From Anadara kagoshimensis (Eukaryota > Mollusca > Bivalvia > Arcoida > Arcidae): a stretch of 64,000 bases of DNA. The notes under the pieces were generated by a model that worked only from the letters and a program-made list of their open reading frames with translations, was not told where the DNA came from and made no database searches. The position numbers and the translations under genes were made by a program. The stretch is from positions 18,569,033 to 18,633,032 of the forward strand of contig CM037865.1 of assembly GCA_021292105.1 (NCBI GenBank), in the 5' to 3' direction. Shown here in pieces: positions 1 to 64,000 of the stretch. Position 1 is the first letter of the stretch. Each line of letters opens with the position of its first letter.

Positions 1-462
1 GAAGCAAGATAGATTGACAATCAATTGAAATAGTTGTATATCAGTGTATGTTATTTTTTTAATACTAGAAAATATTGATTTTTGTATTATCATAAAATTT
101 ACTTATATATGTCTGATAATTTTATGTAAATTCTTAATATATTTATACTAAAATATTAAGTTTTTGATTATACGATACTGATTCAAATCAATATCGCACC
201 TTCCTTTATTACACCTCTGTATCACATCCTTAATATCACACCCCGTCTCGGGTCCTCAAATCTGAGAGTGTTACACTCATAATATGTGACGGCATGAGAT
301 CTTCAGATCCATACATGCAAACGGTCAATAAAAAAGTGTATCAAAATCCAAATCACTGGCCATATCCGCCAGCGACCTCGATCGGCTAAATTCTCGGGCT
401 GCTGATATGTCATATGATAAGGATATTACTATATAGTTAAATTCTAAATTACGGAAATGATT

Positions 463-497
<35 letters not shown>

Positions 498-1405
498 TAC
501 ATTTATTTATATATCTATTTATTTATTTTAAGCAACTTTCAGTCATGTATAGATAACAAGTACATAGTTAAAGGTAAACTTAAAAGTGTACTGATAACAA
601 ACGTTGCACAGGTGAGACCAATGTATGATAAATAAGAAATGACATTCTGATCTATCTTGCATTACCCTTGGAATACCATGAGCAGAATTGTCATTTCTTA
701 TATTTACAATTCTTTCTTTTAATAAATACTAGTATTTTGATTTGTTTTAACCCTTGGTGCTTTTTCTTCCATACCTCATGTGAGATAGGATTTAAAGCCA
801 TGCGAGATAAGCGTATCTCACATGACCACGTGGCCCCCTGTGTAGGACATGACGTAATATTGCAGGAAAATTGATACACATCAAGAGTCATGACCCCAAT
901 TTTCTTTCATGGGTATTGCAATACAATTGTTTCTGTATGTTTCATCGAAGACAGGTACGGTCATATTGTAAATATTTGAAATTGAATTCAGATATGTACT
1001 CGGGACAATTATTATTTTGTCCATGTTGTTATTGCTTAGCCAATACTGCAGTCATGACTTGAGTAGAGGGGTAATAATGTTTATGCACATTTATATTGAG
1101 TCAGTCCTAAGATGACGGAGAAAACCATATACCTATGGTACTAGGCTTTGTCCTGAATTGGATTCTAAAATTTAGGCGGTTAGATAAACTGTTATCCAAA
1201 AAGGCTGTTAAGACAATTCGCACTGCAATTAGGCACATACGATTACTCTTTGTAATATATATAATTAAATGACTTTGTTGTGTTCTATTAGCTATATTGG
1301 CTGTGATTATATTTACATCAAATAAAGAATTAATAAAATAATCTCAGAGTTCAGATTATAAATTTACGTTTGTGTAAAATTTAAAGTAACTAACGGTCTA
1401 TATGC
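1..1405. other. AT-rich intergenic sequence
   Basis: No coding region or RNA gene was recognised. A TTTA microsatellite lies at about 466-531. Short open frames near 670-1060 show no motif or splice support. Confidence 0.6.
466..531. repeat. TTTA microsatellite
   Basis: Imperfect run of TTTA tetramers, interrupted near 500 and 513. Confidence 0.9.
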
Positions 1406-1634
1406 AAATGACTCAAGAAAATACATGTATTGTTCATCTGATTTAATTAAGCATAGAGACTTATGGAAATCTTCGACTGATTATTTACACTTAAGGTCGT
1501 ATAACGCAGGTAGTAGGCTTGCGTTATTTACACTTACGCATGCGCAATACGATAACTAATATCAAATGACTAAAGAAAATACATGTATTGTTCATCTGAT
1601 TTAATTAAGCATAGAGACTTATGGAAATCTTCAG
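1406..1634. repeat. Short direct duplication, offset about 158 bp
   Basis: About 70 bp (starting AAATGACT.AAGAAAATACA) at 1406 recurs at 1564 with almost no changes. The intervening piece holds the hairpin-like pair AACGCAGG...GCTTGCGTT. Confidence 0.75.
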
Positions 1635-2454
1635 TGGTGGTTCGCTTACCATGGCAAGGTGCATCGGTCTTAAAGGTCACATCCAAAGGACCCGTAGCTT
1701 TCAATTCTAAATACCATTTTTTCAAGCCTTGGTCAGACCTGTCCGAGATTCGAACTCTAAGCACTTGCCGAGAGGACAAAAAAGATAGAATCTCTTCTTA
1801 AAAGCAATACGATAACACTGGTTGCAGTACAACAAGTGTTATAATTACAACCTGATGGAAAAAAATCCACGGTATGATCGAGGATTGCATAGTCTTTATT
1901 TAAGATGAATAAATTTGACAGTTTTTAAAGTAATCCCAATTCTACTAGTCTTTATAAGCAAGGGTAAACATCGGTGAATTACAATGAAAAAAATCTGTCT
2001 ATAAAGACCATCCATTGGAACCAGTAAAAGTGGCCTTTATGGACAAGTGACCTCTATATATAGGTTCAAATCATATGAATAAAGAACAATTGGGATACAA
2101 TTTTACTGGCCTATATAAACAGGCGACTATTATATAGAGGTAGCTTGGACTGTGCATACAAATTAAAATAAGTTTTATGAACCACTGGTCGTAAAATAAG
2201 TTGGATGATTTTGTTATACAATAGAGTTTTAACCACAACCCCTATATTTTAATATATAGGCATATTACGGTAAAGTGTGTATTTGTAGATACCGTCAGGC
2301 AAATAAATGGCTTTCTTGTGAGCTATAGTTTATATTAGTCATTCTGTACTAAAAATGGAAAAAGTGTTTTTACAAACAAAAGAAAAGTTGCATACCATTG
2401 TGTGCATTACTTCTTATGATTTTTTTCTTTTTATGGAGAGTGGGAGGTACATTC

Positions 2455-2895
2455 CAAACAAACAATTATGCCATCAAGCATAAATCGCCGTCGAGCAATC
2501 CCAATCCTATCACCACCATAACCAATCAACTGACCAGGTTTCAGCTCAATCGGATGCAAGGTTTTCTTTTAACTATACGAAAACCATGGGTATGGTGAAG
2601 GCTATTTTCAGTTACAGCGGCCACCTCGGATGCACGGTTACGCTGTTGAGTAATCCCATACAAATCACTAGCATAATAAATCGACTGACTTAGTTTAAGC
2701 ATAATGTACGGTTTTTTTGTTAATGCACTGAAACTAAAAATCAGGTGAAAAGGTCTATTTCTATTAACAGCGGCCATCTTGGATGCACGATTAAGCTGTC
2801 GAGCAATCCCAATCCAATCACCACCATAACAAATTAATTTACAAAGTTTCAGCTCAAGTGGATGTACAGTTTTCTTTTAAACGCACGGAAACCGA
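2455..2895. repeat. 153-bp tandem repeat, about three copies
   Basis: The landmark GAGCAATCCCAATCC or its variants recurs near 2492, 2646 and 2799, and GGATGCA(A/C)GGTT and CAGCGGCCA(T/C)C recur with the same spacing. Copies are diverged, so the array is old. It lies downstream of the USP terminal exon. Confidence 0.75.
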
Positions 2896-3286
2896 TTTTA
2901 ACGGACACACACACCAAGACTGCGGTATTACTATACCCCCTCACCACTAGTGGCGGGAGATAATAAAGGTAGTGGGAAGAAAAAATGTTCTGGAAAATTG
3001 TTCGATTATTCAAAACTATAAGAAGCAAATTGGAAAAAATGATTGGAACATAATAAATTGAAATATAATAACATGATTTATTTTTTCATTCAGACATAAA
3101 ATCTTTAATTAGTATTTACTAAATTGTTAGGCAGAGTTTAATATGGCATTAGATTGTCCTTCTTTTATTCAGACATGAATTTATTGAACAATATCCATTC
3201 AATTAATAAGTAAAGGAAACTAATACTTTCATAAAGTATCTTGAAGCAATAAAGTACATGTATAGTGTTGACATCACTCACACATT

Positions 3287-3859
3287 CTAACGCTCTTTAT
3301 TTGCCGTGAGTTTATACATCAGTATATAAGCACTTTTATCCTGTAGTGCATTGATTGGGTTCTTCTCATACAGAACCATCGAATCACTTATATAATACCA
3401 ACAGGCTCGTGTATCGTGTAATGACAAAACTTTCTTCGTCGAATCTTCGCCACCTTCTTTGTTTTGAGGCTTAGTTATCCCTTGCTTGCAGGTACGTTCG
3501 ATTTCATTTTTGTGCTTTAAGAAATCTGTTTCTCCATTCTTTACAGGATTACTCAAACATTTCGCCGTGCCATTGTTAGACTCCGTAGACATGTCACCAC
3601 TATCCTGCTTGGTACATGCTCCTGACATAGAATGACCAATGTTATCAGGTACATTTCCTGTTCTCCAAAAATCAAGTATTTTATCTTTTAGTCGTTCTGG
3701 ATCGGACCATTTTTCTTCCAGGAAATGGCGGTGGAGATTTTCCGTATTGTTTCGTGATGTTTTGATGTAGGCATAGTAATGTCCTCCCCTGATGCTCCCA
3801 CTATGGCATACAACTCCATACAGTGAATATGTGGTAGTGCCAGCTTTATTGTTCAGTAA
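3287..3859 (-). CDS. USP terminal exon: His box and C-terminus
   Basis: Open for 190 codons to a stop at 3287, entered in phase 0 through a TTCTTTCTATTAAG acceptor just above 3859. It reads YSLYGVVCHSGSIRGGHYY, the classic USP His box with the catalytic His in GGHYY, and later WYYISDSMV, where the Asp is the third catalytic residue, then SAYILMYKL as the last strand. Between the two motifs lies an unusually long hydrophilic insert of about 120 residues. Candidate poly(A) signals (TTTATT on the plus strand) occur near 3077 and 3164. Very likely a real exon; the open frame above 3859 reads into intron. Confidence 0.85.
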   Translation of the reverse strand, partial: LLNNKAGTTTYSLYGVVCHSGSIRGGHYYAYIKTSRNNTENLHRHFLEEKWSDPERLKDKILDFWRTGNVPDNIGHSMSGACTKQDSGDMSTESNNGTAKCLSNPVKNGETDFLKHKNEIERTCKQGITKPQNKEGGEDSTKKVLSLHDTRACWYYISDSMVLYEKNPINALQDKSAYILMYKLTANKER

Positions 3860-4104
3860 CTTAATAGAAAGAAGTAAATATGTTACATTACGAACACATA
3901 AATAATTACACATTGCATTAAGCTGTCAACGTATACTAATTATCGTCAGTTGTCATATATATAATTTTTTAAAGATTGTGATTTGATTAGGAAATGGTAT
4001 GCTTGTTTTTGATATTGAAAACATATAAATCCTTGTCCACCTGACAATCTAAATTAAAAAACCTTAAAAATAGTAAATTAAGTTAAACACGTGACCTTCA
4101 ACAA

Positions 4105-5935
4105 CGGAAGAAGCTACACCCGTCATATGTAAAGTCAAGATGGAGAATGTATACGCACCTGTTGTCTAGTCAGCTACACCGTCATATGTAAAATCAAGAT
4201 GGAGAATGTATACGCACCTATTGTCTCAGCTACCCGTCATATGTAAAATCAAGATGAAGAATGTATACGCACCTCTTGTCTAGTCAGCTACACCCGTCAT
4301 ATGTAAAGTCAAGATGGAGAATGTATACGCACCTCTTGTCTAGTCAGCTACACCCGTCATATGTAAAATCAAGATGAGAATGTATACGCACCTATTGTCT
4401 AGTCAGCTACACTCGTCATATGTAAATCAAGATGAGAATGTATACGCACCTCTTGTCTAGTCAGCTACACCCGTCATATGTAAATCAAGATGGAGAATGT
4501 ATACGCACCTATTGTCTATCAGCTACACCGTCATATGTGAAGTTAAGATGGAGAATGTATACGCACTCTTGTCTAGTCAGCTACACCCGTCATATGTAAA
4601 GTCAAGATGGAGAATGTATACGCACCTATTGTCTAATCAGCTACACCCGTCATATGTGAAGTTAAGATGGAGAATGTATACGCACTTCTTGTCTAGTCAG
4701 CTACACCCGTCATATGTAAAGTCAAGATGGAGAATGTATACGCACCTATTGTCTAATCAGCTACACCCGTCATATGTAAAGTCAAGATGGAGAATGTATA
4801 CGCACCTCTTGTCTAGTCAGCTACACCCGTCATATGTAAAGTCAAGATGAGAATGTATACGCACCTCTTGTCTAGTCAGCTACACCCGTCATATGTAAAG
4901 TCAAGATGGAGAATGTATACGCACCTTTGTCTATCAGCTACACCCGTCATATGTAAAGTAAGATGGAGAATGTATACGCACTCTTGTCTATCAGCTACAC
5001 CCGTCATATGTAAAGTCAAGATGGAGAATGTATACGCACCTATTGTCTATCAGCTACACCCGTCATATGTAAAGTCAAGATGGAGAATGTATACGCACCT
5101 GTTGTCTAGTCAGCTACACCCGTCAATGTAAAGTCAAGATGGAGAATGTATACGCACCTCTTGTCTAGTCAGCTACACCCGTCATATGTAAAGTCAAGAT
5201 GGAGAATGTATACGCACCTCTTGTCTAGTCAGCTATACCCGTCATATGTAAAGTCAAGATGGAGAATGTATACGCACCTCTTGTCTAGTCAGCTACACCC
5301 GTCATATGTAAAGTCCAGATGGAGAATGTATACGCACCTCTGGTCTAGTCAGCTACACCCGTCATATGTGAAGTTAAGATGGAGAATGTATACACACCTC
5401 TTGTCTAGTCAGCTACACCCGTCATATGTAAAGTCAAGATGGAGAATGTATACGCACCTGTTGTCTAATCAGCTACATCCGTCATATGTAAAGTCAAGAT
5501 GGAGAATGTATACACACCTCTTGTCTAGTCAGCTACACCCGTCATATGTAAAGTCAAGATGGAGAATGTATACACACCTCTTTTCTAGTCAGCTACATCA
5601 GTCATATGTAAAGTCAAGATGGAGAATGTATACACACCTCTTTTCTAGTCAGCTAACCCGTCATATATAAAGTCAAGATGGAGAATGTATACGCACCTCT
5701 TGTCTAGTCAGCTACACCCGTCATATGTAAAGTCAAGATGGAGAATGTATACGCACCTCTTGTCTAGTCAGCTATACCCGTCATATGTAAAGTCAAGATG
5801 GAGAATGTATACGCACCTCTGGTCTAGTCAGCTACACCCGTCATATGTAAAGTCCAGATGGAGAATGTATACGCACCTCTGGTCTAGTCAGCTACACCCG
5901 TCATATGTGAAGTTAAGATGGAGAATGAAAAACAG
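4105..5935. repeat. 60-bp minisatellite, about 30 copies
   Basis: The unit begins GTCATATGTAAAGTCAAGAT and continues GGAGAATGTATACGCACCTC to TTGTCTAGTCAGCTACACCC. It is exactly 60 bp through 5161-5640. Because 60 is divisible by three, a frame stays open across units; this is not coding. Left units carry more single-base losses. It lies in the last USP intron. Confidence 0.95.
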
Positions 5936-5942
5936 CGACTGA

Positions 5943-8900
5943 GGCATCATACTTATACATTGTTGTGATGGCGTCCATTAAAAAACTTCAAGAGCCCTGA
6001 TAAGCCTAGGCATGCAACATCCATTAGTCAACAATTTATTTGTAAGCTGACTGCGTTGTTACATAAAGTTCCCGTCATCAGAACAAGCTATTCGATAGCC
6101 TATTAACTGTGAAACACTTTCATCATCAGAAGCATGCAAAGAAGGTATATTTACGGTATGTCACAGCTTGTTTCAGTATGGGAACAACATAACAAACTGT
6201 TTATGGCCATCGTCAGAGAATTGTGACAGTATATGATGTTTCCAAATCCAAAGTTGTTCCGGATGTGTTTGACATTCCGGGGTTCCGTATCCCTTTTGTT
6301 CTTGGTTTTGATTTCATATGCATCGAAAGTAGCTAGCAAAACAGGATGTGTTTTCACTTCTAGATCACCTGGCCGCTTTTCCTGGTGGGATTTAAGCATA
6401 ATTCTTACAGTAATTTTGCCTTGCTTTGAAATTGTAATTTGGACATGGATTGACTTATTTGTTTTGGAATAATCAAATATATGTGAGATATGACACACAT
6501 ATACATGTCTATTAAAAACAAAGAATAAAAGTTGAATATTCGTAAATTTAATTTAACCCGGAAACGAGTGTATATATTTCTGTAATTGTCTAATAAACTA
6601 GCATACATTAATTTGTCACATATTTTCGTACACTTGGCCAGAGTCAGGACAATTGGAAAACCAATAAAAAAAGATAACTGTATTTAGCAATCGACTTATA
6701 CTGTTATTGTATTAGTTTTTGCGCTTTATTGGTTTAGCGATGGTACAGTAAACCTCATCTATTCTATAGAGAGCCTAAATACGATCACAGTGCACAATGA
6801 GATGCATGTGACATACGATAATTCAAATCAATGGGAATTTATCCAAATTGCAATTGACACCAAAATTTGTACACCTTAAAATTAATACGTTAACAAAGTA
6901 TAATCCTAAAATTTAAACCCTATTCCGCCAGTCCTGTCTTATTGAGAGGTAATAAAACAGATAAATCAATAAACAGAACAAGCACACTGTCAAAAGCTAA
7001 GAGTATTTTTCCAATCATCACAAACCAATATAGTACAATACCTTATATGCACTGGAAACAAAAGGTGATAAGTCCAAGTTTTCTGGATAGCTTACATCTG
7101 ATTGTATTTTCTCAAGCTGACCATGGTACTATAGAAAACAAACAGAAAACGCACATATAAGTGAAAACTGATAAAGTTTTTTATGATATATTATGTCTTT
7201 GATTTGTAGACAGTGTAACAAATTACACCAGTTTAAATTTTAAAACACTAGATTTTTAAGCCGTTTCGGAATACAATTCCTCATCAGTAGCGCCTGGACA
7301 AAAATTATGAAAATTGAAAGTCACAAGTTTCTGTAATTTTAAGCATATTGTGAAATGTATAAATTACATTAAGATTATTGAAACTGAGGCTGAAACAACA
7401 AATCGTAAATTAAAAAAGCTTTTAGGACGATATCGATATTGTCAATCGATTCATACACTTTTACCAGTCCTCCAAAGAAACTTATAGCATCTTAGAATGT
7501 AAATACTGTTTTTTGACAAAAGTAGAACAAGTATAAGGTTTCATGGTCATATAAAATAACTATATCTAAACTGAAGGGTTTGAGTATTGGGTATGGTGAA
7601 CAGGCGCAACAATAAACAAAAAAATGATCATAATAAAAAAAAGGTATTTTAGGTATAGGCAAACCACATTGACCTGTATTCTTGATCTTTTAACTAAATA
7701 TTTACAATGTATAAAAATATTTTTGCTCAGAAATAATAAATACATCATGGCAAACCCTTTTACTTTTAAAAAGTAAACAATTGTATTTTGGATGTATTAA
7801 CTGTGCGTTTTAACAATACACAACTGTTATGAATATTATCCACGAAAGATCAAGTGAAACGGCTAATGTTGTTTGTCTATATTAAAAAATCAAAACACTT
7901 TTTGGCAGCTCATCGCAAGACTGTGTTTTATACAGGTGCAAAACACCATTATTCCGTCTTTCTTCCGTTTTGCGAAGCAATATATTCTTAAGTTTTCAGT
8001 TCACGGTGAAAAAAATCATTTGAACGGCCATTCCTATTTCGAAATGGTTATTTTGCAAATCCATTATTACTGTCACGCAAAAATTGTACTTACTAGTAAA
8101 AGTCTACAATCAACCAGGTTTAGTAATTAAGATGAAAAATTAGTAAAAACTTTCGTTTAAGATGTATAAAAATAAAACTTTATTTGTCATGGTGCCTCGT
8201 ACTATCTGTGTTATTTCAGTAGGACTTGTGTTTTCAAGTAAAGCTATGTATGGAGAGAGAAATTATCTTTTTAAGAGTTGGTACGTATATGGAGTGGAGT
8301 GAATTAATGATGTGGCTATACCAATACAGTAAGTTCTGAGATGATAGAGGAAACCTGAGTTGCCTTTGGCAAGCGAACTAACATACAAACACAGACTAGG
8401 AACTGTAATGAGAATATCATAAATTTCTGTAATTAAGCAACTGCCCAACTGAGATCTGAACCTACAAGGTGAGAGGAGCTGTGATCTGAGAGCGCAAACA
8501 CTACAACACGGGCACCCCAGTTGTTGTTGCATTTTACAGACACAATCTGGTTCGCTATAACAAGTTTATCCCAATTTTGATCTAATTGCACACATGGCTG
8601 ATGTAGCTAGCTAACTAGGAAGTGTTTACCATTCCGTCTCACCGGCCTCACTTCCCTGATGGAAGTTCACTTGTTTATCCAAAGTGCCTAGTTTCAAAGT
8701 CTTTACTTTGCTTTGTAATTTTGGTTCGGACATGGGTTGTTATGTTATGTATGTTTTTAATACAAACATAATACTCCATGTCCATATCACAATCTAATAG
8801 CAAAGTAAAAACTTTGAAACATGTAAGTTTAGTTAAACATATGACTTCCACCAGGGAAGTGAAAACAGGTGCTCCAGAAGTTTAAGAATTTCCTTCCGAT

Positions 8901-9242
8901 TTAGCCAGCTAATCCGACACGTGTGTAATCAAAATTGACAAATTCAACGAAAATAACATGGAACTGTTTAATTTCAGGGATATTTTGTAACAACATATGT
9001 TTCTGTATCCCTAGTTATACTGAATATAAGTAAAACGTGTTTCCTATTTTTAAAAAATCAGATCTATGTCGTTGATTGCCTGTTGTCTAGAAAGGCATTA
9101 TTTCTTTAATATTTTTATATTTCTTCTACGAAGAAATGGGTTGTTTGTATTTTTAAACAGAAAGAACCCCAGTCTCCTACAAAGAGGAATTTATAAGTGA
9201 ACGTTTATCTGTAGAAATAGAGTAAAAAAGATTTGCACTTAC
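5943..9242. other. USP intron sequence with dispersed repeats
   Basis: No exon with good splice signals was found, although one encoding the 'FP..L' segment of the USP fold is expected here. It contains single arms of the foldback family (about 6330-6470) and a full foldback copy (8590-8950). Confidence 0.5.
8590..8950. repeat. Foldback (MITE-like) element, complete copy
   Basis: Two arms of about 170 bp in opposite orientation meet near 8757. The left arm runs TAGCTAGCTAACTAGG, TCACTTCCCTGATGGAAG, TTTCAAAGTCTTTACTTTGC, GGACATGGGTTGTTATG. The right arm returns through CTCCATGTCCATATCACAAT, AAACTTTGAAAC, CCAGGGAAGTGA, GTGCTCCAGAAG to AGCCAGCTAA. Single arms occur near 6330, 12420, 12825, 14225, 14807, 16870, 17300, 18505, 21425, 23165, 23340 and 25030, all within USP introns. 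Confidence 0.7.
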
Positions 9243-9266
9243 TTGAGACGGTTTAAATCTATTTAT
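9243..9266 (-). CDS. USP micro-exon INRFKPSQ
   Basis: A 24-bp stretch with a TTGGTTTTGCAG acceptor and a GTAAGTGC donor, phase 0 at both ends, encoding INRFKPSQ. This matches the USP consensus in which 'L.LKRF' precedes the His box. The preceding 'LPPVLTI' and following 'FP..L' segments, expected on adjacent exons, were not found. A chance match is possible because the exon is so short. Confidence 0.42.
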
Positions 9267-10716
9267 CTGCAAAACCAATACAGGAGGTGGCAACATTATC
9301 ATAAGTTTTTTGTAGCAACGGCCAGTCGCCCCTTCAATTATACAAACAGAAAATATAAAAGTATTTAATATATGTTTTGAAGAAAACTTTATCGATTGCT
9401 TTTAGTTTAAATTTAAACATTCTCATGATTGTAAGGTGGTTGCAGAAAAACGTATTTAATACTACAAACAGGTAAACGATATCTTGGAAAAAAAAATAGA
9501 CCCGAATTATATCAACAAACGCATTAACATCATAAATATGAAACTTTGAAAGCTCAAAATTCAAGATTGTGCCATTTAAAGACAATTTCGGTTTTTTCAT
9601 TGCGCACCTAATCCGCGCATCTAGGGGAAACTTCTCTGTTTGCGTTATCGTCTGTATAATTGCTCAATTAGCAACACATTTTGATGATGCTGCACAAAAT
9701 ATTAACTAACCATGATAAAAAGTAATCTCTCTTTGACCATACCACAAGGTAATGGAAATTCATGTTAGTTCCAAGAGATAGAATGTTGACATGGTATAAC
9801 AAAACTGTCATAATTAGCTCTTTTATTGGAGGTCTTTAATTCCTATAGATTCGCAGATATTTTTAAAATAATTATGAATATTTTAAATATCCAGATCATA
9901 AAACATTGATTAATGTTGTAAAAATATACTTTGTTTTTTATTTGTCAAGAATCTGATGCTAATATTTGAATTAACTGAAAAGAGAAAACCTTTTGGCGAT
10001 TTTTCAATTTTGTAACTGGAAAATGTGAAAAAAAATCATGGGGGTAGGGGTAATCTTTTATTTTTTTATCCGCTAATACCTTCATAACCTGTCAGTTGTT
10101 CTTCGTTTTTGGGAATCATATATGCTGGTTAAACTTTTGGCAGATTTTGGTAAGATTTTGTTTTGTACGGTAAATATATGAGAATTTTGAGTTTGTTTGA
10201 GGTTGATTTTTCATTTTATACCGATTTTTTTGGTAATAATGCAAATCCTTGAAATACTGCAAATATTGAACAAGAGTTGTTAAAAAATTGAATGCGGTAA
10301 CCTACAATTAGTTTTGCATCTTTTTGTTTGCATGTTCATATAGAACAAAAAGTGAAAAAAATTGCTTGTTTTGAGTGGAGGTTCTATTTCATAGCATATG
10401 CCTTTCATTGATCTGCAACACTTTCACTTTTTTATATATTCTAATGAGCTAGTGAGATATATAGATATTCAGAACTAAACGGAGCGCTCTTCAATACACT
10501 AGATGCAAACGTGGCAAAAATAAGCTTTGAAAGAATACACGAAAAGTTTTTTTTTTTTTTTTTTGTACAGGAAACCAATTGTTTTGAAGGAAAGTGAAGA
10601 AAAATGGTGGCATCAAAGAAATTATTATTATTATTACGAGTAAACATTCGTCAATCCATGAACATACACGTCGTTAAGAAATGACATCTGCAAGTTACGT
10701 ATCCTTGTATACATAC
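9267..10716. other. USP intron sequence, nothing identified
   Basis: AT-rich, with long T and A runs. An exon coding for the 'LPPVLTI' part of the USP fold is expected but was not found. Confidence 0.5.
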
Positions 10717-11554
10717 CCAAACTGTTGCAAGTACCACAAGGAAGGTCATTTTCTGAAAATTCTTCGATCGTTGTTAGTTCATCTAGGCCTTTCTCTAATT
10801 TGTTCATTCCACAAGCATTGTTTGTGATGGTTTTGAAATGTGCAGCCGTATTTTCTGTGGTTCTCTGTACATAAGGTTTAGAGGTGTTGTTAGTATGATC
10901 CATATGATCTTTATTATTTGCTTCATTTTCCAAAATCTCATCTCGAATTTCTTGATCAGGTTCAGAAATACCGCATTGTACTGGCTTGGCTTGCTTATTA
11001 GTATCGTGAGAAGAAATCTCTGGTATATCAACTTCCATTGGACCAGCTTCGTTTTGAGTACTGGTCTCATCAGTGTTCATAAGTGTCGATGTAGATGCAC
11101 TATCTGCTTGTGTGCTTGTATCTATATCATTGAAACCGTTGCATTGTGTATCTGCGCTTGTTCCTCGAGTTAAAGATGTCTTTTCTACTTTTTCTTTTCT
11201 TCCATATTTATTTTTTGAACCCTTGTGTCGATTCTTGCAGTTTGTAGTATTAGGATTTATATGATCATCATTTGCAATTGTCGATTCAGCAATATCATTA
11301 TAATCTTTATTCATTTCATAACATGTTACGGATTTCTTTATTCTTTTTTGGAGGTTGAAGCAATTCATCATTGTCAAACTGTTTTCTTTTCAGATTTCCC
11401 TTTCTTTTAACTGTCAAGTCACTGTTTTGAACTTTATCTAAGTCTTCTTTTTCATGTTCATTGTTGCTGATTTGTGTGTTGGATCTGTCATTACTAGCTT
11501 TTCCCTTTTCTTTTTCTTAGTTGATGAGCAATTCTTGGCCAGGTTTTCTTCTAC
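10717..11554 (-). CDS. USP large hydrophilic exon with two frame changes
   Basis: Acceptor CTCCTTTTCACAG sits above 11554 and donor GTATGTAT below 10717. It starts in phase 0 (VEENLAKNCSSTKKKK) and ends with one extra base after CGTCNSLG. The content is Asn/Asp/Thr/Lys-rich and probably disordered. The end, 'EEFSENDLPCGTC', resembles the CxxC of the USP zinc ribbon. The frame shifts inside an A-rich tract near 11510, runs in another frame through protein-like text (QFDNDELLQPPKK), and returns near 11335 at another A-run, so the net change is zero. This could be two homopolymer assembly errors or two real indels. Confidence 0.7.
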
Positions 11555-11700
11555 CTGTGAAAAGGAGATAATATGTTAATTACTGTATGCATTTTAATAA
11601 TTCTAGAAACACTAGAAACCACAAACAACCAGGTAAATGTAGCCAAACATATGCCCGTATCTCAAAGAAATTGCACAGAAATAATTTTGCCTTCATCCAC

Positions 11701-11703
<3 letters not shown>

Positions 11704-11773
<70 letters not shown>

Positions 11774-11775
11774 TA
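11704..11775. repeat. CA then TA microsatellite
   Basis: About 19 CA dinucleotides followed by TA dinucleotides. Dual dinucleotide runs like this are often length-variable. Confidence 0.95.
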
Positions 11776-12419
11776 TCTTTTTCACCATATGTTTATCAAA
11801 CTTTATTAAAATTGGACATTGTTCATTTTGTGATGTAAGTACTCCATTATGATTAACTGTAAAACAATTCTGTTTTATGCTCATTTTAGGGGCTCCTTTT
11901 CCTTTAATCTAAAAAATTATCACCTATTAGTACATCACATGATAAATCGTAAGAAATTAATTGGATATGTACAGGTATTCTATTTTGTATAGTTCCTGTC
12001 TGTCGTTAGCAACAAGTATAGTACCGTTGACAGCAAGGGAACTTGAACACAATTTTGTTAACAAACATGGCGTCAAGATGACGCGGCCAGGACCCAGACA
12101 AATTCATATCTGACCAGATTGTGCACTACGGAATTAGAATTGCATTGTGTCTAAATGTCCGTCTGTAAATATAAAGGTCATCAATGGTTAGAATGCGCTT
12201 TTCATTAAAGTGCCATGTGATGTATTAAATACATTTTTATGTTTTTCTTCGTGACCTGTCCTTCGGCTCAGGCACTATACTCCATAAGACAATACTATAG
12301 TAGCACAGGTTCCTCAGGAAAACATGTATAATTAAAATATTTTGTATATCTGAATATATCCATGAGCCCGATTTATATTTATAAAATTTGCCATAATAAA
12401 ATAAAATATCAATTTTTGA

Positions 12420-12575
12420 TAAAACAAACTCTTTAGTCCATGTACAATCAAACTCAAAAACTTGAAGCTAGGAAATTGGGTTAAACATTTGAACATCTAC
12501 CTTGGACTTGTTGTTTTTGAAAGGGTAATATCCTTCTGTTATGCGTGTAATCAAAACTAAAAATGAAGGAAAATG
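12420..12575 (-). repeat. Foldback-family arm
   Basis: Diverged arm: CATGTACAATCAAACTC, ACTTGAAGCTAG, TTGGGTTAAACA, then AAAGGGTAATATCC and GCGTGTAATCAAAAC. A second, oppositely oriented arm lies at about 12825-12930. Confidence 0.5.
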
Positions 12576-12978
12576 GTACTATGGGACGTTATATATATAT
12601 ATATCAGGGGTTATTTCGGATATAGAGAAATCATACTTATCAACAAAATTGTGATAACGGTCATATAAAGTTTTTGCTGCTTGATAAGACTTAGCTTGCA
12701 ATATCCCTTGCGTCAATCCTATTCACAAGAAATATATAGTCATTTACATTATGCTGAAATGAAAAGCTTTTAGAAAGAATGTCCAAATCTAAATCAACCC
12801 CAGATCATCGTTTTTAAACGGATTCATTTTCCCGGTGAGAAGCTGGCGTTTTAACACGTTAAAATTCTGCAGAGTTTTGCATTGCTTTTGCCGTTTTGAT
12901 TTGGACAGGGATGCGTATGTATTTCTTTGATTCATGCCTGACCAAAACAGTTTATTTTTCAAAGAAGAAAAATCTTAC

Positions 12979-13283
12979 CTCCTCTGTCCTCGAAAGTTCT
13001 TTTTGAGAATAATGGCGCATTTGTTCTCTTTCTGTGCGAGGTTCCATTTGGTAGTTTTCACTCTGATGTTTCTCATTATCTTTACATTTTGTACTCATAT
13101 GCCTCTCGTATTTGATGGTATTAATCAAATTTCCACAATCCTGGAAATAAAGTTCTGATTCATCTGCTCCCCAGTAGGTCTTATCATTATTTGGATTGAT
13201 CAGCACATCTTGGTAATCCAATGAACTATAAACATCGGTAGATAATACTGATTTTTTGTGTTTGTTCTTTGTGTTCATTTTAT
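12979..13283 (-). CDS. USP hydrophilic insert exon
   Basis: 305 bp with acceptor ACTTTTCCAG and donor GTAAGATTT. Two bases complete the previous codon, then 101 codons follow to phase 0, matching the phase-0 start of the exon at 11554. It encodes a charged segment beginning KMNTKNKHKKSVLSTDVYSS and containing KTYWGADESELYFQDCG. There is no recognised domain; it is read as part of the insert between the two halves of the catalytic fold. Phase agreement with both neighbours is the main support. Confidence 0.7.
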
Positions 13284-14038
13284 CTGGAAAAGTCTAATTT
13301 AGTAAATTCAAAAACAATATTTAATCAATATAAATGATACATTTTATTCCGAAACCACCGTCTAGTCTTTCCACATTATGTAAATAAAATGTTATATGTT
13401 AGCATGAATCTTTGTAACTTAATTATGGGATAATATTATAAATTGTACTAACCCCGTTTTAATACACATCAATCGAATACCCTTAGAAAGAAAACATATG
13501 ACACTTGTCTTATCCAGATTATCTTGCCATATATTACATTTATTAAAAACTATAAACTTTATAATCATATTAATTCAAGATTAGCAGTATATATATTTAT
13601 ACTGAATACCAAATTATAATCCTGATAATCCTATCATTTCGAGATTAGCTGGTTATATATATACTGAAGATGACCCAAAGTTCAGACAAGTCACTTCAAT
13701 TTCAAGATGTAGTTCATTTGTATATAATGTTTGGACCAAAAGTATTAACGCGAAAATGATGTGACCTAGAGATTTTTTGACACGATGCCTTTGCCATCAC
13801 AATGTTATTGACATATAAGTTTTAAGTTATTGTTTTAAAGACATTTATTCAATCACTAATACCAATGCATAAGTAATCATGTTGGAATGAATAATGTAAT
13901 AGGATCGGAATGAATTTTACCACTTTCAACTCGGGTAATAATTTTAAACGGCCAAACATAACTTAGTTTTTTGACAAATCTTAAAATAAAAGGAAAAAAT
14001 ATTTTTGATAAATAAAGGGGTTTACTGAAATAACTTAC

Positions 14039-14086
14039 AATGAGCTATATTGGCAAAACCAACACCTGTTAAGTTATCACTCAAAT
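14039..14086 (-). CDS. USP short exon LSDNLTGVGFANIAH
   Basis: 48 bp between a TTGTGATTCAG acceptor and a GTAAGTTA donor. It starts with two bases of a split codon and ends with one base, which fits the two-base start of the exon at 13283 and the one-base end of the exon at 14703. The family role of this stretch is not recognised. Confidence 0.55.
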
Positions 14087-14224
14087 CTGAATCACAAGCC
14101 TGAGCTTATCAAAACCCCCGAAATGTTATATGACCATCATCACAATACTGTTGATAAATATGATGTCCAAGTATAAAAATTTACCTGCATTTACTTGATG
14201 TCCCGTAGTTGTATGTTCCGTTCA

Positions 14225-14410
14225 AGTTTAAAAACACATGTGGCGGCTATAGCTAGCTATACAGGGGGTTCTTATCCTTCCAGAACACTCGGTCTGGATT
14301 CTCTATTTGAATTTAACGTGTTTAACCTAATTTACCAGCTTCAGAATTTTACTTTACATTTTGATTGTGGTTGGACATGGATTGGTTTGTTTATGTTTTT
14401 ATTACAATTT
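14225..14410 (+). repeat. Foldback-family arm
   Basis: Reads TATAGCTAGCTATACAGG, TTATCCTTCCAGAACACTCG, AACGTGTTTAACCTAATTTA, then GTTGGACATGGATTGGTTTG. A further arm lies at 14807-14935. Confidence 0.65.
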
Positions 14411-14702
14411 TAATCAGAAAATGAAATATACACAAAATGATACCTCGCATGGCACTGGTACACAAATTGACGTAAATCTTTGAAAGTCTATTTCAATCTA
14501 AAATGGAATATAAAATATATAATCAACATATAGGGAACGACAGGGTATCAAAAAGGAATTGCCTTTTTTATATTTAGCAAGTTGTTGCCAATGATCACTT
14601 ATATAGCAACTTTTACAATTTTATATTAATACATAAAATACAGGGGGATTTTTTATACAACTGAATAACTATTGATTCTCAAATTCAGTTTTTGATAATT
14701 AC

Positions 14703-14777
14703 CTATGCACCCAATTAGTCTTCTTTGTAATTCTTTTATAGCTGACTCTGATGTGCATCTTGGATCAGACCTAGCGT
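14703..14777 (-). CDS. USP short exon ARSDPRCTSESAIKELQRRL
   Basis: 75 bp with acceptor ATGGTACACAG and donor GTAATTAT, phase 1 at both ends, joining cleanly to the next exon to give 'GCIDLSDNLTG'. The upstream exon that should supply its first base (phase 0 to 1) was not found between 14778 and 16640, a region that also holds a mariner insertion. Confidence 0.45.
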
Positions 14778-15087
14778 CTGTGTACCATTAGATACAATTT
14801 ACCTTAATTTTCCGGAGCACACGATTTCACTTCCATGTAGGAAGTTCGCGTGCTTTACTTAAATTGCGATTTTCAAAGTTTTTACTTCCCCTTTTGGGAT
14901 TTTCATTTGGACATAGATTAGTACGTTTGTTTTTGATTAGCGTCGATGATACATGCCCTAAGATTCAGAATTATTCTGTTCCCATACATCCCATTGCCTT
15001 TGAAGATATCTTTTATAGAAATTCAAATGACCTTTCAGAACTTTTCTTAATGCTTCTCAGGAATTTGAGAACATATTCTCATACATA

Positions 15088-16361
15088 CGAGGGGAAGTCA
15101 GAAAGTTCATGGAACAGCGTATTCAGCCAAGCGTAACACACATTTTCTTTAATTATTTAGACAACACAACATTTCGTAATTTTAAACATATCAAGTTTAT
15201 TTGTCACAACATATATGTGTAATTCTCAAAAGCATTCAAAGTTGGTGACCATCAAGCAATGATGCGAAATCAAAATGTTGAGTTTAGGGCAGTAATACAG
15301 TTCCTCACAGTAGAGGGATCAAATGCCAAATCACGGCAAATGACCGAGGTGTACGGTGACAGTGGCCTTGCCTATTCCACAGTGGCAAAATGGTCAGCTG
15401 AATTTAAACGTGGACGCACCTCACTGAAGGATGACCCACGGTCAGGTTGGCCAGCTGATGTCAGCACAAAGGAAATTGTCATGTCTGTGGAGACCCTCAT
15501 CATGAATAATCGTCGAATTAGGATTGATGATTTAGCAAGGTAGTGACATTTCACATGGAAGTGTATACACGGTTATCCACGAGCATCTTCGGATGTCAAA
15601 AGTATCCGCAAGATGGGTCCCAAGAAACCTTAATGTGCAGGATCGCTTCCAAAGACTCCAGTCAAGTCGGGAGCTTCTTGGCATTTATAGTGATACCCCG
15701 GAGAGCTTCCATTTACGTTAAGTAACTGGTGATGAAACATGGATTCATCATTGGGACCAAGAAACCAAAAAAGAGTCCATGCAATGGAAGCACCCTGGCT
15801 CACCCCTATCAAAGAACTTCAAAACCTAACCATCAGCTGGCAAAGTCATGGCCACTGTGTTTTGGGATTCTGAGGGTGTGCAAATAACCAATTATAAACC
15901 TGCTGGAATCTCTATCACTGGGGCTTACTATGCTGATCTAATGAAGCAGCTGAAAGCTGTCATTTAATTAAAAAGGAGGGGAAAGTTGAGCCGAGGGGTA
16001 CTGCTTCTTCACGACAATGCTCCTGTGCACAAGTCAAGGATTGCACAAGCAGCGATTCGCAAATGCAAGTTCAAACAACTTAATCACCCACCCTACAGTG
16101 TCGATTTGGCACCCAGTGATTATTTAGAAATTTGAAATCCCATTTACGGGGAATCAGATTTCCTGATGACAATGGACTAAAGGCTGCCACAGGGGCATGG
16201 TTTCAGGACCAAACCGAAGACTTCTATTTGAAAAGTATAGACAATCTAAAAGAAAAGTGGGTCAAGTGTATATATATTAGGGTAAATGGGGACTTTATTG
16301 AAATGTATGGTTTATTGCGGCAATATATACCCCGTTCCATGAACTTTTTGACCTCCCCTCG
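15088..16361 (+). mobile_element. mariner DNA transposon, decayed
   Basis: 1274 bp flanked by TA on both sides (15086-15087 and 16362-16363). Terminal inverted repeats of 28 bp start CGAGGGGAAGTCAGAAAGTT on the left and CGAGGGGAGGTCAAAAAGTT on the reverse of the right, matching at 26 of 28 positions. Size, TA duplication and transposase fit the mariner family. Inserted in a USP intron. The high end identity suggests moderate age, but the gene is broken. Confidence 0.95.
15259..16130 (+). pseudogene. mariner transposase, broken
   Basis: The start encodes MRNQNVEFRAVIQFLTVEGS and a helix-turn-helix with KWSAEFKRGRTS and DDPRSGWP. Later pieces carry TGDETWIHHWDQ (first catalytic Asp), LLLHDNAPVHKSR (second) and HPPYSVDLAPSDY (third), the DD34D pattern of mariner. 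The frame shifts near 15540, and at least three in-frame stops follow (near 15719, 15826 and 15965), so it cannot make transposase. Length fits the family's roughly 345 residues. Confidence 0.93.
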
Positions 16362-16640
16362 TAGCATATATATTGATAACCTTAATTTATTAATTACAGT
16401 ATCTTTCTGTTCTTAATATACAACATACGGCCTTTGACGACTTATCCTCCCCACAAACCGGAAGTTTTAGGGACCTATGTTTATATATTTTAGGTATCTT
16501 GAAAATATTTTAGTTAATTTTATCATTATTTTCATTATAAGTGTTTATTAACATACGAAAAAATAGTTAGTTTAGAAGAATAATGTATATGTTTTATGTG
16601 TAAAGACAAAAACCATTTTTGGCATTTTTGATTTACTTAC

Positions 16641-16729
16641 ATGATCACAGGAACTGTATTCATACACTGTCACATACATCCCGCCGAACAATCTAGTCAC
16701 TGGACAAATATTCATAACACGCTCAGTAT
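16641..16729 (-). CDS. USP exon: FGG segment
   Basis: 89 bp with acceptor TTAGTTTCAG and donor GTAAGTAA. It starts with two bases completing the split Asp codon and ends in phase 0. It encodes TERVMNICPVTRLFGGMYVT followed by VYEYSSCDH. 'LFGG' is the well-known USP segment (usually 'FGG.L.S...C..C'). Here the first zinc-ribbon Cys appears replaced by Tyr, so zinc binding may be weakened. Confidence 0.8.
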
Positions 16730-17557
16730 CTGAAACTAATTGTTAGACTAACACTTAAATAACAAAACAGAAATGATTGGTACACAAAATCTTGCAATAT
16801 TTTTTTTTACATTTGATATCAGAATTAGGTTACCTTAAAGAACCATATAACCACGAATAGTACTTATCAAAAACAAACATTACTAATCCATATCCAAATC
16901 ACAGCCCCGAGGCAAAGTAAAACATTTTAACTGGCACTGGACAATATATATATAATGAAAAACAAAAGAAAAGACTGACTGCATAAAATACAGACAACAG
17001 AAAATATTTAAAAAATGAGTTGAGCAAAATGTACACAATATATCGATCAAAACTTTAGATTTCCATCTCCGATTGCGTCTTCAATATGCTGTTTGTTACA
17101 TAATGCAAAGTGAAAATTGAACGCTGAGTAATTCGTGAAATTACCAAATAACCGCATAAATATATAAATAAGACACCAGCGTAAACAAAATACCAGACAC
17201 ATTTATAAAAAAAACAACAGAATAACAGTCCATATTTAAATCTCAATCAACAAAGCAAATAAAAAATTAAGACAACTGGCGAATTTATTTGCCTACGTGA
17301 ATTTCCATAAGAAAATAAGGCCGGTTACTCCGGCAAGTAAAGCACCTCCTGTTTAGCTAGCTATGTTTCCATGCGCCTTGTGTAAAAATTAAATAAAGCT
17401 ACATATTAAAAGTAATTTTTGTAATATATTTTATACAGTATTATTGGCATTCGACACACATACAAATGATACAGGGAGAGCGCAAATGAAAGTTGCAAAT
17501 ATTGTTGGTGTACACACAATCAGGCATAAATTTGGTTTCCGATGAATAACGCCTTAC

Positions 17558-17591
17558 CTGTCACGTCCATAGAATCGTCATTTTTATCATC
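17558..17591 (-). CDS. USP acidic micro-exon DDKNDDSMDVT
   Basis: 34 bp with acceptor TATTTTTCAG and donor GTAAGGCG. Phase 0 in, one base out, matching both neighbours exactly. Encodes DDKNDDSMDVT plus the first base of a split codon; an acidic linker before the FGG exon. Confidence 0.7.
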
Positions 17592-18504
17592 CTGAAAAAT
17601 AAAAGCGATACAGGTAACCGTCATTCTCGTAAAATCAGACCATGCAGTAGATGACGTTGGACTGTGTATTATTATTCATTTCAGGTTTTACATTCAAAAG
17701 TAATCCCTTACTGGCTTACACACAACATAAACACTGCATTACAATTGAAATTTTTCTGTATTCAAAATTTAAACAGGTTATACATGAAATTAATTGATAA
17801 GTCAAAAGTGCCCCCGATCGAATCCCAAAGCAGGCGTGCATAATAAAAATTCAAAAATCCATCTGCATGTATATACAAGCCAAATATTGTTACTGTGACT
17901 TTTCATAAGATCTTTTAAGTAGTTTTCTGGAAAATATTGAAAGAAGATGAGCGATCAACTTTCTTTTGAACAAAAGATATCCTAGTATTTTGTCGGACAA
18001 ATTCATGGCAAGCAGAAGAGGAATAAAAAATGAAAAAAAAAAAGAAGAAGGTGGTGATGATAATGAAGAGGAAGAAGAAAAATTGTGCAAGAAAAATAAG
18101 AAGTTTGGGTGCCATTATAAATTAATAAGTTGTGACATGTTAATGCACATAGATGGAGGGAAGTCATAGTTTGATTCTTCCATTTATATCGAAATGATTA
18201 GGCCTGGGATAGTTTGGAAACCAAATTTTTCGAAAAAAACCGCAGATTGGTGTCAAACGAACTGAGAAACATTCTAACATTATATAAAGCCCGAGTGGGA
18301 GTGGAATCAAGGTGGCAATAGTCACTCTGATCTGTACAGGTGGATCAAGGCAAACCATGACAAAAACTACAGTAAGTAAACGGCAAATACGTGCGTTGAG
18401 TAACAATCATCATCATGATATAACATTGAAATACTGCTATAGTTTCTAAATACTACATGTTTTGATGGAATAACAGGGAATAAAAGTATCATGCTCAGTG
18501 ATAT

Positions 18505-18650
18505 AGCAGAAATGCTTATCCTTTCGGAGCACCCGGTCTCATTTTCCTGGTAGAAATTAACATTAACGTGTTTAACTTAATTTGCCAGTTTCAAAGTTTT
18601 TCCTTCGCTTTAAGATTGTGATTTAGGCATGGACTGGTATGTTTCTTTTT
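18505..18650 (+). repeat. Foldback-family arm
   Basis: Reads TTATCCTTTCGGAGCACCCG, TCATTTTCCTGGTAGAA, AACTTAATTTGCCAGTTTCA, ending GGCATGGACTGGTATG. A shorter copy lies at about 21425-21515. Confidence 0.65.
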
Positions 18651-18874
18651 TATTTCAATTTGGTAGAATACTTAAGATCTATCTTTATTGAAGATATAAC
18701 GTGTAAAATGTTGCAACAAAAATCTGAAGGCACTAAATTATAGCATACTATAGGCAAATACTGCAAAAACCCAAAAATACAGCCTTTCTTTTAATAATTT
18801 TTACCGCTTCTTACAGAAAAAAACTTGAATTCAATTTTAAAGTAACCTTAAACATAGGACAGATGTATAGTTAC

Positions 18875-18971
18875 CTTATTTTGATTTAAGATTTCATCTT
18901 CCATACCGGAAACAATAGCATTAAACATTTCATAACTATCTTGTTGGTCATAACCGCTAAACTGGCTGTTT
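18875..18971 (-). CDS. USP exon: YDQQDSYE motif
   Basis: 97 bp with acceptor TACGTTCAG and donor GTAACTA. One base completes the Arg codon left by the exon at 21537, then 32 codons to phase 0. Encodes NSQFSGYDQQDSYEMFNAIV then SGMEDEILNQNK. 'QQDS.E' is the conserved USP motif after the Cys box that helps form the ubiquitin-binding fold; USP16 has the related 'GYQQQDSQELL'. Confidence 0.88.
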
Positions 18972-19496
18972 CTGAACGTAATATAATAAAAACAACGAGG
19001 AAAGTGAATATTTTAATACAAAATTATAAAAACAAAAACAAAATAAATGAAATAAAAAATTACCTATAAAATAAAAAAAATATTTCATTAAATTACTTAT
19101 TATCAAATGGCATGTAGGTTTGAAGAATGGAGTAGAAGAAATAAGATGTTTTACTGCTTTACCTTGGATCGTTAGGGTTCCAGAAAACGTAAGGGAAATA
19201 AACTATTTTCTGAGAAATAAATTATTTTCTAAAAGATAACTGACAAATCCCCAATAGCATCTGACAGTGTAGGGTGCAAACGCGGTATGATCTGCTAGCT
19301 AACGATTTCGGCTATTGCGGCTAAAAAGCGCACGCGTGTTTATATTCCAGTAAATATTATTGGGGATTGCAGCATCTATGAGATTTGCAAGCTAACTGTT
19401 TAGACTAGAAATGCTTGTTCATACACACTTAGAGTAATTGGGATTTTTCACCACTGTTCTTGGTTTGAAACAAATAAAGGTGTGATAGTTTGATAA

Positions 19497-19680
19497 ACCG
19501 CCTCTGTGGTTCAGCAGTAGAACGTCCAACTTGAACCGGAGGCCGCGGGTTTGAACGGGTTTTGCGCTCGGTATTAGGGAAACCATACTAATACAACCGA
19601 TTGCAGCATAATGCATAATTGAGAGTGGTATGCTTGTCTGTGGTACACTGACTGTGAGCTAGGACATTATAGTCGCCCTC
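19497..19680 (+). repeat. tRNA-headed SINE-like sequence
   Basis: CCTCTGTGGTTCAGCAGTAG resembles a tRNA A box region and GCGGGTTTGAACGGG a B box. The downstream body is unlike the SINEs elsewhere in the window. The tRNA part does not fold into a complete tRNA by eye. Confidence 0.45.
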
Positions 19681-19937
19681 CGCGTTAGTACAAGACAGAA
19701 ACACACTTGCACATCTCACGCATATCGGAACATATTCTTAGATTAATACTTAAAGCTAGAAAAAAAGCTGAAATTCGACGTTGAACATTACAACCTGGCA
19801 ACAAATTGTTTGTACAAAACAATGGGCTAAATATTATATCAATACCACCAGCTCTGAAATTGAGACAAATGTAATAACTAAAAACCATTAACATTCGGTA
19901 AGCGAACTTATCTTGAAAACCGAGCAGTAACTAAATA

Positions 19938-21333
19938 CAGTGCTTACGGCAGTAGCGGATCATTAGTGCAATATTCACTGCTCTCCGAGCAAAAACATCG
20001 CTGCCGATTGTATTTTTTGGTACTATCAATTGACATTTCTCCACTCTTTCAATTTATCATTAGATGATAAAAATCGTCCGACTATAAGTATGGACAATCC
20101 ACCCGTTTTCTATCCCATGTATTTACGTCAGTAACGAATTAATTTGTGAGTAGCGGATCGCGCTACCTAGTGTCAAGAAAACGATAGCGGATCAACTCAA
20201 AGCATGATTTGTTTGAGTTTCCATCATTCAGTTGCAAAAATACAAATAATGAAACGATATTAAAGAGTTTTCATCGTAATATCAACAAATGTCATGATTT
20301 AAATAAATAACAAAAAGCAAATCATCGCAATGTCCCTGATAAATTTAGTCAATCAACATTGTCTTGAATATTGAATTATAAAAGCAGTTAATGGCGAAAG
20401 AAATAAAATAAAATAATTGTACCTTATAAGTTATAAATATTATGACATACTCTTGTCCATGAAGATTTTATTTTGACAAGAACAGTATATGCATACAATG
20501 ATACTTATTGGTATTGTACACTGTACATCATAGGTCCAAAATTGTTACCAGACAAAAATATAGAACGGAATAAAACTTTAATTGTCTTCAACACAAAATA
20601 TAGGGTTGGATATTATTGTATTTATTCAATATATTCTAATCTCATACAGATTATCCTTCAAGCATGACAATTATGGCTTCTTTAAAATGTCCATTAATCT
20701 GGTCTTATGATAAATACGATAGTGACATGGTATGACAATGCCCCCATCTTTCTCATGGGGTACTGGCCATGGAGGAAAACTAGGCACTGGTCCTCCAATA
20801 GCCTCTGCATAACTGAACCCACCAGAATCTATTATTTTTCTAAAAGCACCAGACAGCCCCATGGGTACATGCCATATTTTTCTTAGCCTTTCGAGAGGTC
20901 CCCTGTAGACAGCAGCTGATCCGTTATTGCCGTAATTGCACCCTGCATAAACTGGTTTATTTTTTATTGTCATGAATTGTTAAGCTCAATAAAGGTTTGT
21001 GTCGTGAAAGAAGACATGTTAACGAGTGCAATGAGCTATTGCAATCATTTCAAATTACCTTTGAAAGTATTGAACACGTTGGTCAAATCTAAAGTTAGGT
21101 TTTGGAAATCACATCCATGTCGTAGAGATGCTTGTGACATTCGCATTAAAAAGCTGAGAATTTAAAAAATCGGACGTTTATCAACACAAATGAAACATAG
21201 AATTAAGTAAAATTACCAGCTTTACATAAATATATCAGAGTTTTGTTGGTCTCTCATAATGATATGGAAAAAAATAACTTTATTCTAAAAATGATCCGCT
21301 ACTGACTGAGATCCGCTACTGCCGTAAGCACTG
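19938..21333. mobile_element. 1.4-kb terminal-inverted-repeat element with TA flanks
   Basis: Ends are perfect inverted repeats of 24 bp starting CAGTGCTTACGGCAGTAGCG; flanking TA at 19936-19937 and 21334-21335. The motif TAGCGGATC recurs near 19951, 20151 and 20183 and twice inverted at the right end, like subterminal transposase-binding repeats. No known transposase motif was recognised, so the superfamily is unassigned. It lies in the USP intron between exons 18971 and 21537. Perfect ends suggest recent insertion. Confidence 0.8.
20671..20973 (-). CDS. Hypothetical 100-residue protein inside the TIR element
   Basis: Open frame starting MTIKNKPVYAGCNYGNNGSA, with PLERLRKIWHVPMGLSGAFR and a Pro/Gly-rich part (GGPVPSFPPWPVPHEKDGG). 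The composition looks protein-like and more GC-rich than the surrounding element. Not recognised. It could be a transposase remnant, a captured host fragment or a chance frame; the C-terminal residues run into AT-rich DNA. Confidence 0.3.
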   Translation of the reverse strand: MTIKNKPVYAGCNYGNNGSAAVYRGPLERLRKIWHVPMGLSGAFRKIIDSGGFSYAEAIGGPVPSFPPWPVPHEKDGGIVIPCHYRIYHKTRLMDILKKP

Positions 21334-21536
21334 TACTATTGCTAAGAAACCCAAGTCAGTGCATTAGACTAAAAGACCGCCAAGCCTACCCAAAGCATGA
21401 TTAAAGTCCTGTGGCGGATGAAAGGTGGTGCTTACTCTTCCGGAGGGCTCGGTCTCACTTGAAGTCTTTACTTTCGTTTAGGGTTGTGATTGGCACATGG
21501 ACTAGGTATGTTGGTCTTTAGTTTGTTTACACTCAC

Positions 21537-21670
21537 CTTTTACTCACAGCGATAAGAAGTTTCTTTACAGTTTTTGGTGCCACTGTGCCTTTTCTATGTC
21601 CTGATTGTACGTCATTAATCAGACCCAATAAACAATGAGCAATGTCTTTTCTATTGCCGTAGTTATCTAA
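21537..21670 (-). CDS. USP exon: HRKGTVAPK segment
   Basis: 134 bp with acceptor CATTTAATAG and donor GTGAGTG, starting in phase 0 and ending two bases into a codon completed by the exon at 18971. Encodes LDNYGNRKDIAHCLLGLIND, then VQSGHRKGTVAPKTVKKLLI and AVSKR. It corresponds to the helical stretch between the Cys box and QQDS motif in USP16, where the family reads 'KKGVVTPKELF'. An alternative acceptor (GTTAG) four bases inside would break phase. Confidence 0.82.
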
Positions 21671-22117
21671 CTATTAAATGAAAAAAAACTTATTAAACAT
21701 CACGTAATACTTAATACTTATTATTTCAAGTAGAATACAGAAATTATGTTCTTAAACCACTCGTTCATCGAGGTTCCTTCGTTGACGTGTTAAAGGCATC
21801 ATGACTGTAAGCTTTAACATACATATGGTCTGTGATTGCACAAGGAATTACCATTTGTATGACCCATGCGTACAGAAGAGGTTAATATCGCCTAGTTCTG
21901 AATTAAGATCCAAGGGTCTTGCAGACTGATACCAATCGAGTTTCTAACCCGTGCATTGTAATGACATTCAAACATATCAATCCATGTTCAAATAAAAATC
22001 CTAAAAAGAAAAGTAATAATTTTAAAGACATGGGTAAATTTATACACATGAACTTTGTCCAGGAAAGTGAGGCTGGAGATTTTCGAATTAAGGTGATTAC
22101 AACATTCTATTAAGCCC

Positions 22118-22553
22118 CAGTCACACATTCACGGATCATCTCGCCGGATTAGCTACGGATACGATCCGGCATCATTCGTGGTAATCTGTAGTGTTCCGTA
22201 CCTTTTCGTGTAGTAGCCGTAGTCATACGTAGTCATTCGTAGTAGTAATTTTATTTCCGTGACAACTATTGAACATGTTCAAAATTTGAGCACGGATCAA
22301 ACAGCCGTAGTATATCCTTACTAAACCGTATTAGAACTTACTGATCTGTTCTAGTCCCCATAAAAACCGTATTAACCCGTGCTTATCAGTAAGCCCGAGC
22401 TCGTCAAGGATTTATACGGTTAGTTACGATTACCTACGTACTAGTGCGTCCGTATCGGATCCGTGACGGACAACGGAAACTGGCTTTTCCGGGGTCATCC
22501 GTGATATTTAATCCGTAGTGGTACAGGCGAGTTGATCTTTGATTGTGTGACTG
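22118..22553. repeat. MITE-like element with CAGTCACACA ends
   Basis: Left end CAGTCACACATTCACGGATC and the reverse of the right end CAGTCACACAATCAAAGATC match at 17 of 20 positions. The interior is rich in CGTAGT/CCGTA motifs and has no coding capacity. No clear target duplication was seen. Confidence 0.55.
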
Positions 22554-22825
22554 AGGTATAATCTTGCTCAGTCTGCTGCTATCGTTTTCAGTTGTAAGAG
22601 TTCTCTGTAGCGGCCACAGGTGGCCTACTCTTTTTCGAACTCTACAGAGGTTTTTTAACGTGCATTGAGACACGGGCCACAGTTCCAAGTCTCATCTGAA
22701 AACCCTCTAGTAATGAACTTTTCACATTGCTAGCATGAGCAGTAGTTCTGAATGAATGTCGAACCCACAACCCTTGACGACGAGAGCCATTGACAGTACA
22801 CTAGACAATGCCCGTCCATTAATAC

Positions 22826-22879
22826 CTTTTCCACTTGTAGTTTTAGTTGTTGTTCCATTCCTGGAGTCCAGATCAGACA
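22826..22879 (-). CDS. USP exon following the Cys box
   Basis: 54 bp, phase 0 at both ends, with acceptor TTTTTCTTAG and donor GTATTAATG. Encodes CLIWTPGMEQQLKLQVEK. Joined after SILQ it gives 'LQ.L..TP.....L', the USP16-like 'QNL.QTP.L' pattern. Confidence 0.75.
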
Positions 22880-23339
22880 CTAAGAAAAACAGAAATGTAC
22901 ATGCAATGAATATTTAACAACATTTAAATAATTTATAATGTGATGAAAAATTTGCTTTAACAAAACATTAACATGTAGTTATTATATACAGTTAATTATC
23001 ATTTGTTCAATGAAACTGTCATGTGCTACCTTTGAATACATTATTCAATATACCTTGTTTTCACAATTATGATCCAAGCATTACTGATTAAGAATGGTTG
23101 TCTAGTACTGTAAAATTAAAACTGGTACTATATTTAATCAGAAACTATCAAACACAAGCATAAAGATACTGGTCCACGTAAAAACCATAATGGCCCCAAA
23201 AACCCAAAGCAAAGTTAAACTGTCGAAATTTGACATGTTCAGTTAAAACCGTGAAGGTAAGTTAATTGCACCAAGTGGTTTGGTACAAGTGTTTTTGTAG
23301 ATCGTTACTACCGCATAAAAGTCTCGGTATAAGATCAAA

Positions 23340-23540
23340 CACTAACATACTGTTCCATGTCCAAACCATAATGATACCAAAAGCAACGTTAAAACTTTGA
23401 AAACTGAAAATTAAGTTAAAACTTGAAGCATTATCAGGAAAGTGAGTACGGGTGCATGTCTATCTAGGTGGCTACAATAGTCAAGAGAAGACGGGTGCTC
23501 CGGAAAGGTAAGCATATCCTATCTAGGTGGCTACAACTGT
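23340..23540 (-). repeat. Foldback-family arm with internal duplication
   Basis: Reads TGTTCCATGTCCAAACCATA, ACTTTGAAAACTGAAAATTA, CAGGAAAGTGAGTACGGGTG, then a duplicated end in which CTATCTAGGTGGCTACAA occurs twice about 60 bp apart. This is a small-scale version of the expansion seen at 4105-5935. Another arm lies at 23165-23285. Confidence 0.6.
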
Positions 23541-24014
23541 GAAGAAATAAACAAAAAATCGACAATTTAAAAAACCAACTAACTTTTGATTGGATTTGAA
23601 AATCCGATTTAATCATATCAAAAGAAATAAATCTATCCTTAATGTTGTTTTTGGAAGCATGTTTTTGAAAACTCTTATAAAAATCGCGAAACAATACAAC
23701 AAAATGAAAAATAAACATATTTAGCAAAGAGAATTGACAAATCTTTGGAAAAAATACAAGCAATGTTTTCGCGAAAAATAATGTTAATAGAACAACAACA
23801 AAAACAGAAACTGAGAAGTATTCACTATTTAGTAGGTCGGTAGTGATTTTGGATCGGTTCACCTGAGGACACAATCAACGTAATCCGATATACTATTGTA
23901 TTTTCTTAGACGTGCAACAAGTTTGATAACGGCTCGTAAACAATGCGATACCCCTTACTTAATACCCCTCTTTATAAATGCCATCAGGTCGTGAACGAAA
24001 TTATAGAATCATAC

Positions 24015-24062
24015 CTGTAAAATTGAGTTCATGAAACATGTCATTCCGATGTTAGGCAAACC
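24015..24062 (-). CDS. USP exon: catalytic Cys box
   Basis: 48 bp encoding GLPNIGMTCFMNSILQ, an almost canonical USP Cys box (GL.NLGNTCFMNS.LQ). The catalytic Cys codon lies near 24036-24038, and the oxyanion-side Asn is present. Acceptor TATATTAG and donor GTATGATT; phase 0 at both ends. The residue before TC is Met where Asn or Ala is usual. This is the strongest single motif in the gene. An AT-rich 63-bp tandem repeat starts about 240 bp upstream in the intron. Confidence 0.92.
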
Positions 24063-24215
24063 CTAATATAAAAATAAGAAAATATTATTATTCGTATTTT
24101 TTAACTTATGATTCACTTATTTAATTAAAGGCAACCAAGGCAGAAATACACCAGCCTGTAAGGGCTCATGTGTAAAAAATCAGTAACTTCGAACTTTCAA
24201 AATAGTGCCTTCAGG

Positions 24216-24620
24216 TAAATAGATAATGCGAATATACGAAATAAATTTTTGTGAAAATGCGAACAACTATTGATAAAATATGAACTAACTATTGCAAAAA
24301 TTTGAATTAACGTTTGTGAAAATGCGAAACTATTGTTAAAATATGAACCAACTATTGCGAAAATGTGAAAATGCGAAACTATTGCTAAAATATGAACTAA
24401 CTATTGCGTAAATTTGAATTAACTTTTGTGAAAATGCGAAACTATTGCTAAAATATGAACTAACTATTGCGAAAATTTGAATTACCTTTTGTGAAAATGC
24501 AAAACTATTGCAAAAATATGAACTAACTATTGCGAAAATTTGAATTAACTTTTGTGAAATTGCGAAACTATAGTTAATATATATAAATAATGCTAATATA
24601 TGAACTAACTATTGCTTATA
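24216..24620. repeat. 63-bp AT-rich tandem repeat, about six copies
   Basis: The unit contains GAAAATGCGAAACTATTGCT, AAAATATGAACTAACTATTG and TTTGAATTAACTTTTGT. Landmarks repeat at 24416, 24479 and 24542 (63 bp); the left copies are irregular. It sits in the USP intron just upstream of the Cys-box exon. Confidence 0.85.
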
Positions 24621-24943
24621 TATGAACTATTTCAAAAATACGAAATAACTGTTGCGATTGATAATGATTTGGTACAAGTTTGTCAACATGAACTGTTACT
24701 CTTTTTCAAACATACAAACAAGGAAATCCAGTTAATCAGCATCTCTCGTGAGTAAATACTTTTTGTTATTTGAACTTATTTTTAAAGGATCAAAACTCCA
24801 AGAACAATTAGCAAACCAACTCGAATTAATGATATGCTCATATATGTGTATAGACAGACTGACGGATAGATGGAACTATGACTTCATCAAAAGGCGGAGG
24901 AAAGGTAATTTTACACTTGGTGTTAGAGTGTTCAGCATATTAC

Positions 24944-25015
24944 CTTAGGTTTGATCACCAGAGAGGATTCAGAAGACATACTTCTTTCTGCTTTCTTGTT
25001 TTTCTTTTTCTGGGC
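24944..25015 (-). CDS. USP Lys-rich linker exon (72 bp, second of a pair)
   Basis: 72 bp, phase 0 at both ends, acceptor TGATCTTTTAG and donor GTAATATG. Encodes AQKKKNKKAERSMSSESSLV then IKPK. USP16/45 have a Lys-rich stretch between the zf-UBP and the catalytic domain. It matches the exon at 28603-28674 in length, phase and the central 'SM', suggesting an old exon duplication. Confidence 0.7.
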
Positions 25016-25029
25016 CTAAAAGATCAAAT

Positions 25030-25195
25030 TCAGTTGGATCAAAACATGCATGCTGGTCTAAAGTCTACAAAGTATAAAACTGGCAATTTTAGTTACATAT
25101 GTGAACTAGGGAAATGAGGCCGGGTGTTTCGAAAGGGGAAGACCCTACTGTTTAGCTACCTACACGCGCCATGTATGCAATACAAATTGAGAATG
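25030..25195 (-). repeat. Foldback-family arm
   Basis: Reads AGTCTACAAAGTATAAAACT, GGGAAATGAGGCCGGGTGTT, TTTAGCTACCTACACGCGCC, ATACAAATTGAGAATGAAAA. Its end matches the flank and unit of the 60-bp minisatellite (GATGGAGAATGAAAAAC near 5924). Confidence 0.6.
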
Positions 25196-25249
25196 AAAAG
25201 AATATTAAACTATGAGACGTGAAATATGTCCAGGATAATTTTGAATACT

Positions 25250-28200
25250 AAGGCATGTGAAAACGTTCTATTTTGTATATGTGAAAACGTTCTATACTGT
25301 ATATGAGAAAATGTTCCATGCAGTATATGTGAAAACGTTCTATGATGTAAATGTGAAAACGTTCTATGCTGTATATGTGAAAACGTTCTATGATGTAAAT
25401 GTGAAAACGTTCTATGCTGTATATGTGAAAACATTCTATGCTGTATATGTGAAAACGTTCTATGTTGTATATGTGAAAACGTTCTATACTGTATATGAGA
25501 AAATGTTCCATGCAGTATATGTGAAAACGTTCTATGATGTAAATGTGAAAACTTTCTACGCTGTATATGTGAAAACGTTCTATGATGTAAATGTGAAAAC
25601 GTTCTATGCTGTATATGTGAAAACATTCTATGCTGTATATGTGGAAACGTTCTATGTCGTATATGTGAAAACTTTCTGCGCTGTATATGTGAAAACATTC
25701 TATGCTGTATATGTGGAAACGTTCTATGTCGTATGTATGTGAAAACATTCCATGCTGTATATGTGAAAACATTCCATACTGTACATGTGAAAACTTTCTA
25801 CGCTGTATATGTGAAAACTTTCTATGTTGTATATGTGAAAATGTTCCATGCTGTATATGTGAAAACGTTCTATGCTGTATATGTGAAACATTCTATGCCG
25901 TATATGTGAAAATTTTATATGTTGTATATGTGTAAACGTACTAAGCTGTATATGTGAACACGTTCTATGCTGTATAAGTGAAAACGTTCTATGTTGTATA
26001 TGTAAAAACTTACTATGCTGTATATGTGAAAACTTTCTATGATGTATGTGTGAAAACGTTCTTTGTTTTATTAGTAAAAACTTACTATGCGTTTTATGTG
26101 GAAAACTGTATATGTGAAAACATTCTCTGTTGTATATGTGAAACTTTCTATGTTGTATATGTGAAAATTTTATATGTTGTATATGTGTAAACGTACTAAG
26201 CTGTATATGTGAACACGTTCTATGCTGTATATGTGAAAACATACTATGCTGTACATGTTAAAACATTCCATGCTGTATATGTGAAAACATTCCATGCTGT
26301 ATATGTGAAAACATTCCATGTTGTATATGTGAAAACGTCCTATGTTTTATATGTAAAAACTTACTATGCTGTATATGTGGAAAACTTCTATGCTGTATAT
26401 GTGAAAACGTCCTATGTTTTATATGTAAAAACTTACTATGATGTATATGTGAAAACATACTATGCTGTACATGTGAAAACATTTCATGCTGTATATGTGA
26501 AAACATTCCATGCTGTATATGTGAAAACGTCCTATGTTTTATATGTAAAAACTTACTATGCTGTATATGTGAAAACATTCCATGCTGTATATGTGAAAAC
26601 GTCCTATGTTTTATAAGTAAAAACTTACTATGCTGTATATGTGAAAACATTTCATGCTGTATATGTGAAAACGTCCTATGTTTATATGTAAAAACTTACT
26701 ATGCGTTTTATGTGGAAAACTTCTATGCTGTATATGTAAAAACTTACTATGTTGTATATGTGAAACCGTTCTATGTTGTATATGTAAAAACTTACTATGT
26801 TGTATATGTGAAATCGTTCTATGTTGTATATGTAAAAACTTACTATGTTTTATATGTGAAACCGTTCTATGTTTTATATGTAAAAACTTACTATGCTGTA
26901 TATGTGAAACGTTCTATGTTGTATATGTAAAAACTTACTATGCTGTATATGTGAAACCGTTTTAAGTTGTATATGTGAAAACGTTCTATGTTGTATATGT
27001 GAAAACGTTCTATGTTGTATAATTGAAAATGTTTTATGCTGTATATGTGAAAACGTTCCATGTTCTATATGTGAAAACGTTCTATGTTGTATATGTGAAA
27101 ACGTTCTATGTTGTATATGTGAAACCGTTCTATGTTGTATATGTGAAAACGTTCTATGCTGTATATGGGAAAACTTACTATGCTGTATATGTAAAAACGT
27201 TCTATGCTATATATGTGAAAACGTTCTATGTTGTATATGTAAAAACGTTCTATGCTGTATATGGGAAAAGTTCCATGCTGTATATATAAAAAATTTCCAT
27301 GCTGTATATCTGAAAACGTTTTATGCTGTATATGTGAAACATTCTATGCTGTTTATGTGAAAACTTACTATGATGAATGTGTGAAAACGTTCTATGTTGT
27401 ATATGTGAAAACGTTTTATGCTTTATATGTGAAAACGTTCTATGTTGTATATGTAAAAACGTTCTTTGCTGTATATGGGAAAACTTACTATGCTGTTTAT
27501 GTGAAAAGTTCCATGCTGTATATATGAAAACTCACCATGCTGTATATCTGAAAACGTTTTATGCTGTATATGTGAAACATTCTATGCTGTATTTATGATA
27601 AACTTACTATGCGGAATATGTGGAAACATTCTATGTTGTATATGTGAAAACGTTTTATCCTGTTTATGTGAAAACTTACTATGCTGAATATGTGAAAACA
27701 TTCTATGCTGTATATGTAAAAACTTTCTATGCTGTTTATGTGAAAACATTCTATGCTGAATATGGGAAAAATTTACAATGCTGTATATGTGAAAAGTTCC
27801 ATGCTGTATATATGAAAACTTTCCATGCTGTATATCTGAAAACGTTTTATGCTGTATATGTTAAACATTCTATGCTGTATATATTAAAACTTACTATGCT
27901 GTAAATGTGAAAACGTACTATGCTGTATATGGGAAAACGTTCTATGTTGTATATATGAAAACTTTCCATGCTGTATATGTAAAAACTTACTATATTGTTT
28001 ATGTGAAACATTCTATGCTGTATATATGAAAACGTTCTATGTTGTATATGTGAAAACGTTCTATGCTGTATATGTGAAAAAACGTTTTATGCTGTATATG
28101 TGAAACATTCTATGCTGTATATGTGAAACATTCTATGCTGTATATGGAAAACTTTCTATGTTGTATGTGTGAAAACTTTCTATGCTGTATGTGTGAAAAC

Positions 28201-28420
28201 GTTATAGGCTGTTTATGTGAAACTTTCTATGCTGTATATGTGGAAACGTTTTATGCTGTATGTGTGAAAACGTTTTAAGCTGTATATGTGAAACTTTCTA
28301 TGCTGTATATGTGGAAACGTTTTATGCTGTATATGTGAAAACTTTCTATGTTGTATAAATGAAGGCTTCCCATGTTGTGTATGTGAATGTTCTTTATGTT
28401 GAAAATGTGAAGTTTTCTAA
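25250..28420. repeat. 24-bp minisatellite, about 130 copies
   Basis: Unit GAAAACGTTCTATGCT plus GTATATGT, diverging to 28420 at the right edge. Divisible by three, so all frames stay open over long stretches on both strands; this is not coding. It fills the intron between the two 72-bp USP exons. Confidence 0.95.
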
Positions 28421-28602
28421 GTAGTATATTCGAAAACTTTCTGTGTTTGTATTGTTAAAGACGTACTTTGTTTTTGTTGTATATGTGATTTTTACTGTGT
28501 TGCATATGTGAAACCTTTCTATGTTTGTATTGATGATGGTCTTCAATGCGAAAGTTGCAATTTACAATTAATATAAATGATAAACAAAAGTCACACTTTT
28601 AC

Positions 28603-28674
28603 CTTAGACTTTTTTCCTAGATGTGTTCCAGTAGGCATGCTTTTATCTCTCTCGTCTTTTTTATTATCTTTGGG
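28603..28674 (-). CDS. USP Lys-rich linker exon (72 bp, first of a pair)
   Basis: 72 bp, phase 0 at both ends, acceptor TACTTTTTTTAG and donor GTAAAAGTG. Encodes PKDNKKDERDKSMPTGTHLG then KKSK. Together with the exon at 24944 it flanks an intron almost filled by a 24-bp minisatellite. Confidence 0.68.
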
Positions 28675-28854
28675 CTAAAAAAAGTAAAGCAAGATACGTG
28701 AAAACATTAAGTGGATTGTACCAGATTAGGAGATTTTGTCCATGTGTGTCTTCCACCTAAATTGTTTGGTCTGTTATTAAATCTGTGAAGCACATGTTTA
28801 TACAGACGGCACTTCAATATTTCATTTTTCAACTATTTTTAATTATTTTTATTA

Positions 28855-29190
28855 TTTTGTACTGTGCTACTACGGTAGCGCTAAATTTTGTTTATTCCGT
28901 TTGCTGTAGGTTGTACGTTCGAATCCCGGCCGTGGTCACCTAGACTTGAAAATAGGTAGTGGTGATTGTTCTGTCGCCAAAAATTCGACATTTAGATATG
29001 GAAGCCAATGGGGTCCTTCGGAATAAGAACTGGTGACACGTTTCACGGCATGCCAAGCATGTAATAGAACTATCACTGTACATTGTTTTGAACAAATTGC
29101 AACGGTCAAAATTTCTTCCAATTCACCTATAGCTGGTAACTTCTCAATACAAGTGAAAATATTCTTGACTATGACGTAAAACCCCATTCA
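28855..29190 (+). repeat. tRNA-headed SINE, diverged
   Basis: The B-box-like GTACGTTCGAATCCCGGCCG is followed by a body ending CTCAATACAAGTGAAAATAT, TCTTGACTATGACGTAAAAC. The same body and tail occur in the SINEs at 46795 and 62200. It resembles the MetaSINE-type tail known from molluscs. Confidence 0.65.
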
Positions 29191-29402
29191 TTCACTTAAT
29201 CAATCAATTTTGTAATGTAATTTTCCTAATAAAAACAGGCGGAACCTGATTGATAACCACTATTTGTTTTATTATCAAGTCGCGAGCACAAGGTAAATAG
29301 TTTTTATGGACACTCCGGTTTCCTATACCGTCCTAGAACTAAACATTTCGATACAAGTTAACGCATTTTCATTTTTAAAAAGTTTATGGATAATAAATTT
29401 AC

Positions 29403-29963
29403 CATATCTGTTGCCTGCTGACAGCTTTCAGGCGACTTATCCGTCATATATGTTGCCTCTGGAGGACAGCTGTCACACGAAGTTTCCGTCATTACTGTTG
29501 CTTTCGAAACATAGCTTTCAGACGACCTTTCAATCATATTTTTTGTATTCGGAGGGCATCTTTCAGACGACCTATCATTCGTATTTGTTGCCTTCGGAGG
29601 ACAGCTGTCGAACGACTTATCCGTCGTTACTGCTGCTTTCGGATGACAGCTTTCAGATGACTTATCCGTCATATCTGTTGTCTTCGGAGGACAGCTTTCA
29701 GACGACCTATCCGTCATATCTGTTGTCTTCGGAGGACAGCTTTCAGACGACCTATCCGTCATATCGGTTGCCTTTGAATGACAGCTTTCAGACGACTTAT
29801 CCGCCATTTCTGTTGCATTCGGGCAGTTTCCAGACGACCTATCCGCCATACATGTTGACTTCCGAGGGTTTTCACACGCCCTATCCGCTATATCGGTTGT
29901 CTTCAGACAGTTCCCAGATGGTGATATGTTTCCATCTCTGGTTTTGTTTGTATTATCATTACT
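29403..29963 (-). CDS. USP exon of about ten 15-residue repeats
   Basis: 561 bp (187 codons), phase 0 at both ends, acceptor TTATTTATTCAG and donor GTAAATTT. After SNDNTNKTRDGNISPSGN it runs through about ten units of 14-15 residues with consensus TDRSSESCPPKTTDM, each 45 bp. Two adjacent units are nearly identical, so copy number may vary. One conserved Cys per unit, Ser/Thr/Asp-rich, no signal peptide or membrane segment. The plus strand is also open here, but splice sites and phase favour minus. Its membership of the USP gene is inferred from strand, phase and position. Confidence 0.65.
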
Positions 29964-30335
29964 CTGAATAAATAATAACAGATAAAGTTATAGTAGAAAG
30001 TTTAACACTGAACTAACGTAACAGTAGTAGATTCAGAGGTAGGGTTCCGAGGGTCTGACCTCCAGCACACACACACACACACTTTATATCTACCCATTAT
30101 ATTTTACATTCGTGTATCACTTGCTGGTATTGTAGGAAACAGCGGGATTATATGCTACACCGAGAGTCGAAGCTCGGTCACAAAGTACCCCAGATATGGA
30201 TGGGTAGTGGGTGAAAATCTGGCGAGAAATAAATTACGGTTGTCGAGGTAACGCGCAACAGCTATGAACTGCCGATGATTAGGCACCAATTCGTTAGCCA
30301 TTACGGGTATGCCTTCATTTATTATCATCATCATC

Positions 30336-30337
30336 AT

Positions 30338-30396
<59 letters not shown>

Positions 30397-30398
30397 TT
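30336..30398. repeat. TTTA microsatellite
   Basis: About 15 TTTA tetramers, nearly perfect, preceded by TCATCATCATCA. Confidence 0.95.
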
Positions 30399-30624
30399 GT
30401 ATATTAGAGATTCAATGTATAAAAATGCAATGTAGTTTTTCAAAAAATAATTATATTATTAGTACACTGTATATTAAGTAAACCAATATATAACTAGAGC
30501 TGTTTCTAGAGAGTCAAATACTCCCGACCCCAACGTTTAATATAAGTAGATTAATTGTGTAAGTAATGGGGTTCTGAGTGGGTTTGTTGCAGAGCAACTG
30601 AACAAGATACAGTAAAGTAACAAT

Positions 30625-31173
30625 GTTCTAGTTGGTGTCTTCCGGGAATGTCAACATTATGAAAAATCATATTCCGGGAATGCCAACATGCAAAGTACAA
30701 TAGGTGTTGTGATAGTATTTATTCTGTTGCTTTAAGGGGTTAAGAACAGGTAATTCGATGTTATTCTGATAAATGCCCCTTTGATTTTTAAGTAAAAATA
30801 TATTGTAAATGTGTAAATGCCCCTTTTAATTTTTAAGTAAAAACATACTGTATTATAAAACAATAACAAACAGAATTTTTAAAAAAAATATATATTTTAT
30901 TTTATTTTATTGCATGAAATTAAAAAATTGTTTAATTTTTTATTGCAATTTTCCTTTCATTTTATTACTTTGAAATTCAAAATTTTATTCATTATATGGT
31001 GCAAGATATAAGCATTTTACCAGGGTAGGTACGGTAATCTCACACTTTAATGAACCTATTCGGAACTTGTTTATACAACAATGAACCTTATTCCGGGAAT
31101 GCCAACAAACAAATTATACATTTTTTACCTAAATTTTTAAATGTTGGCATTCCCGGAATGAACCTTCTAGTTC
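30625..31173. repeat. MITE-like element with GGGAATGCCAACA ends
   Basis: TTCCGGGAATGYCAACA occurs twice at the left (near 30650 and 30673), once inside at about 31090, and inverted at 31143 (TGTTGGCATTCCCGGAATG). TTCTAG-type flanks on both sides mirror each other. The interior is AT-rich and non-coding. Confidence 0.6.
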
Positions 31174-31599
31174 ACTGCTGGTGACCTGTTGGTGCCATAT
31201 AAACATAGGAATCTCTTAAAATCCGGGTTGCTGTGTTGTATTGGACTGTTTGACGGTTTTGATTGCTATATTTTTCCATTCACTGACTCTTTGGAATAGG
31301 TCACTTAGTAGTTGTTATTAGTACTGATAGCAGTATATCACAGATTTCTGGGATAAAACCCATGCTAGACTTCCGACTCAGAAAATGTTCAAATATTCTC
31401 TTAAATATTTTGAATGTTTTGCTAGGCACATGTCGCTCATTTAACATACCTTCCTTATTTAGAAGAATAAATTGAACTTTTAAAAGCAGTCTACACACAT
31501 ATACTGTAAGATGGAAATTAATGCGAGGGTAAATTTTTCGCGAAATAAGCGAAAATTTTACCCACGCGAAAATGTCTACCATACAGGTTAATATAACTG

Positions 31600-32337
31600 G
31601 CTTGTACCGGTTAAAGATTTATTATGTAGACACTGGTTCAATGATATATGGTTACAACAGTCTGTTTCTGATACAAAATATTTTAGGCATCTTTACCAGT
31701 GTTATAAAGGATAACTTTTTACAAACTTCTTTTTCATTTTTTAATAATTCTTCAAAGTGTGACTTGTATAGACATATAGTTGATAGGTTCTATTTACAAT
31801 TTTATTTACGTAAACCTTTGTCATATAAATACCAAAAATACTGTGTCAATACAGATTGTCATCACATGATTTATTAATTGAAAAGGGAAGGTATAATAAT
31901 ATAGAAAGAAACAGAAGGGTGTGTTTTTGTAAATCAAATGAAATTGAAGATGTTTTTTCACTTTGTTTTAATTTGTCCTTACTATTTAAGTTTTTGTAAA
32001 CAATATACAAAACAATATTACTGGGTTAGTCCATCTGTTTTCAAGCTAGTTCAACTTTTTAGTATTCAAAATTCAAAACAATTAAGAAATTTAGCAAAAT
32101 ATTTATTTGAAGCAGTGTTGCTAAGAAAATCTTATGTCACTTAATTATTATGTACTTTCATATTATGTATTTTCAATAGACAAACTTAACAATGTATAAA
32201 GTAATATTTATTTATGTTAATCCTCCCATGTGAATATTATTATTATTATCATTATTTATTTATTTGTTCTTCATACTTTTCAAATTTTATGTTTGCCTAT
32301 GATTTGTTACTTATGGCTGAATAAAGAAAGAATGTCA
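31600..32337 (+). mobile_element. LINE 3' end, 5'-truncated
   Basis: Open pieces encode KCDLYRHIVDRFYLQFYLRK, then RRVCFCKSNEIEDVF, VLICPYYLSFCKQYTKQYYW and IQNSKQLRNLAKYLFEAVLL. The 'C..C......H.....CP.Y......Y' arrangement is typical of the extreme C-terminus of reverse transcriptase ORFs of invertebrate LINEs. One frame change lies near 31960. The 3' tail ends GCTGAATAAAGAAAGAATG, exactly where the 13-bp satellite begins. The clade is not assigned. Confidence 0.7.
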
Positions 32338-35300
32338 CATGTATATAGTATGTACACCCATCACATACACCCATCACATGTATAGTATATACACCCATCA
32401 CATACACCAATCACATGTATATAGTATATACACCCATCACATACACCCATCACATGTATATAGATATACACATCACATACACCAATCACATGTATATAGT
32501 ATATACACCCATCACATACACCCATCACATGTATATAGTATATACACCCATCACATACACCCATCACATGTATATAGTATATACACCCATCACATACACC
32601 AATCACATGTATATAGTATATACACCAATCACATACACCCATCACATGTATATAGTATATACACCCATCACATACACCAATCACATGTATATAGTATATA
32701 CACCATCACATACATCAATCACATGTATATAGTATATACACCCATCACATACACCAATAACGTATATAGTATATACACCCATCACATGTATATAGTATAT
32801 ACACCCATCACATACACCATCACATGTTATTGTATATACACCCATCACATGTATATAGTATACACCCATCACATGTATATAGTATAAACCCATCACCACA
32901 CCAATCACATGTATATATTATATACACCCATCACATACCCATCACATGTATATAGTATATACACCCATCACATGTATATAGTATATACACCCATCACATG
33001 TATATAGTATGTACACCATCAATACACCCATCACATGTATATAGTATATACACCCATCACATACACCAATCACATGTATATAGTATAACACCCATCACAT
33101 GTATATAGTATATACACCCATCACATGTATATAGTATACACCCATCATGTATATAGTATATACACCCATCACATGTACTAGTATGTACACCCATCAATAC
33201 ACCCATCACATGTATATAGTATATACCCATCACATACACCCATCACATGTATATAGTATATACACCCATCACATGTATATAGTATGTACACCCATCAATG
33301 CACCCATCACATGTATATAGTATATACACCAATCACATGTATATAGTATATACACCCATCACATACACCAATCACATGTATATAGTATATACACCCATCA
33401 CATACACCAATCACATGTATATAGTATATACACCCATCACATACACCAATCACATGTATTGTATATACACCCATCACATGTATATAGTATATACACCCAT
33501 CACATACACCAATCACATGTATATAGTATATACACCCATCACATAATCCAATCACATGTATATAGTATATACATCCATCACATACACCAATCACGTATAT
33601 AGTATATACACCCATCACATGTATATAGTATATACACCCATCACATACACCAATCACATGTATATAGTATATACACCCATCACATGTATATAGTATATAC
33701 ACCATCACATACACCAATCAATGTATATAGTATATACACCCATCACATACACCAATCACATGTATTGTATATACACCCATCACATGTATATAGTATATAC
33801 ACCCATCACATACACCAATCACATGTATATAGTATATACACCCATCACATAATCCAATCACATGTATATAGTATATACACCCATCACATACACCAATCAC
33901 GTATATAGTATTACACCCATCACATGTAAATAGTATATACACCCATCACATACACCAATCACATGTATATAGTATATACACCCATCACATGTATATAGTA
34001 TATACACCCATCACATACACCAATCACATGTATATAGTATATACACCCATCACATACACCAATCACATGTATATAGTATATACACCCATCACATGTATAT
34101 AGTATATACACCCATCACATGTATATAGTATTTGCACATATCACATACACCCATCACATGTATATAGTATGTACACCCATCAATACACCCATCACATGTA
34201 TATAGTATATACACCCATCACATACACCAATCACATGTATATAGTATATACACCCATCACATACACCAATCACATGTATATAGTATATACACCCATCACA
34301 TGTATATAGTATATACACCCATCACATGTATATAGTATGTACACCCATCAATACACCCATCACATGTATATAGTATATACACCCATCACATACACCAATC
34401 ACATGTATATAGTATATACACCCATCACATACACCAATCACATGTATATAGTATATACACCCATCACATGTATATAGTATTTGCACCCATCACATACACC
34501 CATCACATGTATATATAGTATATACACCCATCAATACACCCATCACATGTATATAGTATAAACACCCATCAATACACCCATCACATGTATATAGTATATA
34601 CACCCATCACATACACCCATCACATGTATATAGTATATACACTCATCACATACACCCATCACATGTATATAGTATATACACCCATCACATGTATAGTATG
34701 TACACCCATCACATGTATATAGTATATACACCCATCACATACACCCATCACATGTATATTGTATATACACCCATCACATACACCCAATCACATGTATATA
34801 GTATATACACCCATCACATACACCCATCACATGTATATGTATATACACCCATCACATGTATATAGTATATACACCCATCACATGTATATAGTATGTACAC
34901 CCATCATACACCCATCACATGTATATAGTATATACACCCATCACAACACCAATCACATGTATATAGTATATACAACCATCACATACACCAATCACATGTA
35001 TATAGTATATACACCCATCACATACACCAATCACATGTATATAGTATATACACCCATCACATGTATATAGTATATACACCCACAATACACCAATCACATG
35101 TATATAGTATATACACCCATCACATACACCAATCACATGTATTGTATATACACCCATCACATGTATATAGTATATACACCCATCACATACACCAATCACA
35201 TGTATATAGTATATACACCCATGACATAATCCAATCACATGTATACAGTATATACACCCATCACATACACCAATCACGTATCTAGTATATACACCCATCA

Positions 35301-38300
35301 CATGTATATAGTATATACACCCATCACATACACCAATCACATGATATAGTATATACACCCATCACATGTATATAGTATATACACCCATCACATACACCAT
35401 CACATGTATATAGTATATACACCCATCACATACACCAATCACATGTATATAGTATATACACCCATCACATGTATATAGTAATAACATCATGTAATAGTAT
35501 TTGCACATATCACATACACCAATCACATGTATATAGTATGACACCCATCAATACACCCATCACATGTATATAGTATATACACCATCACATACACAATCAC
35601 ATGTATATAGTATATACACCATCACATACACCAATCACATATAGTATACACCCACATGTATTATAGTATATACACCCATCACATGTATATAGTATATACA
35701 CCCATCACATGTATATAGTATTTGCACACACACACATCACATGTATATATAGTAATACACCCATCATACACCCATCACATTATATAGTATAAACACCCAT
35801 CAATACACCCATCACATGTATAGTATATACACCCATCACATACACCCATCACATGTATATAGATATACACTCATCACATACACCCATCACATGTATATAG
35901 TATATCACCCATCACATGTATAGTATGTACACCATCAATACCATCACATGTATATAGATATACACCCATCACATACCCATCACATGTTATAGTATATACA
36001 CCCATCACATACACCATCACATGTATATAGTATATACACCCATCACATACACCAATCACATGTATATAGTATATACACCCATCACATGTATAGATATACA
36101 CCATCAATACACCTCACATGTATATAGTATATACACCCATCACATACACAATCACGTATAAGTAAATACCACCCATCACATGATATAGTATATAAACCCA
36201 TCACATGTATATAGTATGTACACCATCAATACACCATCACATGTATATAGTATATACACCCATCACATACACCAATCACATGTATATAGTATATACACCC
36301 ATCACATGTATATAGTATAACACCCATCACATGTATATAGATATACACCCATCACATGTATAGTATATACACCCATCACATGTATATAGTATGACACCCA
36401 TCAATACACCCATCACATGTATATAGTATATACACCCATCACATACACCATCACATGTATATAGTATATACACCATCACATGTATATAGTATGTACACCA
36501 TCAACACCCATCACATGTATAGTATAACACCAATCACATGTATATAGTATATACACCACATACACAATCACATGTATATAGTATATACACCCACACATAC
36601 ACCAATCACATGTATATAGTATATACACCATCACATACACCCAATCACATGTATGGTATATACACCCATCACATGTATATAGTATATACACCCTCACATA
36701 CACCAATCAATGATATAGTATATACACCCATCACATATCCAATCACATGTATATAGTATATACATCCATCACATACACCAATCACGTATATAGTATATAC
36801 ACCCATCACATGTATATAGTATATACACCCATCACATACACCAATCACATGTATATAGTATATACACCCATCACATGTATATAGTATATACACCCATCAC
36901 ATACACCAATCACATGTATATAGTATATACACCCATCACATACACCAATCACATGTATTGTATATACACCCATCACATGTATATAGTATATACACCCATC
37001 ACATACACCAATCACATGTATATAGTATATACACCCATCACATAATCCAATCACATGTATATAGTATATACACCCATCACATACACCAATCACGTATATA
37101 GTAAATACACCCATCACATGTAAATAGTATATACACCCATCACATACACCAATCACATGTATATAGTATATACACCCATCACATGTATATAGTATATACA
37201 CCCATCACATACACCAATCACATGTATATAGTATATACACCCATCACATACACCAATCACATGTATATAGTATATACACCCATCACATGTATATAGTATA
37301 TACACCCATCACATGTATATAGTATTTGCACATATCACATACACCATCACATGTATATAGTATGTACACCATCAATACACCCATCACATGTATATAGTAT
37401 ATACACCCATCACATACACCAATCACATGTATATAGTATATACACCCATCACATACACCAATCACATGTCTATAGTATATACACCCATCACATGTATATA
37501 TTATATACACCCATCACATGTATATAGTATGTACACCCATCAATACACCCATCACATGTATATAGTATATACACCCATCACATACACCAATCACATGTAT
37601 ATAGTATATACACCCATCACATACACCAATCACATGTATATAGTATATACACCCATCACATGTATATAGTATTTGCACCCATCACATACACCCATCACAT
37701 GTATATATAGTATAAACACCATCAATACACCATCACATATATAGTATAACACACCATCAATACACCCATCACATGTATATAGTATATACACCCATCACTT
37801 ACACCCATCACATGTATATAGTATATACACTCATCACATACACCCATCACATGTATATAGTATATACACCCATCACATGTATAGTATGTACACCCATCAA
37901 TACACCCATCACATGTATATAGTATATACACCCATCACATACACCCATCACATGTATATTGTATATACACCCATCACATACACCAATCACATGTATATAG
38001 TATATACACCCATCACATACACCCATCACATGTATATAGTTATACACCCATCACATGTATATAGTATATACACCCATCACATGTATATAGTATGTACACC
38101 CATCAATACACCCATCACATGTATATAGTATATACACCCATCACATACACCAATCACATGTATATAGTATATACAACCATCACATACACCAATCACATGT
38201 ATATAGTATATACACCCATCACATACACCAATCACATGTATATAGTATATCACCATCACATGTATATAGTATATACACCCATTACATACACCAATCACAT

Positions 38301-38395
38301 GTATATAGTATATACACCACATCACATCCAATCACATGTAGTATATTACACACACATGTAATAGTATATACACCCATCACATACACCCATCACAT
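32338..38395. repeat. Satellite built on a 13-bp module (26- and 39-bp units)
   Basis: Modules CATGTATATAGTA, TATACACCCATCA and CATACACC(A/C)ATCA alternate. Rare variants recur with a longer period near 3.19 kb (for example ACATCCATCACATACACC at 33571 and 36762, and CACATAATCCAATCACATG near 33846 and 37040). The segment 35300-36750 has many single-base losses. The right edge is the assembly gap, so true length is unknown. Confidence 0.95.
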
Positions 38396-39395
38396 NNNNN
38401 NNNNNNNNNNNNNNNNNNNNNNNNNNNNNNNNNNNNNNNNNNNNNNNNNNNNNNNNNNNNNNNNNNNNNNNNNNNNNNNNNNNNNNNNNNNNNNNNNNNN
38501 NNNNNNNNNNNNNNNNNNNNNNNNNNNNNNNNNNNNNNNNNNNNNNNNNNNNNNNNNNNNNNNNNNNNNNNNNNNNNNNNNNNNNNNNNNNNNNNNNNNN
38601 NNNNNNNNNNNNNNNNNNNNNNNNNNNNNNNNNNNNNNNNNNNNNNNNNNNNNNNNNNNNNNNNNNNNNNNNNNNNNNNNNNNNNNNNNNNNNNNNNNNN
38701 NNNNNNNNNNNNNNNNNNNNNNNNNNNNNNNNNNNNNNNNNNNNNNNNNNNNNNNNNNNNNNNNNNNNNNNNNNNNNNNNNNNNNNNNNNNNNNNNNNNN
38801 NNNNNNNNNNNNNNNNNNNNNNNNNNNNNNNNNNNNNNNNNNNNNNNNNNNNNNNNNNNNNNNNNNNNNNNNNNNNNNNNNNNNNNNNNNNNNNNNNNNN
38901 NNNNNNNNNNNNNNNNNNNNNNNNNNNNNNNNNNNNNNNNNNNNNNNNNNNNNNNNNNNNNNNNNNNNNNNNNNNNNNNNNNNNNNNNNNNNNNNNNNNN
39001 NNNNNNNNNNNNNNNNNNNNNNNNNNNNNNNNNNNNNNNNNNNNNNNNNNNNNNNNNNNNNNNNNNNNNNNNNNNNNNNNNNNNNNNNNNNNNNNNNNNN
39101 NNNNNNNNNNNNNNNNNNNNNNNNNNNNNNNNNNNNNNNNNNNNNNNNNNNNNNNNNNNNNNNNNNNNNNNNNNNNNNNNNNNNNNNNNNNNNNNNNNNN
39201 NNNNNNNNNNNNNNNNNNNNNNNNNNNNNNNNNNNNNNNNNNNNNNNNNNNNNNNNNNNNNNNNNNNNNNNNNNNNNNNNNNNNNNNNNNNNNNNNNNNN
39301 NNNNNNNNNNNNNNNNNNNNNNNNNNNNNNNNNNNNNNNNNNNNNNNNNNNNNNNNNNNNNNNNNNNNNNNNNNNNNNNNNNNNNNNNNNNNNNN
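38396..39395. other. Assembly gap, 1000 Ns
   Basis: A run of exactly 1000 unknown bases between two different satellites, which suggests a nominal rather than measured size. Confidence 0.99.
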
Positions 39396-42300
39396 CTATA
39401 TGGGAGGATATATATTGAACATCTAGTGAAGTCACCTCCGCTCTATGGGAGGATATATTATCAACATCTAGTGAAGTCACCTCTGCTATATGGGGGTATT
39501 TATAATCAACATCTAGTGAAGTCACCTCCGCTATATGGGAGGATATATATTGAACATCTAGTGAAGTCACCTCCGATATATGGGAGGATATATAATCAAC
39601 ATCTAGTGAAGTCACCTCTGCTATATTGGGGTATTTATAATCAACATCTAGTAAAGTCACCTCCGCTATATGGGAGGATATATATTGAACATCAAGTGAA
39701 GTCACCTCCGCTATATGGGAGGATATATTATCAACATCTAGTGAAGTCACCTCTGCTATATTGGGGTATTTATAATCAACATCTAGTGTAGTCACCTTTG
39801 CTATCCTTGGGTATTTATAATCAACATCTAGTGAAGTCACCTCTGCTATATGGGGGTATTTATAAACAACATCTAGTGAAGTCACCTTTGCTATATGGGG
39901 GTATTTATAATCAACATCTAGTGAAGTCACCTCCGCTATATGGGAGGATATATAATCAACATCTAGTGAAGTCACCTCTGCTATATGGGGGTATTTTATC
40001 AACATCTAGTGAAGTCACCTTTGCTATAAGGGAGGATATATAGTCACATCTAGTGAAGTCACCTCTGCTATATGGGGTATTTATAATCAATATCTAGTGA
40101 AGTCACCTTTGCTATACGGGAGGATATATAATCACATCTAGTGAAGTCACCTCTGCTATATTGGGGCATTTATAATCAACATCTAGTGTATCACCTTTGC
40201 TATACGGGGGGATATATAATCAACATCTAGTGAAGTCACCTCTGCTATATGGGGTATTTATAATCAACATCTAGTGGAGTCCCTTTGATATACGGAGGAT
40301 ATATAGTCAACATCTAGTGAAGTCACCTCTGCTATATGGGGGTATTTAAATTATATCTAGTGAGTCACCTTTGCTATACGGGAGGATATATATTGAACAT
40401 CTAGTGAAGTCACCTCCGCTATATGGGAGGATATATAATCAACATCTAGTGAAGTCACCTTTGCTATACGGGAGGATATATAATCAACATCTAGTGAAGT
40501 CACCTCTGCTATATTGGGTATATATAATCAACATCTAGTGAAGTCACCTCTGCTATATGGGAGGATATATATTGAACATCTAGTGAAGTCACCTCCGCTA
40601 TATGGGAGGATATATTATCAACATCTAGTGAAGTCACCTCTGCTATATTGGGGTATTTATAATCAACATCTAGCGAAGTCACCTCCGCTATATGGGAGGA
40701 TATATATTGAACATCTAGTGAAGTCACCTCTGCTATATGGGAGGATATATAATCAACATCTAGTGAAGTCACCTCTGCTATATGGGGGTATTTATAATCA
40801 ACATCTAGTGAAGTCACCTCCGCTATATGGGAGGATATATAATCAACATCTAGTGAAGTCACCTCTGCTATATGGGGGTATTTATAATCAACATCTAGTG
40901 AAGTCACCTCCGCTATATGGGAGGATATATAATCAACATCTAGTGATGTCACCTCTGCTATATGGGGGTATTTATAATCAATATCTAGTGAAGTCACCTT
41001 TGCTATACGGGAGGATATATAGTCAACATCTAGTGAAGTTACCTCTGCTATATGGGGGTATTTATAATCAATATGTAGTGAAGTCAACTCCGCTATATGG
41101 GAGGATATATTATCAACATCTAGTGAAGTCACCTCTGCTATATTGGGGTATTTATAATCAACATCTAGTGAAGTCACCTTTGCTATACGGGAGGATATAT
41201 AATCAACATCTAGTGAAGTCACCTCTGCTATATTGGGTATTTATAATCAACATCTAGTGAAGTCACCTCCGCTATATGGGAGGATATATAATCAACATCT
41301 AGTGAAGTCACCTCTGCTATATGGGGGTATTTATAATCAACATCTAGTGAAGTCACCTTTGCTATACGGGAGGATATATAGTCAACATCTAGTGAAGTCA
41401 CCTCTGCTATATGGGGGTATTTATAATCAATCTAGTGAAGTCACCTTTGCTATACGGAGGATATATAATCAACATCTAGTGAAGTCACCTCTGCTATATG
41501 GAGGATATATATTGAACATCTAGTGAAGTCACCTCTGCTATATTGGGTATATATAATCAACATCTAGTGAAGTCACCTCTGCTTTATGGGGGTATTTAAT
41601 CACATATAGTGAAGTACCTTTGCTATACGGAGGATATATAATCAACATCTAGTGAAGTCACCTCTGCTATATTGGGTATTTATAATCAACATCTAGTGAA
41701 GTCACCTCCGCTATATGGGAGGATATATATTGAACATCTAGTGAAGTCACCTCCGCTATATGGGAGGATATATATTGAACATCTAGTGAAGTCACCTCTG
41801 CTATATTGGGGTATTTATAATCAACATCTAGTGTAGTCACCTTTGCTATACGGAGGATATATAATCAATATCTAGTGAAGTCACCTCTGCTATATGGGAG
41901 TATTTATAATCAACATCTAGTGAGTCACCTTTGCTATATGGGAGGATATATAGTCAACATCTAGTGAAGTCACCTCCGCTATATGGGAGGATATATATTG
42001 AACATGTAGTGAAGTCACCTCCGCTATATGGGAGGATATATTATCAACATCTAGTGAAGTCACCTCTGTATATGGGGGTATTTATAATCAACATCTAGTG
42101 AAGTCCCTCCGCTATATGGGAGGATATATAATCAACATCTAGTGAAGTCACCTCTGCTATATGTGGGTATTTATAATCACATCTAGTGAAGTCACCTTTG
42201 CTATACGGGAGGATATATAGTCAACATCTAGTGAAGTCACCTCTGCTATATGGGGGTATTGATAATCAACATCTAGTGAAGTCACCTCCGCTATATGGGA

Positions 42301-45231
42301 GGATATATAATCAACATCTAGTGAAGTCACCTCTGCTATATGGGGGTATTTATAATCAACATCTAGTGAAGTCACCTTTGCTATAAGGGAGGATATATAG
42401 TCAATATCTAGTGAAGTCACCTCTGCTATATGGGGGTATTTATAATCAATATCTAGTGAAGTCACCTTTGCTATACGGGAGGATATATAATCAACATCTA
42501 GTGAAGTCACCTCTGCTATATTGGGGTATTTATAATCAACATCTAGTGTAGTCACCTTTGCTATACGGGGGGATATATAATCAACATCTAGTGAAGTCAC
42601 CTCTGCTATATGGGGGTATTTATAATCAACATCTAGTGGAGTCACCTTTGATATACGGGAGGATATATAGTCAACATCTAGTGAAGTCACCTCTGCTATA
42701 TGGGGGTATTTATAATTAATATCTAGTGAAGTCACCTTTGCTATACGGGAGGATATATATTGAACATCTAGTGAAGTCACCTCCGCTATATGGGAGGATA
42801 TATAATCAACATCTAGTGAAGTCACCTTTGCTATACGGGAGGATATATAATCAACATCTAGTGAAGTCACCTCTGCTATATGGGTATATAATCAACATCT
42901 AGTGAAGTCACCTCTGCTATATGGGAGGATATATATTGAACATCTCTAGTGAAGTCACCTCCGCTATATGGAGGATATATATCAACATCTAGTGAAGTCA
43001 CCTCTGCTATATTGGGGTATTTATAACAACATCTAGCGAAGTCACCTCCGCTATATGGGAGGATATTATTTAACATCTAGTGAAGTCACATCTGCTATAT
43101 GGGAGGATATATAATAAACATCTAGTGAAGTCACCTCTGCTATATGGGGGTATTTATAATCAACATCTAGTGAAGTCACCTCCGCTATATGGGAGGATAT
43201 ATATCAACATCTAGTGAAGTCACTCTGCTATATGGGGGTATTTATAATCAACATCTAGTGAAGTCACCTCCGCTATATGGGAGGATATATAATCAACATC
43301 TAGTGATGTCACCTCTGCTATATGAGGGTATTTATAATCATATCTAGTGAAGTCACCTTTGCTATACGGAGGATATATAGTCAACATCTAGTGAAGTTAC
43401 CTCTGCTATATGGGGTATTTATAATCAATATGTAGTGAAGTCACCTTTGATATACGGGAGGATATATATCAACATCTAGTGAAGTCACCTCTGCTATATT
43501 GGGGTATTTATAATCAACATCTAGTGAAGTCACCTTTGCTATACGGGAGGATATATAATCAACATCTAGTGAAGTCACCTCTGCTATATTGGGTATTTAT
43601 AATCAACATCTAGTGAAGTCACCTCCGCTATATGGGAGGATATATAATCAACATCTAGTGAAGTCACCTCTGCTATATGGGGGTATTTATAATCAACATC
43701 TAGTGAAGTCACCTTTGCTATACGGGAGGATATATAGTCAACATCTAGTGAAGTCACCTCTGCTATATGGGGGTATTTATAATCAACATCTAGTGAAGTC
43801 ACCTTTGCTATACGGGAGGATATATAATCAACATCTAGTGAAGTCACCTCTGCTATATGGGAGGATATATATTGAACATCTAGTGAAGTCACCTCTGCTA
43901 TATTGGGTATATATAATCAACATCTAGTGAAGTCACCTCTGCTATATGGGGGTATTTATAATCAACATATAGTGAAGTAACCTTTGCTATACGGGAGGAT
44001 ATATAATCAACATCTAGTGAAGTCACCTCTGCTATATTGGGGTATTTATAATCAACATCTAGTGAAGTCACCTCCGCTATATGGGAGGATATATATTGAA
44101 CATCTAGTGAAGTCACCTCCGCTATATGGGAGGATATATATTGAACATCTAGTGAAGTCACCTCTGCTATATTGGGGTATTTATAATCAACATCTAGTGT
44201 AGTCACCTTTGCTATACGGGAGGATATAAAATCAACATCTAGTGAAGTCACCTCTGCTATATGGGAGTATTTATAATCAACATCTAGTGAAGTCACCTTT
44301 GCTATATGGGAGGATATAGTCAACATCTAGTGAAGTCACCTCCGCTATATGGGAGGATATATATTGAACATGTAGTGAAGTCACCTCCGCTATATGGAGG
44401 ATATAATATCAACATCTAGTGAAGTCACCTCTGCTATATGGGGGTATTTATAATCAACATCTAGTGAAGTCACCTCCGCTATATGGGAGGATATATAATC
44501 AACATCTAGTGAAGTCACCTCTGCTATTTGTGGGTATTTATAATCAACATCTAGTGAATCACCTTTGCTATACGGGAGGATATATAGTCAACATCTAGTG
44601 AAGTCACCTCTGCTATATGGGGGTATTTATAATCAACATCTAGTGAAGTCACCTCCGCTATATGGGAGGATATATAATCAACATCTAGTGAAGTCACCTC
44701 TGCTATATGGGGGTATTTATAATCAACATCTAGTGAAGTCACCTCCGCTATATGGAAGGATATATAATCAACATCTAGTGATGTCACCTCTGCTATATGG
44801 GGGTATTTATAATCAACATCTAGTGAAGTCACCTTTGCTATACAGGAGGATATATAATCAACATCTAGTGAAGTCACCTCTGCTATATTGGGTATTTATA
44901 ATCAACATCTAGTGAAGTCACCTCTGCTATATGGGGGTATTTATAATCAACATCTAGTGAAGTCACCTACGCTATATGGGGATATAATCAACATCTAGTG
45001 AAGTCACCTCTGCTATATTGGGTATTTATAATCAACATCTAGTAAAGTCACCTCCGCTATATGGGAGGATATATATTGAACATCTAGTGAAGTCACCTCC
45101 GCTATATGGGAGGATATAATATCAACATCTAGTGAAGTCACCTCTGCTATATGGGGGTATTATAATCAACATCTAGTGTAGTCACCTTTGCTATACGGGG
45201 AGGATATATAATCAACATCTTGTAAGTCACC
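39396..45231. repeat. 45-bp satellite with a 2.36-kb longer period
   Basis: The unit begins CATCTAGTGAAGTCACCTCT and continues GCTATATGGGGGTATTTATA to ATCAA, about 130 copies. Types differ at CCTCT/CCTCC/CCTTT, ATATGG/ATACGG and GGGGTATT/GAGGATAT. Markers such as ATTGGGTATATATAATC recur at 41541 and 43901, and GTGTAGTCACC at 41831 and 44197, giving about 2360 bp or 52 units. Frames stay open on both strands because 45 is divisible by three; this is not coding. Confidence 0.95.

Positions 45232-45232
<1 letters not shown>

Positions 45233-45263
<31 letters not shown>
45233..45263. repeat. TTA microsatellite at the satellite edge
   Basis: About ten TTA triplets begin in the middle of the last 45-bp unit (GTCACC then TTATTATTA), marking where the array is broken. 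Confidence 0.95.
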
Positions 45264-45533
45264 GTTCAACTTATCCTAAAATTAGTAAAATTATATTGTA
45301 AAAAAGAATGGGAAAAATCGAATGTGCCACAATCAAAATAATTTCATTAATGGGTATAAATGTGAATGATATATTTGAAACAATTCATATTTTACTACTT
45401 CAAGCCATGCAATAAAATAAATATCACTTTATATTAGGTGTTTCCATATTAGGTTAGTCTATATTAAGGCAAATTTTGGCGAGGAAACTACATTTACAGA
45501 ACACGAAGAAGTACAAACTAGTCGATAAACCGA

Positions 45534-45560
45534 GGTGACTTCACTAGATGTTGTTTAGAC
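45534..45560 (-). repeat. Isolated inverted satellite piece
   Basis: CGAGGTGACTTCACTAGATG is the reverse complement of the 45-bp satellite core, about 300 bp outside the array and alone. Confidence 0.8.
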
Positions 45561-45682
45561 AAATCGATATGAATATGGAGCCGGAGGACATTGGAGACAT
45601 CAGACAATGATTTTGAGCGTTGCAGGATATTCATCATGATCAGATGAAAATGTCAGGTAAGGACGATAAGACCATGTATTTT

Positions 45683-47482
45683 GTTTATGTGTAAACTTTG
45701 TGAAACCAGACAAAGTGATTACTCGAAGTAATTCCGAGATTAGGGTGTATACGAGTCCAACTATGTTAACTGAATTATATTCTGTATCTGAATTGCATAT
45801 GATCCGCACAAGTTGACGGTTGTCCTCTGATCTTCACACGTTTATTTTCACACAACCTATTCATTTTAAACTTCACAAGACCAATTACGGCACGTCAGTT
45901 TAAAAACTTGTGTGGTAGGATTTAGCGTACCGCTTTGAATTCGTACCCATAATAAAGTAACCATTTCTTTACCAAATTATTTTTTGAGTAAATACAAATA
46001 AAATAAAGCTACTATGCACAGGCATGTCGAAAGTTAAACACTGAGCTGCCCAACTCTCGGCCCCTCGGCAACAGTTGTCCCATGTACAACTTGGCAATTC
46101 ATTTGGTCCTTTGGTTTTTTGACTTATCCACAATGAGGCAGCTCATTCGATAATGACACGGCTTTAAGTTCAAGCTTTTTTTTTTAGATAATTAAATAAT
46201 AAAAATAAATGACAAAAATGTAAATAAAATTAATGCCAGGACGGTGGAGTACCTGATTATTTTCAGAATTTTCTGAATCTTTTATTCCATTAATGGCATT
46301 ATCATGGATCCAAAAAAACTGGCCAACTGCCATCACAGTTCTTTTGATTAAATCACATCAGGTGTCAATACACAACTTTCAACACCTTTTGGTGTTCACT
46401 GACAGTGTTGCTATAATCAGTAGCCCAACGTGTGTTTCCCCCTTATTTTTCAGTCTTACTTTTAGTGTTTTCTTGATGGACCTTGCTATTTCCAAGAACA
46501 TTCTATCAGTTACTGAGCTATGTCCATCTCCCACTCAGAAGTGAGATTCTAACCTAGGTATTGAGAGACACTGATCTGTAACAGTAAGCTTGTGTTTTAT
46601 CGATTTAGACAACTTCATCATCAAGGACCTTAGCTTCACGGTATAAAAATTACATTGTCAGCTCAATAGGTTTTTTCAGGTACTCTGATTTCCTCCACCC
46701 TCTCAGAATTAAAACCTTCAGAATTTATCTCTTTTTTTATACCATAAGATTAAGAATCTTGAGCGGGGTATTATACAGTGTTACTCCACTTATTCAGAAA
46801 CCACTGCAGTAGCTCAATCATTGGACTGCTTGCTCCATATGTGGGAGGTTGTGGGTTCCAATCCCAGCCACTAGAAAATAGGTACTGGCTGTTATTTTAC
46901 TAAGAAATCAATGTTAAGAAATGAAGAGACCTTAAAAATTTATGTCCCGTGCCACGACAGGTGTGGTACATAAAAAAAAGCTCACCGCACCTGGTCCCGA
47001 GAACATCAAAATTATCTGCCACTTCACCAATAGCTGGTGATGTCTCAATATAAAAGACATGTAAAAACATTTCAACCGATCACTCATTCGATCCACTCAT
47101 TCAGATATACAACTATTTTAAATCTGTCTGCATGGGTTTCATTTATTCATCTATTTGATCATGTTGATCACTGATGAGTTTTTAAATATTTATGTACTTA
47201 TTTATATAATTTAATCAGAATTTGTATTTCTTAAAATCTACTTCTATCCTGGAATAGAATGTGTTGCTTTGTGGTCTGTTTTAATTTTCTGTTGCAGCAT
47301 TGATGATTCATAGACTAAATCCACCAATCATTATACAGCTGGGTTGGATGTCAGCAATTTGACAGCCTGAAACATGATCTTGAAGAATCTTGACTGGGAA
47401 GTAATTAAATATAAAACACCATTACTCCACCCCATCAAGATAAGTGATAGAATCTTAACGGGTATGAAGCATCAATACTTAA
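45683..47482. repeat. Segmental duplication, copy A left part
   Basis: Sequence from TTTATGTGTAAACTTTGTGA to GGTATGAAGCATCAATAC also occurs at 59710-62862 (copy B), apart from copy-specific insertions. Both contain the SINE near 46795. Copy A differs from B at about 45740-46015. It continues at 56745 after a 9.26-kb insertion. Confidence 0.85.
46795..47090 (+). repeat. tRNA-headed SINE (copy A)
   Basis: GCAGTAGCTCAATCATTGGA (A-box-like) and TGTGGGTTCCAATCCCAGCC (B-box-like) head a body ending CACCAATAGCTGGTGATGTC, TCAATATAAAAGACATG. Also present in copy B, so it predates the duplication. Confidence 0.75.
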
Positions 47483-48119
47483 AGTGTAAGTTAAACGATT
47501 TTCGATAATTTGAGTATTAACAGTAAATGCCGTAATTAAAACAATGTCGAAAACCCCGTGATCGTACATGGTCTCCTTTTCGAGATATACGTGGTGAAAC
47601 CTCCAATTTTGCACCTGGAAAAATTTGTAATCAAGCCTGTACAGGCAACTTCCGGTTTTCGACGATCACACTTGTGACGTCATCAATAAGTACATGTAGC
47701 GCGAAAGTGCGCGTGATGCACTAACAACTGTCTGGGTTACAACGACTGAAAGGTGCGCTTCAGCTCTCCAATCAACGGCGGAATTTACGGGAATACAAAA
47801 TACTGACAGACTTCAAGGTGTAAACATGACAGAACATTCAGTAAATTTTACGAGCCATACGAAACTGCGAGGTGGAAAATGTATCAGATTCACAGTGGCG
47901 GATCCAGGATTCTATGTTAGGGGGGGCACACTTATTAACCTTAAATTAACCTTACATTACCCATGATTCTATGTTAGGGGGGTGGACACACTGACAAATT
48001 TTTAAATTGTGTTTGGGGACAAAGGCTCTGTAAAGCAGTTCATATCCCGTGTTGTATACTAACTAGTGTGCTGAGGAAGGAGCAGGTGATGGTTGCGACA
48101 TTGGCAAGTGAGATTTTTG

Positions 48120-49700
48120 GGGTCTTCAGATTTTAATTTTCAGATTCACTCAGAGGATTTAAGAAAATCATTTTTCTAGGGTGTTTTCTAGCATATGCAT
48201 CCACGATTTCATCTAGGTTAAGAGGTATATCTTTGTGAACAAATAAGAGAACTAAGGCATTAAACCTGTCCTCTCCCATGGTACTCCTTTCAGCACTTTT
48301 TACATATTTCAAAGAAGTTTGATCGTTCTACTCCGCTTGTTGTAACTGAGTGTAAAAGTAGCAGATGCAGAATAACATTGATATTTGGGAACATTTTTGG
48401 AGTAAACACACTGCTCTGTAGAGTATCGGTAATAGAACTTGGTTTCTTTTCTTCATTTCTCCATGTCTGATTCCAAAGTTTGATTTCTTTGGAAAAATTG
48501 TCAGGTGAAGGCATGTCAGACTGGAATAATTCTAAGATAGATTCAGTAGTTTGTTGATCTAGATTGACTAGATTGCTGGGAAGGAGATTTAAAGTTTTTA
48601 CTGCTTTATGTGTGAGGTCATTAAACCTCAAGGATAGTTGCTGATTTAATGAATCTACAAAGAAAGATATATATTTAGGCGATAATATTCAGATGGAGAG
48701 TTTGCAGAAATATTGGACCTTTGGGTTTGACGACCACATATTCTAGGAATTGAAATTGTTGTGTTTGCTTTGTTTGCCATTACGACACAGGTTTCAAAAA
48801 GGGACTCGAACTCCCTTGTATTATTTCTTGCCTCACTTATAACATTACGTACATGAGAAACCATTCCATATCCCTGAATGACATCAAGAGAGGTACCTTG
48901 AAGCTGAACACTTAAACCTCTGATATATCCAAAGAAGTGGATGACCGTGTCAAATGCCACTATGAAAACCGAGTCAGTAATTTTCTTCATAAGACCATAC
49001 GCTTCACCAGATGTCTTCGTGTCCCAATCAGTCTCTCTCATGGATATATTATCCAAACACTCCAGAATGCACTCGTACAGTTCGTGAAATTCTATGAGTG
49101 TTGTATGTTTTTAACCCAGCGTGTCTGACAGAACAACTTTATTTTCTTTTTCTTCTTCGCATTATCTTGATGCAACATATTCCACGAGTCAATTACGGCT
49201 TCTAGTCGTCTGCTCCGCTTTGGGGAGTATTTAAAGAATATGCCGATCTGTTTAACAGTGTCTAGCATAAGATGGACTTCTTTGACATTACAAGCTTTGC
49301 AAAGAGCCAAGTTAAGATCATGACTGCAACAGTAGAAGTAAGAAGCCTTGGGTGACAACTGAATAAATCTCGCAGCACAACCAGAATGCTTGCCTGCCAT
49401 GTTACCAGCCCCATCCATTGTTTGTGATCGACAATTTTGTATGTCAAGGCCTAACTTGGTGAGACACTCAACAACATTATTGCAAATAGCTTCTCCAGTT
49501 ATCTTCTCACAAGAGACAAATTCCAACAATCTCTCTATTGGTTTGTTGTTTTGAGTATAACGGACAACTAATCCGAGCTGTTCCCAATTACTGCTGTCCG
49601 TTACTTCATCACACTGATATCCATAAAATGGACCACATGGTTGAGACTTTATTTCGTCAACTATCAGAGACTGAATATATTCTTTTATGCAAGCAGTAGC
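48120..49700 (-). pseudogene. hAT transposase catalytic and dimerisation region, broken
   Basis: Pieces in several frames: FYGYQCDEVTDSSNWEQLGL (first Asp near 49590), SQTMDGAGNMAGKHSGCAAR (second Asp), YFYCCSHDLNLALCKACNVK, then LLLLHSVTTSGVERSNFFEI (catalytic Glu) and ALVLLFVHKDIPLNLDEIVD as the C-terminal end. This is the ZMYM1-like hAT layout. At least three frame changes separate the pieces, so the copy is dead. Confidence 0.85.
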
Positions 49701-49804
49701 TCATTCTGAGCAGTCTTAGAAGTATAGCGAGCATTCTTTGCGCATGTTTTTAGATGGTTTTCAATAGTTTTGTCACCAGCATTAACTCGCAAATCTAAAA
49801 GTGC

Positions 49805-50640
49805 TTAAAAATTGCCTTGATTAAAACTAGATGATGTTTCATCATCTCTATGCCCTCGTAATGCAATGCCTTGTCTACCACAAAATTCTAAACATTTAAT
49901 TATTGATTTCAATATTTCCCTGTTTCTTGACACGGTGAAGGAATTTGAGTCAGATATTGAAACATCAATTCGTGCTGCTGGATTTTTGTTTGTAGTTTTA
50001 AAGGCAAGTAACTTTGCCATCGAACTTTTATGATAATCACAAGTAGAATGAGATGAAAGGTCGGCCTGTGCATCTTTCCAGTTTTGATATGATTCTGATA
50101 TTAATTTTTTTGGACGACGATGTGAAGTATCAGGAAAGAAGACGCACGCCAAACAAAACAAGCCGTCACACTTTTTGGAATATGCAATGAAGTCAAACTT
50201 CAAGAACCATTCATGAAGACAAGATCTGTTTACAAACCCACACTTTCGCGATTTTAATTTGTACTGCTTTGGAGGAAATTTATAGACTTGACTTGGTTTT
50301 CTGTTTTCAATCACGTACTCAATATCTCCATCTGAAAATTTCGCATTTGGAGATGTGTAATCCGATATGTCCTTTTCACTTGTACATGGCCCTTCAGAGG
50401 GTAAATCATCAGGACCATAGGAAGATGTGCAGAGGTTTGAAAACTTTTTGGAATCATCCGAAGGTGATTCTGTAATGTGGCAAGTGTCAAATGGATTTGA
50501 CTTTATACATGGGAACGTGATTGTGCTTGATGTGTCTTCACGTGATAAATCAGATAATTGATCATTTGGAGAATATTCATTGCAAATTTTGCTTTTTGTC
50601 AAATTTAAGCATGGTACAAAATGATTTGGCTCCCAGTTTT
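49805..50640 (-). pseudogene. TTF-type zinc finger part of the hAT fusion gene
   Basis: Reads on without a stop from the OTU His motif through an acidic Ser-rich linker (SPNDQLSDLSREDTSST) into a zf-TTF domain: KLKSRKCGFVNRSCLHEWFL, CDGLFCLACVFFPD, then HSTCDYHKSS. This is the DNA-binding front end of ZMYM1-like hAT transposases. It ends at GHRDDETSSSFNQGNF; the next part needs another frame. Confidence 0.85.
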
Positions 50641-51337
50641 CAAATCGTTATTTGTTATGTGAGTCCACATGATGTGAAGAATAGTATCAGGATCTTTGTT
50701 TTCAGAGAGAGGTTTAATTATCCCGTTATTAATATTTCTGTTGATAGCAGGGTAATCACTCTTGGATAATGCTTTGCACAGGTATTTTACATGCATTTGC
50801 AAGTGCAAAAAGATGAACAACAGAACAATATGTTCCACTTTTGATGGTTTTGAGAATTTCCCTTTCAAGAACTTTATGAACATTGCCAAAAACAACATTT
50901 TCATCACTGGCGGATGACATAATAATATAATCAATGCAAGGTTCACTTGTGCCAAGCATTTTTTTATAAGTATTTTCATCGCAATATAGATGAAAATTTG
51001 ATGTTAATTCAACTATAGTTCGAACACGGCATTCGATGTGATGCGATTCAGACCCATATAAGGCTAATGAAATGGACCCGAAAAGGCAATTACCGTCACC
51101 ATATACTTTAACTGGAGTTAAATCGCTAGGTGCGTCAGGTGGATAAAGACTCCTTGCGACAACATCTTCTTCTATGGATGGAATTTTGACATTTTGCAAT
51201 GGAGATGGCAGGGGTGTTCTTTTAATGAATTGCGTTTGAAAATTAACTGCAAATTTAAATGTTTGCCAGCCTTTTGAACTTGCTGATAAAAGCTGATTGT
51301 ATATTTTGGTAAAATGATCAAAATGGAATGAAGTCAT
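50620..51337 (-). pseudogene. OTU-like cysteine protease domain of the hAT fusion gene
   Basis: Starts at ATG 51337 (MTSFHFDHFTKIYNQLL). KVYGDGNCLFGSISLALYGS holds the OTU Cys motif (D-G-N-C); SYHIECRVRT-like 'SHHIECRVRTIVEL' follows, then VVHLFALANACKIPV. The catalytic His motif NWEPNHFVPCL lies near 50640, in the same frame as the zinc-finger part. One base-scale shift occurs near 50757 and a compensating one near 50660. OTU enzymes remove ubiquitin; the arrangement also resembles vertnin-like proteins. Catalytic Cys and His are both present. Confidence 0.78.
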
Positions 51338-51594
51338 CTTTAATATTATACTTTATTTGATTTTAGTATTTTGTTAAATACAAGACTTGAAGTAATATAC
51401 GTGGGATAACTATGGCAATAATGCAACAATATCTCGTCACTCAGTAATGTTTTCAAATTAAATGATGCGTAACTCAGTTTAAAAATTAATCTCAGAAAAG
51501 TCTGAATAATAATAAGTGACAAGAACTATGCGACTACTAACACGAAGTGCATCCAGATCAGACTTTCGGAGTCACAAAGTCATTCGCCGGCGTT

Positions 51595-51850
51595 CTTTAC
51601 CACTTCAGCGTTCTTTCACTTCAGTGAAGTCAAACGCTGACCGCCAGAGGGTGTATTCAATACCCCCTCTGGCGGTCAGCGTTCTTTTATAGCTTCATAC
51701 ATATTCTCACATTTATGTGAGATTCAATGGGTGTACCACTTCAGTGAAGTCGAACGCTGACCGCCAGAGGGGGTTATTTTCGCCCTCTGGCGGTCAGCGT
51801 TCTTGTACATGTATCGCTTCAGACATATTCTCAAGTTTATGTGAGAATGG
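51595..51850. repeat. Two tandem 120-bp hairpin units in the hAT leader
   Basis: Each unit starts CACTTCAGTGAAGTC and has inverted arms ACGCTGACCGCCAGAGG / CCTCTGGCGGTCAGCGT with a loop of about 15 bp (arms near 51633 and 51666; near 51753 and 51784). The second is 120 bp downstream of the first. They lie between the right end of the hAT element and its start codon. Confidence 0.85.
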
Positions 51851-54800
51851 CGTTTCTTTACCACTTCCATAGCCGTGTGCTAATTCATATTTATATTTAC
51901 ACAATGCAATTTTATTTTATGGATTTTACGAATTCTTATTAAGAATAACAAGATTTAGTTCTATAATTTTAGGGGGGGGCACAGGCCGGGTGTGCCCCCG
52001 TCTGGATCCGCGCCTGATTCATCAGAAGAAACTGTCTGACAGGGTTAATGCTGTACATGGTAGTGTATATTGTAATTTTTACGAATTTTCTCATTTTTTT
52101 TACAGCACATCTACAGTGTATTGTCATTTTTTTTATTTCCTTGCGTTTGAGGGTCAATGTTTAAAGGAAGTAGGTGTCTATGTGTCACAACCACACCACA
52201 TGCACGTATTAGTACAGGTTACCGGTTCCACATACCACAATCATGACAATGACCAGCTGACAATCCTATTATTTTGCCTTATACGGGTACAAATTCCAAT
52301 GCATTCTGGGGTTTTAGGTTTACATTTGCATAGGTTGTTATAACCACTTGCTTGTTGAGAATATAATATAGTGCGATATGAAGTTACTGGTTGGCTACTT
52401 GCCTTAGGTTTGAACCCCATAATCCTTACTTTCACAACTTGAGCTGATCAGCTAGTGTCAGTTTCAACATGTCAAAACATCATTTCTTAATTATAATAAA
52501 AATAATAATAATTATAAATCTGTTAAAGTCTAGTTTTAAAACATCACCACTCAGGATTATATTTATTGTAAATTGAAAAAAATGTATTTGATTATTCTTT
52601 TCTGTTACATGGGTATCTAAGGAAGACATTCAACATATCCATCATTAATCAGTTTGTGCTGTTTAATAGGTATACAGTGGGGAGGATGTACAATTTTGTA
52701 TCAGGCAGATGAATTGAAATATCCATAATCTGTGAATACCCAACCTCATGTGTGTATGCAAATCACTTGTTTTATATCCTGACTGGATAATAGCTGTTAT
52801 CCAATTTGTGGTCAAGACAGTCTAATGACCATCTTGTTCTCTGGCAAATATGACATTGTCCAACTTTCTTTCCAGAAAAACTTATTACACATGTATATGG
52901 TTAATCTGCTGTTGTATCTATCTGTTTTACCCTACCATACACTCTTGATAGCATGTCCTACACCAGGTATCAATTATGTGTCTAATTATGTTGGGTTAGA
53001 TTTAAATGTAAAACAAAATGTTTTCAAACAATCAAAATTCATTGCACTTTAAATTAATTGGTATACATAATTATGACATAGCAGAAATTAATGGTTAATT
53101 ATTTCATTGTTTTCAATGAAGCCTTTTTTAATACTTAAAATATTTCTCTTTTCAGATAAAACAAATTGCATAAAAAGATAATGAAGGCTTAACAAATACA
53201 GTATAGCAGTCACATGATGGAATGTACATTGATCTGTCATGGTAACAGTAGGGTTCAAATTGACAAGATTTTGACAGTCCTTGTAATTAATGTTATTGTT
53301 TATTTAACTACTTCAGTAGATTTGGGACATATACTCAGGTGAGTGTTAATTAAGGCATATGTGACTCTTGTTTAATATATATAAATAAGGGGTTCAAAAT
53401 TTCAAACATATTTTTTGAATGAAAGGTCCAGGACCTTTTGCCTTTTTTCATAGGTTCAACATAATTTTTTGAAAGACAAATATCACTGAAAGTTCCATGT
53501 GCAATTGAGTTGTAACATTTGAAAATATGTAATCATTTAAAAAAAAGTAGTATTTTCTTGTTAAGAGAAAAATTTTGGGTCCATCAGACTTTTCAAGTTT
53601 TAACTTTTAACTTTTCAAGGGTCCCAACACCCAATATATCCCTGACTAAGACAATTTTGAACCTCTGTATATTCACAGGTCTCACAGGCCAAATATGGCC
53701 AAATTCTATTTTTCATTATATTGAATAATTCAGAGTTGTATATTTATACTCAGTGCAAACAATGTTGGGGCCCACCAGAGTATATGGGAATCACCCTGTT
53801 CATCTGTCCAAATATAATGTACACTCCATATCTTCTATGTCTATGGATCAATTTTAATAAAACTTGCAACAAATGAAAACAACATGAGACAATGTGTTGC
53901 ATACCAAATTAAGGTGAATATAACAAGGAATAAATCTTAAAAATGACAACTAGCAAGATGGGGGGGGGTTGTCTAAAGAGCTGCTCTAGTTATGTCAAGT
54001 AAACTTAATATATTGTGTGATTATTATCTTACATTCATGACAAATTCTTGTTTATTTTGGCTATTGTGTGATTTGTATGATCAAATTCAATAGAAAATAC
54101 AGTGTATTCATTTATATTTTGATAGGTACACATTCATTGCAATACAGATTCAACCTGATATTGATAGAGAATTCAAAATTCAGAGAGGAAGTGAAACACC
54201 CGAGACAAGTTTAAAGGAAAAGAAATTATGTATAATATTTCATTTTGTACTAGTCAGCATGCATTTAATTATTTAAATTTTTTGTAGTGGTTTAATTACT
54301 TCAATATACACAGCTTAGCATTTAAAGATGACATACTGGACATGAGACAGCTGAACATCAAGTGCAAGGTCTAGATTCTCAACTACAGTTTTGCAACCAC
54401 TTGACCAGATTGTTCAATAACTTTACCAAAATGCAAAAAAGATAAATTATATGTTAGCACAAATTTGTCTAATTGAAGAGTAGCAAGGTATTTTCATTAC
54501 ATGAATTTGTTTATGTATCATACATGTATTAAAATTATTGTTGAGAAATAGTTTGTTTTTACTACCAGTACTCAGAGTTTTTCATAGATCTTACTCAAAA
54601 ACTATCTGATTGAAATTAATTTGGAAGGGGGGGGGGGTAATCAGATTTTATGGCACAGGTTCACTGCCACAAGTACATGTAACAGGTACCCACAATATTG
54701 GTACTGGCTAACTTCATCTACACAGCTATCCATAAATAACTATACAATTTTATAGTCAAATTCCATCCATATTGCCAATATATCAGAGGTTTTGCAGTAT

Positions 54801-55129
54801 TTTGAAATGGTAATAATGATCTAAATTTTCATGTCATTTTTTTAAAACCAGTTTTCATGGAATTTATTTTTAATTTGAGAAAAAATATAAAAATCTGTGA
54901 AAAATATATTTTCAAGTTAAAAACAATATTTTACCTAAAACAACACTCAGATTTACAAACATGATATTTTGATAATGTAATTTTGTGGAGATTTTCTGCC
55001 TATAATGAAATGACCAGTTTGAAATGTGTATAAATTTATGGATAGCAGTGTATATGTAGACCTATTCCAAGGGGGTTGGTGGCACATTGGTCTCTATTAC
55101 ACCTTTTAATTTCAAGGCTTGAATCCCAC

Positions 55130-55450
55130 TTGGGACTGATCCTAGTGTAAAAAATTTTGTCAATCTGTCTGTTTATGTCAGTGGTTATCTCTAGACACTC
55201 CAGATTCCTCTACATTTTGAAATCATCACCTTGATATAAGTAAAATTTTGATTTTGATTGGGTGTACTCCAACACATATATTTAGGAAGATGCCACTTGG
55301 GACTTATCCTAGTGTGAAAAATTGTCAATCTGTTTGTTGATGTCAGTGGTTTTCTCCACACAGTCCAGATTCCTCCAACATTCCAGAGATGTCCACCTTG
55401 ATATAAGTAAAATAATTTTGGTTGGATGTAAACTTTACTCCAACACTTTA
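55130..55450. repeat. About 180-bp tandem repeat, two copies
   Basis: TCCTAGTGTRAAAAATT, GTCAATCTGT, TGTCAGTGGTT, CCAGATTCCTC and CACCTTGATATAAGTAAA recur in order. The last motif is the SINE tail found elsewhere in this window. Confidence 0.75.
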
Positions 55451-56046
55451 GAAAGAGGTATCTATGGCCTGACTTTGATATGTACAAAATGATTCCATAG
55501 AAGCTTGGCTCTGTGCACGTAGGTACTTGGTGCAAGCATATATGAGTGGCTTTAATTGATAGCTAACAACATTTGTATAGGTTGCTGCCATATTACCACA
55601 TTATCTTTGCACTGAAGCCAGTTACCACTCAGTCCATTATACCTGAACTAACACAACCAGTAGGAGTCTATGACTTCCAGATGCAGTCAACTGAATTTCT
55701 CAAAGCTACACAGGAAAGTTGCAGTTTCCTTTTTCTGTGGATAATTTAAGGTTGACTAAATAAATAAGGTGTTCTTATATTTTACATCATGAGAGGCAGA
55801 CAGTATAACATCTGACCCTTTCCATATTGCTGGTGCATTGACACTTGTGTTGATTCAAAGCAAACCAGAAACACATGAATTTCACACATGAACTAGTGTT
55901 TCCATCAACAAGAAAAAGTTTCTGGTGTGATGTAGCTTGCATTCAACCATCCCCTTGCACCTTCTAGTTATGATGTAGGCCATTTTGTTAGCAGTACTTA
56001 CATTTGTGACCCTACCCCCTCCCCATCCTGGAAAGCAAGTATGGTT

Positions 56047-56128
56047 GACCGAACCCGGTAGTTACGACGTAGTATATCCCGCTAGTATTGTTGGGAAGGT
56101 CTTGGGTTCGAGTCTAGGTTTGGTCGCT
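56047..56128 (+). repeat. tRNA-like SINE head
   Basis: GACCGAAC at the start can pair with GTTTGGTC at the end; GGGTTCGAGTCTAGG resembles a B box. A proper anticodon arm and A box are not clear, so it is read as a decayed SINE head rather than a tRNA gene. Confidence 0.35.
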
Positions 56129-56744
56129 GTATTTTTCTTTCCCTATTGCATTTTGAGGCTCGCACAACCCTGGTCTTGGACGTGACCGACAAACAGGTAG
56201 CTATATCGCAACATACACGTTATACTGCAACGATTGTTTTGTTAGAAAAGGATTATTAGGTCAGTCGTGATTAAATTCCGCTATGAACTCAACATCAACA
56301 ACAGGGAGGAGGGGTCATGTGCATGTGTTATGGAACGGTTGTGGCTGTTTACAGGCTAATTTAACCACCAAACCTCATCATAATGCATGAACAGATCACT
56401 TGCGATTTATTCGTCTTCTTCTTACTAAACCTATGTAAAGTTGTCCTCAGTGGAGATCCTTTAATGCGGTTTGACTGAACATTTTTAAGTTTCGGCGGGC
56501 GCCATACTTGTTTATGTTGTAAACAAGTGGGTGCTTATGCGCATGTCTGCAAACATTGGCTGTCACACTTGTGACGTCACGAGTCATCAGAGAGAAATTC
56601 AAGTTTCCATTCAGGTGTGCAAAAGGGGTTATTTCAAAATTTCTCCGTAATTAGTGATTCGATTTTTGAAAGAAATACGGCGTTCGTCTCAGGGAAAGGA
56701 GTTTATTGAAATATGTTAATATCGTTTTTCATTGTACTTACACT

Positions 56745-57530
56745 TTAACTTTACCAACTCTTGGTACAAGTGAAAGAATCTTGTCTGGGAAGTAAAAGAT
56801 CATTTCTAGACTCCCATCATCTCAGAAATGACCATCTCAATATAAGTGAAAGAATCTTGACTTGGGTGTAAAACTGTTTTAATCCATTCCACCATTCCTG
56901 AACTGATTGTCTTGATACATGCCAGTATAATATAACACTTTTTTTATTTTACTAAAGTCAAGAGTATTTTCACTTATATCAAGGCAGTTATATCGTAAAT
57001 GGTGGAGGAAACTGGAGTGCCAAGAGAAAACCAAAAACCTTTGGAAAGCAAACTAACAACCTTTCTCACACTAAGATCTATTAAAACAACATGGCCTTAA
57101 TCATTTAATGGGGTAATGGTTGCTTAGTAGTTAATGCCTATGAAAGAGAAAGGAGACTCTGAGACAAATGCACATGGAAAACCTATATGTGAACTTTGAA
57201 TCTGGGACCTTTCCATACTAACAGAATGCTTTGGTATTGAGCTACCTGGTCACCTGTTAAGCACAATCCCCCACACCTTAATTTATTGATTAAATGAGTT
57301 TTTCCTAGTACAGAATATTTCACTTATATCAAGACATCACCAGGTCTGTTTTAAACATTTGTCATTTGACAGGCAAGTACTGTAGATACGAGTACCAACC
57401 TAACCTGGACACCCCATGTACGCAATATGTCATTTTGATATGTAAATGAAGGTCATGAGTTCAAAGGTCAAGGTCATAGATACAACAGAAAATCAAAATG
57501 GTTAATTATCTGGAATTATCATTTTTTATA
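56745..57530. repeat. Segmental duplication, copy A right part
   Basis: Matches 62863-63670: TTTACCAACTCTTGGTA, CATCATCTCAGAA, GAAACTGGAGTGCCAAGAGA, CTACCTGGTCAC, ACCTAACCTGGACACCCCAT. It contains tandem SINE-tail pieces (CTCAATATAAGTGAAAGAAT). Confidence 0.85.
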
Positions 57531-57845
57531 CATACATTTCTATATAGGCATGTATATTGGATTGTTGTAGGTATTTGTACAACATTCATTTTGAGATGTA
57601 AATGAAGGTCATGAGTTCATAGGTCAAGGTCATAGGTACAAAAATATGTAAATTGTTATTATCTGGAAAACTTTAAACTTTTTATAAAGGCATGTATATT
57701 GGAATATTGTAGGTATTGATACAACAGTCATTTTGCTGTAAAGATGAAGGTCATTGATTGAAAGGTCAAGGTCACAGATGCAAAAGTATACTAAAATGGT
57801 TAATTGTCTGGAAAACTTTGTACAGGCATGTGTATTGGAATACAA
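57380..57845 (+). repeat. About 155-bp tandem repeat with AAGGTCAAGGTCA
   Basis: Three copies each contain GTAAATGAAGGTCATGAG or a variant, then AGGTCAAGGTCA, then TTAATT.TCTGGAA and GGCATGTATATTGGA. A fourth partial copy lies in copy B at about 63585-63660. Confidence 0.85.
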
Positions 57846-57850
57846 TGGGA

Positions 57851-57964
57851 ATCCTCTAGATTGTTCCATTCTTTCCCGCGAAACCCCTCAAGGTGTCGCC
57901 AAACTAGTAAATCCAGTTTTGTTGTATTAACAGGTAAGATAAAGAATGGAACAATCTAGAGGAT
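57851..57964. repeat. Perfect 24-bp hairpin, about 66-bp loop
   Basis: ATCCTCTAGATTGTTCCATT at 57851 is mirrored by AATGGAACAATCTAGAGGAT ending at 57964; the arms match over all 24 bases. Confidence 0.9.
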
Positions 57965-58249
57965 TAGTTCCGAATTCATTCGGAACATCCTCTGGATGTG
58001 AAATGATAAAGGCGACAACTTTCTCCTATTTTGCCGCGTATTACAGCATCTTGGGGAAGAAAGGGAAAGCTTCATACGATTTTGATAAAAATTTCAGAGG
58101 TTATGGAGTCTGATGCGATCTAGGTATCTAAATTGCCGAATTTTATTGGAAAATCCCGGGTCATACTTATTTTTTGGGTCAAAAACGCAAAAAATGGATT
58201 TTTCAGAAAACAATCAAGTTTAACGCACTCCCGTTGAATAACCTTCATT

Positions 58250-58580
58250 GTACGAAAAAGTCGTCCATTGACCGAAAAAAGTTTAAGGTCTCGCGAAAAA
58301 AACCGTATTTTTATATTTTTTCTATCTTGTACACAAATCCACAATAAGTGTTTAAAGTCGACAAATCATAAAAATAAAAATAAATCCGCGAACCGGCACG
58401 TGCAGACTGGGGGAATGAATTTTCTCAAAAACGCAGTCATTTCTTTAGTTATCAACTTGAAAGTCGGTCAAAATATATTTTAAAGTATTTAGAAAATAAC
58501 GGTATTTTTATATTTTTTTCTATGTTTCGTACAAAATTTACAAATAACTCTTTAAATTATAAATTTCTATTCCCTAAGAA
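58250..58580. repeat. Diverged tandem duplication, about 235 bp
   Basis: CCGTATTTTTATATTTTTTC near 58302 recurs as CGGTATTTTTATATTTTTTT near 58500, each followed by a GTACA-AAATTTACA-type stretch. Confidence 0.55.
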
Positions 58581-58787
58581 GTGCGCTATTTGCACGAGCT
58601 GAAATCCGATTTCTGTTTATGCATATCATTATAATTATCCAATCAGCGGTCGGCATCTCGGAAATACCTTCAAGAAGAAGCCATGTTTGACAAACAGTTA
58701 CGATGCCGGATGGGGAATGTGCGTTATTACATGTTATTATGAGGTGTTATATGCCGTAAGAAACTAAATGGAATGTTTTAACTCATT

Positions 58788-58979
58788 ATGGACAAAAGAC
58801 ACAAGTTTTCAATAGCGGAAAACCATGGTTTATCGTGCTGCCTTCACTGTAAAACTCCACTTCAGGTGGCCAAAGCGGAACGACTTGTTGTCGAGGGAGT
58901 TGTGCCGAAATCAATGCGTCAAGGCACTTTGAGATGGAGGTGTTCGTACACAACCAGCAGACTGATGATGTCAACATAA
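58788..58979 (+). CDS. Unrecognised short open frame with Cys pairs
   Basis: MDKRHKFSIAENHGLSCCLH continues CKTPLQVAKAERLVVEGVVP and KSMRQGTLRWRC. Protein-like composition, no known domain. A downstream MAPAQTLLKRRKLE frame (59078-59119) ends at a GTAATTT donor-like site, so these could be fragments of a plus-strand gene or a repeat. Confidence 0.2.
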   Translation: MDKRHKFSIAENHGLSCCLHCKTPLQVAKAERLVVEGVVPKSMRQGTLRWRCSYTTSRLMMST

Positions 58980-59709
58980 TCGATGTGGTTGATTCCAGAT
59001 GCAGTGCCTAGATTTGAGCAGTTCAAACAGACGCTAACGAGGGAGAGGGGGGGGGGGTTACAACGAAAGAATCCAGCATGGCGCCGGCCCAAACTTTACT
59101 GAAGAGGCGAAAACTTGAGGTAATTTGAGTAAAAGTTTATTTTTGTTAAAATATTTCTGCGTATTGTTATACCAATATCATGGCCAATCTAAAAATATAG
59201 CTTTTCAAATAAAGAAAATGACTGCTCCCGAACCAGTTGACACATGTAAACACAATCGGTCAAGGTCACAAAAACTAATGATTACACACGTTTGTTCGGT
59301 AGCGACAAAAACCACGAAAAATACTGCAGAAGGTATGTGCATATATTTACTCAACATTCAGATTTTTAAATAACAAAAATGGTATCGCCGATCGTGACAA
59401 AAATGAGAAGTAATGTATGGATTTTAAAATATATTTTATCCCCCCCCCCTTAACAGTAAATCCACTGACTGGGTACTGGTATACACTAGCTGGTAACAGT
59501 AGATTTCTGTGCATTCACGACGAGTAGTGGTACAGCTACGAAAAAAGGACGAGACCTGATACGAAGGGTTGTAGATACACACATTTCCTATTAGGTCATT
59601 AAAATAATAAAAAACCCAATACTTTATGTGAAAAAAATACATTTTACCACAGAAAACCACTGAATTATGTTATGAGATGTTTTGTAGTAATGATGTCATT
59701 GTTTACATT

Positions 59710-60176
59710 TGTTTATGTGTAAACTTTGTGAAACCAGACAAAGTGATTACTCGAAGTAATTATCTGATTAGAGTCCGAGATCGACAGCAAGCAGAAGCTA
59801 CTTGTCGGACAAATTATGTACAGGCATGTCGAAAGTTAAACACTGAGCTGCCTACTCTCAGCCCCTCGGCAACAGTTGTTCCTTGGACAACTCGGCAATT
59901 CATTTGGTCCTTTGGTACTTTGACTTATCCACAATGAGGCAGCTCATTCGATAATGACAAGGCTTAAGTTCAAGCTATTTTTTAAATAAATCAGTAATAA
60001 AAATAAATGACAAAAATGTAAACAAAATTAACGCCAGGACGGTGGAGTACCTGATTATTTTCAGAATTTTCTGAATCTTTTAGGCATTATCATAGAAGTA
60101 AAAAAAATGGCCAACTGACATCACAGTGTCAATACACAACTTTCAACACCTTTTAGTGTTCACATTGAGACACTGA
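59710..60176. repeat. Segmental duplication, copy B left part
   Basis: Counterpart of copy A near 45683-46400: TTTATGTGTAAACTTTGTGA, CAGGCATGTCGAAAGTTAAA, CAGGACGGTGGAGTACCTGA. It is interrupted at 60177 by a hAT-like insertion. Confidence 0.85.
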
Positions 60177-60284
60177 CATAGGCGTAGGAGGGTTTTTAAT
60201 AATGGGGGGGGGGAAACCGAAGCTATGTCCATGTCGTGCCGCAGGCACGAGGGGGGAGGGTATGAGAGAATTATAGTCATTTCG

Positions 60285-60985
60285 TACCATATCAACTACC
60301 ATTTTGTACCATACACTCAAGCCATTTTACCATATATTACCACTACATTGCTACCATTTCGTACCACATTATAGTGAAGTGTTACCAATTACTACAATAA
60401 ATTTCGTGAAAGTCTCTCTCTCTCTCAACATGATATGAAAACTGAATAAGATGAACATCTTAAAAAAAGCTTGGACTTTGATAATCTATGTTAAAAAACA
60501 ATGTGTTTTGCTGAACTAAGGGCATCAGATCTAAAACATTGCAAAAAAAAAGCCCGGTCACGAAATTCCCAAATGATAAAGTAGAGAATCTTATCAATTT
60601 TCTTTTTTTCCCGTTCTTCATATCAGGCTAATAAGTAACACTTTAAATAAATTCTTATTAATGAAGAACATTTTTTAAATATAATCAACAAATAATGTCA
60701 TAAAAATTTGCTAGCCATTTCGTACCATAGAAATGAAAAAATTTGGGTACGAAATGGTTATGGTACGACTTGGTCATATAGCATGGTACGAAATGGACAG
60801 AGTTGGGTACAAAATGGTCATGGTACGAAATGGTTATGGTACGAATTGGTCATATAGCATGGTATGAAATGGACAGAGTTGGGTACTAATTGGTCATATA
60901 GCATGGTACGAAATGGACAGAGTTGGATAAGAAATGGTAAATTTGGGTACGAAATGGTTATGGTACGAAATGACTAGCTTCGGTA
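60285..60985. repeat. Foldback array of TACCATTTCGTACCA motifs
   Basis: The left side repeats ACCATTTCGTACCA-like words; the right side repeats the reverse (GGTACGAAATGG) many times, with a 40-60-bp unit such as CATATAGCATGGTACGAAAT then GGACAGAGTTGGGTA. Confidence 0.85.
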
Positions 60986-61288
60986 TGATGGGTGGGGGTC
61001 CAGGGAGGGGCCTCCCCTGTAAAATTTTCAAAACTAAGTTCAATGTAATTTGCGGTGTTTTGATAGGTTAAAATACTGTGATATCAAGGCAAGATTATAT
61101 AGAATAACCGTATGACACAAGTTCCATAATGAACCCTCTCATTGGAGATGGATATGGGGGTACCCCGGAAAATTTTGCAGCGTTCTGAGTGAGAAACTGA
61201 AAAGTAGTGAGATATTAAGACAAAATTGTACAAATAACTAACTGCATGACATAATTAAGTCCAAAAAAAAAAGAGAGAGACAGACAGA

Positions 61289-61634
61289 CAGAGGCGAATC
61301 TAGAACTTTCGGAACGGGGGTACAATGTGAGAGCCGAAGGCTCGAACCTTCTAGGGGGTCCGGGGGCATGCTCCACCAGCAATTTTTTTTAAAAATGGCG
61401 CAAAAATCCTGCATTCTGGTGCAATATTAGCAACATAAAAGGGGGGTATATGCCCCCCTACCCCTCCCGCTGAATCCCCCACTGAGAGAGAGAGCTATTG
61501 ACTGATGAGACCCCCTTATGGTAATATAACAACCCATTTCTGTATTTCTGAACCCTCGTTTCTGGAAGGCGCTCGCACCTAGCATTGATATAATTCTCAA
61601 CCCCACCTTTCAAAAAATTATGGATCCACCCCTG
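61289..61634. mobile_element. Small nested hAT-like element
   Basis: Ends CAGAGGCGAATCTAG and the reverse of the right end CAGGGGTGGATCCAT match at 11 of 15. 346 bp, non-coding, with C/G-rich runs. No matching flanks were seen. Confidence 0.45.
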
Positions 61635-62199
61635 CCATTGGAGATGCTGTGAGCCGTTTCTAAGGGTGAATTTCAAGATGCTCGTTTACAAGTATAATGA
61701 TGAAATTGATAATTAATCGGTTACAAGATGGATATTTCCTGTTAAACCTTCTCTGACATTGGGGGGGGGGGGACTGCCCCCCCCCCTGCTCCTACGCCTA
61801 TGACTGACAGTGTTGCTATAATCAGTAGCCCAACATGTGTTTCCCCCTTATTTGTTCAGTCTTATTTTTAGTGTATTCTTGATGGACCTTGCTATTTCCA
61901 AGAACATTCTATCAGCTACTGAGATATCTCCATCTCACACTCAGAAGTGAGATTCTAACCTAGGTATTGAGAGACACTGATCTATAACAGTCAGCTTGTG
62001 TTTTATACATTTAGACAACTTAATCATCAAGGACCTTGGCTTCACAGTATAAAAATTACATTGTCAGCTCAATAGTTTTTTTTCAGGTACTCTGATTTCC
62101 TCCACCCTCTCAGAATTGAAACCCACAAAATTTACCTCTTTTTTATAATATGAGAATCTTGAGTGGGGTATTATACAGGGTTACTCATTCAAAACCACT

Positions 62200-62460
62200 G
62201 CAGTAGCTCAATCATTAGATTGCTTGCTCCACGTGGGAGGTTGTGGGTTCGAATCCCAGCCACTTAAAAATAGGTACTGACTTATTTTACCAAGAATTCA
62301 GCAGTTAGAATGATGTCCAGTGCCACGGCAGGTGTGGTACATATAAAAACCACATCACAGCTTGCTGTGAGAACATCAAAAATGTCTGCCACTTCACCAA
62401 TAGCTGGTGATATCTCAATATAAAAGAAATATTCTTGACTGCATGTAAAAAAACAATTCA
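62200..62460 (+). repeat. tRNA-headed SINE (copy B)
   Basis: GCAGTAGCTCAATCATTAGA and GTGGGTTCGAATCCCAGCCA, a clearer B box than copy A, then the same body and tail. Confidence 0.78.
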
Positions 62461-63061
62461 ATCAATCACTCAATTGATCCACTTATTCAGAATATACAAT
62501 CATTTTAAATGTTTCCATGTCTTTCATTTATTCATCTATTTGATCATGTTGATCACTCGTGAGATTTTAAATTTTTATGTACTTATTTATATAATTTATT
62601 CAGATTTTTTATTTCTTGAAATCTACTTCTATCCTAGAATGCGTTGCTTTGTGGTCCGTTTTAATTTTCTGTTGCAGCTTTGATGGTTCATCGACTAAAT
62701 CCACCTATCAATATACAGCTGGTTTTGATGTCAGCAATTTGACAGCCTGAAACAGGATCTTGAAGAATCTTGACTGGGAAGTAATTAAATATAAAACACC
62801 ATTAATCCAACCAATCAAGATAAGTGATAGAATCTTAACGGGTATGAAGCATCAATACTCAACTTCACCAACTCTTGGTATAAGTGAAAAAATATCTTGT
62901 GTGGGAAGTAAAACACCATTTCAAGACTTCCATCATCTCAGAACTGACCGTCTCAATATAAGTGAAAGAATCTAGACTTGGGTGTAAAACACTTTTAATC
63001 CATTCCACCATTCCCGAACTGATTGTCTAGATATATACCAGTATAATTTAAATGTGTTTTT

Positions 63062-63160
63062 AGCTGACCTGGGCCAAAGACTCAGATGAGCTATTGCAAT
63101 CGTCCGTCGTGCGTCGTGTGTTAACTTTACATTTTAATCTTCTCAAGAGTATTTTCACTT
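63062..63160 (+). repeat. Diverged bivalve repeat fragment
   Basis: AGCTGACCTGGGCCAAAGAC, TCAGATGAGCTATTGCAATC and CGTGCGTCGTGTGTTAAC match the start of the repeat at 63679. It is absent from copy A at this spot, so it is probably an insertion after the duplication. Confidence 0.6.
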
Positions 63161-63678
63161 GTATCACTATCAAGGCTGTTATATGATGAATGATGGAGGA
63201 AACTGGAGTGCCAAGAGAAAACCACAGACCTTTGGAAAGCAAACCAACAAACTTTCTCACACTAAGATCTATTAAACCAACATGGCCTCAATGGGATAAT
63301 GGTTGCCTTTGTAACAGAAAAGAGACTCCGAGACAAATGCACATGGTAAACTGGGACCTTCCCATACTAACAGAATGCTTTGCCATTGAGCTACCTGGTC
63401 ACATGTTGAGCACAATCCACCACACCTTAATCGATCGATTGAATGAGTTTTTCCTAGCCCAGAATATTTCACTTATATCAAGATGTCACCAGGTCTGTTT
63501 TAAACATTTGTCAGTTTGAAATGCAAGTACTGTAGATACGAGTACCAACCTAACCTGGACACCCCATGTAGACAATGTGTCATTTTGATATGTAAATGAA
63601 GGTCATGAGTTCAAAGGTCAAGGTCATAGAAACAACAGAAAATCGAAATGGTTAATCATCTGGAAATCTAACAATTTT

Positions 63679-64000
63679 TAGCTCGCCTGAGCACAAAGTG
63701 CTCAAGTGAGCTATTGTGATCAGTCTTTGTTCATCGTGCGTCCTGTGTTGTTCATCAACTTTTCATTCTTAACACTCTAGAGAGGCAACAGGTTTTGTTA
63801 TAACTTCATCAAACTTGTCCAGAATGGTGTTGAGGACAAAAGCTAAGTCAAGTTCGTATATGGGTCATGTTGGGTCAAAAAGTCAGTCACTTGGTAAAAT
63901 CATAGAAAAACCTTTTTAACACTCTAGAGTCCATATTTTTATCCAATCTTCATACAATTGGTCCAGAACAATGTTCATGACCAAACCAAGGTCAAGTTCA
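63679..64000 (+). repeat. Bivalve-type dispersed repeat, runs off the window
   Basis: Starts TAGCTCGCCTGAGCACAAAG, TGCTCAAGTGAGCTATTGTG, then TTAACACTCTAGAG, GTCCAGAATGGTGTTGAGGA. This family is very common in bivalve genomes as I recall them and is the main clue to the organism. Confidence 0.75.

Follow-up and report, generated by a model that had tools for sequence, protein, structure and literature searches.

An OTU domain and a hAT transposase within one element

The window, by which we mean the whole stretch of 64,000 nucleotides analysed here, contains on its minus strand a broken copy of a 4124-bp hAT5-type transposon (47893–52016), the limits of which are given by 28 full-length copies with identical end bases. 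We refer to this transposon as family A. Its ends are terminal inverted repeats, CAGTGGCGGATCCAG on the 3' side, next to the transposase (47893–47907, plus strand), and CAGGCGCGGATCCAG on the 5' side, next to the OTU part (52002–52016, minus strand), and 13 of their 15 bases match each other. The element is flanked by the target-site duplication ATTCA on the left (47888–47892) and on the right (52017–52021). A pattern built from both ends matched the window four times at up to two mismatches, compared with 0.04 matches expected, and two of the four are the ends themselves. The remaining two end-like sequences, with two mismatches each, lie at 61470–61634 and perhaps derive from a short, related element. 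Upstream of the family A gene, on the side of the 5' end (51617–51850), lies a hairpin-forming repeat, AACGCTGACCGCCAGAGGG..., in two copies spaced 120 bp, perfect or nearly so, which might serve as subterminal binding sites or as a promoter. Elsewhere in the window, long tandem arrays occupy 32335–38345 and 39396–45232, with units of about 39 bp whose GC skew is extreme (-0.55 to -0.62), and with a 45-bp unit repeated about 131 times.

The gene of the window copy is interrupted by frameshifts, and its OTU part is split over three frames. The first frame (50756–51337, minus strand; 193 codons open from the first ATG) encodes the N terminus and the Cys part of the OTU domain. The second frame contributes the middle of the domain (50648–50755, approximate limits set by comparison with the intact protein) and lies within an open frame at 51003–50605. 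The third (49805–50647) encodes the OTU His motif, a linker, a C..C finger and the start of the transposase. The DUF4371 part follows at 49092–49700, with YQCDE at 49619–49605, MDGAGN at 49418–49401 and CCSHD at 49331–49317. CQTRW (49130–49116) stands just ahead of the C-terminal part of the transposase, which is present in pieces at 48133–49110 and includes GVERS (48334–48320) and the stop codon (48135–48133). In a six-frame reading of the window, the Cys motif GDGNCLF was located at 51100–51080 and the His motif NWEPNHF at 50638–50618, both on the minus strand, and the pattern G[DN]G[ND]CL occurred a single time across the six frames. The order of motifs on this strand is GDGNCLF, NWEPNHF, the C..C finger, YQCDE, MDGAGN, CCSHD, CQTRW and GVERS, down to 48320.

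A first-pass annotation of this DNA had proposed an OTU protease domain fused to a TTF-hAT transposase, in which the frame with the His motif runs without a stop into a zf-TTF finger and the Cys motif lies upstream, on the same strand and inside the hAT ends. Both positional statements were borne out: the His-motif frame is free of stops for 280 residues (50647–49805), through the C..C finger CDGLFCLAC at 50170–50144, and the Cys motif falls within 47893–52016. The C..C motif, which we read by eye, is present, and no zf-TTF model matched it in Pfam. The proposed extent of 48120–51337 does contain the gene, the limits of which we correct to 51337–48133, within an element of 47893–52016. The Pfam scores of the window's pieces fall just short for OTU (23.2 bits, cut-off 23.3) and below the cut-off for DUF4371 (28.8 bits, cut-off 32.1), and a structure prediction of its OTU piece from the single sequence had a mean pLDDT of 33.5.

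Copies of family A in the genome

Searching the genome (1.115 Gb, 36 contigs), we found at least 28 full-length copies of family A, including that of the window, as well as fragments (77 rows, from the best 35 of 462 candidates scored). Four entries that occupy the same places as others were left out of the 28 (L001, L003, L004 and L007, equivalent to L009, L010, L011 and L012), as were the incomplete L033 and L034. The two element searches scored the best 35 of 563 and the best 35 of 462 candidates, so that all copy counts are lower bounds. The end points of all 28 full-length copies coincide to the base, and every one of these copies holds both the OTU domain and the transposase. Identical 5-bp flanks were observed in 26 of the 28 copies, compared with 0 of 140 control comparisons at offsets of 100–500 bases. 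The flanking 8-mers differed in 28 of 28, which rules out the 8-bp target-site duplication that is typical of ordinary hATs. Elements of the hAT superfamily with 5-bp duplications are described as hAT5 (PMC9004415, PMC12730594), and family A is assigned to the hAT5 type on the basis of its 5-bp duplications.

One unbroken frame of 1069–1070 codons from the first ATG was present in 13 of the 28 copies, which together encode four distinct proteins. The intact frame contains, in order, the OTU domain (Cys84, His240), the zinc finger and the hAT transposase, with a linker of about 100 residues between the OTU domain and the finger. In Pfam searches, the intact protein matched DUF4371 at 59.7 bits (cut-off 32.1), and the hAT dimerisation domain PF05699 scored 12.5 bits, below its cut-off of 21.4 (E 0.13). 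From the motifs we assigned D578, D643 and E1006 as the catalytic residues and C671-x-x-H674 as the C/DxxH ahead of the catalytic E, which is described as a mark of hAT transposases (PMC9587614). Family A is a hAT5-type transposon that encodes a single protein composed of an N-terminal OTU domain, a linker, a zinc finger and a hAT transposase.

The copies are nearly identical, with a median pairwise difference of 0.07% and a largest difference of 0.41% among the 28, and several are identical. The window copy departs from the column majority of the 28 copies by 13 substitutions and 22 gap columns. Within the coding part, 13 of the 15 broken copies have lost a single base at one or more sites, and some of these deletions are perhaps assembly errors. 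L008, L014, L023, L027 and others have zero substitutions and carry small deletions in the gene; deletions outnumber substitutions, which may reflect assembly error. The coding changes (21 replacement, 7 silent and 3 stop) each occur in one copy only and are uninformative on selection. That every variable coding site is private to one copy gives the picture of one recent burst, and the lack of visible constraint among these changes is as expected after insertion.

Taken alone, the broken frames of the window copy would also fit a chance neighbourhood in which an OTU element had inserted beside or into a hAT element. Several lines of evidence refute this explanation, to which we assign practically no likelihood. 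The two parts share a single frame in 13 of the 28 copies. Among A-type loci, 50 of 55 OTU loci are followed within 4 kb, on their own strand, by an A-type transposase. The five without a transposase comprise four short pieces and one whole OTU domain at C9:48814882; of the 55 A-type transposase loci, 5 have no OTU match (counts from the A-type rows among the best 150 of 200 OTU candidates and the best 106 of 340 transposase-core candidates). Outside family A, as described below, 18 pairs have the same order within 3 kb, with none in either of the other arrangements. The proposed fusion is supported, and of the two outcomes that the first-pass annotation had named as speaking against it, neither was observed: none of the 28 full-length copies lacks the OTU part, and the OTU part was not found to be an independent element inserted here.

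Related families with and without the OTU domain

Genome searches with the OTU domain and the transposase core, and then with family B parts and DUF4371, exposed two further families, B and C (candidates scored in the searches with family B parts and DUF4371: 150 of 159, 76 of 358 and 150 of 210). Family B has at least nine copies of about 6.6 kb at 99–100% identity, one of them split and one cut off at the OTU-side end, and its ends are CAGGCCCGTA. It consists of an OTU exon and a transposase exon (DUF4371, 60.6 bits), and both parts are present in nine of nine copies. The 5-bp flanks were identical in six of the eight testable copies of family B, one of the six lying in a TA repeat; a seventh copy matches after a one-base shift, and the eighth does not match. 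Families A and B share 31.1% identity over 190 residues of the OTU domain and 30.9% over 466 residues of the transposase core, and these near-equal values indicate that both parts diverged alike. In family C, 733 residues are open from the OTU domain through DUF4371, within C1:49870040–49872240, and the genome searches give a 1068-residue frame for either part. The same OTU–hAT order is therefore present in at least three families of the Anadara kagoshimensis genome.

We paired 70 non-A OTU loci with 105 non-A DUF4371 loci, after merging rows by hand and leaving out A-type rows. Within 3 kb, 18 pairs had the transposase downstream of the OTU domain on the same strand, none had it upstream and none had it on the opposite strand. 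Within 15 kb, there were 20 pairs in this order, 0 with the transposase upstream and 4 on opposite strands, two of the four coming from an inverted element pair on C19. This pair (C19:39332600–39339437) is palindromic, with two OTU–hAT copies in opposite orientation within 7 kb and with OTU and DUF4371 matches in frames of 898 and 1008 residues. At C3:27110288–27119741 and C13:36976855–36986312, a short OTU match lies about 8.7–8.8 kb upstream of DUF4371 on the same strand; these loci are perhaps a further OTU–hAT family with introns or inserts.

For 85 of the 105 non-A DUF4371 loci, no OTU domain was detected among the best-scored candidates, a result that does not in itself prove absence but indicates that the OTU domain is optional. 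We read three such relatives, L038 (1.36 kb upstream) and L058 and L059 (about 2.6 kb each). One OTU-less family, with frames of 722 residues, has many identical-scoring copies and is thus also multi-copy, so the OTU domain is not needed for transposition of this kind. These relatives would be consistent with the OTU domain being a passenger that gives no help to transposition. We nevertheless consider this explanation quite improbable, as the fusion and the Cys and His residues persist across at least three families in which about 70% of the residues differ, and OTU domains are carried by other groups of transposons as well (PMC2836005).

Both a single fusion with later losses and repeated fusion fit the trees that we built. 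The tree of six transposase cores joins the three families without the OTU domain in one cluster (99/99), with A and B outside this cluster, and family C was not placed (support 23/46). When five OTU domains were compared in an unrooted tree, B paired with C (99.5/100) and L036 with L057 (99.2/100), and A fell in between. L036:1161–1826 (C13:41.75 Mb) and L057:2654–3313 (C3:27.26 Mb) are OTU domains of the type seen in family A, placed beside or within an open reading frame of another kind. The two loci share motifs around GHGKG, at least four matches score the same as L057 in the OTU search, and the reading frame of L036 had no Pfam match. They probably represent another kind of transposon. 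L036 holds the OTU domain nearest to that of family A among the best-scored candidates in this genome, whereas the neighbouring reading frame is of a different type and is not hAT by the searches made. The identity of the family A OTU domain is 37.6% to L036 (189 residues), 31.7% to L057, 31.1% to B and 29.3% to C.

Predicted activity and role of the OTU domain

The isolated OTU domain of intact family A scored above the Pfam cut-off of 23.3 (25.8 bits), whereas the whole intact protein scored below it (22.5 bits). Among solved structures, the family A OTU sequence matched OTUD1 (E 0.015) and OTUD3 (E 0.28). A profile of four such domains matched 15 sequences at E<=1, of which OTUD1 was the best (E 1.2e-4), followed by VCPIP1 and OTUD7B and later by A20 and OTUD5; matches other than OTU proteins included a HIT-family protein (E 0.017) and RNA polymerase entries (E 0.11 and 0.49). 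The OTU matches of this profile align over the Cys region and do not include the His region. A, B, L036 and L057 agree fully at Cys84, His240 and 26 other alignment columns, and family C also has the active-site Cys and His. Patterns for relatives matched one stretch in viral and eight stretches in prokaryote genome contigs, none of which was a relative.

We propose, with a probability of roughly 0.55, that family A is a hAT5-type transposon whose predicted OTU protease removes ubiquitin, either from the transposase in cis or from chromatin or repair proteins, and thereby raises transposition. The finger and the transposase would bind the transposon ends, and the OTU domain would cleave ubiquitin, first from its own transposase, which could then escape the proteasome. 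Alternatively, it may act at the cut ends, on repair proteins or ubiquitinated chromatin. Of the two, we favour cis-protection of the transposase over a target in repair or chromatin. The first-pass annotation had suggested that a deubiquitinase joined to the transposase could stabilise it or work against silencing by the host. Removal of ubiquitin would raise transposition, and this benefit would explain why the fusion has been retained along with the Cys and His of the OTU domain. The presence of the same OTU–transposase combination in at least two distant families of one genome suggests that acting on the host ubiquitin system may help such elements to jump. Two published proposals lend support by analogy: the VTD deubiquitinases of Helitrons, which are active in vitro, were proposed to prevent degradation of proteins on which transposition depends (PMC9741609), and the authors who described Ginger elements proposed that their OTU domain takes part in DNA repair (PMC2836005). 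In favour of ubiquitin removal we count the intact frames (13 of 28), the 0.07% median difference, the pairing of 50 of 55 loci, families B and C, the 18 ordered pairs, the conservation of Cys and His, OTUD1 as the best-matched structure and the equal divergence of A and B in both parts. Against it we count an OTU score near the Pfam cut-off, solved-structure matches that miss the His region, the replacement of Asp by Asn in B and C, the success of OTU-less relatives, the lack of constraint among family A changes and the pLDDT of 33.5.

The replacement concerns the residue three before the Cys, a candidate third catalytic residue, which is Asp in A, L036 and L057 and Asn in B and C; no residue after the His was assigned to this role. 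The replacement could indicate that the OTU domain is a non-cleaving module that, by binding a repair factor or ubiquitinated chromatin, guides repair or the choice of target. However, the active-site Cys and His are kept across A, B, C, L036 and L057 at 24–42% overall identity, and we regard loss of cleavage as unlikely. Somewhat less likely still is that the domain is a self-processing or other protease, or a SUMO or NEDD8 isopeptidase, that, for example, frees the transposase from the linker. The linker of about 100 residues in family A leaves room for such processing and the substrate cannot be read from sequence, but the best-matched structures, OTUD1, VCPIP1 and OTUD7B, are those of deubiquitinases.

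We compared family A with known systems. The hAT5 group (Kapitonov and Jurka 2007, as cited in PMC12730594; PMC9004415) shares the hAT transposase and the 5-bp duplications, although, compared by description only, no OTU domain appears in the accessible parts of its descriptions (PMC12730594, PMC9004415). OTU domains do occur in Ginger transposons, as the first-pass annotation had noted: Ginger1 likewise carries an OTU cysteine-protease domain on the protein of a cut-and-paste transposase, but its transposase resembles a Gypsy integrase and its OTU or Ulp1 domain is C-terminal, in contrast to the hAT transposase and N-terminal OTU domain of family A (PMC2836005). Membership of Ginger1 is ruled out, as Pfam gives hAT models and no integrase model and the OTU domain is N-terminal. 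Helitrons and Helentrons with OTU or VTD domains also have a transposon protein with a ubiquitin-protease domain, but they are rolling-circle elements with Rep/helicase, without a DDE transposase and with a different domain order (PMC9741609). Transposons of the Kolobok superfamily carry accessory enzymes, with no OTU domain mentioned in the accessible part of that account (PMC9587614). Among the top-ranked papers of an open-access library we found no account of an OTU domain on a hAT transposase; Repbase Reports lie outside this scope, and such an element has possibly been published there. Vertnin (VRTN), a vertebrate host gene that is not known to carry a transposase, may resemble family A in its OTU-like region and in the residues that precede it.

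A more tentative possibility is that the OTU domain is an exchangeable module of animal DNA transposons that hATs gained more than once and that counters a ubiquitin-based restriction of transposases. Repeated gain would be suggested by the OTU domain of family A, which lies closer to its counterparts at the non-hAT loci L036 and L057 than to the OTU domains of families B and C. If this were true, the ubiquitin system would defend against cut-and-paste transposons at a level that has so far gone unrecognised. Unrelated transposons, including Ginger1 and Helitrons, repeatedly carry proteases of the ubiquitin system, and family A offers a clean case: a 4.1-kb element that is nearly free of mutations, with the whole frame intact in 13 of the 28 full-length copies, and with OTU-less relatives available for comparison within one genome. 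Family A makes a possible role of deubiquitination in transposition testable with one active-site mutant.
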